A stretch of 64,000 nt of DNA from Micromonospora cremea. GTDB taxonomy: Bacteria > Actinomycetota > Actinomycetes > Mycobacteriales > Micromonosporaceae. The DNA is taken from contig NZ_FSQT01000001.1 of the NCBI RefSeq assembly GCF_900143515.1, positions 2,604,001 through 2,668,000 on the forward strand, read 5' to 3'. Below the pieces are notes generated by a model, which had not been told where the DNA came from, searched no databases, and saw only the letters and a program-made list of their open reading frames with translations. A program made the position numbers and the translations under genes. This document shows positions 1 to 64,000 of this stretch, one piece after another (the first letter of the stretch is position 1; each line of letters begins with the position of its first letter).

Positions 1-1
1 G

Positions 2-805
2 ACCAGGCTGGCCCAGCAGGGCAAGGCCGTCCTCACCGAGGCCCTCCAGGCATATGCCAGGAGTGGCATGGTGGGCCTGTCCGGCTTCACCGAGTTCCTC
101 GCCGATCTGCCCGACGGGGTCAGCCGGCTGGCCCGCGCCGACAAGCTCGCTCAGGACCTGGCCGAGACGCTGAAGGCGGCGATGGTCACCGACCCGCTCT
201 TCGGTGGGGTCGGTGCGCCGGCCGACCCGGGGCTGCTACTAACGCCGTCGCCGGGACGGCGGGCGCGGGTGTCGGTGATCAGTTTCATCGGTCTCGCCTC
301 CGACCAGGAACGGCAGAGCTTCGTCAATCAGTTGCAGATGGCACTCTTCGCCTGGATCAAGCGGCACCCCGCGGGCGATCGGCCACTGGGTGGGCTCTTC
401 GTCATGGACGAGGCACAGACGCTCGCCCCGTCCACCGGGAACACGGCCTGTACGGCCAGCTCGATCGCCCTCGCCTCGCAGGCCCGCAAGTACGGGCTCG
501 GGCTGGTTTTCGCCACCCAGGCGCCCAAGGGCCTGCACAACCAGATCTCCGGCAACGCGACGACGCAGTTCTTCGGGCTGCTCAACGCGCCCGCGCAAAT
601 CGACGCGGCCCGTCAACTGGCCGAGGCCAAGGGTGGGCGGCTGCCCGACATCGGCCTGCTGAGCAGCGGCGAATTCTACGCGGCTGGGGAGGGGTTCTCG
701 TTCGCCAAGGTCCGTACCCCGCTGTGCCTCACTCACCATCCCAAAGCACCGCTGAGTCCCGAGGAGGTCATCGCCCGCGCCCGCCCGGGCAGCGCCGACA
801 GCTGA
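2..805 (+). CDS. HerA/DUF87-type ATPase, C-terminal part (5' end outside window)
   Basis: The frame is open from base 2, so this is the last 267 codons of a longer gene. The visible protein is the C-terminal half of an additional-strand P-loop ATPase of the HerA/FtsK/VirB4 group. A Walker B-like strand, LFVMDEAQ, lies near base 400, followed by a sensor-like segment (LGLVFATQAPKGL) typical of DUF87 ATPases that scan or pump DNA. The Walker A motif must lie upstream of the window. The tail is hydrophilic, with no membrane segment. It ends 71 bp before the acetamidase gene on the same strand. A conjugation-type TraG/VirB4 ATPase is an alternative, but no conjugation neighbours are visible. Confidence 0.75.
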   Translation, partial: TRLAQQGKAVLTEALQAYARSGMVGLSGFTEFLADLPDGVSRLARADKLAQDLAETLKAAMVTDPLFGGVGAPADPGLLLTPSPGRRARVSVISFIGLASDQERQSFVNQLQMALFAWIKRHPAGDRPLGGLFVMDEAQTLAPSTGNTACTASSIALASQARKYGLGLVFATQAPKGLHNQISGNATTQFFGLLNAPAQIDAARQLAEAKGGRLPDIGLLSSGEFYAAGEGFSFAKVRTPLCLTHHPKAPLSPEEVIARARPGSADS

Positions 806-876
806 CCCGCCCGGGGTGACCGCTCGTGGGCATTGAGCATCTACCCTGCCCCGGCAGCAGCCACTAGCCTGCCCGG

Positions 877-1803
877 ATGCGACACACCCTCACACCGGGC
901 GATGAAACCCTGCACGGTCACTTCTCCCCCGACTTCCCGCCGGTGCTGACCATCGACCCGGGTGACACCGTCACCTACCGCACCCTGGACTGCTGGTGGT
1001 CGGTCGGCCCGTACCCCGGCGGGCGCAACCGGGACCGGCCGCGGGTCCCGCAGCACCAGCCCGACCACGGACACGCGCTGATCGGTCCGGTTGCGGTGCG
1101 CGGCGCCCGCGCCGGCCAGACCCTCGAGGTGCACATCGACGCGATCGTCCCGGGGAACTGGGGAACCACCGTCGCGGGTGGCTGGCCGAGCGGCTTCAAC
1201 GAGCGGTACGGCGTCGAGCAGGACGGGGTGGTGCACGACTGGGCACTGGACCCGGTGGCGATGACCGGCCGCAACCAGCACGGCCACACGGTCACGCTGC
1301 GCCCCTTCATGGGGGTGCTCGGCATGCCGCCGGCCGAGCCGGGGCGGCACTCGACGGTTCCGCCCCGACCCTGCGGCGGCAACCTGGACTGCAAGGACCT
1401 GACCGCTGGCACCACCCTGCTGCTGCCGATCCCGGTCGACGGGGCCCTGTTCTCCGTCGGGGACGGGCACGCCGCGCAGGGCGACGGCGAGATCGGCGGC
1501 ACCGCGATCGAGTGCCCGATGGACGAGGTGACGCTGACCTTGGACGTCCGCGACGACTTCCCGGTCACCGGCCCGGTGGCCCGAACCGCGGACGCCTGGC
1601 TGACGCTCGGCGTCGGAGCGACCCTCGACGACGCCACCTTCATGGCGCTGGACTCGATGCTGACGCTGATGCAACGGCTGTACGGCGTCAGCCGTCCGGA
1701 CGCGGTGGCGCTGGCAAGCGTCGCGGTCGACGTGCGGGTGACGCAGATCGTCAACCAGACCGTCGGCGCGCACGCGGTACTCCGCAACGACGCGCTGCGA
1801 TGA
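877..1803 (+). CDS. Acetamidase/formamidase family protein
   Basis: The product is 308 residues, the usual size for the FmdA/AmdA family, which hydrolyses formamide or short aliphatic amides to ammonia and the carboxylate in the cytoplasm. The N-terminus (HFSPDFPPVLTIDPGDTV, about residues 15-33) matches the family's opening. The GNWGTTVAGGWPSGF and RPFMGVLGMPP-like stretches and the C-terminal region are also in family order. The start is the first ATG of the open frame. It is probably monocistronic; the LysR gene downstream is convergent. Whether the substrate is acetamide, formamide or another amide cannot be read from the sequence. Confidence 0.85.
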   Translation: MRHTLTPGDETLHGHFSPDFPPVLTIDPGDTVTYRTLDCWWSVGPYPGGRNRDRPRVPQHQPDHGHALIGPVAVRGARAGQTLEVHIDAIVPGNWGTTVAGGWPSGFNERYGVEQDGVVHDWALDPVAMTGRNQHGHTVTLRPFMGVLGMPPAEPGRHSTVPPRPCGGNLDCKDLTAGTTLLLPIPVDGALFSVGDGHAAQGDGEIGGTAIECPMDEVTLTLDVRDDFPVTGPVARTADAWLTLGVGATLDDATFMALDSMLTLMQRLYGVSRPDAVALASVAVDVRVTQIVNQTVGAHAVLRNDALR

Positions 1804-1845
1804 GGGCTCCTGGTCAGACCGAACTGTCGACGGGGACTGCGGAGC

Positions 1846-2751
1846 TCAGCCGGTCTCGGTCAGGTCGGTCGTTGCCGCGAGTTCGGTGACCACGTCCAGC
1901 AGCCGGTGCAGGGCCGGTGGGGTGTTGCCGGCCAGCCACACCACCTCGGTACGCGCGGAGGCGCCGGTCAGCGGAACGAACACCACGCCGGTACGGCGAA
2001 GGCTGCGTGCCGAGCGGGCGAGCCGAGTGACCCCGATACCAGCGGCGACCAAGCCGAGCAGGCTCTGCACGTTGGCCTCCTCCTGGACGATGTCCGGGAC
2101 GAAGCCCGCTTCTCGGAACTGGTCGTCGTAGGCGCGGTGCCAGGGTTCCCACGAGCTACGCGGGGTCATCACCCACGGTTCGTTCGCCAGGTCGGCGAGA
2201 TTCAGTTCGGCGCGCTCGGCGAGCGGGTGGCCCTCGGGCAGTACGGCGCACACCGGTTCGGTCGCCAGGGTCCTGGATTGCAGGCCGGGCACGAGCGGGG
2301 TCCGGGTGAAGGCGGCGTCATAGCGCCCGGCGAGGACACCCTCGACCAGGGGCGCGATGGTGACGGACTCCGTCGCCAGGCGAAGGTCGGGGAGTTGGTC
2401 ACGCACGGCTCGGACCACCGGGGGCAGGAGGTGGTTGGCGACGGAGGTCAGGAAGGCCAGGCTGAGGCTGCCGACCTCGCCCCTGTGGGCCCGGCCCACG
2501 ACGGCGACGGCCTCGTCGGCACGGTCCGTCACGGCGCGGGCCTCGGCGACGAACAGGGCGCCAATGTCGGTCAGGGTGGTGCCGCGGCTGTCGCGGTCGA
2601 ACAGCCTGACCCCGAGGAGGCGTTCCAGGGCGGTGATCTGCTGGGACAGCGACTGCTGAGCGATCATCAGGCGGGCGGCGGCCCGTGTGAAGCTCAGTTC
2701 CTCCGCGAGGACCAGGAAATATCGCAGTTGCCGCAGTTCAGGGGTGGCCAC
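1846..2751 (-). CDS. LysR family transcriptional regulator
   Basis: This 301-residue protein has the classical LysR layout. A winged HTH at about residues 1-65 includes ELSFTRAAARLMIAQQSLSQQ, and a substrate-binding domain fills the rest. Translation starts at a GTG (MATPELRQLRYF). It is divergent from the SDR gene that starts 258 bp away, the usual arrangement for a LysR protein that controls its neighbour and itself from the shared intergenic region. The effector is unknown. No clear palindromic T-N11-A site was pinned down by eye. Confidence 0.9.
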   Translation of the reverse strand: MATPELRQLRYFLVLAEELSFTRAAARLMIAQQSLSQQITALERLLGVRLFDRDSRGTTLTDIGALFVAEARAVTDRADEAVAVVGRAHRGEVGSLSLAFLTSVANHLLPPVVRAVRDQLPDLRLATESVTIAPLVEGVLAGRYDAAFTRTPLVPGLQSRTLATEPVCAVLPEGHPLAERAELNLADLANEPWVMTPRSSWEPWHRAYDDQFREAGFVPDIVQEEANVQSLLGLVAAGIGVTRLARSARSLRRTGVVFVPLTGASARTEVVWLAGNTPPALHRLLDVVTELAATTDLTETG

Positions 2752-3009
2752 AGGGACAGACTGTAGCCATGCCAGGAAGCGTGTGTTGGGCGCTTCGCAG
2801 GCTGCCGCGCAGGATGGTTTCGGGAGCGATTGCCGGCGTACCTGTCAGGCCCAAGCAGTGCGGACATGACGAGGCCGGCATGCAGGACGGGCTCGAACTG
2901 CGGCACCGTGCTCCCGCCACGGCGAGCGCCGAAGTCGGGCAAAAGCACAATTTCAGACCCGGTTGTCGCCGCTGGACCCGAAACGACAAGTTATCTAAGG
3001 AATCCGATC

Positions 3010-3948
3010 ATGAATACAGAGCGCGTCACCACGCCTTTCGGCGCCCAATCCACCGCCGGTGACGTCGTCGCCGGTGTCGACCTCACCGGGCAGCGCGCCG
3101 TCGTCACCGGCGCCTCGTCGGGCATCGGTGTCGAAACGGCCCGGGCCCTCGCAGCCGCCGGCGCCGCGGTGACCTTGGCGGTACGAGACGTGGTTTCCGG
3201 CGAGGTGGCGGCGGACGACATCCGCGCCACGACTGGGAGCCAACTGATCCGGGTCGCTCCCCTGGACCTCTCCGACCAGGGGTCGGTCGCCGCCTTCATC
3301 AGCGCCTGGGAAGGCCCCCTGCACATCCTGGTCAACAACGCCGGGGTGTCGGCGACCCCCGAGATGCGGACGGCGGAGGGCTGGGAGCTGCAGTTCGCGA
3401 CCAACCACCTGGGCCACTTTGCGCTCACCAACGGGCTGCACCCGGCCCTCGCCGCGGCCGGCCGGGCCCGCGTGGTGTCGCTCAGCTCGATCGCACACGT
3501 GCAGGCACCGATGGTCTTCGACGACGTCAACTTCCGCGAACGCCCCTACGACCGTCTCCTCGCCTACGGCGAGTCGAAGACGGCCACCGCGCTGTTCGCG
3601 GTCGAGGCGAACAGGCGCTGGGCCGGCGACGGCATCACCACCAACGCGGCCAACCCGGGCGCGGTCACCACCAACCTGGGGCGCCACCTCACTGAAGAGG
3701 ACCTCGCGCAGCTTCCGGCGTACGACTTCAAGACCCCGCAGCAGGGGGCGGCCACCTCCGTGCTTCTCGCGTCCTGGCCGCAGCTCGAGGGTATCGGCGG
3801 CCGGTACTTCGAGGACTGCAACGAGGCGCCGCGCTACAACCCCGATGTACCGCTTCAGGGCGTCGCCGACCACGCGCTCGACCCCGCAGCAGCCGAGCGA
3901 CTGTGGCAGGTGTCGCTCGACATGCTCGCCGACGCACAGCGCGGCTGA
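3010..3948 (+). CDS. SDR family NAD(P)-dependent oxidoreductase
   Basis: The product is a 312-residue short-chain dehydrogenase/reductase. The glycine-rich cofactor motif TGASSGIG is at residues 33-40, NNAG at 109-112, and the catalytic Tyr and Lys are in YGESK (Y186, K190), preceded by the SLSS serine region. The start at 3010 is chosen because AAGGA lies at suitable spacing upstream; an in-frame upstream extension lacks such a site and reads like non-coding sequence. Its size and the long segment after the YxxxK motif resemble the retinol-dehydrogenase/WWOX-like SDR group. It is probably controlled by the divergent LysR gene. The substrate is not predictable. Confidence 0.88.
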   Translation: MNTERVTTPFGAQSTAGDVVAGVDLTGQRAVVTGASSGIGVETARALAAAGAAVTLAVRDVVSGEVAADDIRATTGSQLIRVAPLDLSDQGSVAAFISAWEGPLHILVNNAGVSATPEMRTAEGWELQFATNHLGHFALTNGLHPALAAAGRARVVSLSSIAHVQAPMVFDDVNFRERPYDRLLAYGESKTATALFAVEANRRWAGDGITTNAANPGAVTTNLGRHLTEEDLAQLPAYDFKTPQQGAATSVLLASWPQLEGIGGRYFEDCNEAPRYNPDVPLQGVADHALDPAAAERLWQVSLDMLADAQRG

Positions 3949-4047
3949 CCGGACAGCGCCCTCCCGGCCGGTCCCCGAACCGCCACTTCCAGTACGGCGT
4001 CTCCTCGCCGGCCGGGCAGGGCCTTCTCCGGTCGTCGGTATTCCTGG

Positions 4048-4067
4048 CTAGTACGGCAGCCGCCGTT
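4048..4067 (+). repeat. IS left end with CTAG flank (IRL)
   Basis: The sequence CTAG plus TACGGCAGCCGCCGTT forms the left terminus. The reverse complement of 5479-5498 is identical over all 20 positions. Confidence 0.9.
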
Positions 4068-5494
4068 TGAGATGCCGCTGGTAGAGCGGGGTGGACGCAA
4101 GGCGGCCACCGCGTGATCGTCTGTATGTTGTGGACATAACTTCAGATCTGGCGGTGGCCGCGGGTCACAGCGTAAACCCTGCCGGGTGGCGACGAGTGCT
4201 GGCTGGGGTGCTCGCCTCCTTCGCGGGCAGGTTCGGACGGGTCGAGCCGCGTCGCACGGCGGTGGCGTTCGTGACCGGGCTGCTGGCCGATATCGAGGTC
4301 AAGACGTGTTGGCAGTTGGCGGAGCAGGCTGGGCATGCTCGGCCGGATGCGATGCAAAGGTTGTTGTATCGGGCGGTGTGGGACGCTGACGCCGTCCGTG
4401 ACGACCTGCGTCAGGTGATCGTCGAACGGTTCGGTGACCCGGACGGGGTCCTGGTCGTCGACGAGACCGGGGATCTGAAGAAGGGCGTTCACTCGGTCGG
4501 GGTGCAACGCCAGTACACCGGCACCGCCGGCAGGATCGAGAACGCGCAGGTCGGGGTGTTCCTCGGCTACGCCAGCGAGCACGGGCACACCCTGATCGAC
4601 CGCAGGGTCTACCTGCCGGTGTCGTGGACCGAGGACCGGGACCGCTGCCAGGATGCCGGTGTCCCGGACGAGGTCGAGTTCGCCACGAAACCCGAGCTGG
4701 CAGCCGACATGGTCACCGCGGCGGTCGACGCCGACGTGCCCGCACGGTGGGTCGCTGCGGACGAGGCCTACGGCAACAGCAGCGCTTTCCGAGCTCACCT
4801 GCGCCAACACCGACTCGGTTATGTCCTGGCCGTGTCCCGCAGCCACCTGGTGCCCCTCGACGGCGGCAAGGTCAAGGTCCGGGCCGACCATGTCGCCGCC
4901 GACCTACCAGCCTCGGCCTGGCAGCGCCGCAGCGCGGGCGCCGGATCCAAGGGCCCGCGCTTCTACGACTGGGCCTGGCTCGACGAGGTCACCACCGACG
5001 CCGACCCTGACGACAGCGGCCGACACAGCCTCCTGATCAGGCGCAACACCTCCACCGGGGAACTGGCCTTCTACCGCTGCTGGACACCGCAATCGGCCAC
5101 CCTCGCCCAACTCGTCCGGGTCGCCGGGATCCGCTGGACCGTAGAGGTAGCCTTCCAAGCCGCCAAGAGTCAGGTCGGCCTCGATCAGCACCAGGTCCGC
5201 CGCTGGGACTCCTGGCACCGCTTCACCACTCTCGCCCTGGCCGCCCTCGCCATCCTGGCGATCTGCGCCGCCGACGCCGCCGACGAACCCCCGAAGAGCG
5301 ACTTGATCAAGCTGACCGTCAACGAAGTCCGTCGTTTGATCAACGCCTTCATCATCCGACCGATCCACGAACTCGCCCACCGTCTGCGCTGGTCACAGTG
5401 GCGGCGCCGCCATCAAGCCCGAGCCCGACAAGCCCACTACGAACGACGCCTCAACGCCGACCTTCAGCCATGATCCCGAACGGCGGCTGCCGTA
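4052..5494 (+). mobile_element. Complete IS701-type insertion sequence
   Basis: A 1,443-bp element with near-perfect 16-bp terminal inverted repeats (TACGGCAGCCGCCGTT at 4052-4067 and its complement at 5479-5494) encloses one DDE transposase gene. Both ends are flanked by CTAG (4048-4051 and 5495-5498), fitting the 4-bp target duplications of IS701-family elements. Because CTAG is palindromic, the repeats can also be read as 20 bp long. The intact ends and open transposase frame suggest a recent, possibly active copy. It sits between the SDR gene and a 5'-truncated MFS gene. Confidence 0.9.
4091..5473 (+). CDS. IS701 family DDE transposase
   Basis: The product is up to 460 residues. The DDE triad is visible as D124 (LVVDETGDLKK), D224 (VAADEAYG) and E352 (RWTVEVAFQAAKSQVGLDQH), the layout of IS701-family transposases. 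Translation from the GTG at 4091 gives 460 residues; an in-frame GTG at 4130 would remove 13 residues and cannot be excluded. The gene fills almost the whole element and is uninterrupted, so the enzyme is probably functional. There is no accessory ORF and no programmed frameshift is needed. Confidence 0.92.
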   Translation: MDARRPPRDRLYVVDITSDLAVAAGHSVNPAGWRRVLAGVLASFAGRFGRVEPRRTAVAFVTGLLADIEVKTCWQLAEQAGHARPDAMQRLLYRAVWDADAVRDDLRQVIVERFGDPDGVLVVDETGDLKKGVHSVGVQRQYTGTAGRIENAQVGVFLGYASEHGHTLIDRRVYLPVSWTEDRDRCQDAGVPDEVEFATKPELAADMVTAAVDADVPARWVAADEAYGNSSAFRAHLRQHRLGYVLAVSRSHLVPLDGGKVKVRADHVAADLPASAWQRRSAGAGSKGPRFYDWAWLDEVTTDADPDDSGRHSLLIRRNTSTGELAFYRCWTPQSATLAQLVRVAGIRWTVEVAFQAAKSQVGLDQHQVRRWDSWHRFTTLALAALAILAICAADAADEPPKSDLIKLTVNEVRRLINAFIIRPIHELAHRLRWSQWRRRHQARARQAHYERRLNADLQP

Positions 5495-5498
5495 CTAG
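5479..5498 (-). repeat. IS right end with CTAG flank (IRR)
   Basis: This is the perfect reverse complement of the left terminus at 4048-4067, ending in the CTAG duplicate that marks the insertion boundary. Confidence 0.9.
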
Positions 5499-6071
5499 TA
5501 CCTCGTCTTTACACCCGCGGCGCTCGTGCACGGTCCGGCCAGTTGGCCGGCGCTGCTGCCGGGACTCGCCCTGATCGGCGTCGGCGTCGGCCTCGCGACG
5601 CCCATCCTCGGCTCGGTCTCCATGTCCCTGGTGCCCGCCGAGCGCGGCGGCATGGCCGCCGGGGCCGTCAACACCACCCGCCAGCTGGGTTTCGCGTTCG
5701 GCATCGCCGCGCTGGGCAGTGTCTTCACCGCCCAGGCGCAGGCCACCCTGGCCGGACGTGGCATCCCGGACCCGGCACACGCGGCGCACGCCATCGCCGG
5801 CGGGCAGACACCCGGCCTGCTGCGTGCCACGCCGGCAGCCGGGCGGCAACTGCTGGACAGCGCGGCGCACGCCGCCGGGGTGGCCGGTGTCCAGGCGACC
5901 TTCGCCGTGGCCGGAGCCGCCGGCGTCCTCGCCAGCCTGCTCGTGGCCGTCCTCATGCGACCCGGCCGGCCGCGCGCCGCCACCCCGAGCGAGCGTCCGC
6001 CCGTCGCGGACGGGGGCGGGACGGTGCCCCGAACCCGGGACGCCCCCGCTCGGTTCGGTACCGGGCGGTAG
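5499..6071 (+). pseudogene. MFS drug-exporter remnant, C-terminal end only
   Basis: The reading frame is open right up to the IS edge, with a TAG formed by the CTAG flank immediately before it. The peptide corresponds to the last two or three transmembrane segments of a 14-TM DHA2/EmrB-type major facilitator, including SMSLVPAERGGMAAGAVNTT and RQLGFAFGIAALG, followed by a proline-rich cytoplasmic tail. An intact member would be about 450-500 residues; only about 190 remain. The missing 5' part is not on the other side of the IS, where only about 100 bp of non-coding DNA follow the SDR stop. The insertion was therefore accompanied or preceded by a deletion. Confidence 0.8.
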
Positions 6072-6171
6072 CCGCTGGTCCCGGGGACGCGCGGCGAGGA
6101 GCCGGCAGGCATGGTCGCCGCCGTAACGGGAACCGGAGAGCCGCCAGCAGGACCGACGGAGGAGACGCGCC

Positions 6172-6945
6172 ATGACGGACGCATCGAGCACCGGGGCGAA
6201 TCGTGCCCGCCTGCCGGGTTCGCAGGCGCAGGACGTCGCACCGCCGAACGGCGGCTTCGCCGTCGTGGAGATGTTCACCTCGCAGGGCTGCTCAAGCTGT
6301 CCTCCCGCCGAGGAGGTGCTGACCGAGATCGAGCGCGACGCCCGGATGCGGGGACAGCCGGTCTTCGCGCTCGGATTCCACGTCGACTACTGGGACGATC
6401 TGGGCTGGCCCGACCGGTTCGCCGACGCGGCGTACACCGCGCGGCAGGAGGCGTACGCACGGGCCTTCGGCACCGGACGCCTGTACACCCCCCAGATGGT
6501 TGTCAACGGCACCGTCGAGTTCGTCGGTTCCGACCGTCGACGGGCGGCGACGGCGATCGCGTCCGGCCTGACGTCGGCAACCACCACACCGCTCACACTG
6601 TCGGTGCAGGACTACGCCGCAGGCACGGGTGCCGGGCAACGGGTGGTGCTGGGCTACGAGACCGAGCGGCCTCCGGAGCGCGGGGTGCTGAACGTGGCGA
6701 TCGTCGAACGCGGCCTGGAGAGCGAAATCGCCCGGGGTGAGAATGCCGGGCGGACGCTGCGGCAGGACAACGTGGTGCGCGCCTTCACCTCGCTGGGTCT
6801 GGACGCCGAGCGTGCGCAGGTGGAGCTGCAGGCGCCGCCAGATCTTGATCCTCGGCAGGCCACTGTGGTCGGTTACGTGCAGAACGACGGTGACAAGGCG
6901 GTCGTCGCCGCCGCCGCCGTCGACCTGTCCGCCGTCGCGGGATGA
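6172..6945 (+). CDS. DUF1223 domain-containing protein (thioredoxin-like)
   Basis: The product is 257 residues. The DUF1223 signature is clear: VVEMFTSQGCSSCPPAE at about residues 25-41 with a CxxC pair, then GFHVDYWDDLGWPDRF and a YTPQMVVNG segment. The family has a thioredoxin-like fold and is often annotated as secreted in proteobacteria. Here no signal peptide is obvious, so a cytoplasmic location is likely. GGAGGAG lies just upstream of the ATG. The biological role of the family is unknown; the CxxC suggests redox or metal binding, which is inference. Confidence 0.82.
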   Translation: MTDASSTGANRARLPGSQAQDVAPPNGGFAVVEMFTSQGCSSCPPAEEVLTEIERDARMRGQPVFALGFHVDYWDDLGWPDRFADAAYTARQEAYARAFGTGRLYTPQMVVNGTVEFVGSDRRRAATAIASGLTSATTTPLTLSVQDYAAGTGAGQRVVLGYETERPPERGVLNVAIVERGLESEIARGENAGRTLRQDNVVRAFTSLGLDAERAQVELQAPPDLDPRQATVVGYVQNDGDKAVVAAAAVDLSAVAG

Positions 6946-7032
6946 GCGTGGGCTGATGGCGGTGCGTGAGCGGGCGTCACGTGACCATGGCGCTCTGGCA
7001 GAGGGGGCCTCGCGAAGCTAAGGTCCAAGACC

Positions 7033-7533
7033 ATGTCGGGGCGGTGGAGCCGAGCGCTCGGAATCCTGGCGATCGGGCTGTTCCTGGTCGCGTGCTACGG
7101 CTGCTTCACCCGGAGTTTGCCGGTGTGGCAGATCGTTGCCCTGGGCGCCATCGCGGTCTTCGGCGCGGTGGTGTGGACGGCGCTGACGGTGACGAAGGCG
7201 GTTCGGGAACGCGGTCCCGCCCAGGCGACCGCCACGGCGTACCTGGACGCGCTCGTCGCGGCTGAGTTCGCGGTCGCGTACGAGTTGCTCGACGAGCAGC
7301 GTCGGCAGGCCAGCGACCTGCCGACGTTCTCCGAACTGCACTCCGGTGGTCGGCAGCTCACCGGTTATTCGGTGGAGGGGACGACGGTGGTCGGCCCTGG
7401 GCAACCTCGTGCCGAGGTACAGGCGCACGCCCGCTTCGTTGATGGCGAGGTCGCGCCGCTGCAGCTGCTGCTGATCCGGCAGGCCGACGGCCAGTGGCGG
7501 GTCGCCGCATGGCGCACCGGCGAGCGGTGGTAG
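7033..7533 (+). CDS. Small membrane protein with NTF2-like C-terminal domain
   Basis: The product is 166 residues. Two hydrophobic segments (about residues 8-26 and 32-52) form a hairpin at the N-terminus. They are followed by a soluble domain that starts PAQATATAYLDALVAAEFAVAYELLDEQ, resembling DUF4878/NTF2-like extracytoplasmic domains. The last strand (LLLIRQADGQWRVAAW) is the typical closing strand of that fold. No catalytic residues are evident. It stands alone between the DUF1223 gene and the glucanase. Function is unknown; membrane topology and fold are inferred by eye. Confidence 0.7.
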   Translation: MSGRWSRALGILAIGLFLVACYGCFTRSLPVWQIVALGAIAVFGAVVWTALTVTKAVRERGPAQATATAYLDALVAAEFAVAYELLDEQRRQASDLPTFSELHSGGRQLTGYSVEGTTVVGPGQPRAEVQAHARFVDGEVAPLQLLLIRQADGQWRVAAWRTGERW

Positions 7534-7679
7534 GTGAGCTGAGCGCGGCCGGGTGAGGTGTCGGGTCGCGGCGATCAGCAAAGTGGGTGCAGGGTTTCGC
7601 GGGGGCGTTCACATCGCGACATCAGCACGCAGCCCGAGGGACACATTGACGAGTGTCTCCATGCTCGATTACCGTGCCG

Positions 7680-7703
7680 GAGTGAGAGAGCGCTCTCTCA
7701 CTC
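7680..7703. promoter_or_regulatory. 24-bp perfect palindrome, likely LacI-type operator of the glucanase
   Basis: Bases 7680-7691 are the exact reverse complement of 7692-7703, centred on a GAGAGCGCTCTC core. The core resembles the CebR/CelR-type operators (GGGAGCGCTCCC) that LacI-family repressors use upstream of actinobacterial cellulase and glucanase genes. It lies 71 bp before the start codon, just downstream of a TTGACG (7646-7651) that could be a -35 element. That placement would let a repressor block transcription. The identity of the binding protein is inference. Confidence 0.75.
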
Positions 7704-7774
7704 GACCTTCTCCTCGATTCAGACAACGTGCCAGCGTCGGCGAGGCCGGCATCCTGGCACGCGATGGAGGCACC

Positions 7775-10645
7775 GTGAAACCTCCCGTCCCCCACCGCCG
7801 TTGGGTCCTGGCCGCCGCCACCGCTCTGACCCTGGTCGCCGGCGGCCTCGTCATGTCCGTCACCCGCCCCGCGGAGGCCGCGCCCGTCGGCGCCGGCAGC
7901 TACACCACCACCCCGGTCGGCCCGCTCCCCACCGGCTGCGACTCGATGTCGAACAACCCCCGGCAGTTCGCCACCGCCAACGCGCCAGCCGGTGCGGTGC
8001 CCACCAACGACTGGTGGTCCTCGCTGCTCTGGAAGCGCACCGACTGCGCCTTCAGCGAGCCCCTGCACGCCCACCCGCTCTCGTACGACACCTTCACCGA
8101 CGGCCTCGGCTTCTCCGCCAACTCCACGCCCGCCATCAGCGGCACCTCGACCGGGGTCGGCGAGTACCACTACCCGTACGTCCAGGACATCCGGGTCGGC
8201 GTGGCCGGGCTCGACGCGCCCCAGGTCAAGGTCGACGGCTGGACCGACTGGACGGTCAGCCCGCACTGGAGCGACGCAGCGCGGACGATGCGTGCCACCA
8301 TCGGCCACGGCCTGCCCTTCGCGTACTTCCAGACCACCGGTGGGGACGCGGTGATTAGCGCGACGGGCACCGCCGACGTCTGGTCCAACAGCGGCGCCAC
8401 GGTGGGCTTCCGGGTCAACGGCCACGACTACGTCGGGTACGCCCCCAGCGGCGCCACCTGGACCGTCAGCGGCGGCCGGATCTCCTCCACCCTGGCCGGT
8501 CGGGGCTACCTCTCCGTCGCCCTCCTGCCGCCGTCGACGAGCGCGGCCGAGCGCGCCGACCTGGCCACCACCTACGGCCGGTACGCGCACGCCCACGTCA
8601 CCGGCACCACCGTCTCGTACGCCTACAACCCGCCGACCAGCGCGCTGACCACCACGTACGCGTTCACCACGACCGCCCGGGAAGGGACTGCCACGCAGAC
8701 GGTGGTCAGCCTCTACCCGCACCAGTGGAAGTCGCTGACCGGCTCCACGCCGATCACTCCGACCTACCCGTCGGCGCGCGGCCGGATGAAGGTGCTCACC
8801 GGCGTCAACCAGTTCCGCACCGCCATGAAGTTCCAGGGCGTCCTGCCGGAACTGCCGGCCGTCGGCGACGGCAGCGGCGCCGACCTGTCGACGCTCTCCA
8901 ACCACCTGGCCGCCGCCCGAGCGAACCCGATGGACCAGCGCGGCGGCGACACGTACTGGACGGGCAAGGGGCTCGGCCGGGCCGCCCGGCTCGCCGAGGT
9001 GGCCGACCTGGTCAACGACACCGCGACGCGGGACAGCGCGCTGAACGCGATCCGCAGCACGCTCACCGACTGGTTCACCGCGTCCAGCGGCAAGACCTCG
9101 AAGGTCTTCTACTACGACGGCAACTGGGGCACGCTGATCGGCTACCCGGCGTCGTACGGCTCCGACCAGGAACTCAACGACCACCACTTCCACTACGGCT
9201 ACTACATCGCCGCCGCCGCGACGCTGGCCAAGTTCGACCCGGCATGGGCCGCCAAGACCCGCTACGGCGGCATGGTGGACCTGCTGATCCGGGACGCCAA
9301 CAACTACCGCCGCGACGACACCCGCATTCCCTACCTGCGCGACTTCGACATCTACGCCGGCCACGACTGGGCGTCCGGGCACGGCTCGTTCGGCTCGGGC
9401 AACAACCAGGAGTCGTCGTCGGAGGGGATGAACTTCGCCAACGCCCTGATCCAGTGGGGGCAGGTGACCGGCGACACCGCCGTCCGCGACGCCGGCATCT
9501 TCCTCTACACCACCCAGGCCGCGGCCATCCAGGAGTACTGGTTCGACGTCAGCGACCAGAACTTCCCCGCCGCCTTCGGGCACTCGACGGTCGGCATGGT
9601 CTGGGGTGACGGCGGCGCGTACGCCACCTGGTTCAGCGGCGAGCCGGAGATGATCCAGGGCATCAACCTGCTGCCGGTCACCGGCGGACACCTCTACCTG
9701 GGCAACAACCCGGCGTACGTACGGACCAACTACGCCGAACTGGTGCGCAACAACGGTGGGCCGCCGACGGTGTGGCAGGACATCCTCTGGCAGTTCCAGG
9801 CCCTCGGCGACGGCGACGCGGCGCTGGCGAACCTCCGCGCGAACCCCAACTACACCGTCGAGGAGGGAGAGAGCCGGGCACACACCTTCCACTGGATCCG
9901 CAACCTCGCGGCGCTGGGCACCGTCGACACGACGGTGACCGCCAACCACCCGCTGTCGGCGGTGTTCTCGCGCAACGGGGCGCGCACGTACGTGGCGTCG
10001 AACCCGACCGCGACGGCGATCACGGTGACGTTCTCCAACGGCACGACGCTCGCCGTGCCGGCCGGACGCACGGCCACCACCGGGGCGTACACCTGGAGCG
10101 GCGGCAACGCGTCGGGCGGCGTACCCCCGGTGACCCCACCGCCCACCGACCCGCCGCCCACCGACCCACCGCCCCCGTCGGGCTCGCCGACGCGGTACCT
10201 GCTGGCCGGTGGCGGGCTGGGCACCGCCGGCGGCGCGGCCACGACCACGGTCGCGGCGGCCAACGGCAACCACGACGGCACGCCGACCAACGCGCAGGTC
10301 TTCACGGCGACCGGCCTCAACCTCGCCTACTCCGGCGGGCAGACCACCTTCGACCTGTTCGTGGACGCCGGCACCGCGGTCGGTAACGGCGTGCAGGTGC
10401 GGATCTCCTACGACCTGACGGGCAACGGCAGCTGGGAGCGGGTGGAGACGTCGCGGTACTTCGCCACCGACCCGGTCCCCGGCTACGAGCACTACACCCA
10501 GAGCACCGGCCTGGCCTCGGCCACCGGCACGTTGGGCGCGCTGAGCAACGGCACGGTCCGGGTGGAGGTCTGGTCGGCGATCGGCAACAACCCGAGCACG
10601 GTGGGCATCGGCAACCAGTCGGTGCTCCGGCTGCCGTACTCCTGA
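7775..10645 (+). CDS. Secreted endo-beta-1,3-glucanase, GH81, with C-terminal binding domain
   Basis: The product is 956 residues and hydrolyses internal beta-1,3 linkages of laminarin or fungal cell-wall glucan outside the cell. The start is the GTG at 7775, preceded by GGAGG. It gives a signal peptide (RR followed by a hydrophobic core, cleavage near AEAAP, about residue 35). The GH81 catalytic region includes GSDQELNDHHFHYGYY, YLRDFDIYAGHDW and GNNQESSSEGMNF (E546/E550, the family's acidic cluster). A proline/threonine linker lies at about 784-806. A final beta-rich domain (about 807-956) is probably a carbohydrate-binding module, CBM56-like. Regulation is probably through the palindrome at 7680-7703. 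A strong hairpin terminator follows. Confidence 0.93.
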   Translation: MKPPVPHRRWVLAAATALTLVAGGLVMSVTRPAEAAPVGAGSYTTTPVGPLPTGCDSMSNNPRQFATANAPAGAVPTNDWWSSLLWKRTDCAFSEPLHAHPLSYDTFTDGLGFSANSTPAISGTSTGVGEYHYPYVQDIRVGVAGLDAPQVKVDGWTDWTVSPHWSDAARTMRATIGHGLPFAYFQTTGGDAVISATGTADVWSNSGATVGFRVNGHDYVGYAPSGATWTVSGGRISSTLAGRGYLSVALLPPSTSAAERADLATTYGRYAHAHVTGTTVSYAYNPPTSALTTTYAFTTTAREGTATQTVVSLYPHQWKSLTGSTPITPTYPSARGRMKVLTGVNQFRTAMKFQGVLPELPAVGDGSGADLSTLSNHLAAARANPMDQRGGDTYWTGKGLGRAARLAEVADLVNDTATRDSALNAIRSTLTDWFTASSGKTSKVFYYDGNWGTLIGYPASYGSDQELNDHHFHYGYYIAAAATLAKFDPAWAAKTRYGGMVDLLIRDANNYRRDDTRIPYLRDFDIYAGHDWASGHGSFGSGNNQESSSEGMNFANALIQWGQVTGDTAVRDAGIFLYTTQAAAIQEYWFDVSDQNFPAAFGHSTVGMVWGDGGAYATWFSGEPEMIQGINLLPVTGGHLYLGNNPAYVRTNYAELVRNNGGPPTVWQDILWQFQALGDGDAALANLRANPNYTVEEGESRAHTFHWIRNLAALGTVDTTVTANHPLSAVFSRNGARTYVASNPTATAITVTFSNGTTLAVPAGRTATTGAYTWSGGNASGGVPPVTPPPTDPPPTDPPPPSGSPTRYLLAGGGLGTAGGAATTTVAAANGNHDGTPTNAQVFTATGLNLAYSGGQTTFDLFVDAGTAVGNGVQVRISYDLTGNGSWERVETSRYFATDPVPGYEHYTQSTGLASATGTLGALSNGTVRVEVWSAIGNNPSTVGIGNQSVLRLPYS

Positions 10646-10656
10646 TCGATCCACCC

Positions 10657-10692
10657 GCGCCGCCGCCGGTTCGGTAGGGCCGGCGGCGGCGC
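10657..10692. terminator. Bidirectional hairpin terminator
   Basis: A 13-bp perfect GC stem (10657-10669 paired with 10680-10692) with a 10-nt loop lies exactly between the stops of two convergent genes. There is no U-tract, as usual for actinomycete terminators. Confidence 0.8.
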
Positions 10693-10708
10693 GGCGCACG
10701 CCCCATCC

Positions 10709-11800
10709 TCATCGGGGGGACGGGGCGACCTCCACCCGATGGCTCTCGTTGTCGGAGAGGAACGACGCCAGCGCCCGCCCCTGCTCGGCGACGGCGGCGC
10801 GGTCGGCTCGGGACAATCGGCGCAGCGGATTGACGGTCACCGTGCCGCCCGCGACGCTCCAGGTCGCGGCGACCCGACCGTCGACCAGGACCGCGCGCTC
10901 GCCGGCGACCGACAGGCCGCGGTGGGCGTCGTCGACGATCCGGCTCCGGTCGTGGTAGCCAAGTATCGCGTTGTCGAAAGCAGGCAGGAACCGCACCGGG
11001 GCGGGTGTGTCGGCGTCGGGGCGCGGCGCGTCGGGCAGGTCCAGCAGCTCGCGCCCACGCTCGTCGCGGAACGTGACCAACTCCCCGCGCATCGCGGTCA
11101 CCGCGGCCGGCAGTCCGGCGAGGCCGCACCAGGCGCGCAGGTCGGCCGTCGCCGCGGGACCGAACGCTGCCAGGTAGCGGCGTACCAGCGCCCGGCCGAC
11201 CGGGTCCGCCCCATCGGGTGCCGGAGGGTCGATCTCCCGACCGAGCCAGGAGGAGAGCAGGGCGTAGCGGGCACCGGCCCTCGTGCGCCACACCCCACGC
11301 GGCGGCAGTTGCACCATCGGGATCAGCGCGGCGACCAGCATCTCGCCGATCGGCCTCGGCCCCGGCACCGGCCAACGCTCGGTGAGGGCCCGCGCGAGTT
11401 CGGTCATCGTGCGCGGCTCGTCGTCCGCCATCACCGACAGCCCCGCCGCCCCCAGCTCGTCGAGGTCCACCCCGTCAAGCTCGCGGCGGTAGGTCCCGAG
11501 CACCCGTTGGCGCAGCATGGCATCGTGCCGCGCACGCCAGGCCAGAGCGTCGTCGGCGGCCAGCAGGTGGACGGTGCGACGCATGAGGTGTGTCCGCACC
11601 ACGCTTCGCCGGGTCAGCAGGTCCGAGAGCACCGCCGGGTCGAACGCACGCAGCCTCGACCAGAGCCCGACGAACGGCTCCTGCGCCTGCAGGCCGCCGA
11701 GGTGCGCGACGGCGTCGAGGACCGGCAGGTCGGCGCGATCGAGCAGCAACTGTCGGGCGAGCGTCGCGCGGTTGAGCGCGCGGGTGTCGAGAACCGTCAT
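10709..11800 (-). CDS. Winged-helix protein of the AlkZ/YcaQ (HTH_42) family, probable DNA glycosylase
   Basis: The product is 363 residues from the ATG at 11800; an upstream in-frame start would add 15. The protein belongs to PF06224 (HTH_42), whose characterised members AlkZ and YcaQ are DNA glycosylases that unhook interstrand crosslinks or excise bulky N7-alkyl purines. The catalytic QxQ motif is present as GLQAQEP with Q38 and Q40, almost the positions reported for Streptomyces AlkZ. Tandem winged-helix segments and a C-terminal beta domain (DGRVAATWSVAGGTVTVNPL) follow. It is divergent from a WYL regulator. The substrate lesion is unknown and no crosslinker biosynthesis genes are visible. 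Confidence 0.8.
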   Translation of the reverse strand: MTVLDTRALNRATLARQLLLDRADLPVLDAVAHLGGLQAQEPFVGLWSRLRAFDPAVLSDLLTRRSVVRTHLMRRTVHLLAADDALAWRARHDAMLRQRVLGTYRRELDGVDLDELGAAGLSVMADDEPRTMTELARALTERWPVPGPRPIGEMLVAALIPMVQLPPRGVWRTRAGARYALLSSWLGREIDPPAPDGADPVGRALVRRYLAAFGPAATADLRAWCGLAGLPAAVTAMRGELVTFRDERGRELLDLPDAPRPDADTPAPVRFLPAFDNAILGYHDRSRIVDDAHRGLSVAGERAVLVDGRVAATWSVAGGTVTVNPLRRLSRADRAAVAEQGRALASFLSDNESHRVEVAPSPR

Positions 11801-11900
11801 CGGGTGCAGGGGTCCTTGCGGTCGTTCGGGTGCTGGCAGAAGCAACGGTCGCAGGTGAAGCGGTCAGGATCTGGCCGCTACTCGTGGCAATATCGGGTTC

Positions 11901-12893
11901 GTGCTGAAGACCTCAGCGCGGCTGCTGTCGTTGCTCTCGCTGCTCCAAGCGCGCCGGGACTGGCCGGGGGCACTGCTGGCCGAACGGCTGGACATCAGCC
12001 CGCGCACCATTCGCCGGGACGTCGACCGCCTACGTGAGCTCGGCTATCCCATCCTGGCCACCAAGGGCCCCGACGGTGGGTACCGGCTCGACGCGGGTAC
12101 GGAACTGCCGCCGCTGCTGTTCGACGACGAGCAGGCCGTCGCCCTCGCCGTCGCACTCCAGATCGCCACCACCGCCGGTGCCGGCATCGAGGAGGCCGCG
12201 GCGCGCGCGCTGCACACCGTCCGGCAGGTCATGCCCGCGCGGCTGCGCCGCCGCATCGACACCGTGGTGGTCACCGCCGTCGAGCGGCCCGCGACCCGAT
12301 CGAGCCCACAGGCCGACAGTGGCGTGCTCCTGGCGCTCAGCGCCGCCGTCCACGCCCGCGAGGTGCTGCGCTTCGACTACGACCCCGCATACACACCGGC
12401 GGCCGCCAACGATCAGGCCGACACTGCGCCGCGTCGGGTGCAGCCCCACCACGTCGTCACCTGGGGCGGGCGCTGGTACCTCGTCGCCTGGGACCTCGAC
12501 CGCGACGACTGGCGCACCTTCCGCGTTGACCGGATCAGGCCCCGCACCCCCACCGGGCCCCGCTTCACCCCGCGTCAACTACCCGCAGGGGACGTGGCCG
12601 CCTTCGTGGTCAGCAGGTTCCAGGGCCCCGAAGGCTGGCCCTGCCAGGGCGAGGTGATCCTCGGCCTCCCCGCCGAGGTCGCGGCCCGCTACACCAGCGA
12701 CGGACTCGTCGAGGCCCTCGGGCAGGACCGCTGCCGGCTCGTCGCGGGCTCCTGGTCATGGCCCGGCCTGGCCGCCGCCATCGGTAGGTTCGACGCCGAC
12801 ATCGAGGTCGTCGGGCCGGCCGAGCTCCGAGACGCCTTCGCGCGCCTGGCCCGCCGCTACGCCGACGCCGCGGCCGGCGGACCCGCCACCTGA
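11901..12893 (+). CDS. YafY-type HTH/WYL-domain transcriptional regulator
   Basis: The product is 330 residues from a GTG. An HTH_11/DeoR-like winged helix is at about residues 5-60 (ERLDISPRTIRRDVDRLREL). The WYL domain (about 145-225) contains the eponymous RWYLVAWD segment and ends at FRVDRI. A C-terminal WCX-like extension follows. WYL domains bind nucleic acid or nucleotides, and such regulators often control DNA-damage or phage-defence genes. The gene starts about 100 bp from the divergent AlkZ-like gene, so control of that repair enzyme is a reasonable inference. The DinB gene follows on the same strand after 70 bp. Confidence 0.88.
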   Translation: MLKTSARLLSLLSLLQARRDWPGALLAERLDISPRTIRRDVDRLRELGYPILATKGPDGGYRLDAGTELPPLLFDDEQAVALAVALQIATTAGAGIEEAAARALHTVRQVMPARLRRRIDTVVVTAVERPATRSSPQADSGVLLALSAAVHAREVLRFDYDPAYTPAAANDQADTAPRRVQPHHVVTWGGRWYLVAWDLDRDDWRTFRVDRIRPRTPTGPRFTPRQLPAGDVAAFVVSRFQGPEGWPCQGEVILGLPAEVAARYTSDGLVEALGQDRCRLVAGSWSWPGLAAAIGRFDADIEVVGPAELRDAFARLARRYADAAAGGPAT

Positions 12894-12963
12894 CGTCCAG
12901 TGGTCCCGACGAACCGGTAACCCATTTGCGCCCGCCACGGCTCGTCATGAAGGGTCGGGAACC

Positions 12964-13503
12964 ATGAGCGACATGTGGGTGGACCCCGCCGACGATCCAC
13001 GAACCTACGGCAACCCGAAGGGCGAGAAGGCGACGCTGCGGGAGTACCTCTTCAACTACCGGCTGACCCTGGACATGAAGTGCGCCGGTCTCGACGCCGA
13101 GCAGCTCGCCCGCCGCTCCGTGCCGCCGAGCACCATGAGCCTGCTCGGCCTCGTCCGGCACCTGGCGAAGGTGGAGAACCAGTGGTTCCAGCGGGTGCTG
13201 CGGGGCAGGACCGACGGGCCGCGCCTGTTCAGCAGCGACGACGACCGGGACGCGGACTTCAACGACGCGGTCGCGGACCCCGCCGTCGTCGAGGAGGCGT
13301 TCGCCACGTGGAAGGCGGAGATCGCGGCGGCCGATCAGTGGCTCGACGCGCTCGACGAGGACGACCTCGGGCGGGAGGTGCCGTTCGACGATGGCACGGT
13401 CAGCGTCCGCGACGTCCTCGTTCACATGATCGAGGAGTACGCCCGGCACGCTGGCCACGCCGACCTGCTGCGCGAGTGCGTCGACGGCCGCACCGGCCAG
13501 TGA
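12964..13503 (+). CDS. DinB family protein (DUF664)
   Basis: The product is 179 residues, a normal length for the DinB/DUF664 four-helix bundle superfamily. Metal-ligand histidines are visible in LVRHLAKVENQWF (about residue 60) and in HMIEEYARHAGHADLL near the C-terminus. Family members include mycothiol- or bacillithiol-dependent transferases and maleylpyruvate isomerases acting on thiol adducts. No specific activity can be assigned. GGTCGGGAACC precedes the ATG. It is followed by a strong shared terminator with the convergent ABC permease gene. Confidence 0.85.
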   Translation: MSDMWVDPADDPRTYGNPKGEKATLREYLFNYRLTLDMKCAGLDAEQLARRSVPPSTMSLLGLVRHLAKVENQWFQRVLRGRTDGPRLFSSDDDRDADFNDAVADPAVVEEAFATWKAEIAAADQWLDALDEDDLGREVPFDDGTVSVRDVLVHMIEEYARHAGHADLLRECVDGRTGQ

Positions 13504-13546
13504 GTTAGGCGGACGACCAGGGCCGCTCGAGTCGCCCGGCTTCCGA

Positions 13547-13581
13547 GTGGGCGGCGGGGGTGTGTCTCCCCCGCCGCCCAC
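13547..13581. terminator. Bidirectional hairpin terminator
   Basis: A 14-bp perfect stem (13547-13560 with 13568-13581) closes a 7-nt loop between the convergent dinB-like and ABC permease genes. Confidence 0.85.
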
Positions 13582-13585
13582 ACGG

Positions 13586-15739
13586 TCACTCGCTGCGTGC
13601 GGTCTCCGGGCCGGTGATCCTTTCCAGCAACGGCAGGGTGGACGCGATGATGCCGAGGCAGGCGGCCAGGCCGACGATCACGATCGCGTAGAACTCGGGG
13701 CCCGGGGCGGTGAGGGTGTAGTCCATCTGTGCCTTGAGGAACAGCTGGGCGGCGACGAGGCCCATGCCGATCGCGACCACGGCGACGGCCAACATCGGTA
13801 CGGCGCTTTCCAGGGCGACCACACGCCGCAGGACCCGCACCGGCGCGCCACTAAGGCGGAGCAGGCTGAACGGGCGCCTGCGTTCGCTCAGACCGCCGAC
13901 CACGCTGACCGCCAGGCTGCAACCGGCGAGGCCGAGGCTGGCGACGATGATGACGTTGGCCAACTGCTGCCAACCACGCAGCTGGTCGGCGAAGGACGAC
14001 TCGAACTCACCGGGAGCGGTCGGTGCCACCCAGAAGTTCGGGTCGGCGAGCGAGAGAACCGTGCGCGATCGTTCCAGCGGGGCCGACGAACCGTCCGTGC
14101 CGACGACGACCGACGCCACCGGCAACCGCTGGAGGTCGTCGAGGGAGACGGGTGCGGCCGGCCAGACCCTGGTGGCGGACGCCGACTCGCGGAACGGGAT
14201 GAAGTTGTGGGCCACCGCCGCCACGGTGGCACCATCGGCGCACCGGCCGTACGCCTCGGGGATGTCGGTGCACGCGATCACGCCAGGCTCGGCCATCCTG
14301 TCCGGGTTCCGGTGAACCACCGTTGCGCTCCGCACGCCCGGGATCGAGCGCAGCTCAGTCAGCAGTGAGTCGGGCACCGAGGGCTGGTCTTCGGAGAAGC
14401 TGGTGGACAGGGTGCCCGCCTCCGTCGAGCCGATCGGGGCCGGGCCACGGTTGGCGACGATCGTGGTGATCACACCGATGGACACACTCGTGACGAAGAG
14501 CGCGAGCATGATGCCGCTGATCGCCCGGAACCCGGCCTTGGGATTGTCGGCGAGGCGTCGCGCCGCGATGAGCGCCGCGGGGCGGCTCGCGCGGCTGGCC
14601 ATGACACGGGCGCCGACCATGGTGAGCCAGGGGCCAGCGAGGATCAGGCCGATCATGATGAGCAGCAGCCCGGGCAGGAACGCCGCGGTCTGGCCGTCAG
14701 AGGTCTGCGGCCTGCGGCCGATGAAGTACGCCAGCTCGGCCACCCCCAGCACGAGTGGGATCAGCCGGTAGGCGCGGGGCGGACGGGGGGTGACCTGCCG
14801 CGTGACGCCGAGCGGAGAGATCCGGACGCGCCGTAGCGAGACCCACGCCGCCAGCGCCGCGCCGGCCGGGACGCCGAGCGCCACCACCAGGGCGTCCACC
14901 GGTCTCAAGAACATGTCGATGGGGAAGAACCGCATGCCGGTGAACGGGATCGCCGCCAGTTGGCCACGGAACGCGAAGAACAGCGCGAAACCGAGGGCCG
15001 TGCCGGCGACGGCCGCGGCGGCCGCCTCGGTCGCCGCGATCACCGAGATCTGTCTGGGCGTCGCGCCGACCAGGCGCATCGCCGCGAACCGTTGCTCCCG
15101 GCGGGCGGCGCTGAGCCGGGTGGCCGTGCCGATGAAGATCAGTACCGGGAACAGCAGCCCACCGGCTATGACACCGAGGATGAGGTCCACGACCGCCTCC
15201 GGCAGTGCGGGGGCGTCGGCGCCGACGCTCGTGACCTGTTTGACGTTCGGCAACGTGGTGGCCTCGTCGACGGTGTGGCCGACGATGACCAGGAGGGCGT
15301 CCGGTGACGGCAGCGCGGCGGGGCCGATCGTGCCGAGGTTCCGCCCGGGGTAGCGGTCGCTGAGCTGAGCGGCGGGGGTCGCCGTCAGCAGCTCGGTGAG
15401 CGCCGGTGAGGCGTAGTACTCCCCCGGTCCCGGTGTCTTCGGGACGCCGACCGGGGTCGGTGAGCCCGGCCCGGCGGCAGCGACGTCGACCCGCACGATT
15501 TCTTCGCCGCGGAAGTAGTCCTCGCGTGTGGACCACCACAGTGGATCCGCGCCGCCTTCCGCCGACGCGCTCGGGTACAGGGACGCGTACCGCGTGAGCT
15601 GCGCGTTCACGGCGTTGAGACCCGCGAGGGTGACCAGCAGCAGCCCGGCACCGACCGCGACGGCGGTGCCGATGATGATGAGGCGGGTGAGCGCCTCCCG
15701 CCCGCCCGCCACGGCGAGGCGGAGCCCAAAGCGGATCAT
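13586..15739 (-). CDS. ABC transporter permease, FtsX/MacB-like
   Basis: The product is 717 residues with an internal duplication typical of eight-to-ten-TM FtsX-like permeases. A first TM at about residues 15-38 is followed by an extracytoplasmic loop, three TMs around 185-310, a central group near 325-430, a second outside domain (about 440-600) and three final TMs. Its ATG overlaps the TGA of the upstream ATPase gene by ATGA, so the two are translationally coupled. The family usually exports lipoproteins, peptides or antibiotics, or relays mechanical signals, rather than importing solutes. The substrate is unknown. Confidence 0.88.
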   Translation of the reverse strand: MIRFGLRLAVAGGREALTRLIIIGTAVAVGAGLLLVTLAGLNAVNAQLTRYASLYPSASAEGGADPLWWSTREDYFRGEEIVRVDVAAAGPGSPTPVGVPKTPGPGEYYASPALTELLTATPAAQLSDRYPGRNLGTIGPAALPSPDALLVIVGHTVDEATTLPNVKQVTSVGADAPALPEAVVDLILGVIAGGLLFPVLIFIGTATRLSAARREQRFAAMRLVGATPRQISVIAATEAAAAAVAGTALGFALFFAFRGQLAAIPFTGMRFFPIDMFLRPVDALVVALGVPAGAALAAWVSLRRVRISPLGVTRQVTPRPPRAYRLIPLVLGVAELAYFIGRRPQTSDGQTAAFLPGLLLIMIGLILAGPWLTMVGARVMASRASRPAALIAARRLADNPKAGFRAISGIMLALFVTSVSIGVITTIVANRGPAPIGSTEAGTLSTSFSEDQPSVPDSLLTELRSIPGVRSATVVHRNPDRMAEPGVIACTDIPEAYGRCADGATVAAVAHNFIPFRESASATRVWPAAPVSLDDLQRLPVASVVVGTDGSSAPLERSRTVLSLADPNFWVAPTAPGEFESSFADQLRGWQQLANVIIVASLGLAGCSLAVSVVGGLSERRRPFSLLRLSGAPVRVLRRVVALESAVPMLAVAVVAIGMGLVAAQLFLKAQMDYTLTAPGPEFYAIVIVGLAACLGIIASTLPLLERITGPETARSE

Positions 15740-16416
15740 GACGCGATCCGGTCCGGCGCGTTCACGCGGCCGTCGCGCACGATGACCTCACGGTCGGCGT
15801 ACGCGGCGACCCGTGGTTCGTGGGTGACCAGGATGACCGTCGTGCCCTGCTCACGGGCCGCGGTGACCAGCAGATCCATGACCTGCTCGCCGGTGAGCGA
15901 GTCGAGCGCACCGGTCGGCTCGTCGGCGAAGAGGACCTCCGGCCCGGCGACCAGACCTCGGGCGAGGGCGACCCGCTGGGCCTGCCCTCCGGAGAGCTCG
16001 CCGGACCGGCGCTGCTCCAGCCCTTCCAGGCCGAGCCGCTCGAACCAGCCGTACGCCTTGCGCAGCGCCTCGGCCCTGCGGGTGCCGTTGAGCAGCAGCG
16101 GCAGGGCCACGTTCTCCGCGGTGGTCAACTCGGGAACGAGCTGACCGAACTGGAAGACGAACCCGAAGCGGTCCCGGCGCAGGCTGCTGCGCCGGGCCTC
16201 AGTCATGGAGTCGACCCGGGCCCCGTCGAACAGGACCTCGCCGGAATCCGGAACCAGGATGCCGGCCAGGCAGTGCAGCAACGTCGACTTACCCGAGCCG
16301 CTGGCCCCCATGATCGCGACGATCTCGCCCTCGTCCACGGCGATGCTGGCGCCCCGGAGCGCGGGTGTCTGGCCGAACGAGAAGACGACGTTCCTCGCTT
16401 CGATCGCGATGGTCAT
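15736..16416 (-). CDS. ABC transporter ATP-binding protein, LolD/MacB-like
   Basis: The product is 226 residues. Walker A is GASGSGKST at residues 37-45, the ABC signature is LSGGQAQR, Walker B is VLFADEPTG and the switch histidine is in VTHE. The start at 16416 is fixed by a four-base ATGA overlap with the stop of the upstream padR gene; a longer in-frame extension would overlap padR by 54 more bases. It energises the FtsX-type permease encoded directly downstream. The tripartite padR-ATPase-permease operon points to a self-regulated exporter or stress-sensing transporter. Confidence 0.93.
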   Translation of the reverse strand: MTIAIEARNVVFSFGQTPALRGASIAVDEGEIVAIMGASGSGKSTLLHCLAGILVPDSGEVLFDGARVDSMTEARRSSLRRDRFGFVFQFGQLVPELTTAENVALPLLLNGTRRAEALRKAYGWFERLGLEGLEQRRSGELSGGQAQRVALARGLVAGPEVLFADEPTGALDSLTGEQVMDLLVTAAREQGTTVILVTHEPRVAAYADREVIVRDGRVNAPDRIAS

Positions 16417-16937
16417 GGCCGTACCGCTTTCTTCAGGGAGTCCAGCCGGGCGCCGGTCATCTCGATCCACCTGAGGTCCGCCTCCAGGTGGTACAGGCCG
16501 TGGTCGGCGAGCAGTGCGTCGACGAGGTTGCCGGTGCGCTTGATCTCGGTGAGCTCACGCATCCGCTGCAGGTGCGCGCTGCGCTGGGTGTCGAGGTATT
16601 CGTCGGCCGGGCGGTCCAGCATCAGCGCGAGCACGACCTTGGCGAAGAGGACGGTCTGCAGGTGCGGTTCCGGCTCGACCGGCTGGGTCAGCCACTGCTC
16701 GACCTCGGTCGCGCCCAGGTCGGTGATGATGTAGCGCTTGCGGTCGGGTCCTTCGCCGGGGCCGACCTCGCTGATCACCACCTTGCCGTCGCGAGCCAGG
16801 CGGCTGAGGGTCGAGTAGACCTGCCCGAACGGCAGCGGCTTACCGCGGCCGAAGTAGGTGTCGTACTCGCGCTTGAGGTCGTACCCGTGGCTGGGCTCGC
16901 GATCGAGCAGGCCGAGGAGGGTGAGGGGAACGCTCAT
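16413..16937 (-). CDS. PadR family transcriptional regulator
   Basis: The product is 174 residues from the ATG at 16937; a GTG at 16952 would add five. The N-terminal PadR winged helix (MSVPLTLLGLLDREPSHGYDL, YSTLSRLARDGKV) is followed by a helical C-terminal dimerisation region. It is the first gene of the operon with the ABC ATPase and FtsX permease, overlapping the ATPase by ATGA. PadR proteins of this arrangement usually repress their own operon and release on binding the exported compound. A dyad suited to this lies at 16957-16977. Confidence 0.9.
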   Translation of the reverse strand: MSVPLTLLGLLDREPSHGYDLKREYDTYFGRGKPLPFGQVYSTLSRLARDGKVVISEVGPGEGPDRKRYIITDLGATEVEQWLTQPVEPEPHLQTVLFAKVVLALMLDRPADEYLDTQRSAHLQRMRELTEIKRTGNLVDALLADHGLYHLEADLRWIEMTGARLDSLKKAVRP

Positions 16938-16956
16938 GCCAGCACCATACACCGGA

Positions 16957-16977
16957 GGTATACACCGCGTATATACC
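16957..16977. promoter_or_regulatory. Dyad upstream of padR operon, candidate PadR operator
   Basis: GGTATA (16957-16962) and TATACC (16972-16977) form an inverted repeat with a 9-bp spacer that is itself partly symmetric. The site is unusually AT-rich for this DNA and lies 20 bp upstream of the padR start, where promoter and operator are expected. Confidence 0.6.
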
Positions 16978-17201
16978 CTCGGTTTCTACGTCCGCCGAGG
17001 ATTGAAACGGGCCTTGTCGGCGGCGGGGTCGCCCAGGCGACGACGACGAAGGCCTCCGGTCATGGAGCCAAGGTCCAGAGACCGCGCCACCACCAGGAGG
17101 CCTTCATCACGGCCGTGGTCCTTACTGCACTCCGGGAGGACCAGGTCCCTCTCGACGCCGGGCCCGTTCTCCGCCATCGCATCCGACCGGGCTGCCGGAC
17201 G

Positions 17202-17918
17202 TCAGACCCGCAGCGCCGCCGCGAGGTCGCCGATCGTCCGCGCCGCGTACCGCTGCATCCCCGGGCCGAAGGTGATACGCGTGGCGCCCAGCCGTCCCAG
17301 CTCGGCCACGGACTCCCTGTCCGGCTCGGCAGCCATGTTGATCGGGCCCTCGATGCCCTCCCGCAGGAGCGGGAGCACCTCGGGCGGCGCCAGGAGCGGG
17401 TACACGCAGTCGGCGCCGGCGGCCAGGTACAGACGGGCGCGGGCCAACGCGTCGGCCGGCTCACCCGTCCCTACCAGGAAGGTGTCGACGCGCGCGTTGA
17501 TGAAGAGCGCGTCACCCGCCTCGGCGCGCACCTCGGCCAGCCAGTCCGCGTGCCGCTGAGGGTCCTTGAGCGTGGCGTGACCCTCGGAGTCTTCCAGATT
17601 GCAGCCGACGGCGCCGGTCTCCAGGATCCGCTCGACGAGCTCCTTCGGTGCGAGGCCGTAACCGCCCTCGACGTCGGCGGACACGGGCACGGAAACGGCC
17701 CGGACGATCCTCGCCACCGCGGCGAACATCTCGTCGGGCGGGGTGGCGCCGTCCTCGTAGCCGAGCGAGGCGGCGATCCCGGCGCTCGGTGTGGCGAGCG
17801 CGGGAAAGCCGGCGTCGGCGAGGACCCGGGCGCTGGCCGCGTCCCACGGCCCCGGCAGGACGAGCGGGTCGCCGGTAGCGCGGCCGTGATGCAGGGCGCG
17901 GAAGGTGGCGGCGGTCAT
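17202..17918 (-). CDS. Isocitrate lyase/PEP mutase superfamily protein
   Basis: The product is 238 residues from the ATG at 17918, which has GGGAGA at good spacing; an upstream extension lacks a site. The fold is the PEP mutase/ICL TIM barrel: PGPWDAASARVLADAGFPA, then metal-ligand acidic residues in SADVEGGYG and NLEDSEG, and NARVDTFL. The KKCGH catalytic loop of true isocitrate lyase is absent, so a lyase on an oxaloacetate- or 2-methylisocitrate-like substrate, or a phosphonate-type enzyme, is more likely. No phosphonate genes are nearby. It is monocistronic by appearance. Confidence 0.85.
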   Translation of the reverse strand: MTAATFRALHHGRATGDPLVLPGPWDAASARVLADAGFPALATPSAGIAASLGYEDGATPPDEMFAAVARIVRAVSVPVSADVEGGYGLAPKELVERILETGAVGCNLEDSEGHATLKDPQRHADWLAEVRAEAGDALFINARVDTFLVGTGEPADALARARLYLAAGADCVYPLLAPPEVLPLLREGIEGPINMAAEPDRESVAELGRLGATRITFGPGMQRYAARTIGDLAAALRV

Positions 17919-18264
17919 TTGACGTCTCCCGAGGAAGCAATGCGGTGATGGCACAGACGGGTGATAACGCTACGCGCCCGGGGGCACTGGCTCACGGCCC
18001 ATCCCGTCGCTGGCGCTCAGGGCGCGGCGGGTGCGTACGTGTCATCGATGAACAGCCGTCGGTTCTGAAGGCTGCCGCGAGTCCACTGTTGCTCGCGCGG
18101 TCCCCGTTCGTGGCAGGCTGGCGTCCCCGGTCGATGACGCGCCCTCAGATGCGCCCTTTCGGGTGTCCGAGCATGTCATGTTTTGTAGGTTCAGAGGTGC
18201 CAGGTACCTTGCCAGGTTGCCAGCGCCTCCGCTCCCGGTCGGGCGTCCCTAGGAGGCAGACGCC
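17919..18264. other. Intergenic region upstream of LtrA gene
   Basis: No gene is supported in these 346 bases; a 107-codon frame here lacks a ribosome site and family-like sequence. Three copies of TGCCAG occur at 18198, 18210 and 18218, the first two inside a longer TGCCAGGT repeat. They may be a regulator site for the LtrA gene. AGGAGG at 18251 is the ribosome site for the GTG at 18265. Confidence 0.5.
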
Positions 18265-19449
18265 GTGACGTCGAGTCCGCTACCCCGGATTCTTCGCCGC
18301 CGCGGCGAGCCCGAGTTTCCGACCTTCCTGGAGCTCTTCTTCGATCTGGTCTACATCTTCATGTTCTCCCGGCTCGCCGCCGGGCTGGTGAACGACCTCA
18401 GCGCCCGCAACGCGGCGCAGACCGCCGTCCTGCTGCTGGCCGCATGGTGGGTCTGGGTGCTGACCGCGTGGCTCACCGACCTGTTCAACCCGCGGTTGCC
18501 GCTGGTCCAGGCCACCGTTCTCCTGGTCATGTTCGGCACACTGTTGATGGCCATCGCGATCCCGAGGGCCTTCGGCACACACGGGTGGCTCTTCGTCGCG
18601 GCGTACTTCGCCATCCACTTGGTCCGGGATTCCGTTCTCATTCCCGGCACCCGCATGAACCGGCCGATCCAGGCCAGGAGCATCCGCGTCTTCTTCTGGT
18701 TCGGCGTCACCGTCGGGCCATGGGTGGCCGGAGCCCTCGTGGACGGCACGGCCAGGCTGGTGCTCTGGTCCATCGCGGTCGCGGTCGACCTCGGGTCGGC
18801 CCGGATCGGTTGGCCGACACCGAGGCTCGGTCGGACCGAACTCGCCAGCCAGATCTTCACCGGTGCCCACCTGTCCGAACGGCACCGGCAGATCTTCATC
18901 ATCTCTCTCGGCGAGTTGGTCCTGACCGTCGGTATGGGGTTGGCCGCCAGCGACTTCGAGGCCAGCCGGGTGGCGGCGTGCACTATCGCGCTCGCCAACG
19001 CGCTCCTGCTGTTCCAGATGTACTTCCACCGGATTCGACAGCTGCTGGCACCGGACGCCGTCTCGATGGTGGAGCGGGTCCGCTCCGGCACCGCCACCTC
19101 GTACACCCACCTGGTCATGGTGGCGGGGGTGGTGGTCATCTCGGCCGGCGACACGCTCGTCATCGACCGTCCGTTCGGGGAGGCGCCGCCAGGCTGGATC
19201 GTCGTCATCCTGGGTGGGCCCGCCTTGTTCCTGCTCGGCGGCTGTCTGTTCGACTTCGTGGTCACCGGTCGGATCCTCTGGCCACGGGTGCTGGGGATCG
19301 TCGTGCTGGGCGCCGTCGGACCCGCGATGCCGCTGCTGCCACCGCTCGCCATCATGATCGTGGCGAACCTGGTCCTGCTGCTCACGCTGATCGTCGAGAC
19401 GGTGGCCCCCCGCTCGCGACTGACCAGCGCTCCGCTGCCCGCCGGGTGA
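18265..19449 (+). CDS. Low temperature requirement protein A (LtrA), copy 1
   Basis: The product is a 394-residue integral membrane protein with about ten hydrophobic segments. The diagnostic LtrA opening is FPTFLELFFDLVYIF at about residues 14-28, followed by the conserved charged and aromatic loop pattern, for example SERHRQIFIISLGEL. Translation starts at GTG with AGGAGG upstream. The family was named from a Listeria cold-sensitivity mutant; its biochemical function is unknown. It is convergent with a second LtrA gene of nearly equal length. Confidence 0.9.
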   Translation: MTSSPLPRILRRRGEPEFPTFLELFFDLVYIFMFSRLAAGLVNDLSARNAAQTAVLLLAAWWVWVLTAWLTDLFNPRLPLVQATVLLVMFGTLLMAIAIPRAFGTHGWLFVAAYFAIHLVRDSVLIPGTRMNRPIQARSIRVFFWFGVTVGPWVAGALVDGTARLVLWSIAVAVDLGSARIGWPTPRLGRTELASQIFTGAHLSERHRQIFIISLGELVLTVGMGLAASDFEASRVAACTIALANALLLFQMYFHRIRQLLAPDAVSMVERVRSGTATSYTHLVMVAGVVVISAGDTLVIDRPFGEAPPGWIVVILGGPALFLLGGCLFDFVVTGRILWPRVLGIVVLGAVGPAMPLLPPLAIMIVANLVLLLTLIVETVAPRSRLTSAPLPAG

Positions 19450-19489
19450 GCCGGCACCGCCACCGGTCGGTGGTACCGACCCGACCGGG

Positions 19490-20677
19490 TCAGCGCAGCG
19501 CCGGTGGTGCCGCCGTTCGGGGGTGCAGCCGGGTGCTCAGCAGATTCGCCACGGCGACCAGGGCCAGAACGATCATGGCGAGGAGGGCGACCACGAGCGG
19601 CGGCAGCAGGTACGTCACCGGTGCCACCCCGCCCAGCAGGACCAGACCAGCCAGCCGCGACCTGGACACCCGACCGAACACGGTGTAGTCCAGCACCCCA
19701 CGGCCGAGCAGGAAGAGAGCCGGGCCGCCGAGGATGACCACGGCCCAGGACGGTGGGGTCTCACCGAACGGCCGATCGACCACGAGCGTGCCGGTGACCG
19801 CCGCACCCCCGATGCCGGCCACCATGATCAGGTGAGTGACCGCGGCGGACTGGCCGAGCAGTGAGGGTCTCGTCGACTTGGCGATCGCCTCGGTCAGCAT
19901 TTCTCCGGCCCGGTAGATGTAGATCCGCCACATCAGCACCACGATCAGGAAAACGACCACGAGCGCCCAGACCCGCGGAGCCCTGTAGTCGCTGTCGCTG
20001 AAGGCTTCGGCGACCGCGAAAATCGATACGCCGAGCGCGACGATGACGAACTGGCGGTACCGCTCGGAGAGCCTCTCACCGGCCAGCCTCCACTCCTCCG
20101 AGCGCGAACGCCCCATTCCTGGCACGGGCCAGCCGAGCGCGGCCGCGGCGTACTCGATCCCGACGGCCACCGCCCAGAGCACCAGGCGAGCCGTGTCGCC
20201 GAGGAATGCCCCACCGATCCACCCGATCCCGGCGACGACCTCCCAGAACAGGATCCGGCTGCACCTCCGCCGCTGGACCGGCTCCCGCACGACCAGCATG
20301 AGGTAGACGCTGGAGCCCAGGTGGATCGCCAGGTACGTGCTCGCGAACAGCAGGCCGCGGCTGCCGTACGCGTCGGCAACCGTGGCCGCCAGCAGCAGGC
20401 TTGCCGCCATCGTCCCGATGAACTGCACCTGGAGCGCTGACCGGGCCCGGTCGAGCGTGTCACCCGACCACGCGGTCAACGCCCAGATGAACGTGAACGC
20501 GAGCAGCAGCACCAGGGTCTGGGCGGCACCCGTCCAGGTGAGCTCGTTGGCCAACTTCTCGGCGAGGGAGATCAGCGCGAAGACGTAGACCAGGTCGAAG
20601 AACAACTCCAGGAATGCCGGATGCGCCGGATTCTTCCGGCCGGGGTCCGCCGACCGGGCGTCGCTCTCCGCAGCCAT
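19490..20677 (-). CDS. Low temperature requirement protein A (LtrA), copy 2
   Basis: The product is 395 residues with about ten membrane segments and the LtrA signature FLELFFDLVYVF near residue 25. It is clearly paralogous to the neighbouring LtrA. Shared blocks include the DRPFGE segment followed by WxVVILGGPALFLLG, and the SERYRQFVIVALG region. The two genes lie tail to tail 40 bp apart, so the pair forms a diverged inverted duplication. A charged N-terminal extension precedes TM1. Function is unknown. Confidence 0.9.
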   Translation of the reverse strand: MAAESDARSADPGRKNPAHPAFLELFFDLVYVFALISLAEKLANELTWTGAAQTLVLLLAFTFIWALTAWSGDTLDRARSALQVQFIGTMAASLLLAATVADAYGSRGLLFASTYLAIHLGSSVYLMLVVREPVQRRRCSRILFWEVVAGIGWIGGAFLGDTARLVLWAVAVGIEYAAAALGWPVPGMGRSRSEEWRLAGERLSERYRQFVIVALGVSIFAVAEAFSDSDYRAPRVWALVVVFLIVVLMWRIYIYRAGEMLTEAIAKSTRPSLLGQSAAVTHLIMVAGIGGAAVTGTLVVDRPFGETPPSWAVVILGGPALFLLGRGVLDYTVFGRVSRSRLAGLVLLGGVAPVTYLLPPLVVALLAMIVLALVAVANLLSTRLHPRTAAPPALR

Positions 20678-20789
20678 CGATCACCCCGTCGCGCCCGTTC
20701 ACGGTCACCCGCTTGACGACACTACGGGTTGCGGGTCAGCAACAGAGGGTGGTTGCCCGGGGCGGCTCGCGGGGACCGCGTACCGGTGG

Positions 20790-21641
20790 TCAGCGCAGGC
20801 GCCGGGCGGTGAACCTGGTTGGCGGATCGGCGATCGCGTCCTGGGCCGCGATCAGTTGAATCTCCCGGGTGCCCGCCGCGAGGGTTGCCTCCAGGACGGC
20901 GAAGACGGAGGCGATGGTGCGTTCCAGCGCCGTCGCGGGCGAGCCCGTCGTGCATAGATGCGCGAGGTACAGCGCCGCGGTGACGTCGCCGCCGCCGTTC
21001 GGGTTGATCGGCAGCAGCGGCGTGGTGACCGCCCAGGCGCCCTCGTCCGAGACAGCCACCACCTCCAGTGACCCCTCCGGCACGTCGCCGTGCAGGACGC
21101 TGGTGACCAGGACGTGCCGCGGCCCCGTCTCGCGCACCACGTCGACCGCCGCCAGCACCTCCGTCAGGGAGTTCGTCGTACGGCCGGCGAGAAAGTCCAG
21201 CTCGAAATGGTTCGGGGTGATGATGTCGGCGCGCGGGACGACGATGTCCCGCATGTACTCCGGGATACCCGGCCGGACGAACATCCCGCGGCCGATGTCG
21301 CCCATCACCGGGTCACAGCAGTACACGGCGGCCGGGTTGGCCGCCTTGACCTTGTCCACCGCGTCGAGGATCACCGCGCCCATCGCCGGGTCGCCCTGGT
21401 AGCCCGACAGCACCGCGTCGGCGCTGCCGAGGACCCCGCGGTCCGCGATGCCATCGATCACCTCCGCCACCTGGGCCGGCTCCAGCAGCGGCCCGCGCCA
21501 TGCGCCGTACCCCGTGTGGTTGGAGAAGTGGACCGTCAGCACCGGCCAGACCTCGTGCCCGAGCCGCTGGAGGGGGAAGGCGGCCGCTGAGTTGCCGACG
21601 TAGCCGTAGGCGACCGAAGACTGGATGGACAGGATCTTCAC
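20790..21641 (-). CDS. pdxY: Pyridoxal kinase PdxY
   Basis: The product is 283 residues from the GTG at 21641 (KILSIQSSVAYGYVGNSAA), matching the usual PdxY length of about 285. It phosphorylates pyridoxal to pyridoxal 5'-phosphate in the salvage pathway. Motifs include CDPVMGDIGRGMFV, ITPNHFELDFLAG and the C-terminal anion hole and base region NGGGDVTAALYLAH. A much longer frame upstream is open but reads as non-coding, and GGGGCGG is placed for the GTG. PLP from this enzyme could serve the PLP-dependent deaminase homologue 2 kb away, but there is no operon link. Confidence 0.93.
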   Translation of the reverse strand: MKILSIQSSVAYGYVGNSAAAFPLQRLGHEVWPVLTVHFSNHTGYGAWRGPLLEPAQVAEVIDGIADRGVLGSADAVLSGYQGDPAMGAVILDAVDKVKAANPAAVYCCDPVMGDIGRGMFVRPGIPEYMRDIVVPRADIITPNHFELDFLAGRTTNSLTEVLAAVDVVRETGPRHVLVTSVLHGDVPEGSLEVVAVSDEGAWAVTTPLLPINPNGGGDVTAALYLAHLCTTGSPATALERTIASVFAVLEATLAAGTREIQLIAAQDAIADPPTRFTARRLR

Positions 21642-21718
21642 CGCCCCATCATGGCGGTTCGCGCCGGTGGCACACGAGGACCCACCATTTGTGTCGGGTG
21701 GCCCACTCCGGGCGCGCC

Positions 21719-22327
21719 CTACCTGGGCTCGGAAATCGACGCGCGATTGATGTAGGCGACCTGGGTGGCGAAGGCCAGCAGGGCCAACACGGTGCCGACG
21801 CCGATCGCGAACCCGGACGACAGCCCCGCAAGTCCGGCCAGCAGCGTGACCGAGAGCCCCGCCAGCAGCGCGTTCACCGCACCCACCATCGCCGCCGTGG
21901 TGAGCAACATCTGCGCCCGCCCGGGCGCGCTGCCGACCGCCGCCCAACTCGCCCGCATGGTGCCCTCACTCTGCACCGCATCGGCGAAGAAGTCGTGCTC
22001 GGCGGCCAGCCGGTGCTGGTAGTACGCCCTGATGCGTTGGATCCGCGCGAGATCCAGCTCGTTCTCCACCATGTCCTGCACCAGCCGCAGGAATGTGAGC
22101 AGCCCGGTGATCATCAGCGTGGGCAGCACCGCCCCGAGGTACGGCCCGACGAACGCGGCGTTGCTGGAGACGAAACCGAGCCCGATCAGAGCGGCAGAGA
22201 GCATGGAGAGGAAAACCGTCGCCCGACCCACCGACTCGGTGACGGTGGCGCTGCGGGAGGTCTGAAGCACGAAATGCTCGGTGGTCAGGGCGGTGAGCAA
22301 CGCCTGCTCGCGTTCTCCGTCGTCCAT
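21719..22327 (-). CDS. Conserved four-TM membrane protein, function unknown
   Basis: The product is 202 residues from the ATG at 22327, which has GTGAGG just upstream; a GTG at 22336 would add three residues. An amphipathic N-terminal helix (EREQALLTALTTEHFVLQ) precedes TM1 and TM2 (about 38-80). A charged helical loop (ENELDLARIQRIRAYYQHRL) and TM3/TM4 (about 135-190) follow. The layout suggests a small inner-membrane protein with a cytoplasmic coiled region. I do not recognise the family. It is followed 78 bp later by pdxY on the same strand. Confidence 0.72.
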   Translation of the reverse strand: MDDGEREQALLTALTTEHFVLQTSRSATVTESVGRATVFLSMLSAALIGLGFVSSNAAFVGPYLGAVLPTLMITGLLTFLRLVQDMVENELDLARIQRIRAYYQHRLAAEHDFFADAVQSEGTMRASWAAVGSAPGRAQMLLTTAAMVGAVNALLAGLSVTLLAGLAGLSSGFAIGVGTVLALLAFATQVAYINRASISEPR

Positions 22328-22429
22328 GCACCTCACCGTCCGCGCTGAGCAGGGGACATTGTCACGATACGAGGTCCGGGGTTGCGCGGGTCCGGAAAAC
22401 CGAGGGCCGGGCTCGTTTTCTGCCTGCGG

Positions 22430-23419
22430 TCAGGCCCCCTCCGGCCCGCGACCGCCGTGGTGACCCCGACGGTCGTCCCCGTCGCCGGGATCCACGCCCC
22501 GCGCCCCGTCATCGCCGCCATCGCTGCGGCTGAGCCCATGGCCCCAGGTCGGTGCCGCGAGCACGAGCAGTGCGATCGCAAGGACTGGCATGAGCGCCAG
22601 CAGTGGTGCCGTCACCAGGCCGGGCGAGGAAGCGTGGCCGAGCGCCACCGCACTCTCCAAGCGGATGCCCGGCTCAAGGAATCCGGGTTGGTCGCTGAAC
22701 GAGTGCAACTCTTGCAGGACAACCGGCCGGAGCGGCGCCACAGCCGCCAGGTCAGCGTCGATGACGGCAGCGGCCAGCAGAAAGGCCCCCAGCATCGCCG
22801 GGACACCGAACCGCCGCTGCCGGCCGGCGGCCACCACGAGCACCGTCAGCCCGGCGGCAACCGCCAGCATGGTCGGCAACCGGACGGCGAGCGCGACCAG
22901 CAGCCGGGGCAGGTCGCCTCCGCCGACGGGGGCGAGCAGGACGACGGCCAGCCCGGCGACGGCGGCCCACGCGACCCAACGGATCCAGCGTGTGTCGGTC
23001 CGCGGCCGACCGGTCAACGTCACCACCGATCCGCCGCAGATCAGCGACATGCCCAGCAATGCCGGCCAATGCTGGGTGACCTGCGCCGACAACGCCTCAC
23101 CCAGCCACGCGAGATCGTCGGCGAGGGACGGGCGTGGAGCGTTCAGCGGCGCGTAGAACGGCGACAGGTACCTCGGCCCGTCCGAGCCCTTCGCCGACAG
23201 CACGGCGTCGACGGCGAGCACGCCGACACCAGCGGCCACGGCGACGCGGCCGCGCCCGGTACCGAGCAGCACGATCACCGCGAGGCCGGTCAGTGCCACC
23301 GCGATCGCCTGCCCCGCGAGGACCCACGCGCCCGACATCGCGCCAGCCACATGCACCACCGACGCGCCGGCAACCACCGACCAACACACCGATCCAGGAG
23401 ACAGCCGCACGGCGAACAT
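22430..23419 (-). CDS. Multi-pass membrane protein, function unknown
   Basis: The product is about 329 residues from the ATG at 23419; TTG at 23464 and GTG are alternatives and the start is uncertain. There are about seven hydrophobic helices, with an extracytoplasmic-looking segment after TM3 (SAKGSDGPRYLSPFYAPL). The last 35 residues are an extremely charged Asp/Gly/His/Arg tail, probably cytoplasmic. No family motif was recognised. It runs in the same direction as the small membrane protein downstream (102 bp gap). Confidence 0.65.
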   Translation of the reverse strand: MFAVRLSPGSVCWSVVAGASVVHVAGAMSGAWVLAGQAIAVALTGLAVIVLLGTGRGRVAVAAGVGVLAVDAVLSAKGSDGPRYLSPFYAPLNAPRPSLADDLAWLGEALSAQVTQHWPALLGMSLICGGSVVTLTGRPRTDTRWIRWVAWAAVAGLAVVLLAPVGGGDLPRLLVALAVRLPTMLAVAAGLTVLVVAAGRQRRFGVPAMLGAFLLAAAVIDADLAAVAPLRPVVLQELHSFSDQPGFLEPGIRLESAVALGHASSPGLVTAPLLALMPVLAIALLVLAAPTWGHGLSRSDGGDDGARGVDPGDGDDRRGHHGGRGPEGA

Positions 23420-23489
23420 CCAACCACGGCACCCGGTCAGCTCGTCGCCTCCGATGCCCACCAACCCGGACGACGCCGACCGCTGTTCC

Positions 23490-24461
23490 CTATCGTCCAG
23501 GCGCGAGGCTTTCGGCGTACGCGGGAATCTCGGGGTGCCCGAACAGCCCGGGAAGCCCGCCCGTGTGGATGAAGACCGTCGTGTCGCCCGGTTCGATCTC
23601 GCCTCGCCGGATCGCCGCGATGAGCCCCGCCATCGCGCGCCCGGTGTACGTGGGGTCGAGGATGATCCCCTCGAGCCGGGCGACGAGCGTCAGCGCCTCC
23701 TGGACCGTCGCGGTCAGGCTCGCGTAGCCGCTGCCGACCTGGTCACGGTCGACCCGCAGGTCTTCGGCACGAACATTCGGCGAGAGCGGGGTGACGAACG
23801 ACGCGACGCGCTGCCGGGGGTCGACCACCGCCCCCACGTCGACGCCCAGCGTGCGATCCGGGCCCAGGCTCGCGACGAGCCCGGCCATCGTTGCGCCCGA
23901 GCCGAGCGCGACCACGGCGGTACGCAGGTCGGGCACCTGGGACAGCAACTCCTCGCCGCACTGTGCGTAACCGCGGGCCGCCAACGCGGTGGACCCGCCG
24001 AACGGGATGAGGGCGGGGCGTGCACCTTCGGAACGCAGCCGGTCGCACACCCGCGTGGCGGCGTCTGCGAGCGCCGGCTGACCCTGCACACCGGTGAAGA
24101 CGACCTCGGCGCCGAGGAACGCATCCAGAACGAGGTTGCCGGTTCGAGCCACCGGCGGTTCACCCGGGAACACCAGCACGGCGCGCAGGCCGAGGCGCGC
24201 GGCGGCCGCGGCGGTGAGCCGGGCGTGGTTGCTCTGTGGCGCCCCCGTGGTGACCAGCGTGTCGGCGTCATTCGCGAGTGCTTCGGCGACCGTCCACTCC
24301 AACTTGCGGATCTTGTTGCCGCCGCCGCCGAGGCCGGTGAGGTCGTCCCTCTTGACGAGCAGGTCATCGCGACCGAGCCCGAGCGCGGTGGCCAGGCGGG
24401 GCATCGGCTCCACCGGTGTGGGCCACGTGCCGAGCGCGAGCGGAACGATCGGTCCGGACAT
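23490..24461 (-). CDS. ACC deaminase/D-cysteine desulfhydrase family PLP enzyme
   Basis: The product is 323 residues, a fold-type II PLP enzyme. The PLP lysine is in GGGGNKIRKLEW (K50) and the Asn-binding loop QSNHARLTAAAAARLGL is present. The C-terminal half follows 1-aminocyclopropane-1-carboxylate deaminase and D-cysteine desulfhydrase (DcyD). Either 2-oxobutyrate plus ammonia from ACC, or pyruvate, sulfide and ammonia from D-cysteine, would be the products. The discriminating residues cannot be settled by eye; bacterial homologues of this length are more often desulfhydrase-like. It is followed by membrane-protein genes, with no obvious operon. Confidence 0.85.
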   Translation of the reverse strand: MSGPIVPLALGTWPTPVEPMPRLATALGLGRDDLLVKRDDLTGLGGGGNKIRKLEWTVAEALANDADTLVTTGAPQSNHARLTAAAAARLGLRAVLVFPGEPPVARTGNLVLDAFLGAEVVFTGVQGQPALADAATRVCDRLRSEGARPALIPFGGSTALAARGYAQCGEELLSQVPDLRTAVVALGSGATMAGLVASLGPDRTLGVDVGAVVDPRQRVASFVTPLSPNVRAEDLRVDRDQVGSGYASLTATVQEALTLVARLEGIILDPTYTGRAMAGLIAAIRRGEIEPGDTTVFIHTGGLPGLFGHPEIPAYAESLAPGR

Positions 24462-24607
24462 GCTGGTGGCTCCTCAGTGTCGGCGTGGCACGGCAGCGGT
24501 CGGCGCGACTGGCACCCTATGTCCCGGCCGTCCGGTCGCCTCCACTCGCCGGCCGCCTCGGCGTTCGGTCGGCAGCAAGTGGCGGTCGCGACCGGCCGCC
24601 CGCCGCT

Positions 24608-25474
24608 CTACCTCAGGAAATCCAGCAGGTGCCGTGCGGTCTCCTCGGGAGCCTCTTCCGGAATGAAGTGCCCAACCGGGACCGGCCCGCCGCGAACGTC
24701 GTCGGACCATTGCCTCCAGATGCCGAGCGGGTCGTCGTAGAGCTTCGCGACCTGACCCTGTTGACTCCAGAGAAACAGCACGGGGCACGCGATCTTCCGG
24801 TTGCCTCGGTCCGCCTCGTCCTGCTGGTAGTCCAGCGTGGCGGCGGCGCGGAATTCCTCGCAGATCGCGTGGACGGTAGCGGGATCGCTGAACTGTCGGA
24901 CGTAGGCGGCCCGCACCTCGGCTGGGAACGCGTCCTTCACCTCAGGCCACGTGTCGAGCATGAAGTCCACGAGGACGGCGGGCGCCGCGTCGATGAACCG
25001 CTCGGGCACCGGCGCCGGTGCCGCCAGGAACGACCACACCCAGTACGAGAGGCTGAACGTCTTGTCGGCACGGTCGTACACGTCGCCGACCGGCACGACG
25101 TCCAGGACGGCGAGCCGGGTGACGACGTCTGGTTCGTCGAGCGCGAGACGGTAGGCGCACCGTGCCCCGCGATCATGCCCGACGAGCCTGAACCGCTCAT
25201 GACCCAGACTCCGCATGACCTCGATCTGGTCGCGGGCGATCGCTCGCATGCTGTACGGCTCGTGATCGGCTCTGCTCGGCGGTTTGCTGCTGTCGCCCCA
25301 GCCGCGCATGTCGGTTACGACCACGGTGTGGTTCTCGGCAAGCTGCGGCGCTACGCGATGCCACATGAGGTGCGTCTCGGGAATGCCGTGCAGGAGCAGA
25401 ACCGGGGGCCCGCTTCCGCCGCGGCGTCCGTGGATCGTCGCCCCCGACGTCGGGATGTCGAACCCCTCGAACAT
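24608..25474 (-). CDS. Alpha/beta hydrolase, haloacetate-dehalogenase-like
   Basis: The product is 288 residues from the ATG at 25474, with GGAGGGG upstream. The oxyanion segment HGIPETHLMW and the nucleophile elbow GHDRGAR (Asp101, Arg102, Arg105) match the fluoroacetate/haloacetate dehalogenase branch. There the aspartate attacks the C-halogen bond and the two arginines hold the carboxylate. A tryptophan-rich cap stretch (LSYWVWSFLAAP) also fits the halide pocket. Epoxide hydrolase is the main alternative because it shares the Asp elbow. It is monocistronic, with no other halo-organic genes around. Confidence 0.82.
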   Translation of the reverse strand: MFEGFDIPTSGATIHGRRGGSGPPVLLLHGIPETHLMWHRVAPQLAENHTVVVTDMRGWGDSSKPPSRADHEPYSMRAIARDQIEVMRSLGHERFRLVGHDRGARCAYRLALDEPDVVTRLAVLDVVPVGDVYDRADKTFSLSYWVWSFLAAPAPVPERFIDAAPAVLVDFMLDTWPEVKDAFPAEVRAAYVRQFSDPATVHAICEEFRAAATLDYQQDEADRGNRKIACPVLFLWSQQGQVAKLYDDPLGIWRQWSDDVRGGPVPVGHFIPEEAPEETARHLLDFLR

Positions 25475-25623
25475 CGCCCCGGACCCCCCTCCCGCGACTC
25501 TTGAGGACCGTCGTCGCACGATCTGCTCGTGGCTCGCTGGAGGACCGGCTCCGCGCTCTCCTGGGCCAGGTACGACGCTAGCAGGGGAAGAGGAAATGGT
25601 CGGACTTCAGACGGAATATCCGG

Positions 25624-27150
25624 TCACGCCTCGGCGGCCAGCGCGAGGACGTCTCGCGCGGTGGGCAGTGCGGCCTCGCGGTGCGCCGGGACGAGACCGA
25701 TGCGGGTGCGCCGGTCGAGCAGGTCGTCGACAGTGAGTGCGAGTTCGTGCCGGGCGGCCCAGAGGAGTTCCGCGCCGGTGACCGGGATGTCGGGGCCGAT
25801 CGGCTGCCGGAGTTCGGTGGGCGCGTCGGCCAGGACGTTGACGGCCTCGGTGCCGTACCGGTGGATGAGCCGGCGTGGCGCGGGGACTCGGGCCAGCTGC
25901 GCCCTGCTCGCCGCGCCGGGCAGCGGGAGGCGGCGGGTGCGGCACCGGCCGGCAGCGAGGCGGCGCTGACGGATGGCGGTGTCGACGGCGTCCTGGGCCA
26001 TCCGGCGGTAGGTGGTGAGCTTGCCGCCGATCACGCTGATGATCCCGTCGGGATCGTCGATGACGGCGTGTCGGCGGGACAGGTCGGCGGTTCGGGTGTC
26101 GGCGTCGGCGAGCAGCGGCCGTAGCCCGGCGTAGGCACCGAGGACGTCGGTGGGTTGTAGCGGCTGATCGAGGACGCTGTTGAGGACGTCGAGCAGGAAC
26201 GCGATGTCGGCGTCGGTGGGTTGCGGCACATCGGGGACCGGTCCGCTCACCGGCTCGTCGGTCAGCCCGGCGTACACCAGGCCGTCGGTCTGGGGCAGGG
26301 CGAAGACGTAGCGGGTGAACTCGCCGGGGACCGGGATGGTGAGGCCGGCCCAGAGCCCGCCCAGACGGGCGGCGGACAGGACGATGTGGGTTCCGCGGGA
26401 CGGACGCAGGTGTACGTGTGGAGTCAGGCTGCTGGCCCACACGCCCGTGGCGTTGATGACGGCTCGGGCGGCGACGTGCATGCGTGCCCCGGTGCGGGTG
26501 TCCTCGATGGTGGCGCCCTCCCGGTGCAGGCTGATCGCCCGGCAGCGGGTCAGGATGCGGGCGGAGTGCGCCGCGGCGGCGCGCGCGAGGCCGACGACGA
26601 GGCGAGCGTCGTCGCAGAGCTGGCCGTCCCAGGACAGGTGTGCACCGCGCAGGCCGCCCGGCCGCAGGGCGGGTGCCATCGCGCGCGCCTCGGCCGAGCC
26701 GAGCCGGCGCGTTCCGGGCAGAGTCCGTCGGGAGGTTCCGGCGCAGGTGCGCAGCAGGTCTCCGGCGTGCAGGCCGGCCGCCGCGGCACCCGCCTGCCAA
26801 CGGCTGGTGTACGCGGTCGCCGGGAGCAGCATCGGCAACGGGCGCGTCAGGTGCGGCGCGGTGCGAGTGAGCAGCAGGTGGCGCTCGGCGGCGCTCTCGT
26901 AGGCGATGCCGACCTGGCCGTGTGCGAGATATCGCAGGCCCCCGTGGATCAGTTTGGAGCTCCACCGGGAGGTGCCGTGGGCCAGGTCGTCGGCGTCGAC
27001 GGCGACCACGGACAGTCCACGGCTCGCGGCGTCGAGCGCCACTCCGGCGCCGGTGACGCCCAGCCCGACCACCAGGACGTCGACGGGCGCCCCGGCGGCC
27101 AGCTCGGTGAGGTCACGTTCCCGGCGGGAGACGGTCAGCGAGGTTTTCAC
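25624..27150 (-). CDS. glpD: Glycerol-3-phosphate dehydrogenase/oxidase, FAD-dependent
   Basis: The product is 508 residues and oxidises glycerol 3-phosphate to dihydroxyacetone phosphate at the membrane, passing electrons to quinone or oxygen. The FAD dinucleotide motif lies at about residues 24-52 (VLVVGLGVTGAGVALDAASR). The family motif GTSRWSSKLIHGGLRYL follows, and the DAO fold continues with GVWASSL and IGGKLTTYR. The C-terminal helical cap domain is present. Translation starts at GTG behind AAGGAGG. It is divergent from an alkyl-DHAP-synthase-like gene only 45 bp away; DHAP made by GlpD would feed the acyl/alkyl-DHAP route. Confidence 0.93.
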   Translation of the reverse strand: MKTSLTVSRRERDLTELAAGAPVDVLVVGLGVTGAGVALDAASRGLSVVAVDADDLAHGTSRWSSKLIHGGLRYLAHGQVGIAYESAAERHLLLTRTAPHLTRPLPMLLPATAYTSRWQAGAAAAGLHAGDLLRTCAGTSRRTLPGTRRLGSAEARAMAPALRPGGLRGAHLSWDGQLCDDARLVVGLARAAAAHSARILTRCRAISLHREGATIEDTRTGARMHVAARAVINATGVWASSLTPHVHLRPSRGTHIVLSAARLGGLWAGLTIPVPGEFTRYVFALPQTDGLVYAGLTDEPVSGPVPDVPQPTDADIAFLLDVLNSVLDQPLQPTDVLGAYAGLRPLLADADTRTADLSRRHAVIDDPDGIISVIGGKLTTYRRMAQDAVDTAIRQRRLAAGRCRTRRLPLPGAASRAQLARVPAPRRLIHRYGTEAVNVLADAPTELRQPIGPDIPVTGAELLWAARHELALTVDDLLDRRTRIGLVPAHREAALPTARDVLALAAEA

Positions 27151-27167
27151 ACGCCTCCTTGCGATGC

Positions 27168-27193
27168 AGTGACGTTCGATGTCACTCTGTCAC
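27168..27193. promoter_or_regulatory. Dyad and direct repeat in glpD/oxidase divergent promoter
   Basis: AGTGAC (27168-27173) and GTCACT (27181-27186) are exact inverted repeats with a 7-bp spacer. TGTCAC is then repeated directly at 27180 and 27188. The cluster fills the 45-bp gap between the two divergent starts, so one bound protein could control both genes; the TetR protein encoded 2.5 kb away is the obvious candidate. Confidence 0.6.
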
Positions 27194-27195
27194 AC

Positions 27196-28761
27196 ATGAA
27201 TATGGAAGGGGAAGCGTCGACCGTCGGGTGGGCCCGCTGGGGCGCCACGAAGAACGCGAAGGCGCTACCGGACTCCGCTTCGACGCTGCTGGCGCAGGTG
27301 CTCGAACTGACACCGCCGCCGCCGGCCGTACCGCTGGCCGAGGTGACGGTGCCCGACTGCGAGCTGGACGACACGGTCCTCAGCGCGCTGCGACGGGCCC
27401 TGGGCGCCGAGCACGTGGTCACCACCCACGACGCCCGGGCACGACACGCGTCCGGCATGTCGACACCGGACCTGCTACGCCACCGGCACGGCGAGGTGCC
27501 GGTGGCACCGCAGGCCGTGCTGCGCCCGGCAGACCACGCCGAGGTGCTGTCCATCCTCGGCCTCTGCTCCCGGTACCCGGTGGCCGTGGTCCCGTTCGGT
27601 GGTGGCACCTCGGTCGTGGGCGGGCTCACGCCGTCCGCGACGCGGCACGTCGCCGTCGATCTGAGCCGGCTGGACAATGTCGTCGCCATCGACCCGTTGT
27701 CGCGGACCGCCACGCTCCAGGCCGGGCTGCGCGCCCCACGGGCCGCCGAGCTGCTCGCCGAGCACGGGTTCACCCTCGGCCACGTCCCGCAGTCCTACGA
27801 GTACGCCACCATCGGTGGATTCGCCGCCACCCGATCGTCCGGCCAGGCGTCGGCCGGCTACGGCCGCTTCGACGACATGGTCATGGCGCTGACGGTCGCC
27901 ACGCCGCGGGGCACCGTCCGGGCGGGCCGCGCCCCCGCCTCGGCCGCCGGCCCCGATCTGCGGCAACTGTTCCTCGGCAGCGAGGGGGCACTCGGCGTCA
28001 TCACCGACGTGACCGTCCGGATCCGACCCCTGCCAGCGCAGTCACACTACGAGGGCTGGTGGTTCGAGTCGTTCGCCGATGGCCTGCACGCCGTGCGGCG
28101 GCTGGCGCAGGACGGGCCGCGGCCCACGGTGCTCCGACTGTCCGACGAGGTCGAGACCATGATCGGGGCGACGGGATCCGGGCGCGCCGACGGCGGCTGC
28201 CAGCTCATCGCCGGGTACGAAGGCACGGACGTCCTTCCCACCGTCGAGGCGGCCGCCGATGTGCTGGCGGCGCACGGCGGGGTGCCACTGGGCGACGAGC
28301 CGGGTCACCAGTGGGCGCGGCACCGCTTCGACGCCCCCTATCTGCGGGACGCGCTGCTGGACGCGGGGGCGTTCGCGGAGACCCTGGAGACCGCGGCGTA
28401 CTGGTCGGCGCTGCCGGAGGTGCACGACCGGGTCCGGCTGGCGATCCTCGACGCGTTGCCGGACGGGGCGCTGGTGTTGGCGCACGTGTCCCATGTCTAC
28501 GAGACCGGCGCGTCGCTGTACTTCACGGTGATCTGCTCTCCCGGCTCGGATCCGGTCGAGCGCTGGCGCAAGGCGAAAGCGGCGGCCAGCGACGCGATCG
28601 CCGCCGCGGGCGCCACCATCAGCCACCATCACGGTGTGGGCGCGGATCATCGCCCCTGGTACGCCGCTGAGATCGGCGATGTCGCCGTGGACCTGCTGCG
28701 ATCGGTCAAACAGCAGTTGGATCCGGCCGGCATCCTCAATCCCGGCATCCTGGTGCCGTGA
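27196..28761 (+). CDS. FAD-binding oxidase, alkyldihydroxyacetonephosphate-synthase-like
   Basis: The product is 521 residues. The PCMH-type FAD domain shows VVPFGGGTSVVGGL (about residues 132-145) and GGFAATRSSGQASAGYGRFDD. The C-terminal cap carries the triple histidine HHHGVG (His477-479). That HHH motif is characteristic and catalytically required in AGPS, which swaps the acyl chain of acyl-DHAP for an alkyl chain to start ether-lipid synthesis. Start choice lies between ATG at 27196 and 27202; a ribosome site is weak. It is divergent from glpD and the lipid-kinase gene follows 1 nt after its stop. A glycolate- or lactate-oxidising flavoprotein is the alternative. Confidence 0.87.
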   Translation: MNMEGEASTVGWARWGATKNAKALPDSASTLLAQVLELTPPPPAVPLAEVTVPDCELDDTVLSALRRALGAEHVVTTHDARARHASGMSTPDLLRHRHGEVPVAPQAVLRPADHAEVLSILGLCSRYPVAVVPFGGGTSVVGGLTPSATRHVAVDLSRLDNVVAIDPLSRTATLQAGLRAPRAAELLAEHGFTLGHVPQSYEYATIGGFAATRSSGQASAGYGRFDDMVMALTVATPRGTVRAGRAPASAAGPDLRQLFLGSEGALGVITDVTVRIRPLPAQSHYEGWWFESFADGLHAVRRLAQDGPRPTVLRLSDEVETMIGATGSGRADGGCQLIAGYEGTDVLPTVEAAADVLAAHGGVPLGDEPGHQWARHRFDAPYLRDALLDAGAFAETLETAAYWSALPEVHDRVRLAILDALPDGALVLAHVSHVYETGASLYFTVICSPGSDPVERWRKAKAAASDAIAAAGATISHHHGVGADHRPWYAAEIGDVAVDLLRSVKQQLDPAGILNPGILVP

Positions 28762-28762
28762 G

Positions 28763-29626
28763 GTGCGGTCCTTCGCAGTGATCCTCGGGCCCACCGCGCG
28801 CCGAGGGTTGTCCCGCCTGATGCCGGTGGCCCATCTGCTCCGCGCCGCCGGCGCCCGGATCCGGGTCGAATACACCCAGACAGCCGAGCAGGCCCGCCAG
28901 TGCGCCACGGCGGCGGTGCACGGCGGTGAGGTGGTCGTCGCCGCCGGGGGCGACGGCACCATCCGGCTGCTCGCCGGCGTGGTCGCCGACACCGACGGGC
29001 TGCTAGGCGTCGTCCCCGCCGGTCGTGGCAACGACTTCGCCCGCCAGCTCGGGTTGCCGCACTCCCCGGACGCGGTCGCGGACCTGCTGCTGCACGGACG
29101 GCCGCGGCACCTCGACGTCCTGAGCGTCGCGGGGCGGACCATCGTCGGCAGCGTCTACGTCGGCGTCGACGCGGCGGCCAACGAGCTGGCGAACCGGTCG
29201 CGTCTGCCCGCGCCGCTGGTGTATCCCACCGCCGGTCTGCGGGCGCTGCTGCGCTGGCCGCGCACCCGGTACACGATCACGGTGGACGGCCGGACGGAGC
29301 AGACGTACGCCTACACGGTGGTGGTCGCCAACTGCGGGTACTACGGCGGTGGCCTGCACGTCGCCCCGGCGGCGCAGCCCGACGACGGGACGATGGACGT
29401 CGTGGTGATCGGACACGCGCCCAAGCTGCTGTTCCCGATCGCGCTGCGACAGATGCGCACCGGCCGGCACGTGGAGCGCCGGCACGTCTTCTCCTACCGC
29501 GGCACGTCGGTCACCGTGTGCGCCGACCGTCCGATGACCGTGTACGGCGACGGTGATCCCGTCGGCCGGACCGCCGAGCTGCACGTCGAGGTCCGCCCGC
29601 GGGCGCTGCGCGTCATCGCCGGCTAG
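28763..29626 (+). CDS. Diacylglycerol/lipid kinase family protein
   Basis: The product is 287 residues from the GTG at 28763, which follows the previous stop by one base. The catalytic-domain motif GGDGT is at residues 62-66 and the VVPAGRGNDFARQLGLP loop follows. The C-terminal beta sandwich includes ANCGYYGGGLHVAPAAQPDDG and VYGDGDPVG. DagK-type enzymes phosphorylate diacylglycerol or related lipids with ATP. Tight coupling to the AGPS-like gene suggests it acts on the same lipid pathway, for instance rephosphorylating an alkyl/acyl glycerol. That role is inference. Confidence 0.9.
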   Translation: MRSFAVILGPTARRGLSRLMPVAHLLRAAGARIRVEYTQTAEQARQCATAAVHGGEVVVAAGGDGTIRLLAGVVADTDGLLGVVPAGRGNDFARQLGLPHSPDAVADLLLHGRPRHLDVLSVAGRTIVGSVYVGVDAAANELANRSRLPAPLVYPTAGLRALLRWPRTRYTITVDGRTEQTYAYTVVVANCGYYGGGLHVAPAAQPDDGTMDVVVIGHAPKLLFPIALRQMRTGRHVERRHVFSYRGTSVTVCADRPMTVYGDGDPVGRTAELHVEVRPRALRVIAG

Positions 29627-29711
29627 GTGCCCGGCTTCCAACAGATCGACACCGTGCGTCACGGAGAACACGAGCACGTCCTGCTCATGCTGGCGAGTTC
29701 GCCGGGAAAGC

Positions 29712-30302
29712 CTAGGCCGGTCGTAGGTAGCCGTCGACGAGCAGCGCCAGCTCCCGGTCGAACTCGGCGAGCGGCACGTCGTCGGCGACCGTGCGGACGG
29801 ACAGCACGAAGGACTGCGTGGTCAGAAAGACAGCGCGGGCCATGACGTCGGGTGTGCCGGGCCGGATCGAGCGGTCCTCGTGACCGTCGGCCAGCGCCGC
29901 CGCGAGGAACTGGAGCATCTCGTCCTGCCCGTTGCCCCGCCGGTCCAGCAGGTACGGGAGCAGCACCTCCGGATCGACGTCACGGATCTTGCACAGCAGC
30001 GGGTGGTCCCGCAGCTGCCCCGCCACCGCGACCACCCGCGACACCAGACGTGACCGGGCAGAGCCGCCGGCCTCGGCGTCCGCCGCGGCCATCAGCACCT
30101 GATGCCACTCGCGGCTCATCAGGTCCCCGATCAGGGACTGCACGTCCGGCCAGCGCCGGTAGACGGTCATCCGGGAGACGCTGGCGCGTCGCGCCACGTC
30201 CGTCATCGTCGTGCGACGGACGCCGTACGCCAGCACGCAGTCACGGGCAGCGTCGAGAACCGTGTCGTCGACGCTGCGCTCGGACTGGCTCGCCTCCACC
30301 AC
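29712..30302 (-). CDS. TetR/AcrR family transcriptional regulator
   Basis: The product is 196 residues. The N-terminal HTH is clear at about residues 28-52 (TMTDVARRASVSRMTVYRRW). The remaining helices form a ligand pocket of the TetR_C type. It is convergent with the lipid-kinase gene and closes the glpD/AGPS-like/kinase cluster. It is the only regulator in that cluster and the likely reader of the dyad at 27168-27193. The ligand may be an acyl-CoA or lipid intermediate, which is inference. Confidence 0.9.
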   Translation of the reverse strand: MVEASQSERSVDDTVLDAARDCVLAYGVRRTTMTDVARRASVSRMTVYRRWPDVQSLIGDLMSREWHQVLMAAADAEAGGSARSRLVSRVVAVAGQLRDHPLLCKIRDVDPEVLLPYLLDRRGNGQDEMLQFLAAALADGHEDRSIRPGTPDVMARAVFLTTQSFVLSVRTVADDVPLAEFDRELALLVDGYLRPA

Positions 30303-30375
30303 GTCGACTGTCTACCACAGCGGCGATGTGGCCCCGGCCGCGGACGCGCGCGTCACGGATGATGCGGGCAGCGGC

Positions 30376-31188
30376 TCAGAAGGTGTCGACCAGCTGCGTA
30401 CGCAGCTTGGCGAGCGCGCGGGCCAGCAGCCGGGATACGTGCATCTGGGAGACGCCAACCTGGTCGGCGATCTCGCTCTGCGTCTGGTTGCCGTAGAAGC
30501 GCAGGGTGAGGATCTTCTGCTCCCGCTCGTCGAGCGTGGCGAGCGCCGGGCCGAGAGCCACACGCAGCTCGGCCAGGGCGAACTCGGCGTCCTCGTCGCC
30601 CAGCATCTCGCCCAGTTCGGTGCCGCGCTCGCCGTCGCCGACCGGGGTGGACAGCGACACCGCGTTGTACGCCCGCGCACCCTCCAGCCCTTCCAGCACC
30701 TGTTCCTCGGTGAGCCCGAGGTGAGCGGCGATGTCGGCGACGGTCGGCGAACGACCCAACGTCTGCAGCAGCGTGCTGTTGGCGTCCGAGATCGCCAGCC
30801 GCATCTCCTGGAGCCGGCGGGGCACCCGGATGTCCCACGTGCGGTCCCGGAAGTGGCGCTTCAGTTCCCCGACGATCGTGGGGATCGCGTAACCGGCGAA
30901 GTCGACGCCACGGGAGGGGTCGAACTTGTCGACCGCCTTGATCAGACCCAGTGCGGCGGTCTGTGTCAGGTCCCCGGTCGGCTCGCCGCGCCCGCTGTAG
31001 CGCCGGGCGAGATGATTGGCCAGCGGAAGCCACGCCTCGATCGCCTGGTCCCGTAGCGCGGCGCGCGACGGGTGGTCGGCGGGCAGCGCCGCCATCGCGA
31101 GAAGCAGCGTGGTGGCGGGTGAGTCGGTCGAGGCGTCGTGGTCAATGGAAGTGGTCGTCGTCGCGGGCCGGTCGGTGGTGGTGATCAT
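30376..31188 (-). CDS. SigB/SigF/SigG-family RNA polymerase sigma factor
   Basis: The product is 270 residues from the ATG at 31188, with GGAGGA at ideal spacing. After a Thr/Asp-rich N-terminal stretch come region 2 (NHLARRYSGRGEPTGDLTQTAALGLIKAVDKFDP), region 3 and region 4, with a C-terminal HTH (NQTQSEIADQVGVSQMHVSRL). This is the group 3 alternative sigma type used in actinomycetes for general stress, osmotic response or development. No anti-sigma or anti-anti-sigma gene lies next to it, which is unusual for the family. Three upstream genes on the same strand encode envelope-associated proteins and may share its control. Confidence 0.92.
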   Translation of the reverse strand: MITTTDRPATTTTSIDHDASTDSPATTLLLAMAALPADHPSRAALRDQAIEAWLPLANHLARRYSGRGEPTGDLTQTAALGLIKAVDKFDPSRGVDFAGYAIPTIVGELKRHFRDRTWDIRVPRRLQEMRLAISDANSTLLQTLGRSPTVADIAAHLGLTEEQVLEGLEGARAYNAVSLSTPVGDGERGTELGEMLGDEDAEFALAELRVALGPALATLDEREQKILTLRFYGNQTQSEIADQVGVSQMHVSRLLARALAKLRTQLVDTF

Positions 31189-31395
31189 GCTGGTTCCTCC
31201 GCATCGCACCGGCCGCGCTCCGTCTGTCCGGCGCCAACCGTCTGAGCAGAGAGTAGACCAAAGGCCACTTGAAACCTAGCCGAACGGATGATGCGGCGTT
31301 GCCATACGCCATGAAACCAGGCGCCGGCATCGGCGCATGAGAGTGGCGGAGGCGCGAGTGTTTCAGTCGTCGCAGTCCAACCGTTGCACTCTCCG

Positions 31396-31875
31396 TCACC
31401 TCAGGCACCTCAGGCGGCGACGTCGATAGGCCATGACCGCGAGGCTGGCCGCGGCGCCGGTGGCGACCAGGACCGGCGCGGGTTTCGCGCGTATCGAGCT
31501 GCCGATCCTGGTTGACGCGGCGCGGGCGGAGGTGACAAGGGTCGAGCCGGCCTTACCGGTGGTCTGGGTGCCCGCTATCGCCGATTCTCGTACCGCAGTG
31601 GTGGTGTCCTGGGCTGTCCGCTTGACCGACTTGGCGCGTTGGGAGCTCTTCTGGCTCATCGTGCGCGTCATCTGGGTCGCGGTGCTCTTCGCGGACCGAC
31701 TGGCCTGGGTGACGCGCTGTCGGAGTTCACTCGCAGCGGTGCTGGCCTTGGCGCGAAAGCGGTTCTTGACGTCGGTCTTGGCGGCCAGGGCGGCAACGGT
31801 ATCGCCGAGGTCCGCGCGCGTCTGCTGGATGTCGCGTCGCGTCTGTTCCGGATCGCTTCCCGCTGGCATGCTCAT
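31396..31875 (-). CDS. DUF3618 domain-containing protein
   Basis: The product is 159 residues. The DUF3618 signature (EQTRRDIQQTRADLGDTVAAL) is at about residues 9-30. A long alanine/serine/lysine-rich helical region follows, and a single C-terminal TM (about 130-150) ends in an RRRR tail. This is a tail-anchored coiled-coil membrane protein. Its ATG overlaps the stop of the holin-like gene by ATGA, so the two are coupled. Such pairs are common near stress sigma factors in actinobacteria, and the function is unknown. Confidence 0.88.
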   Translation of the reverse strand: MSMPAGSDPEQTRRDIQQTRADLGDTVAALAAKTDVKNRFRAKASTAASELRQRVTQASRSAKSTATQMTRTMSQKSSQRAKSVKRTAQDTTTAVRESAIAGTQTTGKAGSTLVTSARAASTRIGSSIRAKPAPVLVATGAAASLAVMAYRRRRLRCLR

Positions 31876-32303
31876 GGCTGCCTCCGGCTGGCTGCGTTTC
31901 GAATCGTCTCGGCGTCCGCGCGTACGCTGTCCCGAGTCGCCGTTGGCATGGCGGGCATGGCCTGGGTCACCTGCTGCTTGCCGCGTTTGGCCACTATGGC
32001 GGCGGCGATGGCGAGGATGACGGTGACGATCAAGGCGGCCAGCGCATCCGGAATGATCGCGGCCAGGGTCAGCACGACGGTGGCGACGAGCATGCCGCCG
32101 GCGTAGAAACCGAGCATCGCGCCGCCGCCGAGCATCCCGGCGCCAGAGCCGGCTCGTTTGCCCTTCGCGGTCATCTCCGCCCGCACCATCGTCAACTCGT
32201 CGCGGACCAGCCGGGTGATCTGTTCCGTGGCGCGCTGCACGAGCTCAGCGACTGGCGTGTCGGCAGATGCGCCGCCAGGGCTGCCGCTGGAACGCTCCGC
32301 CAT
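31872..32303 (-). CDS. Phage-holin-superfamily membrane protein (Phage_holin_3_6 type)
   Basis: The product is 143 residues. A soluble N-terminal helix (VQRATEQITRLVRDELTMVRAEM) precedes two adjacent TMs (about 60-105) separated by a short turn, then a cytoplasmic tail. This is the actinobacterial PF07332-like pattern; these are chromosomal proteins, not true prophage holins, and no phage genes are nearby. It is translationally coupled to the DUF3618 gene. GGAGGGG precedes the ATG. Confidence 0.85.
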   Translation of the reverse strand: MAERSSGSPGGASADTPVAELVQRATEQITRLVRDELTMVRAEMTAKGKRAGSGAGMLGGGAMLGFYAGGMLVATVVLTLAAIIPDALAALIVTVILAIAAAIVAKRGKQQVTQAMPAMPTATRDSVRADAETIRNAASRRQP

Positions 32304-32397
32304 GAGTGCCCCTCCTTCTCTCGATGCCGCGCCGAACGGCCAGATGTCCCGACGAGGACCTGGGTGGCCACGTCCGCTGAAGCAGTGGATCGTCGGT

Positions 32398-32628
32398 TCA
32401 GCCCTGCGGGGCCGCTGGCGTGCTCACGGATTTCTGCGCGGGACTGTCGTATCGTCCGCCCAGCGGCGGGGCCGACTGGCCCAGTTGGGCACCGGCGGCG
32501 TCCGCCGGGGTGTCGGCCTCCTGCCAGCGGCGCCGCAACGTCAGCATGCCGACCGCCCCGGTCAACGCCCCCGCGGCGAAAGCGAGAATCAGGGCCGGTC
32601 GCCTGGTCGAGGGTCTCCTGCTTGCCAT
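32398..32628 (-). CDS. Small single-TM protein, function unknown
   Basis: The product is 76 residues. A basic N-terminus (MASRRPSTRR) and one hydrophobic helix (residues 12-29) are followed by RRRWQEAD and a disordered Pro/Ala tail. GGGAG lies at good distance from the ATG. It is the first gene of the run toward the holin-like and DUF3618 genes, 94 bp upstream of the next start. The pattern matches small YtxH-like envelope stress proteins, but no firm family is recognised. Confidence 0.65.
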   Translation of the reverse strand: MASRRPSTRRPALILAFAAGALTGAVGMLTLRRRWQEADTPADAAGAQLGQSAPPLGGRYDSPAQKSVSTPAAPQG

Positions 32629-32723
32629 AACTACTCCCGAAAATCATCCTGCCTGATTAGTACTTACTTGTCCGACTGTGCCCGCGAAGACGGCCAGCCT
32701 CTGCGAGATGGCGCCAGGGCACC

Positions 32724-33767
32724 TCAGCGCACCGCGACGTCGGTTCGAGGGTCTGGGCTTCCCACCTCCCGCAGGTGGCGCAGCCCCTCCGCCCAGGAGC
32801 GGCCCAGACTGGTTTCGTGGTAGTCGATGCCGTGCTTGGCGCAGAACCGCTGGATCAATGGCCGGGCACGACGCAAATTGGGGCACGGCATGTTCGGGAA
32901 CAGGTGATGTTCAATCTGGTAGTTCAGGCCGCCGAACACGGTGTCGAGGACCCTCCCGCCCCGGACGTTGCGGGAGGTGACCACCTGCCGCCGCAGGTAG
33001 TCGAGGTTGTCCTCAGCGCCGAGGATCGGCATGCCCTTGTGGTTGGGCGCGAAGGAACAGCCGAGGTAGAGGCCCAGCACGCCCTGATTGACGAGGATGA
33101 ACGCGACCGCCTGCGCGGGGCTCAGGACCAGGAACACCGCGGCGAGGTACCCGCCCAGATGCAGGGCCAGCAGCCCCGCCTCGGCGGGCCGACGCGCCAG
33201 GCGGCGCGGGCCGAGGACAGCCCGCAGGCTGATGGCGTGCAGGTGCAGGCCCTCCAGCAGAAGGAGTGGAAAGAAGAGGTACGCCTGGTGACGGACGAAC
33301 AGTGCGCCGAGGCCGCGCCGCCGCCGGACCTGGTCGGGGGTGAATGACAGGGGCGCCACGCTGATGTCGGGGTCCTTGCCTTCGGTGTTCGGGTGGGCGT
33401 GGTGCCGGTTGTGTTTGTCCACCCACCAGCCGTAGCTGATCCCGGTCAGGAGGTTGCCGTGCACGATGCCGATCAGGTCGTTCGCCCGGCGCGAGCGACC
33501 TATCTGCCGGTGCCCGGCATCGTGACCGATGAACCCGGCCTGCGCGATCACCACCGCGAGGGCCACCGCCACGCCGAGCTGCCACCACGACTCACCGAGT
33601 CGCCCGAACAGCGCCCACAGCCCTGCGAAGGCACCGACGACGAGACCGATACGCACCACGTAGTAGCCGCGCCGCCGCTCGAGCAGACCCGCTTCGCGGA
33701 CCTGCCGGGACAGGTCGGCGTAGTCGCTGCCCCGCTGGCGGTCCATGCCGAGACTGGTGTCGCTCAC
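32724..33767 (-). CDS. Membrane fatty acid desaturase
   Basis: The product is 347 residues. The three histidine boxes that bind the diiron centre are HDAGH (82-86), HNRHH (119-123) and QIEHHLF (284-290). The QxxHH third box places it with front-end/acyl-lipid desaturases rather than stearoyl-CoA enzymes. Four or five hydrophobic helices surround the boxes. It inserts a double bond into membrane acyl chains with O2 and a reduced ferredoxin or flavodoxin partner, which is not encoded nearby. The location next to the sigma-factor group suggests a membrane-adaptation role under stress. Confidence 0.92.
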   Translation of the reverse strand: MSDTSLGMDRQRGSDYADLSRQVREAGLLERRRGYYVVRIGLVVGAFAGLWALFGRLGESWWQLGVAVALAVVIAQAGFIGHDAGHRQIGRSRRANDLIGIVHGNLLTGISYGWWVDKHNRHHAHPNTEGKDPDISVAPLSFTPDQVRRRRGLGALFVRHQAYLFFPLLLLEGLHLHAISLRAVLGPRRLARRPAEAGLLALHLGGYLAAVFLVLSPAQAVAFILVNQGVLGLYLGCSFAPNHKGMPILGAEDNLDYLRRQVVTSRNVRGGRVLDTVFGGLNYQIEHHLFPNMPCPNLRRARPLIQRFCAKHGIDYHETSLGRSWAEGLRHLREVGSPDPRTDVAVR

Positions 33768-33804
33768 GATGACAGCTCCCGCCGACCCCTGTCCGCCGGA
33801 TGTC

Positions 33805-33954
33805 TCAGCGGCGTCGGCTCGACCGGCCGGTCAGGCGGCCCATCAGCTGTTGGAGCTTCTGTTGCGTGCTGGGCTTGGCCGCCTGGCGGCGGCCCCGCTG
33901 CATCAGGTCACGCCCTCGTGGGCTGTTCAGCAGGCCCTTGATCCGTTGGCTCAT
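33805..33954 (-). CDS. Small basic protein of 49 residues, function unknown
   Basis: The short frame reads MSQRIKGLLNSPRGRDLM then a basic helical tail ending GRSSRRR. Thirteen arginines and three lysines in 49 residues make it strongly cationic. The SPRGRDLMQRGRRQAAKP block resembles small conserved actinobacterial proteins I recall but cannot name. GGGA lies close to the ATG, a weak ribosome site. It runs in the same direction as the desaturase gene, whose start is 37 bp downstream of its stop, so co-transcription is likely. Real-gene status depends on conservation. Confidence 0.5.
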   Translation of the reverse strand: MSQRIKGLLNSPRGRDLMQRGRRQAAKPSTQQKLQQLMGRLTGRSSRRR

Positions 33955-34127
33955 CGATCCCGATGTCACGGCGCACTCCCCTCTGGCCGGCCCCCGCCGG
34001 CGGGCTCCCGTACTGCCAGTTTCGCCTGACCAGCCTGCCGGTCGGACGGGATTGGGCAGATTGCGCGGAGTGGAGCCGGGACGAGGTCGGCGAAGGAAGA
34101 CAACAGCGGTTACGTCATGCTGTGCCG

Positions 34128-34955
34128 ATGACCGCCGGAGATCGAGTGGACTCCTATTTCATCTGCGCCACCCCGCGCACCGGCAGTTCGCTGCTCCTGG
34201 GGTTACTGGAGTCCACGGGCGTCGCCGGCCACCCGCAGGCGTACTTCCGCGCTCCGGACGAGCCGTTGTGGGCTGAGCGATGGATGCTTCCCCGCACCCC
34301 TGCCGGTGGGTTCGATCACGCGGCCTACGTACGTGCGGCACGTGACGCCGGTCGCACCGACAACGGGGTGTTCGGCGCGAAGCTGATGTGGGGCGCGCTC
34401 GACGAGCTGGTCGACAAGCTCGGCAGGGTCCACCCCGACCTCGCCGGCCAGGATGTCGCGTTGCTGGAGCGGGCATTCGGTCGTACCCGGTTCGTGTATC
34501 TGCGGCGTGACGACGTACTGGCACAGGCGGTGTCCTGGCTGCGGGCCGAGCAGACCCAGGTCTGGTACGTCGGTGGTGACGGCGAGATCAGCGGCGGCGG
34601 CGACCGCAACGGGCAGGAGCCGGACTTCGATACGGACGGGATCGACGGCCTCATTCAGACGATCGAAGAGCACAACGCCGGATGGCATGCGTGGTTCTCC
34701 GCGGCCGGTGTGCGTCCCCACGTCGTCCGCTACGAGGATCTCGATGAGGACATGGTCGCCGCCACGCGTGGAATCCTGGATTTCCTCGGCCTAGACCTGC
34801 CGGACGGTCGCGCTGTCGTGCCCCGACACCAGCGTCAGGCCGACGACCTCAACCGTGAGTGGATCCAGCGATACCGGGCCGGGTCGCCGATCGCGACGGG
34901 CCAACCCGGTATTGCTCAACCCGTCCAGCGCTTGCCCCGCAGTGACCGTCAGTGA
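34128..34955 (+). CDS. Stf0-family sulfotransferase (trehalose 2-sulfotransferase-like)
   Basis: The product is 275 residues. The PAPS 5'-phosphosulfate loop is CATPRTGSSLL at residues 13-23, and the family continues with ESTGVAGHPQAYFR and the 3'-phosphate region RTRFVYLRRDDVLAQAVSWLRAEQT. The mycobacterial prototype sulfates trehalose for sulfolipid synthesis; the acceptor here is unknown. ATG 34128 is chosen because the homology starts right after it, though the frame is open upstream. It is alone on its strand apart from the HTH gene downstream. Confidence 0.88.
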   Translation: MTAGDRVDSYFICATPRTGSSLLLGLLESTGVAGHPQAYFRAPDEPLWAERWMLPRTPAGGFDHAAYVRAARDAGRTDNGVFGAKLMWGALDELVDKLGRVHPDLAGQDVALLERAFGRTRFVYLRRDDVLAQAVSWLRAEQTQVWYVGGDGEISGGGDRNGQEPDFDTDGIDGLIQTIEEHNAGWHAWFSAAGVRPHVVRYEDLDEDMVAATRGILDFLGLDLPDGRAVVPRHQRQADDLNREWIQRYRAGSPIATGQPGIAQPVQRLPRSDRQ

Positions 34956-35046
34956 TCATACGATGCCGGACCGCAGCGCCGGACAGCGACGGTCGGCGAT
35001 CGAGGTTAGCCTGAGCGTCGACCACGGGGGAAGCGACGGCCAGGAC

Positions 35047-35463
35047 ATGGGTGAGATGCCGGCAACCGCGCAGGCAGCGTTCGCGCGGTTCGTCCGCCAC
35101 GCGGTCGAGGCCGCCCGCGACGAGCGCGGTTGGCCGGTCGCAGAGGTGGCGGCTCGCAGCGGCGTCAGCCGCTCCACCGTCTTTCGATGGTTGTCGGGTG
35201 ACTGGCAGCACCACCCGGAACTCCCCAAGGTGCGCACCTTCTGCGCGGTCCTGGACGTGCCGCTCGGTGTGGCGCTGCGCGCCCTCACCCCGCCGCCAGC
35301 GGACGCGCCACAGCCCTCCCCGCCCCGGACAGATCCGAGCGTGGAGGCGCACATCGCGGCCATCCGCGACCGACTCGCCGACCCCCGCACCTCCGCCGCC
35401 GACAGGCAGCACATCCGCGCCACCCTGCAGATGCTCGCCCTCGCTGAGTCCCGCGCCGGCTGA
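35047..35463 (+). CDS. Helix-turn-helix (XRE-like) DNA-binding protein
   Basis: The product is 138 residues from ATG 35047; ATG 35056 is also possible. An XRE-type HTH spans about residues 12-70 (WPVAEVAARSGVSRSTVFRW). A linker and a C-terminal helical stretch (IAAIRDRLADPRTSAADRQHIRATL) follow. GGGGGAAG lies upstream. Upstream in-frame codons overlap the sulfotransferase gene and look non-coding. It has no clear partner. Confidence 0.75.
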   Translation: MGEMPATAQAAFARFVRHAVEAARDERGWPVAEVAARSGVSRSTVFRWLSGDWQHHPELPKVRTFCAVLDVPLGVALRALTPPPADAPQPSPPRTDPSVEAHIAAIRDRLADPRTSAADRQHIRATLQMLALAESRAG

Positions 35464-35580
35464 CCGCCTCAGGACGTCGGATGGGCGGCTCGGCTCGGCC
35501 GGGCAGCGCGACCAGCATGCGGTCACTGGCGTAACCATTCTCACCGGCCGGTCGGCTGACCAGCGTGGTTGGATGGGCCG

Positions 35581-35883
35581 GTGCAGTTCACCGTGACAGA
35601 CGCGCCGACGCGGGAGCGATTCGAGGCGCGCGACGAGGCGGGCGTGGTCGCCGGAGTGGTCACCTACCAGCTGACCGGCACCATCATCGTCTACACCCAC
35701 ACCGAGGTCGATCCGGAGTTCGAGGGCAAGGGCGTCGGGTCGACCCTGGCTCGCGCGGTGATGGACGACGCGCGGGCCAGGGGCCGGACCGTCGTCCCGC
35801 TCTGCCCGTTCCTCAGCAAGTGGCTGGTCAAGCACCCCGAGTACGAGGACATCGTCGCCCGATCGACCCGCAAGGTGAAATAA
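35581..35883 (+). CDS. GNAT-type small N-acetyltransferase (YidJ/GCN5_CG-like)
   Basis: The product is 100 residues from GTG 35581; TTG at 35569 would add four. The compact acetyltransferase fold of the N-acetyltransf_CG group shows VDPEFEGKGVGSTLARAVMDDAR (acetyl-CoA pyrophosphate loop EGKGVGS) and the C-terminal CPFLSKWLVKHPEYEDIV that marks this subfamily. Substrates of the group are unknown. It is convergent with the MarR gene 18 bp away. Confidence 0.85.
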   Translation: MQFTVTDAPTRERFEARDEAGVVAGVVTYQLTGTIIVYTHTEVDPEFEGKGVGSTLARAVMDDARARGRTVVPLCPFLSKWLVKHPEYEDIVARSTRKVK

Positions 35884-35900
35884 CGTACCGCCCGTTCCGG

Positions 35901-36368
35901 TCAGGCCGGCGGTCCCGCCGCCGACCGCCCCTGTTCGGTGAGCCGTGCGGTCTGGGATCGGAGCACCCGCACCGTGTTTTCGATGTAATCGACCACCGTG
36001 GCCATTTGTCGTTCGTCGTACCGGCTCATGAAGGCATTCATCTCCCGGCTCAGATCGGCGAAGATGCCGGTGAGGTCGGGGGCCCGAGATGGATCCGCGG
36101 TCACCAGCACCCGCCGCCGGTCGCTCGGGTCGGGCTCGCGGCGAACGTAGCCGGCCTGTTCGAGCCGATCGACGATCCCGGTGACGGCGCTGACGCCGAC
36201 CCCGAGTTGAGGTGCCAGGGCACCGGTCGGCAGCGGGCCGGCGCGCATGATCAGCCCTAGGGCCTTGTGCTCGGCGGCGTTCAGGCCGAGCCGTCGCGCG
36301 ATCGCCTCGTGAAACAGCACGACCGCCGTGCTCAACTCCCAGCCGTAATCTGTCATGCCCTCATCCAT
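35901..36368 (-). CDS. MarR family transcriptional regulator
   Basis: The product is 155 residues; starts at 36368 or 36356 (MTDYGW) are both possible. The winged helix is at about residues 40-105 (LAPQLGVGVSAVTGIVDRLEQAGYVRREPDPSDRRRVLV), including the DRR wing motif. Flanking helices form the dimer interface. It is divergent from a small membrane-protein gene, and the 75-bp gap contains a 7-bp-arm palindrome. That is the standard layout for MarR autoregulation plus control of the neighbour. Confidence 0.92.
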   Translation of the reverse strand: MDEGMTDYGWELSTAVVLFHEAIARRLGLNAAEHKALGLIMRAGPLPTGALAPQLGVGVSAVTGIVDRLEQAGYVRREPDPSDRRRVLVTADPSRAPDLTGIFADLSREMNAFMSRYDERQMATVVDYIENTVRVLRSQTARLTEQGRSAAGPPA

Positions 36369-36378
36369 TGCTCCAGTT

Positions 36379-36395
36379 TGATGGATAGTCCATCA
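36379..36395. promoter_or_regulatory. Palindrome TGATGGA-TAG-TCCATCA, candidate MarR operator
   Basis: Exact 7-bp inverted arms surround a 3-bp spacer. GATAGTCCAT within it recurs as GATAGTTCAT 17 bp to the right. The site lies between the divergent marR and membrane-protein genes, 11 bp from the marR start. Confidence 0.75.
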
Positions 36396-36443
36396 TCAGA
36401 GATAGTTCATGTCTCTGAAGTATAGCGACCGGAGGGCAGCGTC

Positions 36444-36986
36444 ATGCGGACGGGGCTCGCACTCAGCGGGGCGGCTTTTCGGTGGGCGACGCACTTCTAC
36501 GCCCGACACTTCTGGCTCGTGTTCGGCCTGTCGATGATTCCAACCGCGCAGCGGTTCATCGCGGTCCGCTACGGTGACGACCTGCCGGCCGTCGCCCAGG
36601 TCGGCGGCGAGATCCTCACAGGGCTCGCCCGGTTGCTCCTGGTCGGCGTCGTCCTCCATCTGGCGTTCCGGGAACCCGGCCTGTCCAACCTGACCCTTCG
36701 TGAGCGCTGGCTACGGCTGGCGGCCGGAATCGACGCGCGGGTCCGCGACTTCTGGTTCCAGTTTCTCGTCCTGGCGGCAGCCTTCGTGGTGCTCGACGTC
36801 CTGCCAACCACCGCCATCGCTCTCTGGGTGCCCGACGAGCGGCAGAATCTGATGAATTCCGTGCTGGTGAGCGCGAAGAACCCCACGGTGATCGCCTTCA
36901 CGATCCTCTGGATGATCGGCGTCGGGCGGACCCTGATGGTGCGCCGCCAGCAGACCGTGCCAATCCAGGAGTCGTCCGCGACCTGA
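36444..36986 (+). CDS. Membrane protein controlled by adjacent marR, function unknown
   Basis: The product is 180 residues with about four hydrophobic stretches (near 24-40, 52-75, 107-130 and 150-165) separated by charged loops such as REPGLSNLTLRERWLRL. GGAGGG lies at good spacing before the ATG. No transporter or enzyme motif is recognised. Divergence from marR with a shared palindrome suggests induction by a small aromatic or stress compound, so an efflux or membrane-protection role is possible. Confidence 0.75.
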   Translation: MRTGLALSGAAFRWATHFYARHFWLVFGLSMIPTAQRFIAVRYGDDLPAVAQVGGEILTGLARLLLVGVVLHLAFREPGLSNLTLRERWLRLAAGIDARVRDFWFQFLVLAAAFVVLDVLPTTAIALWVPDERQNLMNSVLVSAKNPTVIAFTILWMIGVGRTLMVRRQQTVPIQESSAT

Positions 36987-37162
36987 GGCGGCGTCGCGGT
37001 GGTGAGCTCGGCAGCGGCCACCGCCTGAGTCATCGCACGGGACGGCGGCGCAAGCGGCGGTTTCGTCGTTCACCGTCGTCGTGACCGCCGGCGGCGTCAT
37101 CATGACCGCGTAGCCGCTTCGGTCGCCAGGCGGGCGCCGGTGGTGGAGGGGGTGCGGCGAAC

Positions 37163-38992
37163 GTGCGGGAGATGTCGGTTGCGCCGGTGGTCACGGGGGC
37201 CGCCTCACCGGGCCTGGCGGACATGGTGTGGGACAACGCGCGTCAAGATCCCGAAGGGGTGCAGTTCCTGCGTCCGGCGCCGGTCTCTCGGGCCTGGCCG
37301 GCGGGGCCATCGGCACACGGGGCCGTGCCCGTGACGTGCGCGCAGTTCCACGCTGACGTGCTTACTCTCGCCCGCGGCTTCATCGACGCCGGAATCGGGC
37401 ACGGCGACCGGGTGGGGTTGATGAGTCGCACCCGCTACGAATGGACGCTCGTCGACTATGCGCTGTGGTCGATCGGGGCCGTCACCGTCCCGATCTACGA
37501 CACATCCAGCCCGGAGCAGATGGAATGGATCCTCGCGGACTCCGGTGCGGTGGGATGTGTGGTCGAGGCCGACAAGCACGCCGCCATGCTCGCCGGCCTG
37601 CGCGATGGCCTGCCCGCGGTGCGTCAGGTATGGCGGATCAACGCCGGGGACCTGATCGCGCTGGCCGGTCAGGGTCGGGCCATCGACGACGCCCAGGTGG
37701 ACGTCCGCCGCACGGCGGTCACAGGCAGCGACATGGCGACGATCGTCTACACCAGCGGCACGACCGGCCGGCCGAAGGGCTGCGTGCTGACGCACCGCAA
37801 CATCTACTGCGACATCAGCAATGCCACCGCGGTACTGCCGGAGCTGTTGCATCCGGGAGCGTCGACGGTGCTGTTCCTGCCGTTGGCGCACGCGTTCGCC
37901 CGCCTGATCCAGGTCGGCATGGTGCTGACCCGCGCCACCCTGGTGCACAGCGCCGACATGACCGGAGTACTGAAGCAACTACAGCAGCACCGTCCCACCT
38001 TCATCCTCGCCGTGCCGAGGGTGTTCGAGAAGATGCACACCCAGACACGGCAGAAGGCCGCCGACGCACACCAGGAATGGCTGTTCAGCATCGCGGACGC
38101 CGTCGCGGTGCGCTACAGCCGCGCCATGGACACGCCACAGGGCCCAGGAGGACTGCTGCGGCTGACGCGCAGGGTGTTCGACGTGATCGTCTATCGGAAA
38201 CTGCGGGCCGCGCTGGGCGGACGCTGTCACACCGCGATCGTCGGTGGCGCCCCGCTCGGGGAGCGCCTCGGTCATTTCTTCCGCGGCGCCGGCCTGACCG
38301 CGCTGGAAGGGTACGGGCTGACCGAGACATCACCGGCGTTGACGCTGAACCTGCCGACCGCACTTCGGATCGGCACGGTCGGTCGCCCGATCCCCGGCGT
38401 GCAGATCCGCATCGCCGACGACGCGGAGGTCATCGCGCGCGGCGAGATGGTGTTCGGCGGCTACTGGAACAACCCGGACGCCACCCAGGCCACCTTCACG
38501 TCGGACGGGTGGCTGCGAACCGGGGACCAGGGCAGCCTCGACGACGACGGCTTCCTGCGCATCACCGGCCGTACGAAAGAGATCATCGTTACGGCGGCGG
38601 GAACGAACCTCGCCCCCGCCCCGGTCGAGGAACGCATCCGCGCCCACCCCCTGATCAGTCAGTGCGTCCTGATCGGTGATCACCGGCCGTACGTCACCGC
38701 GCTGATCACCATCGACCAGCAGGAGTGGAAGCGGTGGACGGCCAGCCACGGCCATCCCCACGCGTCGATAGCCGACCTACGAGAGAGCCCCGACCTGCGC
38801 AAGGAGGTCCAGGGAGCCGTCGACGAGGGCAACGAGACGGTGTCCCGGGCCGAGAGGGTCAAGATCTTCCGCATCCTGTCCCGAGACCTCACCGAAGCCG
38901 ACGGAGAACTCACCCCCACCCTCAAGATCAAGCGCGAGGTGGTGGAGTCACACTTCGCCGCCGACGTCGACGCCCTCTATCGCGGGCACTGA
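37163..38992 (+). CDS. Long-chain acyl-CoA synthetase (AMP-forming)
   Basis: The product is 609 residues from GTG 37163; ATG 37172 is an alternative. The adenylate-forming motifs are MATIVYTSGTTGRPKGC (P-loop), YGLTETSPAL (A5) and TGDQGSLDDDGFLRITGRTKE (A7/A8). The C-terminal lysine region is TPTLKIKREVV. It activates fatty acids to acyl-CoA via acyl-AMP. Size and motif wording match the FadD15-like bacterial long-chain ligases. No operon partner; hairpin downstream. It may supply acyl chains to the lipid genes of this region, which is inference. Confidence 0.93.
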   Translation: MREMSVAPVVTGAASPGLADMVWDNARQDPEGVQFLRPAPVSRAWPAGPSAHGAVPVTCAQFHADVLTLARGFIDAGIGHGDRVGLMSRTRYEWTLVDYALWSIGAVTVPIYDTSSPEQMEWILADSGAVGCVVEADKHAAMLAGLRDGLPAVRQVWRINAGDLIALAGQGRAIDDAQVDVRRTAVTGSDMATIVYTSGTTGRPKGCVLTHRNIYCDISNATAVLPELLHPGASTVLFLPLAHAFARLIQVGMVLTRATLVHSADMTGVLKQLQQHRPTFILAVPRVFEKMHTQTRQKAADAHQEWLFSIADAVAVRYSRAMDTPQGPGGLLRLTRRVFDVIVYRKLRAALGGRCHTAIVGGAPLGERLGHFFRGAGLTALEGYGLTETSPALTLNLPTALRIGTVGRPIPGVQIRIADDAEVIARGEMVFGGYWNNPDATQATFTSDGWLRTGDQGSLDDDGFLRITGRTKEIIVTAAGTNLAPAPVEERIRAHPLISQCVLIGDHRPYVTALITIDQQEWKRWTASHGHPHASIADLRESPDLRKEVQGAVDEGNETVSRAERVKIFRILSRDLTEADGELTPTLKIKREVVESHFAADVDALYRGH

Positions 38993-39015
38993 CCCCGCGA
39001 CCCGCACGGAACGCC

Positions 39016-39050
39016 GGGGCGGCAGACCACTCAACTCGGCCCGCCGCCCC
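39016..39050. terminator. Probable hairpin terminator
   Basis: GGGGCGGC (39016-39023) pairs perfectly with GCCGCCCC (39043-39050) across a 19-nt loop between two convergent genes. Confidence 0.5.
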
Positions 39051-39076
39051 TCTCGTTCCGGCGCGCGTCCCCGGCG

Positions 39077-40252
39077 CTACGGCTTGAGCACCACCTTCAG
39101 ACACTCGTCCTGCTTGTTCTTGAAGATGTCGAACCCGTGCGGGGCGTCCTCAAGCCGCATCGTGTGGGTGATGATGAAGCTCGGGTCGATCTCGCCCTTG
39201 CGGATCCGTTCCAGCAGCGGCCGCATGTAGCGTTGAACGTGCGCCTGCCCGGACCGCATGGTCAGCGAGCGATTCATGAACGAGCCCATCGGGAACTTGT
39301 CGATGAAACCGCCGTAGGCGCCAATCACGGACACCGTGCCACCGTTGCGGCAGCTCAACACCGCCTCCCGCAGCGCGTGCGGCCGGTCAGGCTCCGTCTT
39401 CGTCACCTGCTTGGCCTTGTCGTACGCGTGCAGCGCGGCCGACGCGTGGTGCCCCTCCATGCCGACCGCGTCGATGCAGGCGTCCGGCCCGCGACCGGCC
39501 GTCATCTCCCGCAGGGCGTCCAGGACGTCGGTCTGCTCGTAGTTGATCGTCTCCACGCCGGTGTTCTCCCGGGCGACCCGCAGCCTGTAGGGGAACCGGT
39601 CGATGACGATGACCCGTTCCGCGCCGAGCATGAGGGCGCTCGCGGCAGCGAACTGGCCGACCGGCCCGGCACCCCAGATCGCGATGGTGTCACCGCGCTT
39701 GATGTCACACATCTCGGCGGCCATGTAGCCGGTGGGCAGCACGTCAGACAGGAACAGCACCTGCTCGTCCGCCAGGTCGTCCTCGATCTTGATGGTCCCG
39801 ACGTCGGCGTAGGGCACCCGGGCGTACTGAGCCTGGCCGCCCGCGTAGCCGCCGAGCAGATGCGAGTAGCCGAAGATGCCGGCGGGCGAGTGGCCCATCA
39901 CCTTCTCCGCTATCGCCGCGTTCGGGTTCGAGTTCTCGCAGATCGAAAAGAGGCCGTCCTCGCAGGAAGCGCAGTTGCCGCAGGCGATCGGGAAGGCCAC
40001 CACCACCCGGTCGCCGACGCTCAGACCGTCCCGAACGCCCGGACCCAGTTCCACGACCTCGCCCATGAACTCGTGACCGAGCACGTCCCCCTTCTTCATG
40101 GCCGGGATGTACCCGTGGAGAAGATGCAGGTCCGAGCCGCAGATCGCCGTCGAAGTGATCCGCACGATGGCGTCGCGTGGGTTGAGGATCTGCGGGTCGG
40201 GGACGTTCTTGACCGCCAGGTTGTTGGGTGCGATCCAGCAGTTCGCTCTCAT
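39077..40252 (-). CDS. Zinc-dependent alcohol/formaldehyde dehydrogenase (glutathione-independent type)
   Basis: The product is 391 residues of the medium-chain dehydrogenase family. Catalytic zinc ligands are in CGSDLH (Cys38) and GHEFMGE (His59/Glu60). Structural zinc cysteines are C91, C94, C97 and C105. The NAD-binding motif is WGAGPVGQFAAAS. The extra loop and DAVGMEGHH segment match the glutathione-independent formaldehyde dehydrogenase/Pseudomonas Fdh branch, so aldehyde dismutation or oxidation is likely. It starts 8 bp after the SRPBCC gene on the same strand and they form a two-gene operon. Confidence 0.9.
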   Translation of the reverse strand: MRANCWIAPNNLAVKNVPDPQILNPRDAIVRITSTAICGSDLHLLHGYIPAMKKGDVLGHEFMGEVVELGPGVRDGLSVGDRVVVAFPIACGNCASCEDGLFSICENSNPNAAIAEKVMGHSPAGIFGYSHLLGGYAGGQAQYARVPYADVGTIKIEDDLADEQVLFLSDVLPTGYMAAEMCDIKRGDTIAIWGAGPVGQFAAASALMLGAERVIVIDRFPYRLRVARENTGVETINYEQTDVLDALREMTAGRGPDACIDAVGMEGHHASAALHAYDKAKQVTKTEPDRPHALREAVLSCRNGGTVSVIGAYGGFIDKFPMGSFMNRSLTMRSGQAHVQRYMRPLLERIRKGEIDPSFIITHTMRLEDAPHGFDIFKNKQDECLKVVLKP

Positions 40253-40260
40253 CGTTCCCC

Positions 40261-41247
40261 CTACCTGCCGGACCCGCGCGTCGCCAGCGGCTGCGCCGGG
40301 CGCTGCTTCAGCTGCTGCTGGATGTTGCTGCCGTCCGGACTGCCATCGGAGCGGGTGACCTCGCCGGTCTCGATCACCTGCTTGAACCTGCGCAGGTCGT
40401 CGCAGACCTGCTGCTGCGGGTTCTCACCGAACAGCTTGGCGACCCGCGCGCCGAACATGCCCCCGGGCACCCGGTAGCCAAGCTCGACCCGCACCTCGGT
40501 GCCGCGCCCCCCGGTCGCCGGGACGAAGCGCACCGAGCCGGAGTTGGGCACCCGCGCACCGTCCACAGAGCGCCAGCTGATCAGCTGGCCCGGGCGGTCG
40601 TCGACGATCTCCGCGTCCCAGCTGACCTTCCGACCGGCCGGCGCCTTCGCCGTCCAGCGCGACCGCCGGTCACCCGTGGTCTGCACCGACTGGAGGTGGG
40701 ACATGAAGCGCGGCAGGTTCTCGAAGTCGTGCCAGAACCGGTAGGCGTCCGCGGCACTGCGGTTGATGGTCACCGACCCGTACACCCGCTTGGCGTCCCG
40801 CCCCCGCCGCCCACGGGTGGCCCGCACCGCGGTGTACAGATCGACCGCGGTGATCCCGGCCAACGCCCAGGTCGTGTACGTCAGGCGCTGGCGCTGCTCG
40901 CCACACCGACCCTTCATCGCCTGCCCGGCGGCGGCGAGGTCCAGCACGTCGCCGGCGACCCGCGTCCACGCCCCCCACCTCGCGCGCCGGGGAATCAGCA
41001 GCGCGGCGGCGTGGCCCAGCTCGCGGACCCCCGCCGCCGCCAACACCTGCCGCGCGGTGGGCGAGTCGTCGACCCCGGTCAACCGGCTCACCTGCTCCCG
41101 GCGCGCGAGGACGGTCACACCCAGACCGAGGCTGAGCCAGCCCAGGAACCGGGCCAGCCCCTCCGATCCGCGGTCCCGCCCGGCCCGCTCGATTCCCAGG
41201 CTGTCGGTCACCGACCGGACACCCATGGTGGTTTTTCCCATGATCAC
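40261..41247 (-). CDS. SRPBCC family protein with N-terminal membrane region
   Basis: The product is 328 residues. The N-terminal half has three or four short hydrophobic segments (LARFLGWLSLGLGVTVLA, AGVRELGHAAALLI, the AGITAVDLYTAV region). The C-terminal half (about 150-290) is a START/SRPBCC lipid-binding domain: VYGSVTINRSAADAYRFWHDFENLPRFM and VRVELGYRVPGGMFGARVAKLFGE. A Gln/Pro-rich tail follows. Such cyclase/dehydrase-like proteins are widespread beside zinc ADH genes in actinobacteria. It probably binds a lipid or aldehyde at the membrane. GATCAT precedes a double start (MIM). Confidence 0.85.
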   Translation of the reverse strand: MIMGKTTMGVRSVTDSLGIERAGRDRGSEGLARFLGWLSLGLGVTVLARREQVSRLTGVDDSPTARQVLAAAGVRELGHAAALLIPRRARWGAWTRVAGDVLDLAAAGQAMKGRCGEQRQRLTYTTWALAGITAVDLYTAVRATRGRRGRDAKRVYGSVTINRSAADAYRFWHDFENLPRFMSHLQSVQTTGDRRSRWTAKAPAGRKVSWDAEIVDDRPGQLISWRSVDGARVPNSGSVRFVPATGGRGTEVRVELGYRVPGGMFGARVAKLFGENPQQQVCDDLRRFKQVIETGEVTRSDGSPDGSNIQQQLKQRPAQPLATRGSGR

Positions 41248-41426
41248 CCCTCGTGAGTTCTTCGTTGTCGGCCGCGCCGTACCGGACGGCCGTCGCCCGA
41301 CGTCGAGCCGTTGAGGGGATCGGCCCGCACGCCTCCCAGCAGATCAGGCGGATGCGGTCCGCGCCGGCCGACCGGGAAGATGAGGGTCGAGGGAACGGGC
41401 GGGACCGCGGCCACGCCCGGCGGGAA

Positions 41427-41864
41427 TCACGGTGGATCCAGATCGATGCGCACCGTCAGCGGGTTCGCGTTCATCGCCTTCGAGGTGCGCAGGCAGAGCC
41501 GGCGCATGAAACCGCTCCGCGCGAGGATCCGCTGGCGCTCGTGGGGATCATCGTCCTCGACCAGCCGCGCCGTTCCGGCCCGCCAGCGTGCACGCGGCCC
41601 GCCGCCCACCTTGACCCGGACGTGGGGATCGGCCTCGACGTTTCGCACCCAGTCGGCACGGCGCCCCCGCTGCGAGACCAGCCAGAAGACATCACCGTCC
41701 AGGCCGTCACACACCGGGGTGTACCGCGGCTGCCCCGTACGCCGTCCGCTCGTCTCCAACAGGGCATCGCCGGGGATCGGAATTTTCCAGTCCCACGCTC
41801 GCCTGACGATCGGGTTGATCAGGCGCTGCTGGAGCACGCGAGGCATCCCGGCCAGCGAGAACAT
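41427..41864 (-). CDS. Deazaflavin (F420)-dependent nitroreductase family protein
   Basis: The product is 145 residues from ATG 41864; the frame is open further upstream but overlaps the bL36 gene. The DDN/DUF385 split-barrel core is LLETSGRRTGQPRYTPVCDGLDGDVFWLVSQ and then ADWVRNVEADPHVRVKVGG, with basic F420-phosphate-binding residues. Members reduce quinones, nitro compounds or enones with F420H2, which is abundant in actinomycetes. It starts 15 bp after the bL36 stop on the same strand and is probably co-transcribed with it. Confidence 0.87.
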   Translation of the reverse strand: MFSLAGMPRVLQQRLINPIVRRAWDWKIPIPGDALLETSGRRTGQPRYTPVCDGLDGDVFWLVSQRGRRADWVRNVEADPHVRVKVGGGPRARWRAGTARLVEDDDPHERQRILARSGFMRRLCLRTSKAMNANPLTVRIDLDPP

Positions 41865-41878
41865 GACAGGATCCGCTC

Positions 41879-42001
41879 TCAGCCCTGCCGGGCCTTCTGA
41901 CGCCGGTCGGACTTGTTGATCACGAAAGTCCGGCCCCGGCGGCGTACCACGATCGAGTTCATCTTGTTCTTCAACCCGCGCAGTGAGTTCCTGACCTTCA
42001 T
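41879..42001 (-). CDS. rpmJ: Ribosomal protein bL36, zinc-free (type B) paralogue
   Basis: The product is 40 residues, reading [19 protein letters not shown] followed by [21 protein letters not shown]. This is unmistakably type-B bL36 (YkgO-like). All four zinc ligands (CxxC and CxxxH-type residues) of the standard C+ protein are missing, so it needs no zinc. AGGAGAGGG sits 8 nt before the ATG. C- paralogues normally replace the zinc form under zinc limitation and are Zur-regulated, but I see no obvious Zur box upstream. Pairing with an F420-type reductase is notable. Confidence 0.93.
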
Positions 42002-42298
42002 CGCAGTCACCCTCTCCTGGTCGTATCCGGGTTCCGATCGACGATCCGGCACCCGCGTGGCGATCCACAACGAGATGCGACGACTCGCCCTTCACGGGCC
42101 TCGTGCGCCACAGTCGCTCCGCCACGGCCCCGCTCGCGTACCCGACGCGTCCTCGCTCATTCGTGGCGTCGATGCTGGCCCGACGCCGCCAGCAGCGAGC
42201 CCCGGCGCGGCCCATGCACGCGCCGCCATCGGGTATCACAGGTGGCGCGACACCGGCACGCGGCCGGGCCGTGCATCATCCGGCAGGGAGGCACGACC

Positions 42299-42775
42299 AT
42301 GAGGAAGACCGAGCTGACCGACGGTGGCCGACGCGTCGTGGTGGTCGCCGTGGACAAGGGTGAGGACGCCGTGGCGGCCATCCACGACGCGGCAGCCGAG
42401 TGCGACATCCGCGGCGCGCGTGTCACCGCTGTCGGCGGGTTCCACTCGGCCGAGGTGGGCTACTTCGACCGCGAGAAGCGTGACTACATCCGCATTCCCG
42501 TGGACGAGCAGGTCGAGGTCCTGTCGCTGCTCGGCGACATCGCCGACGACCGCGGCACGGTCGCCCTGCACGCGCACACCGTCCTCGGTCGTCGGGACGG
42601 CACGACCGTCGGCGGGCACCTCATGCGGGGTGAGGTCTGGCCGACCCTGGAGGTCATCATCACCGAAGTCGGCACCAATCTCACCAAGCAGGTCGATCCG
42701 GAGACCGGCCTCGCCCTGTTCCCGGCAACCACCAACCGGACACCGATCACCGCGCAGGATCGCACCGCTCGATGA
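42299..42775 (+). CDS. PPC (DUF296) domain protein
   Basis: The product is 158 residues from ATG 42299, with GGGAGG 7 nt upstream. The plants-and-prokaryotes conserved domain runs nearly full length: DAAAECDIRGARVTAVGGFHSAEVGYFD, ALHAHTVLGRRDGTTVGGHLMRGEVWPTLEVIITE. The His cluster in HAHTVLG and GGHL is the conserved metal or ligand site of the trimeric fold. The eukaryotic version is in AT-hook proteins; bacterial function is unclear. HflX follows 99 bp downstream on the same strand. Confidence 0.88.
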   Translation: MRKTELTDGGRRVVVVAVDKGEDAVAAIHDAAAECDIRGARVTAVGGFHSAEVGYFDREKRDYIRIPVDEQVEVLSLLGDIADDRGTVALHAHTVLGRRDGTTVGGHLMRGEVWPTLEVIITEVGTNLTKQVDPETGLALFPATTNRTPITAQDRTAR

Positions 42776-42874
42776 CGGTCCGACGACCCGTCCTGATGGC
42801 GTCCCGACCCCGGCCCACATGTCTGCCATCGCCGCGGGTAGATCGGAGCGCACCGAGACGAGGCGAGGTGAACG

Positions 42875-44026
42875 ATGGCGGGATCGTGGTTGCTGGGCTC
42901 CGGTGTCGGCGCGCCAGGTGAACGCCCGACGGCGGTGCTGGTGGCGGTCCATCAGCAGGACGAGGCCGGCGACAGCGGACCGGGCACGGAGACGTCCCTG
43001 ACCGAGCTACGCCGGTTGGCCGACACCGACGGCCTGACCGTCGCCGACGCGGTGGTGCAGAACCGGAGCAGACCCGACCCGGCCACCTACGTCGGCTCCG
43101 GAAAGGTCGATGAGTTGACCGCCTTGGCCGAGCGCGCCCACGCAGATGTGGTGATCGCCGACGGCGAGTTGAGCCCCGGGCAGGTCCGCAACCTGGAGGA
43201 ACGGGTCGGAGTTCGGGTCGTCGACCGCACCGCGCTGATCCTGGACATCTTTGCCGAGCACGCGCGTACCAGCGAGGGCCGGGTGCAGGTGGAACTGGCG
43301 CAGATCGCGTACCAGTTGCCCCGCCTGCGCGGCGACGGCCGCTCCATGTCCCGCGTCGGCGGTGGCCGGATGGCCGGCGGCGCCGGAATGGGTGTGCGTG
43401 GTCCCGGTGAGATGCGGTTGGAGACCCAGCGGCGGACGCTGCGCCAGCGGGCCACCCGGCTGCGTCGCAACGCCTCCGAGCTGGCTCGGAGGCGGGAGCG
43501 GGTTCGGGGTCGACGCGCCCGCAACCAGGTGCCCTCGGTCTCCATCACCGGCTACACCAACGCCGGGAAGTCCGCCCTGCTCAACCGGCTCACAGGGGCG
43601 AACGCTGAGGTACAGGACGTCCTGTTCGCCACCCTCGACCCGACCGTGCGCCGGATCGGCACCGGCGAGCTGACCTACACCGTCGTCGACACCGTCGGCT
43701 TCGTCCGTCACCTGCCACACCAGCTCGTCGACGCGTTCCGCTCGACGCTGGAGGAGGTCACCCGCAGCGACCTGACAATGCACGTGGTCGACGCCTCGGC
43801 CCCGGACGCCCTGGACCAGATCACCACCGTCCACGGGGTACTGCACGAGATCGGCGCGGGTTCGGTCCCTGAGCTACTCGTGCTCAACAAAATCGACGTA
43901 GCACCACCGGAATCGGTGCTGGCGCTGCAGCGCGTCTATCCGGACGCGGTGGCGGTCTCGGCGCTGACCGGCGCCGGCATCAATGACCTGCGGGCCACAC
44001 TGGCCGACCAACTGTCGAGTCGTTGA
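42875..44026 (+). CDS. hflX: HflX-family ribosome-associated GTPase (short form)
   Basis: The product is 383 residues, shorter than typical actinobacterial HflX (about 430-500), with most of the difference at the N-terminus. The HflX domain shows DPATYVGSGKVDEL, RTALILDIFAEHARTSEGRVQVELAQ and the glycine loop GVRGPGEMRLETQRR. G domain: G1 GYTNAGKS (226-233), G3 DTVGF, G4 NKID. HflX splits stalled or heat-damaged 70S ribosomes. This may be a second, stress-type copy; the canonical one would lie elsewhere. A hairpin follows its stop. Confidence 0.92.
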   Translation: MAGSWLLGSGVGAPGERPTAVLVAVHQQDEAGDSGPGTETSLTELRRLADTDGLTVADAVVQNRSRPDPATYVGSGKVDELTALAERAHADVVIADGELSPGQVRNLEERVGVRVVDRTALILDIFAEHARTSEGRVQVELAQIAYQLPRLRGDGRSMSRVGGGRMAGGAGMGVRGPGEMRLETQRRTLRQRATRLRRNASELARRRERVRGRRARNQVPSVSITGYTNAGKSALLNRLTGANAEVQDVLFATLDPTVRRIGTGELTYTVVDTVGFVRHLPHQLVDAFRSTLEEVTRSDLTMHVVDASAPDALDQITTVHGVLHEIGAGSVPELLVLNKIDVAPPESVLALQRVYPDAVAVSALTGAGINDLRATLADQLSSR

Positions 44027-44047
44027 TCCGCCCCCCGACGGCCCCCA

Positions 44048-44062
44048 GCACCGGTCCGGTGC
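44048..44062. terminator. Short hairpin between convergent genes
   Basis: GCACCG and CGGTGC pair around a 3-nt loop between the hflX stop and the convergent methyltransferase stop. The stem is short, so the call is tentative. Confidence 0.4.
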
Positions 44063-44072
44063 AGACGACGGC

Positions 44073-44813
44073 TCATGCCGTCATCGGTCGCCGGTAGACC
44101 GACACGTGGTCGCGGCTGCCATCGGTGAAGGGCCGGGCCGCCCAGTCCTCCCACCGGTGTTCCCGGGCCATCCCCGCCAGCTGCGCCATCAGGTCGAGCT
44201 CGGCAGGCCAGGCGTAGCGGTGATTGGCGGGCAGCAGGTCGACCCCCGTCCCGGTGAGCCGGACCTTCGTGGTGATCATCCGCTGCTCTGCCGGGTGCAG
44301 CAGGGCCGCCTCCAGCATGACCGCGTCTTGCGCGACCTGCACCGGCCGCAGTGCCGCTCCGGCCCGGAACGCGGCCAGGTCCGGCACCCATGCCTCGACG
44401 ACGAAACGACCACCGGGACGCAGGTGCGCGACGGCGTTGCGGAAGCACGCGACCTGCGCCGCCTGGTCCGGCAAGGCGAAGATCGTGTTGAACGCGAGCA
44501 GCACCAGAGCGAATTCGCCCGGCACCCGGGTCACGGCAAAGTCGCCGACGGCCACCTCGATCCGTTCCCCACCCGGCTTCTCCCGTAGCCGAGCAGCCAT
44601 CACCGGGGACCCCTCCACACCCGCGACAGTCAGCCCGCGTTCCTGCAGTGGCAGTGCCAGCCGGCCGGTGCCCACCCCGAACTCGCAGACCGGACCGCCG
44701 TCCGCGAGCTCCACGAGCCGCTCGACCGCCGACGTCGGATCCAGATGCGCGAAGGCATCGTCGTAGACGTCGGCCGGTATGTGCCGGCCGTACTCGCTCG
44801 CGTCGAACGGCAA
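44073..44813 (-). CDS. Class I SAM-dependent methyltransferase
   Basis: The product is 246 residues from the TTG at 44813, which has GGGAGG five bases upstream; longer in-frame starts lack a ribosome site. SAM motif I is VCEFGVGTGRLALPL (about residues 38-52), the acidic loop follows in VAGVEGSP, and motif IV is FALVLLAFNTIFALPD. This is the Methyltransf_25/SAM fold without substrate-defining features. The N-terminal FDASEYGRHIPADVYDDAFA resembles methyltransferases of secondary metabolism or tRNA type alike. It is divergent from the giant carboxylase across a 479-bp gap. Confidence 0.87.
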   Translation of the reverse strand: MPFDASEYGRHIPADVYDDAFAHLDPTSAVERLVELADGGPVCEFGVGTGRLALPLQERGLTVAGVEGSPVMAARLREKPGGERIEVAVGDFAVTRVPGEFALVLLAFNTIFALPDQAAQVACFRNAVAHLRPGGRFVVEAWVPDLAAFRAGAALRPVQVAQDAVMLEAALLHPAEQRMITTKVRLTGTGVDLLPANHRYAWPAELDLMAQLAGMAREHRWEDWAARPFTDGSRDHVSVYRRPMTA

Positions 44814-44924
44814 CGGTGCCTCCCGGGCATGGTGCGGCCCGCAGGCCGACGGGCGCTCGCACAAGATGCCCACATTTAGCCCATTAAAACCGAAACACCC
44901 GACCCGGGCACGCCCCGCCACCGG

Positions 44925-44958
44925 GCGCCCCCTGCCGTCGAGCGCCCCCTGCCGTCGA
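44925..44958. repeat. Tandem direct repeat, two exact 17-bp copies
   Basis: GCGCCCCCTGCCGTCGA occurs at 44925-44941 and again at 44942-44958 without spacer. The second copy runs into the left arm of the inverted repeat. Confidence 0.85.
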
Positions 44959-45016
44959 TCTAGGGCATATCTTCACTCGCAGAGATCAACTAGCGGTGAT
45001 ATGCCCTAGATCGACG
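44953..45016. repeat. Inverted repeat with perfect 19-bp arms
   Basis: CGTCGATCTAGGGCATATC (44953-44971) is the exact reverse complement of 44998-45016. The loop is 26 nt. Pairing continues outside with a 2-nt bulge through GGCAGGGG. It lies between divergent promoters, not after a gene, so it is not a normal terminator. REP-like element, operator array or RNA hairpin are possible. Confidence 0.85.
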
Positions 45017-45021
45017 CGGCA

Positions 45022-45057
45022 GGGGCGGGCGGGGCGCGGCGGGCGGGCGGGGCGGGG
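45022..45057 (+). other. G-run tract, potential G-quadruplex
   Basis: Seven runs of three or four G (starting at 45022, 45027, 45031, 45041, 45045, 45049 and 45054) occur in 36 nt, mostly separated by one C. The tract is on the carboxylase coding strand about 240 bp upstream of its start and adjoins the right arm of the inverted repeat. Confidence 0.7.
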
Positions 45058-45292
45058 ACGGCGCAGGGGGTGGCGTCGTAGTCGGCGGGGCACGGTGTGT
45101 GACGCTGCCTGGCACGCATTGTGTGTTTGCGGTCCGGCGGCCAAAAACTCTTGTCGGGTTCCTACAACTGAGGGCCGGGTGGTTCGGCGATTGCGCCATG
45201 GCGCTGGCAGCCACCAGACGGAAGGGTGGACCACTGCGGGGAGTCGTCGTCTCCCCGTGAGCAGATCATGGTCTACCAAAGGGGTCAGTCGG

Positions 45293-50752
<5,460 letters not shown>

Positions 50753-50758
50753 GCGTCC

Positions 50759-50792
50759 GGTGGGGCCGCCCCCGCGAGGGGACGGCCCCACC
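50759..50792. terminator. Bidirectional hairpin terminator
   Basis: GGTGGGGCCG (50759-50768) pairs with CGGCCCCACC (50783-50792), and the loop contains a further CCCC/GGGG stem. It separates the convergent carboxylase and permease genes. Confidence 0.85.
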
Positions 50793-50803
50793 GTCGAGCG
50801 GGA

Positions 50804-52660
50804 TCAGGGCACCATCCAGCCGAGGACCGGCGAGCCCTGGAGCGCGACCAGCACACACATGAACAGCAGCAGGAGCAGGCTCCAGCCGAACACCTTGCGG
50901 AAGATCTCCCCCTCCCGGCCGGCCATGCCGACCGCGGCGGCGGCGATGGCCAGGTTCTGCGGGCTGATCATCTTGCCCAGCACCCCGCCGGAGGAGTTGG
51001 CGGCGGCCAGCAACACCGGGTCCAGCCCGGCGCGGGCCGCCGTCTCCACCTGCAACGCCCCGAACAACGCGTTGGCCGAGGTGTCCGAGCCGGTCACCGC
51101 CACGCCGATCCAACCGAGGATCGCCGAGAGGAAGACGAACGCCCCACCGGCGGCGGCCAGGAACGCGCCGAGGGTGTTGGTCTGCCCGGACTGGTTCATC
51201 ACGTACGCCAGGGCGAGCACCGCCATGACGGTGACGATGGCGTACCGCAGCTCGACGTAGGTGCGCCCGTAGGCTCGCAGTGCCCGGCCGGCGGAGACCC
51301 GCAGCACCAACGCGGTGAGCACCCCGGCGAGGATCATCAGCGTGCCGGCGGCGGGCAGCCAGTTGAGGGTGAACGTGGCCGACGACAGCTGGTTGCCGTT
51401 CCCGCCGAGGATGTCCAGGCCGGGCCAGGCGAACTTCACCGTCCACGGCTCGTTGGCCAGGGCGTCCTTCACCGGCCCGAGATTGGCGATGGAGAAGATC
51501 GCGATGATGATCAGGTAGGGCGCGTACGCGCGGGCCACCTCCGCGGGGGTGTCGGCGACCCGGGGGGCGTCCGATCGGTGCGTGCCGCTGTCGGCCGGGT
51601 CCCGGTGCTCCCCTGGACTGTCGTGCGAGACCAGCGGGTCGCCCGGCGGGGTCTCGCCGCCGGGGCCGTCGAGCGACGGTGCGGCGGCGGTGGTCGTACC
51701 GGAGCGGCGACCGGCGGTGGCGCGGACGGCGCCGGGGTCGGCGAGCTCGGCCTCGGCGGGCTCGCGGGCGGCGGGCACGCTCGCCGCCTCCGGCTCGCGG
51801 CCCAGATCGGCGGGGGTTACCGGGCGCCAGACGCGGATCAGCAGCACGACGGCGGCGGCCGAGACCAGCGCGGCGACGATGTCGGTCAGCGGCACGGAGA
51901 TGTAGTTCGCGGCGACGAACTGCGCCAGGCCGAACGTCACGCCGGCGACCAGCGCGGCGGGCCAGGTCTGCCGGATACCGCGCCGTCCGTCCACCAGGGC
52001 CACCAGCAGCAGGGGTACGACCACCGCGAGGATCGGCGTCTGCCGGCCGATCATCGCGCCGAGGGTGTCCACGGTGAGCCGGGAGTCGTCGTTGACGCCG
52101 CTGGTGACGGTGGCCAGGGTGACGACCGGGGTGGCGAGCGCGCCGAACGCCACCGGCGCCGTGTTGGCCAGCAGCGCCACCGAGGCGGCGTGGATCGGTC
52201 GGAAGCCGAGCGCCATCAGCATCACCACGGTGATGGCGACCGGGGTGCCGAACCCGGCCAGCGCCTCCAGCAGCGCGCCGAAGCAGAACGCGATGATGAT
52301 CGCCTGGATCCGCATGTCCGGGCTGACCCGTTCGAACGAGCGACGCAGCACGTCGAAGTGGCCGCTCTCGACGGTGAGGTTGTAGACCCAGATGGCGTTG
52401 AGAACGATCCACAGGATCGGGAAGAAACCGAAGGCGGCGCCCTCGGTGGCCGAGAGCACGGCCTGCCCGACGGGCATGGCGTAGACGGCGATCGCCACCA
52501 CCAGCGCGACCGCGAGCGAGATCAGCCCGGCCAGCCAGGCCTTCACCTTCAGCACGCCGAGCAGGACGAAGAGGGTGAGCAGGGGCAGGACGGCGAAGAT
52601 GGCCGAGAGTGCGACGGAATCACTGACGGGATCGGTGACGACTGTGAACTGGTCGAACAT
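50804..52660 (-). CDS. L-lactate/glycolate permease, LldP/GlcA family
   Basis: The product is 618 residues with about 13 hydrophobic helices of the LctP family, which imports lactate and glycolate with protons. Family segments include TVESGHFDVLRRSFERVSPDMR, LLEALAGFGTPVAITVVML and the C-terminal SSGGVLGKMISPQNLAIAAAAVG. A hydrophilic Pro/Ala/Asp insertion of about 85 residues (near 275-360) lies in a cytoplasmic loop and is longer than in E. coli LldP. It is the last gene of the leftward glycolate operon, so glycolate is the likely substrate here. Confidence 0.92.
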   Translation of the reverse strand: MFDQFTVVTDPVSDSVALSAIFAVLPLLTLFVLLGVLKVKAWLAGLISLAVALVVAIAVYAMPVGQAVLSATEGAAFGFFPILWIVLNAIWVYNLTVESGHFDVLRRSFERVSPDMRIQAIIIAFCFGALLEALAGFGTPVAITVVMLMALGFRPIHAASVALLANTAPVAFGALATPVVTLATVTSGVNDDSRLTVDTLGAMIGRQTPILAVVVPLLLVALVDGRRGIRQTWPAALVAGVTFGLAQFVAANYISVPLTDIVAALVSAAAVVLLIRVWRPVTPADLGREPEAASVPAAREPAEAELADPGAVRATAGRRSGTTTAAAPSLDGPGGETPPGDPLVSHDSPGEHRDPADSGTHRSDAPRVADTPAEVARAYAPYLIIIAIFSIANLGPVKDALANEPWTVKFAWPGLDILGGNGNQLSSATFTLNWLPAAGTLMILAGVLTALVLRVSAGRALRAYGRTYVELRYAIVTVMAVLALAYVMNQSGQTNTLGAFLAAAGGAFVFLSAILGWIGVAVTGSDTSANALFGALQVETAARAGLDPVLLAAANSSGGVLGKMISPQNLAIAAAAVGMAGREGEIFRKVFGWSLLLLLFMCVLVALQGSPVLGWMVP

Positions 52661-52703
52661 GGGTCACCTCGACGCTCGGAGACGGTGGCGGGTGAGTTGG
52701 GCC

Positions 52704-54143
52704 CTACAGCAACTCCTCCACCGGCCGGGCGCGGAGGGAGGCGTCGAGGACCTGGGCGGTGTGGGCCAGCGCGATGTCGCCGCCGGCGCGGGTCACCGCG
52801 GCGGCGACCTGCATGAGGCAGCCGGGGTTGGCGGTGACGAGCAGCCGCGCCCCGGTGGCCAGTACGGTGCGGGCCTTGCGGTCGCCGAGTTCGGCGGCCG
52901 GCCCGGGGTGGAGCACGTTCCAGATCCCGGCCGACCCGCAGCAGATCTCCGGGTCGGCGATCTCCCGCAGCTCCAGCCCGGGAATGTCGCGCAGCAGCCG
53001 GCGGGGCTGGGCGCGGACGCCCTGGGCGTGGGCCAGGTGGCAGGCGTCGTGATAGGCGACGGTCACCGGCAGCGGGTGCCGGGTGGCGACCGGGCCCAGC
53101 TCGTCGAGGAGTTCGGACAGGTCACGCACCTTGCCGGCGAAGTCGGCGGCGAGCGCGGCGTAGCGAGGATCGTCCCGGAGCAGGTCACCGTACTCCTTGA
53201 GGGTGGAGCCGCAGCCGGCCGCGTTGACCACGAAGAAGTCGATGCCAGCGGCGGCGAACGTGTCGAGCATTCGGCGGGCGAAGCGCTGCGCCTCCGCCTC
53301 GCGTCCGTTGTGCACGCTCAGCGCGCCACAGCAGCCCTGCCGGTCCGGCAGGATGACCACGTCGCAGCCCTCGGCGGCGAGCACCCGGGCGGTGGCGGCG
53401 TTGACCTCGGGAAAGAACGCGCCCTGTACGCAGCCGGTGAGCATGCCGACCACGGCCCGCCGGGGGCCGACCGCGGGCACCCGCTGCGGTGGGCGTGCCG
53501 GCCGGCGGAGTCGGGGAGCGAGAGACTCCAGCGCCGCCAGGGTGGGCGCCAGCCGGGGCAGCAGCCCGGTCCGCTGGACCAGGCGACGCACTCCGCTGGC
53601 CTGGTACGCCCGCAGCGGACCGCGCAGCAGCCGCAGCCGCCGCCGGTACGGGAAGATCGCGAAGATCGCCGCCCGCAGCGCCCGCTCCCGGGGCCCGCGA
53701 TGGTGCCGGCGTTCGACCTGCTGCCGGGTGTCCTCGATGAGCCGGTCGTAGCGGACGCCGGACGGGCAGGCGGTGACGCAGGACATGCAGCCGAGGCACT
53801 GGTCGAAGTGGGTGACCATCGAGTCGGACAGCGGCTCGCCCTCCAGGCCCTCCTTCATCAGGTAGATCCGCCCGCGCGGCGAGTCCATCTCCTCGCCCCA
53901 CAGCACGTAGGTGGGGCAGGTGGGCAGGCAGAAGCCGCAGTGCACACAGTCCGAGACCAGCTCGGCGGCCGGCGGGTGGTGCGCGTCGAACGCGCCTACG
54001 CCGGGCGGTTGGCCGGCCAGGCCGAGCACGTCACGCGGCCCGCTGGCCGGGCGGGTTCCGCCCGGGGAGGAGAGCGGCGCGGGGACGGAGGGCCGACCGG
54101 TGCTCGTCAGGTCGCGGGGGTCGGGCTGCTGGGGAACGGACAT
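52704..54143 (-). CDS. glcF: Glycolate oxidase iron-sulfur subunit GlcF
   Basis: The product is 479 residues from ATG 54143, with GGGAGGG upstream and 1 nt after the glcE stop. Two 4Fe-4S ferredoxin motifs lie at C66/C69/C72/C76 and C116/C119/C122/C126. Two CCG domains (GCVQGAFFPEVN and YHDACHLAHAQGV, ending CCGSAG) follow, as in GlcF, LldE and HdrD. It passes electrons from GlcD/GlcE to the quinone pool. The first 55 residues are a Pro/Ser-rich extension not seen in E. coli GlcF. The permease gene follows 43 bp downstream. Confidence 0.92.
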   Translation of the reverse strand: MSVPQQPDPRDLTSTGRPSVPAPLSSPGGTRPASGPRDVLGLAGQPPGVGAFDAHHPPAAELVSDCVHCGFCLPTCPTYVLWGEEMDSPRGRIYLMKEGLEGEPLSDSMVTHFDQCLGCMSCVTACPSGVRYDRLIEDTRQQVERRHHRGPRERALRAAIFAIFPYRRRLRLLRGPLRAYQASGVRRLVQRTGLLPRLAPTLAALESLAPRLRRPARPPQRVPAVGPRRAVVGMLTGCVQGAFFPEVNAATARVLAAEGCDVVILPDRQGCCGALSVHNGREAEAQRFARRMLDTFAAAGIDFFVVNAAGCGSTLKEYGDLLRDDPRYAALAADFAGKVRDLSELLDELGPVATRHPLPVTVAYHDACHLAHAQGVRAQPRRLLRDIPGLELREIADPEICCGSAGIWNVLHPGPAAELGDRKARTVLATGARLLVTANPGCLMQVAAAVTRAGGDIALAHTAQVLDASLRARPVEELL

Positions 54144-54144
54144 C

Positions 54145-55431
54145 TCAGATCCCTCCCACGAATCGGCCGGGCGCGAGCCGGGCATCGGGGTCGAAGCGCT
54201 CCTTGACCCGGCGCATCAGTGCCAGACCGTCGACGGGTCCCCACAGGTCGACCCGGTCCCGCACGGGCGGGGGCGCGGTGAGCACCACGGCGTGCCCGGC
54301 GACGGCGGCGCTCGCCGTCCGCAGCGCGTCGACCAGGTCGGCGACCCGCTGCGGGTCGGCCGTGCCGGGCAGCCCGGCGTAGAGCACTCCGACGCCGGCC
54401 GAGCCGCGCAGCGCGAGCGGCAGGCCGCGCCGGTCGGCCGCGGCCCGGGCGTCGGCCAGCAGCCGGGGTACGCCGGAGAGCGCTGCGGTCAGCTTCAGCC
54501 CGGTGTCGCCGTCCCGCCACGGGTACCGGCCCCAGCCGTCCGGAGGCTCGTCGGACGCGGTGGCGTCGACGCCGAGCAGCCGGCGGGTCGCCTCCGCGCG
54601 GGCGGCCACCCCGGCCGCGGTGCCCTCCAGCAGCACCGTCACCGCCGCTCCCCCACCGGCCGGCGCGTCCAGCTCCAGCGCGGTGGGCACGAGCTGCGCG
54701 GCGCGTACGCTGCCGGCGAGCCGACCCGCCTCGGCCGGGTCGTCGGTCCGGCGGGTGACGTACGCGACCGCGGGCGGCAGCGGGTGCAGCCGGAACGCGC
54801 ACTCGGTGATCAGCCCGAGCGTGCCGTACGCGCCGGTGACCAGCTTGGCCAGGTCGTAGCCGGCGACGTTCTTGACCACCTTGCCGCCGGCGTGCGCGAT
54901 CACGCCGTCGGCGCGGACCATGGTGACCCCGATGATCAGGTCGCGCACCGTGCCGTAGAGCATCCGGCGGGGCCCGCTGGCGTTGGTGGCGACCATCCCG
55001 CCGACCGTGCCGCCGGGCAGCGCCGCGTCGAGGGCGAGCTGCTGGCGGGCGCCGGCCAGGGTGGCGGCCAGCTCGTCGAGGCGGGTGCCGGCCCGGACCA
55101 CGGTGATCAGGTCACCGGCGGCGTGCTCGACCACCCCGGCCAGCGCGGTGGTGTCGAGGATGAGGTCGAGTCGCGAGGGTGGGCCTCCCCACGACTGCTT
55201 CGTGGCGGCGCCGCGGACCGTCACCGCGAGGTCGAGGGCGGCGGCCGTCCGCAGCAGGGCCGCGGCCCCGGCGGTGTCGCGGGGTGCGGCGACGTAGCGC
55301 GCGGGCACCCCGGCGATCACGTCGTGCTCGCCGGCCGGCCGGACCGACTCGGAGCCGTCCGAGCGCCGGCCGTCGGTCGTGGTCTCTCCGGCGGCGGCGC
55401 GGAGCCGGTCGAGGATCGCGTCGGTGGGCAT
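54145..55431 (-). CDS. glcE: Glycolate oxidase FAD-binding subunit GlcE
   Basis: The product is 428 residues. A PCMH FAD-binding domain fills the first half (VTVRGAATKQSWGGPPSRLDL, GGTVGGMVATNASGPRRMLYG). The C-terminal part is reduced relative to GlcD, ending with the RFDPDARLAPGRFVGGI segment typical of GlcE. It is a non-catalytic or electron-transfer partner in the GlcDEF complex. Its ATG overlaps the glcD stop by one base (TGATG), so translation is coupled. Confidence 0.92.
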   Translation of the reverse strand: MPTDAILDRLRAAAGETTTDGRRSDGSESVRPAGEHDVIAGVPARYVAAPRDTAGAAALLRTAAALDLAVTVRGAATKQSWGGPPSRLDLILDTTALAGVVEHAAGDLITVVRAGTRLDELAATLAGARQQLALDAALPGGTVGGMVATNASGPRRMLYGTVRDLIIGVTMVRADGVIAHAGGKVVKNVAGYDLAKLVTGAYGTLGLITECAFRLHPLPPAVAYVTRRTDDPAEAGRLAGSVRAAQLVPTALELDAPAGGGAAVTVLLEGTAAGVAARAEATRRLLGVDATASDEPPDGWGRYPWRDGDTGLKLTAALSGVPRLLADARAAADRRGLPLALRGSAGVGVLYAGLPGTADPQRVADLVDALRTASAAVAGHAVVLTAPPPVRDRVDLWGPVDGLALMRRVKERFDPDARLAPGRFVGGI

Positions 55432-56903
55432 CAGAACGCCTCCGCCAGGCCGGCCTCCTGCGCCGGATGGACCCCCTTGCGTCGACCGGGGATCTCACCG
55501 CAGAGCCGGGGCGTCGGGAAGACCTTGCCGGGGTTCGCCAGACCGGCCGGGTCGAACGCGCAGCGCAGCAACTGCATGGTGTCCAGGTCGTCGTCGGTGA
55601 ACATCCGCGGCATGTACTTCGCCTTGTCCATGCCGACGCCGTGCTCACCGGTGATCGACCCACCGTGGCTCACGCAGAGGTCGAGGATCGCGCCGGAGAC
55701 CTCCTCGGCGCGTTCGGTCTGCCCGTCGACGGCCGCGTCGAAGAGGACGAGCGGGTGCAGGTTGCCGTCGCCGGCGTGAAAGACGTTGGCGACCCGGATG
55801 CCGCGTTCGGCGGAGAGCTCACCGATGCGGCGCAGCACCGCGGGCAGGGCGGTGCGCGGGATGACCCCGTCCTGGACGATGTAGTCGGGGCTGATCCGCC
55901 CGACGGCGGCGAACGCGGACTTGCGGCCCTTCCAGAACAGCGCCCGCTCGGCGTCGTCGGCGGCGATCCGAATCTCGAACGCCCGGTTGTCCCGGCAGAG
56001 CCGTACCACCTGGTCGAACTGGGCGGCCACCTCCGGTTCCGGCCCGTCCAGCTCGACGATGAGCACGGCGCCGGCACCGGCCGGGTAGCCACAGTGCACG
56101 GCCTCCTCGGCGGCGGAGATGGCGAGCGCGTCCATCATCTCCACCGCCGCCGGCACCACCCCCGCCGCGATGATCGCCGAGGTCGCCGCGCCAGCCTGGT
56201 CGGTGCTCTCGAAGGCGGCCAGCAGGGTGCGCACCGACTCGGGCAACCGGGTCAGCCGCACGGTCACCTCGGTGGCGATGCCGAGGGTGCCCTCGGAGCC
56301 GACGAACGCTCCGAGCAGGTCGTAGCCGGGGGCGTCGGGCGCCCGGCCGCCGAGGCGTACCCGATCGCCGTCGGGGGTGACCAGCTCGACGCCCGTGACG
56401 TGGTTGGTCGTGAAGCCGTACTTCAGGCAGTGGGCGCCGCCGGAGTTCTCCGCCACGTTCCCGCCGATGGAGCAAATCTGCTGGCTGGACGGGTCGGGCG
56501 CGTAGTACCAACCGTGCGGGGCGGCGGCCCGGCTGACCGCCAGGTTGATCACGCCGGGCTGCACCACCGCCCGCTCGTCGGACGGCGCGACCTCCAGGAT
56601 CTCCCGCATCTGCGAGGTGACGATCAGGACGCCGTCGGCGTGCGGCAGCGCGCCTCCGGAGAGCCCGGTGCCGGAGCCGCGGGCCACGAACGGGGTGTCG
56701 GCGGCGACGCAGGCGCGGACCACGGCGGCGCACTGCGCGGCATCGGCGGGAAGGGCGACGAGGGCGGGGACCACCTTGTACTGGGCCAGCCCGTCGCACT
56801 CGTAGGTGCGCAGCTGCTGTCGGTCGCTGATCACCCGATCCGCGCCGATGGCGGCCCGCAGGGCGACGGTGAGAGCTTCAAGGTCCATTCTGGCTGTGCT
56901 CAT
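55431..56903 (-). CDS. glcD: Glycolate oxidase catalytic FAD subunit GlcD
   Basis: The product is 490 residues from ATG 56903, with GGAGGTGGG upstream; a far longer open frame upstream runs antisense-like over aceB and is not coding. The FAD-binding motif is FVARGSGTGLSGGALPHADG, the PDPSSQQICSIGGNVAENSGG segment is diagnostic of GlcD, and the C-terminal FAD-oxidase cap ends with SITGEHGVGMDKAKYM and the FDPAGLANPGKVFPTP closing motif. It oxidises glycolate (or D-lactate) to glyoxylate (or pyruvate). It sits between aceB and glcE and forms a continuous operon. Confidence 0.95.
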   Translation of the reverse strand: MSTARMDLEALTVALRAAIGADRVISDRQQLRTYECDGLAQYKVVPALVALPADAAQCAAVVRACVAADTPFVARGSGTGLSGGALPHADGVLIVTSQMREILEVAPSDERAVVQPGVINLAVSRAAAPHGWYYAPDPSSQQICSIGGNVAENSGGAHCLKYGFTTNHVTGVELVTPDGDRVRLGGRAPDAPGYDLLGAFVGSEGTLGIATEVTVRLTRLPESVRTLLAAFESTDQAGAATSAIIAAGVVPAAVEMMDALAISAAEEAVHCGYPAGAGAVLIVELDGPEPEVAAQFDQVVRLCRDNRAFEIRIAADDAERALFWKGRKSAFAAVGRISPDYIVQDGVIPRTALPAVLRRIGELSAERGIRVANVFHAGDGNLHPLVLFDAAVDGQTERAEEVSGAILDLCVSHGGSITGEHGVGMDKAKYMPRMFTDDDLDTMQLLRCAFDPAGLANPGKVFPTPRLCGEIPGRRKGVHPAQEAGLAEAF

Positions 56904-56935
56904 CGCCCACCTCCGCGCGTCGGGTCGGTCGTCGG

Positions 56936-58519
<1,584 letters not shown>

Positions 58520-58797
58520 CGGCTCGCTCCTCACCATGACATGCGTGGTGATCGATTGGACGCGCTCCTGCCGACTGTAGTTCTTGCAGTTCGGACCCGC
58601 GACCTGAGCGACGACACAGTCGCCGGGAGCGGTCGACCCGGTGCGGCGAACGGCGCCTCAGGCGCGGCGAGCGGCAAATGAGCCGCGAGGCGGCGAGAGC
58701 CGGGTGCGGCCCGCGACGCCGGCCCGGCGGCCGCCACGTTCAGCCGCCGTTAATCTCCACGTCGGTATGCTGCGGCCGCGGATGGAAGCGGGGGGCG

Positions 58798-59583
58798 ATG
58801 GGTGCGGGTGACTGGATGCGCGGAGGATCGCTGATCGCGAGCGTGTTGGTCATGGCGGGACTTGCCGGCTGCGCGCAGCGCCCTGTCCCGCCACCACCAC
58901 CCCCACCGCCCTCGGTGGACCCCGCGCCGTCGGCGAGACCGGCCGAGCCGCAGGCTCTGATGGCGATGATCGGTGGGCTGGTCGAGCAGACCGGTGTCGG
59001 GGACGACATCCGGCAGGGCGAGATCGAGACCGGCGAGGCCCATTTCGAACCCTGCGACCTGCTCATCACCGACCCGAACCGGGCGATGGGGGTCGGGCTT
59101 GATCTTGATGCGGTGTGGGCCGCTGGCCTTGAGGTCAATCCCGTGCCGTCCTTCCAGAACATCCAGCCCCCGATGACCCTCATGGACGTCCGGGTGGTCC
59201 ATCTGTCCGAGGACTCCGCGGCCGCCGACGCCGCAAACCAGGTGCGCACCGCGAAGTGCCCGAGTGACGAGTTCCGGCTCAACATCGGCCAGGCGACTGC
59301 CCGGTGGGGAGCACGCACGGTGGCGGTCGGCCCGACGAGCGCGCGGCTGACCTCGGCGACGGTGAAGCGGGTGAACCCGGAGATCGAAGCCGGCGTGGCG
59401 TATCTGCCCGGCGATGCGCGGCTGGTCTTCGCACACGGGCCACTGCTGATCAGCATCGAGGCGCTCACGTTGTGGCCGCGCAAGCTGAACTCCGCCGCCG
59501 AGATCACCGCCGCGGCTCAGGAGAAGGCGATGACCCTGGCGGCGGCCATCGTGCGGGCCCTCCCATCGGCAAGCGAGGGGTGA
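58798..59583 (+). CDS. DUF3558-like lipoprotein
   Basis: The product is 261 residues from ATG 58798. A lipoprotein signal peptide ends in the lipobox LAGC (22-25), so the mature protein is tethered to the outer face of the membrane. A run of eight prolines follows. The mature domain has two well-spaced cysteines (FEPCDLLITDP, TAKCPSDEFR) of the DUF3558 pattern seen in mycobacteria and relatives. Function is unknown. It is monocistronic. Confidence 0.8.
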   Translation: MGAGDWMRGGSLIASVLVMAGLAGCAQRPVPPPPPPPPSVDPAPSARPAEPQALMAMIGGLVEQTGVGDDIRQGEIETGEAHFEPCDLLITDPNRAMGVGLDLDAVWAAGLEVNPVPSFQNIQPPMTLMDVRVVHLSEDSAAADAANQVRTAKCPSDEFRLNIGQATARWGARTVAVGPTSARLTSATVKRVNPEIEAGVAYLPGDARLVFAHGPLLISIEALTLWPRKLNSAAEITAAAQEKAMTLAAAIVRALPSASEG

Positions 59584-59958
59584 CGGAGCGCACCACGGGT
59601 GGGGCGCCGAGCGTCGACGCCAGGACCACGGCACGCAGTGGCAGATGCCGCTACGTCCGAGCCCGCCTCTTGATCTGCCAGTGCTATCAGGTTTCGAAAG
59701 TTTCGAGCCGGACCGCACCGGTGCTGCGCAGGTCACGGGTTGAATTTCCGGAAGTGTTCGCGCTTGACGGGCTCCATCGACCGACTTAACGTTTCGAGCA
59801 GGTTTCCGGTCTCCACACGGCGGAGCTGTCAGCGCCACCTCGGTCAGCCCGAGACCTCCGGACACCCCGCACCGGCCTCACTTCCAGCCCACCAGCACCA
59901 TGCCCGCACCCTCCACTTTATGATCGATTTCTATCGATTGATGCCGAAAGGAAGGCAG
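59584..59958. other. Upstream region of the xylanase gene
   Basis: No gene is supported in these 375 bases. It contains the CGAAAGTTTCG operator candidate at 59695-59705 with a related half-site CGTTTCGAG near 59785. The ribosome site AAAGGAAGG ends 5 nt before the ATG at 59959. Confidence 0.6.
59695..59705. promoter_or_regulatory. CGAAA-N-TTTCG site, candidate xylanase repressor operator
   Basis: The 11-bp site is a perfect inverted repeat around a single G and is preceded by TTT, making an overlapping TTTCGAAA. Xylan-utilisation genes of Streptomyces have operators of the CGAA-N-TTCG/GAAANTTTC type bound by ROK/LacI-like repressors such as BxlR and XylR. It lies about 260 bp upstream of the start codon. 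Confidence 0.6.
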
Positions 59959-61152
59959 ATGAAGCAACGACGGTGGATCAGTGTCGGCGCGGTCGCGGTC
60001 GCGACCGTTGCGGCACTGAACGCGGTGCCCGCCACCGCGAGCCGGCCGTACGATCCGACCGCCCAGAGCCTGGCCGCTCTCGGGCTGCGCCACGGCCTCC
60101 AGGTCGGCACCGCGGTGGACCTGGCAGCCCTCAACGACGCCAACGACCCGCAGTACCGCCGCCTGGCCGCCTCCGAGTTCTCCTCGGTCACCGCCGAGAA
60201 CGCGATGAAGTGGGAGAGCCTGGAACCCACCCGCGGCGTGTACGACTGGGCCGCGGCCGATCAACTCGTCGAGTTCGCGCGACGCAACAAGCAGAGCGTG
60301 CGCGGCCACGTGCTGGTCTGGCACAACCAGCTGCCCACCTGGCTGACCAGCGGGGTCGCCGACGGCTCCATCAGCAAGCAGGAGCTGCGCGAGCTGCTGC
60401 GCAAGCACATCACCACCGTCGTCAGCCGCTACAAGGGCAAGATCTGGCAGTGGGACGTGGTCAACGAGGCGGTCGGCGACCCGTGGGACACCCCGTCGAC
60501 CCTGCACTACAAGGGCTTCTGGGCGCAGAACCTCGGGCCCGGCTACATCGCCGACGCGTTCCGCTGGGCGCGGGCCGCCGACCCCAGGGCGCTGCTGTTC
60601 TACAACGACTACAACATCGAGGCGTTCGGCTCCGGCAACCCCGCCGACGACAAACCGCAGTTCGTCTACGACATGGTCAAGGGGTTGCGCGCCCAGGGCG
60701 TCCCGATCGACGGCATCGGCTCCCAGGGCCATCTGGGCACCCAGTACGGCAACTACGACACCCTCCAGGTGACCGCCGCGCTGAAGAAGTTCGCCGCGCT
60801 CGGTGTCGCCACCGCGTTCACCGAGGTCGACGTTCGCAGCGAGATGACCGAGGCGGTCCAGGCCGGCAACTCGGCCGAGATCAACCCCCGGTTGCAGGCG
60901 TCAGCCGCCAACTTCAGCGTGCTGATGAAGGCCTGCCTCGCCGTACGCAGCTGCCTGTCGTACACCGTCTGGGGTTTCACCGACAGGCACTCCTGGGTGC
61001 CGGGGTGGTTCACCGAGCCGCCGCAGGGCATGGCCGCCATCTACGACGAGAACTACCAGCCCAAGCGGGCGTACCACGAGCTGAAGTCCGACCTGATCTT
61101 CGCCGGCCCGCCGTACGTCCTGCCACGCGTCGCACCGAAGCCGCGCCGCTGA
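59959..61152 (+). CDS. Secreted endo-1,4-beta-xylanase, GH10
   Basis: The product is 397 residues from ATG 59959; the open frame upstream lacks family sequence. A Sec signal (MKQRRWISVGAVAVATVAAL, cleavage near ATAS) precedes the GH10 barrel. Acid/base Glu170 is in WDVVNEAV and nucleophile Glu289 in TEVDVR. Subsite residues include ENAMKWESLEPTRGVYDW, RGHVLVWHNQLPTWL and YTVWGFTDRHSW. No carbohydrate-binding module is attached, so it is a single-domain enzyme that cuts soluble or decorated xylan outside the cell. Confidence 0.95.
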   Translation: MKQRRWISVGAVAVATVAALNAVPATASRPYDPTAQSLAALGLRHGLQVGTAVDLAALNDANDPQYRRLAASEFSSVTAENAMKWESLEPTRGVYDWAAADQLVEFARRNKQSVRGHVLVWHNQLPTWLTSGVADGSISKQELRELLRKHITTVVSRYKGKIWQWDVVNEAVGDPWDTPSTLHYKGFWAQNLGPGYIADAFRWARAADPRALLFYNDYNIEAFGSGNPADDKPQFVYDMVKGLRAQGVPIDGIGSQGHLGTQYGNYDTLQVTAALKKFAALGVATAFTEVDVRSEMTEAVQAGNSAEINPRLQASAANFSVLMKACLAVRSCLSYTVWGFTDRHSWVPGWFTEPPQGMAAIYDENYQPKRAYHELKSDLIFAGPPYVLPRVAPKPRR

Positions 61153-61179
61153 CCCGCTCCGGGAACACCGGAACACCAC

Positions 61180-61214
61180 CGGGCCGTGTGAGGCTTTGCG
61201 CCCCACACGGCCCG
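61180..61214 (+). terminator. Hairpin terminator of the xylanase gene
   Basis: CGGGCCGTGTG (61180-61190) pairs perfectly with CACACGGCCCG (61204-61214) over a 13-nt loop, 27 bp after the xylanase stop. Confidence 0.85.
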
Positions 61215-61397
61215 CACGCGACGATGATGCTCCTGCCGATGGGCCAGCAGTAAGATCGCTGGCACCTCAGCGAAGACTCTCGCCTGCGTCATCCGGAGTC
61301 CGCGTGTCCGAGCAGCCAGCCGTCGACGTCACCCACGATCCCCGGAGGTGCCGTCTGCTGCGCGGTCCCGCTCCTGGTCAGAGTCCGTGGACGGCGC

Positions 61398-62495
61398 ATG
61401 GCTGACCGTTGGTACCGGACTACCCGCCGGGCACTGGCCGTCGTGTGCCTGATCGCCGCCGCCGCGGTGCCGGCCGGTTCATCGGCGGCCTCCACGACCC
61501 GGTCCGCGGCCCTGCGGGTGCTCCAGATGAACCTCTGCAACAGCGGCCGGGCCGGCTGCTACACGGGTCGGTCGGTGACCGCGGCGGCTGAGGCGATCAG
61601 TGCGGAGCTGCCCGACGTGGTGTCCCTCAACGAGATCTGCCGGGACGATGTGGCCGCGCTGGAGGGCGTGCTCGCGAACGTCCACACCGGCGGCGCCGTC
61701 GTGTCCGCCTTCACGGCTGCCGGCGACCGCCCCAGCGGCTCCGTCACCCAGTGCCGCAACGGCGAGCCGTACGGCATCGGACTACTGACCCACCTCAAGG
61801 CGGCGAGCACCCCGTACACGGTCCGCAGCGGGATCTACCCGACCCAGGACGTCTCGGACCCCGAGCAACGAGCCTGGGTCTGCGTCCACGTCCCTCGCGC
61901 GCTGCACGCCTGCACCACACACCTGGCGGCCACCAGCCTCACCGTCGCGCTCGCCCAGTGCCATCACCTGCTCGACACGGTCGTACCAGCGATCCGCAGG
62001 AGCAGTGGGTACGCGCCCACGGTGCTGAGCGGCGACCTCAACCTCCGGCACGACCGCTCCCCCGACGTGCGGTCCTGCATGCCGCCGGACTACCTGCGGG
62101 TCGACGACGGCGCGCTACAGCACCTGATGGCGACAGCCGACGTCACGATCTGTTGCAGCCGGTCGATAGGCATGCACGGGGCGACCGACCACCCGGGGCT
62201 GCTGGCCACACTCACGATCGAGGGCAGACGTCCCGGCTGGACCCGGTCGCACAGCGCCGGGCCCTTGCCCGCGCCCTGTAGGTCCGCCGCAGTCGATCAA
62301 CCCGCCGCTGCTGGCTATCGCACGATGCGGGCGACGGCGCCGTTGAAGGACACGTCCTGCACGGATGGACGGGGCTGCGGGGCGTCATCCGCGCGCCACC
62401 GCGCCACGGACACGATGCCCGGATCGACGAGTTCCATCCCATCGAGCAGGCCGGCGAACTGCTCCGTGCTCCGGGCACGGAACCTGCCGTCGTGA
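61398..62495 (+). CDS. Secreted endonuclease/exonuclease/phosphatase-family protein
   Basis: The product is 365 residues. A signal peptide (hydrophobic core 12-27, cleavage near GSSA) precedes an EEP fold: LRVLQMNLCNSG, PDVVSLNEICRDDVAAL (metal-ligand Glu), TVLSGDLNLRHDRS (catalytic GDxN) and the C-terminal GATDHPGLLATL (SDH/TDH-type His). Several cysteines suggest disulfides. The fold ends near base 62222, but the frame has no stop until 62495. The last 90 residues are Arg/Ser-rich, and 181 bp read antisense through the 3' end of the convergent methyltransferase. A lost stop or a frameshift is likely. Confidence 0.8.
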   Translation: MADRWYRTTRRALAVVCLIAAAAVPAGSSAASTTRSAALRVLQMNLCNSGRAGCYTGRSVTAAAEAISAELPDVVSLNEICRDDVAALEGVLANVHTGGAVVSAFTAAGDRPSGSVTQCRNGEPYGIGLLTHLKAASTPYTVRSGIYPTQDVSDPEQRAWVCVHVPRALHACTTHLAATSLTVALAQCHHLLDTVVPAIRRSSGYAPTVLSGDLNLRHDRSPDVRSCMPPDYLRVDDGALQHLMATADVTICCSRSIGMHGATDHPGLLATLTIEGRRPGWTRSHSAGPLPAPCRSAAVDQPAAAGYRTMRATAPLKDTSCTDGRGCGASSARHRATDTMPGSTSSIPSSRPANCSVLRARNLPS

Positions 62496-63148
62496 TTGTT
62501 GGCTTCGAGCTTCGCGATCACGGCCGGCGGGAGGAATTCCCAGGTGACGTGCGAGGCGACCACGTAGCTGCCGGCCGGGAGCGCGGCGACGAGCCGGGCG
62601 AGGATGCCCCCGGGGTCTTCGTCATCACGGATGAAGTGCAGGATCGCCACCAGCATCAGCGCGACGGGCTGGGACAGGTCCAACGTGGTCCGCAGATCCG
62701 GGTGGGCGAGGATCTGCTCCGGCTCACGCAGGTCGGCGTCGAGGTAGGCAGTGTGGCCCTCAGCTGTGCTGCTCAACAGCGCGCGGGCGTGGGCGAGGAC
62801 GATCGGGTCGTTGTCGACGTAGACGACCCGGGCGGTCGGGTCGATCGCCTGGGCGACCTCGTGGGTGTTGTCGGCGGTCGGGATCCCGGTGCCGATATCC
62901 AGGAACTGCCGGACGCCTTGTTGCGCCAGGAAACGCACCGCCCGCTGCAGGAACATCCGGTTCTCGACGGCGGCCAGCCGGACGGTGGGCATCGCGGCCG
63001 CGAGGGCGTCACCGGACTCCCGGTCGGCAGCGAAATTGTCCTTGCCGCCCAGCAGGTAGTTGTACCTGCGAGCCGGGTGCGCGACCGTGGTGTCGATCCG
63101 GTCCGCCGCTGACAGTTCCCCGCTCCGGCCAGTCACCAGGCCCCCCAT
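62315..63148 (-). CDS. DUF574/Methyltransf_19-type SAM-dependent methyltransferase
   Basis: The product is 277 residues. The actinomycete-specific family opens with SAADRIDTTVAHPARRYNYLLGGKDNFAADR. SAM motif I is QFLDIGTGIPTADNTHEVA and the acidic loop is VVYVDNDPIVLAHARAL. The ALMLVAILHFIRDDEDP segment is also typical. Genomes of this group carry many copies, often next to XRE/DUF397 genes, but none is adjacent here. The substrate is unknown. It is convergent with and overlapped by the EEP gene. Confidence 0.9.
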   Translation of the reverse strand: MGGLVTGRSGELSAADRIDTTVAHPARRYNYLLGGKDNFAADRESGDALAAAMPTVRLAAVENRMFLQRAVRFLAQQGVRQFLDIGTGIPTADNTHEVAQAIDPTARVVYVDNDPIVLAHARALLSSTAEGHTAYLDADLREPEQILAHPDLRTTLDLSQPVALMLVAILHFIRDDEDPGGILARLVAALPAGSYVVASHVTWEFLPPAVIAKLEANNHDGRFRARSTEQFAGLLDGMELVDPGIVSVARWRADDAPQPRPSVQDVSFNGAVARIVR

Positions 63149-63266
63149 CGCCGCGTTCGACCTCTACAAGGTACACAGCCGACGGTCGTTGGGAATGCCG
63201 TCATCCCTCCGGGATGAAGGTCTGCCCGCTGCGCGACCTACGAGACCCGCTACGAACGGAGCACCG

Positions 63267-63728
63267 ATGAGCCGCCACCTCCAGGTCACCTTCGACGCCC
63301 ACGACCCGCGGGCGCTTTCGTCCTTCTGGCGCGACGTACTGGAATACGTCCTCCCCGGCCCGCCCGGAGTCGACCTGCCCGAGGGCGCCGACCCGTTGGC
63401 CGCGTGGGACGACTTCCTGGCGCGAATCGGCGTACCGGAGGAGCAGCGCAACACGAGATCGGCCATCGAGGACCCGGACGGGCACGGCCCACGGCTGTTC
63501 TTCCAGCAGGTGCCGGAGGACAAGGTCGCCAAGAACCGCGTCCACCTCGACGTCCGTGTGGCCCCCGGGCTGGAGGGAGAAAAGCGGATGGCGGCGCTGG
63601 AGGCCGAGTGCGACCGGCTCGTGGCGCTGGGAGCGACGCGGGTACGTCGTGACGAGCCGGCTCCCCCACTGAGCGCCGGCCACATCGTGATGACCGACCC
63701 CGAGGGCAACGAGTTCTGCCTGGACTGA
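63267..63728 (+). CDS. VOC/glyoxalase-like family protein
   Basis: The product is 153 residues from ATG 63267 with GGAG upstream. One vicinal-oxygen-chelate unit pair is visible: HLQVTFDAHDPRALSSFWRDVLEY at the start and HIVMTDPEGNEFCLD at the end, with RVHLDVRV midway. This is the common actinobacterial glyoxalase-like domain used as enzyme or as small-ligand-binding protein. No specific reaction can be assigned. Confidence 0.88.
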   Translation: MSRHLQVTFDAHDPRALSSFWRDVLEYVLPGPPGVDLPEGADPLAAWDDFLARIGVPEEQRNTRSAIEDPDGHGPRLFFQQVPEDKVAKNRVHLDVRVAPGLEGEKRMAALEAECDRLVALGATRVRRDEPAPPLSAGHIVMTDPEGNEFCLD

Positions 63729-63774
63729 CGCGGCTCAGCTGTGGCCACGGAGGCGGTGTGGGGCGGGCCGCCGG

Positions 63775-64000
63775 CTAGGTGCCGAAGGCTCGGACCGTGC
63801 GGAGCAGGAAGCCGGCCAGGAGAAGCTGACGGCCGCCTGTCTCCGCGGCCACGTCGATCTCCTCGACCTCCGTGTCGACCCACTCCGGCTCGGGGAAGCC
63901 CGCCCGCAGGAGGTCCTCGGTCACGCCCCAGCCGTGGCCCGCCTTCAAGGACACCGCCAGGACGAAGACGCTCGCGCCCGGCGCGGCGAGACCCGGCAGC
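63775..64000 (-). CDS. Methyltransferase-like protein, C-terminal end (5' end outside window)
   Basis: The last 74 codons of a leftward gene are visible, ending with TAG at 63775-63777. The peptide includes VFVLAVSLKAGHGWGVTEDL and, after an acidic stretch, RQLLLAGFLLRTVRAF. The order of a GGWG-like loop followed by an acidic beta-hairpin and a final hydrophobic strand is typical of the end of small class I SAM-dependent methyltransferases. Without motif I the assignment is tentative. Confidence 0.55.
   Translation of the reverse strand, partial: LPGLAAPGASVFVLAVSLKAGHGWGVTEDLLRAGFPEPEWVDTEVEEIDVAAETGGRQLLLAGFLLRTVRAFGT

Follow-up and report, generated by a model that had tools for sequence, protein, structure and literature searches.

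A conserved actinobacterial locus pairing a glpD paralogue with a relative of alkyl-DHAP synthase in Micromonospora cremea

In the soil bacterium Micromonospora cremea, a flavoprotein gene (termed OX here) lies between a divergent glpD paralogue and a lipid kinase gene, which raises the question of whether the locus encodes chemistry of the alkyl-DHAP synthase (AGPS) type or an ordinary 2-hydroxyacid dehydrogenase. The window, i.e. the whole stretch of DNA that was analysed, comprises 64,000 nucleotides. The glpD paralogue (25624..27150, minus strand; 508 aa, GTG start; Pfam DAO and DAO_C) is separated by a gap of 45 bp (27151-27195) from OX (27196..28761, plus strand; 521 aa; FAD_binding_4 and FAD-oxidase_C). 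The GTG start of the kinase gene (28763..29626, plus strand; 287 aa; DAGK_cat and YegS_C) occurs 1 nt past the OX stop codon; its product, of the YegS/Rv2252/BmrU family, scores above the TIGR00147 cut-off (127 bits vs 118.65) and contains a GGDGT motif. A TetR-family regulator (29712..30302, minus strand; 196 aa; TetR_N) is encoded next. Coordinates, gap, kinase coupling and TetR gene are all as given in a preliminary description of this DNA, as is the HHHGVG motif at OX residues 477-482 (HHH codons at 28624..28632, plus strand).

OX is a relative of AGPS and not a glycolate/lactate dehydrogenase, as judged from its active site, its N-terminal extension, the ranking of related folds and its place in the tree; this agrees with the preliminary description, where the oxidase had been called AGPS-like. 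In the tree, OX groups with AGPS apart from GlcD/LDHD (SH-aLRT 97-99, quick mode) and forms a separate actinobacterial clade within the AGPS-like proteins; four partial sequences (L012, L054, L057, L062) were left out, L029 and L030 were included but stayed ungrouped, and the alignment has no protein row from L013 or L060. Some of the 120 homologues listed are already automatically named alkyldihydroxyacetonephosphate synthase. OX has 26-29% identity to the solved AGPS structures (guinea pig 4bby, Dictyostelium 2uuu), with which it has in common the fold, the N-terminal extension, the catalytic Tyr, two Arg and HHH, although it is shorter than the guinea-pig chain (658 aa) and the Dictyostelium protein (611 aa). 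The AlphaFold model of OX, of middling confidence (pLDDT 77.6, with the FAD loops and the first ten residues below 50), aligns to AGPS from residue 3 and to LDHD from residue 57. The AGPS N-terminal motif W-x-G-W-G occurs in 15 of the 44 OX rows and is degenerate (WARWG) in the OX of the window.

Y442 (codon 28519..28521, plus strand), R314 and R384 of OX match the catalytic Tyr and two Arg of AGPS (Y508, R352 and R447 in Dictyostelium, the Tyr being Y578 in guinea pig), whose roles are dealt with in PMC3509576. Together with HHH 477-479 they are kept in all 44 rows of the OX clade, whereas the Tyr, each of the two Arg and the HHH motif are missing from all 12 GlcD rows. Position 199 (codon 27790..27792, plus strand) is placed by the alignment columns at Asp303 of guinea-pig AGPS; this Asp is present in 29/29 AGPS rows, which we selected from 120 listed matches to the Dictyostelium query and to which the guinea-pig protein was added, while the OX rows have Gln (43/44) or, in L014, Glu. 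Because identity is only 26-29% and Q199 replaces the Asp, the OX substrate may differ from that of AGPS. That OX would be a GlcD/LDHD-type 2-hydroxyacid dehydrogenase having acquired HHH by happenstance is highly improbable: these enzymes do share its Pfam architecture and fold, but their GEH and HAGDGN-x-H motifs were not found in OX, in which HHH and SHVYETGASLYF stand at the corresponding places, and OX falls below the NCBIfam glcD cut-off (145 bits vs 567.9). On these motifs, the score, the residue set and the tree, this assignment was rejected. A GlcD/LDHD gene does occur in the window, at 55431-56834.

The association of glpD with OX, often accompanied by TetR and kinase genes, is a conserved unit, beyond chance. 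Among 61 loci examined (including L001, the window's own, and two, L009 and L055, from one genome), glpD adjoins OX in 60, the sole other one, L014, having just 13 bp of upstream sequence; the locus first pointed out in the window recurs. A TetR relative was found in 47/61 loci (3-4 kb from OX in L042 and L062) and the kinase in 27/61. In Micromonospora, tetR is located 3' of the kinase on the opposite strand; in most other families it lies between glpD and OX. In a class sample of 118 genomes, a distinct glpD paralogue was found at most 1035 bp from OX in all 34 OX-bearing genomes, 33 of which have a second GlpD; genomes were counted as OX-bearing at an identity of at least 49% over almost the whole protein, and G130 and G157, in which the gene is split, were added. 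Of 22 non-OX AGPS-like places in this sample, four have a GlpD within 5 kb (G144 at 279 bp, G069 at 3.0 kb, G092 at 3.6 kb, and G070, where the OX module is next door). A second actinobacterial AGPS-like clade, represented in M. cremea by C1:2732318 (39% identity) beside fur-katG, has the OX catalytic residues and Gln199 in 8/8 rows, but in the loci searched the flanking 1.5 kb contained no module-type glpD, kinase or TetR gene; this clade may be of the Rv3107c 'agpS' kind.

The order glpD (minus), tetR (minus), OX (plus), kinase (plus) seen in Tsukamurella, Streptomyces and Nocardia is, by order, strands and annotation, that of the mycobacterial genes Rv2249c (glpD1), Rv2250c (regulator), Rv2251 (flavoprotein) and Rv2252 (DAG kinase) tabulated in PMC4564863, from which Micromonospora differs in having tetR after the kinase; PMC3229680 refers to Rv2252 as a DAG kinase. 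Since the gene order is equal, the gene set was already known from annotation, and the earlier wording that the route is not described for these bacteria has to be narrowed accordingly. The module would also suggest a role for the mycobacterial locus, whose flavoprotein is listed in PMC4564863 with no assigned function. OX is set apart from AGPS by its own clade, by Gln in place of Asp303, and by its linkage to glpD and often to a DagK-type kinase gene. A bacterial AGPS example is MXAN_1676 of M. xanthus, whose operon is described in a review (PMC9131029) as also comprising a FAR1+GNPAT-like fusion gene; according to the same review, disrupting a homologue closer to human AGPS in M. xanthus reduced ether lipids just slightly. 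The anaerobic PlsA/PlsR plasmalogen route, an ether-lipid source in some Actinobacteria orders (PMC9702350), is unlike the module in relying on other reductases that act on diacyl lipids.

The OX-linked GlpD belongs to a subfamily of its own, GlpD-A, which suggests another substrate. Its nearest solved chain is E. coli GlpD (2qcu, 1.4e-51), but it stays under the NCBIfam equivalog cut-off (PRK12266, 263.9 bits vs 360), and the GlpD-A group splits from canonical GlpD with a support of 100/100. Residues were compared between 19 GlpD-A rows (from the window and 18 of 20 named loci, L054 and L062 being too short) and canonical rows from 18 of 21 loci (none from L116, L126 or L127). Among the group-specific changes, written from the canonical to the module residue with E. 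coli numbering, are the bulky-to-small Y108G, Y141S, L68A and W261Q, but also others, e.g. T270L; as a sign of an altered pocket they would be no more than a hint. R73, Y74, H255, R344, R359 and K377 are kept in 19/19 rows, corresponding to R54, Y55, H233, R317, R332 and K354, which we take to be the G3P-contact residues of E. coli GlpD. The earlier suggestion that GlpD would serve as DHAP supplier is weak, given this separate subfamily, a second GlpD elsewhere in the M. cremea genome, and DHAP being a glycolytic intermediate. As glycolysis supplies DHAP, a dedicated GlpD would be best accounted for if it converted a lipid, acyl- or alkyl-G3P, into the keto compound on which AGPS chemistry depends. 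To our knowledge, no lipid-G3P dehydrogenase has been described. The second M. cremea glpD has a true GlcD gene ca. 0.9 kb away, a closeness treated as unrelated because that GlcD carries GEH.

Overall, the locus is probably a conserved actinobacterial lipid module, likely TetR-controlled, in which an AGPS-type OX would work with a dedicated GlpD-A and a kinase. By oxidising a glycerol-3-phosphate at C2, GlpD-A would make the keto substrate of OX; the compound oxidised would most likely be a lipid, 1-acyl- or 1-alkyl-G3P, and not free G3P. The oxidised FAD of OX would then trap the C1 carbon of the resulting DHAP-lipid as an N5 adduct, with Tyr442 as base, and an acyl or alkyl group would be swapped on C1. 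Where present, the kinase may phosphorylate mono- or di-radylglycerol and so feed or drain the pathway. We infer these substrates, and the pathway may run towards ether synthesis or towards salvage/cleavage. The locus suggests that a pathway of ether-lipid formation or lipid remodelling, so far little studied, is spread across actinobacteria. Ether lipids of aerobic bacteria are little explained outside myxobacteria, and the fixed glpD/AGPS-like pair in 34/118 sampled genomes offers one reaction that can be tested, that of AGPS, and one such paralogue, GlpD-A with lipid-G3P as substrate. Against the module stand the low identity of OX to AGPS and its Q199, the kinase being found in only 27/61 loci, the lack of a clear match for a fatty acyl-CoA reductase, the mild M. 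xanthus phenotype, and a literature search that listed no paper whose title concerns ether lipids in these genera. Against lipid-G3P, the six contact residues in GlpD-A would fit free G3P equally well, and plain glycerol metabolism would be suited by the short distance, only 3-6 kb, between module and second GlpD that is seen in five genomes, all of one family (G076, G096, G114, G130, G146).

The same genes may, with rather low probability, serve oxygenase-free salvage and cleavage of ether lipids, in which the kinase would phosphorylate 1-O-alkylglycerol, GlpD-A would yield alkyl-DHAP, and OX, running AGPS backwards, would free the fatty alcohol and leave acyl-DHAP or DHAP. In this order no enzyme is missing and the steps follow the oxidative direction of the quinone-linked GlpD; TetR control and a patchy presence (4/37 Micromonospora genomes) would suit such an accessory catabolic trait, and GlpD-A would then be a lipid-G3P dehydrogenase. 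Classical ether synthesis, with GlpD-A producing DHAP, an unlinked acyltransferase acyl-DHAP, OX alkyl-DHAP, and the kinase recycling alkylacylglycerol, is rather unlikely. It accords with the kinship of OX to AGPS and with the kept G3P-contact residues, yet DHAP requires no dedicated GlpD, a second one is present, and the missing titles weigh here as well. The DHAP acyltransferase GNPAT bears a GPAT_C domain; a genome search for an acyl-DHAP acyltransferase, as proposed in the preliminary description, gave no GPAT_C match in M. cremea, where the E. coli control matched, and matches occurred in 9/34 OX genomes vs 6/84 others, leaving 25/34 without. Nine PF01553 (PlsC-like) acyltransferases in M. 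cremea could nevertheless include a DHAP acyltransferase. For fatty acyl-CoA reductase (NAD_binding_4), the six matches are weak (best 45.9 bits) and 14/14 controls match too; PF10520 (plasmalogen desaturase CarF/PEDS1) has no match in this or any control genome. Less likely still, OX would apply AGPS-type flavin-adduct chemistry to a non-ether substrate, as in acyl-DHAP chain exchange with no ether formed, or in a role like that of plasmid-borne homologues neighbouring glyoxylate genes. The Asp-to-Gln replacement would fit, as would a remote relative that a plasmid of Mycobacterium dioxanotrophicus carries near glyoxylate-pathway genes, but this relative (36% identity) has Lys at R384, Phe at H196 and no adjoining GlpD, and OX keeps all catalytic residues tested.

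In the probable lipid module, the TetR protein would bind, as a putative repressor, the palindrome AGTGAC-N7-GTCACT (27168..27186) in the glpD/OX divergent promoter. This candidate operator has a single exact match in the window, where ca. 2 would be expected by chance with 2 mismatches allowed, and is exact in 10 of 11 Micromonospora/Salinispora glpD/OX gaps read; its weight comes from this conservation, not from uniqueness in the window. In 11 other gaps, TGTGAC/TGTCACA boxes were recognised by eye in five (L044, L046, L047, L049, L051) and not in the remaining six. Finally, beyond the four genes, nothing common to all was found with a simple gene caller in the 8-kb flanks of 20 named loci; in Streptosporangiaceae, conserved neighbours recognised by eye included a metallophosphoesterase-like protein and protein kinases.

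The four genes of the module were confirmed at the places given in the preliminary description, namely glpD (25624-27150, minus strand), the oxidase gene OX (27196-28761, plus strand; 521 aa), a lipid kinase gene (28763-29626, plus strand) and a tetR gene (29712-30302, minus strand). Their products carry the Pfam domains DAO and DAO_C (GlpD), FAD_binding_4 and FAD-oxidase_C (OX), DAGK_cat and YegS_C (kinase) and TetR_N (regulator), and the kinase exceeds the cut-off of the NCBIfam model TIGR00147, 'YegS/Rv2252/BmrU family lipid kinase'. The M. cremea genome comprises 7.76 Mb in two contigs and, among the matches listed, the nearest Micromonospora protein to OX is 93% identical.

The linkage between glpD and the oxidase gene is the strongest result of the analysis. 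At 61 loci of the actinobacterial clade holding OX (the oxidase clade), some with 1.5-kb flanks only and two belonging to one genome, glpD adjoins the oxidase gene in 60, the exception having 13 bp of upstream sequence; of the 61, 47 also hold a tetR relative and 27 a kinase. When 118 genomes were sampled evenly across the class, an oxidase-clade gene was present in 34 (split in two pieces in two of them), and every one of the 34 carries the special module-type glpD within 1035 bp of it. Module-type glpD occurs without an oxidase-clade match in G080, a genome that is 75% complete. Another GlpD, matched at 1e-60 or better, is encoded in 33 of the 34 (exception, G168); in G076, G096, G114, G130 and G146, five genomes from a single family, this second GlpD is located 3-6 kb from the module. 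Close OX orthologues (77-100% identity) are present in four of 37 Micromonospora genomes, and the module is therefore accessory within the genus. In the plasmid collection, OX matched six records, three of which are 49-59% alike, and the two plasmid surroundings that were read, in Tsukamurella tyrosinosolvens and Streptomyces fungicidicus, have the order glpD (minus), tetR (minus), oxidase (plus) and kinase (plus). A more distant AGPS-like gene (38%) situated 279 bp from a GlpD gene (44%) in genome G144 (contig C93, 15823-18818) suggests that the pairing may predate the oxidase clade.

Mutagenesis found Y508, R352 and R447 of Dictyostelium alkyldihydroxyacetonephosphate synthase (AGPS) to be important, according to an extract of a review (PMC3509576). 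Their counterparts in the aligned OX row are Y442, R314 and R384, the printed chain index being matched to the paper numbering by a constant offset of 3 in our count. The Tyr, both Arg and the HHH motif are all kept in the rows of the oxidase clade (44/44), of AGPS2, a second actinobacterial AGPS-like clade (8/8), and of AGPS (29/29, picked by us among eukaryotic and bacterial matches to the Dictyostelium query, plus guinea pig). The Tyr, the two Arg and the triple His are all absent from each of 12 rows of the glycolate oxidase subunit GlcD, including the true GlcD of the window, which served as internal control. The latter belongs to a glycolate/lactate utilisation set (50804-58537, minus strand) that comprises, by Pfam, a lactate permease, malate synthase and the GlcD itself, which has the GEH motif, together with two further GlcF/GlcE-like subunits recognised by eye. 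A single position splits the AGPS kin, the column of guinea-pig Asp303, which holds Asp in 29/29 AGPS rows and Gln in 43/44 oxidase-clade rows (Glu in the other) and 8/8 AGPS2 rows. In a quick-mode tree with a long-branch warning for rows including L029, L030, the window GlcD and the guinea-pig pieces, SH-aLRT support was 95 for the oxidase clade, 100 for AGPS2 and 99 for AGPS, all split from GlcD at 97-99. On the basis of the residue columns and the tree, OX is assigned to the AGPS superfamily as a member of a distinct clade, so that its initial designation as an AGPS-like oxidase, rather than a glycolate/lactate dehydrogenase, was right. One actinobacterial AGPS-like protein (L030; G047, contig C6) has Asp at the 303 position and branches with the AGPS rows, on a long branch.

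A second glpD in the M. cremea genome is 47% identical to that of the module, and module and canonical GlpDs form separate groups (support 100/100), one canonical row (L125) being a long branch adjoining the module group. By these sequence comparisons the module glpD is a paralogue. The substrate residues R54, Y55, H233, R317, R332 and K354 of E. coli GlpD are kept in 19/19 module and 18/18 canonical rows; fixed differences of the module GlpDs include several bulky-to-small ones (Y108G, Y141S, L68A and W261Q) as well as T270L, which is not of this kind. Since glycolysis supplies DHAP, a GlpD reserved for the module would hardly be needed as a source of it, but would fit the conversion of 1-acyl- or 1-alkyl-G3P to acyl- or alkyl-DHAP, the AGPS substrate or product.

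The preliminary description was thus correct in what it observed, and the ether-lipid pathway that it proposed is plausible, although probably not in its first form. A dedicated GlpD-OX unit would perform AGPS-type chemistry on a DHAP-lipid, which we consider somewhat probable; the boldest reading, ether cleavage or salvage, seems unlikely. An acyl-DHAP acyltransferase, missing beside the module, was sought in the whole genome: GPAT_C had no match there (it is present in 9/34 oxidase-bearing versus 6/84 other genomes), but nine PF01553 acyltransferases were found, so that one of these may stand in for it. Matches to fatty acyl-CoA reductase were weak and unspecific only, and the PEDS1/CarF search gave zero matches in this genome, its control likewise giving zero everywhere. 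A fatty acid desaturase (PF00487; 32724-33767, minus strand), 2.4 kb beyond tetR and kept in three related Micromonospora loci, is a possible lipid-related neighbour of the module and falls outside the PEDS1 family.

Extracts of published work describe the genes Rv2249c (glpD1), Rv2250c (a regulator), Rv2251 (a flavoprotein) and Rv2252 (a DAG kinase) as a single block, for which a table in a BCG regulator study prints values of 2.11-2.28 (PMC4564863), and Rv2252 as a DAG kinase towards phosphatidylinositol (PMC3229680, citing Owens 2006). Likewise in extract, Rv3107c is named agpS (PMC4928086), homologues of M. xanthus Agps are reported across many phyla, Actinobacteria among them (PMC11868695), MXAN_1676 disruption caused a minor ether-lipid reduction only (PMC9131029), plsA/plsR occur in some Actinobacteria orders (PMC9702350) and glpD1 overexpression left the persister level unchanged (PMC4866775). 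No title on a glpD/AGPS-like pair was found in a literature search that had most subscription journals outside its scope.

The 45-bp gap between glpD and OX contains a palindrome, AGTGAC-N7-GTCACT (27168-27186), with no other exact match in the window, a count that by itself says little because about two matches per window are expected by chance when two mismatches are allowed. Of 11 gaps read in Micromonospora and Salinispora, 10 carry it unchanged and the other (L010) differs by one base; by eye, TGTGAC/TGTCACA boxes occur in five of 11 gaps from other families and are absent from the remaining six. This palindrome is probably a TetR operator.

Further AGPS-like genes were encountered elsewhere. 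A second one in the M. cremea genome (8303-9862 of locus L075, on contig C1) adjoins fur and katG, recognised by eye, and the oxidase module of the S. fungicidicus plasmid likewise adjoins annotated Fur and katG genes. Other AGPS-like oxidases (36%) are located on plasmids of Mycobacterium dioxanotrophicus (L131, 10049-11392) and Rhodococcus pseudokoreensis (L132, 5770-7395), both with a hydroxyacid-oxoacid transhydrogenase within ca. 6 kb and the former with a glyoxylate carboligase nearby too. Both keep the Tyr and HHH, with Lys in place of R384, and could be part of ether or glyoxylate catabolism.
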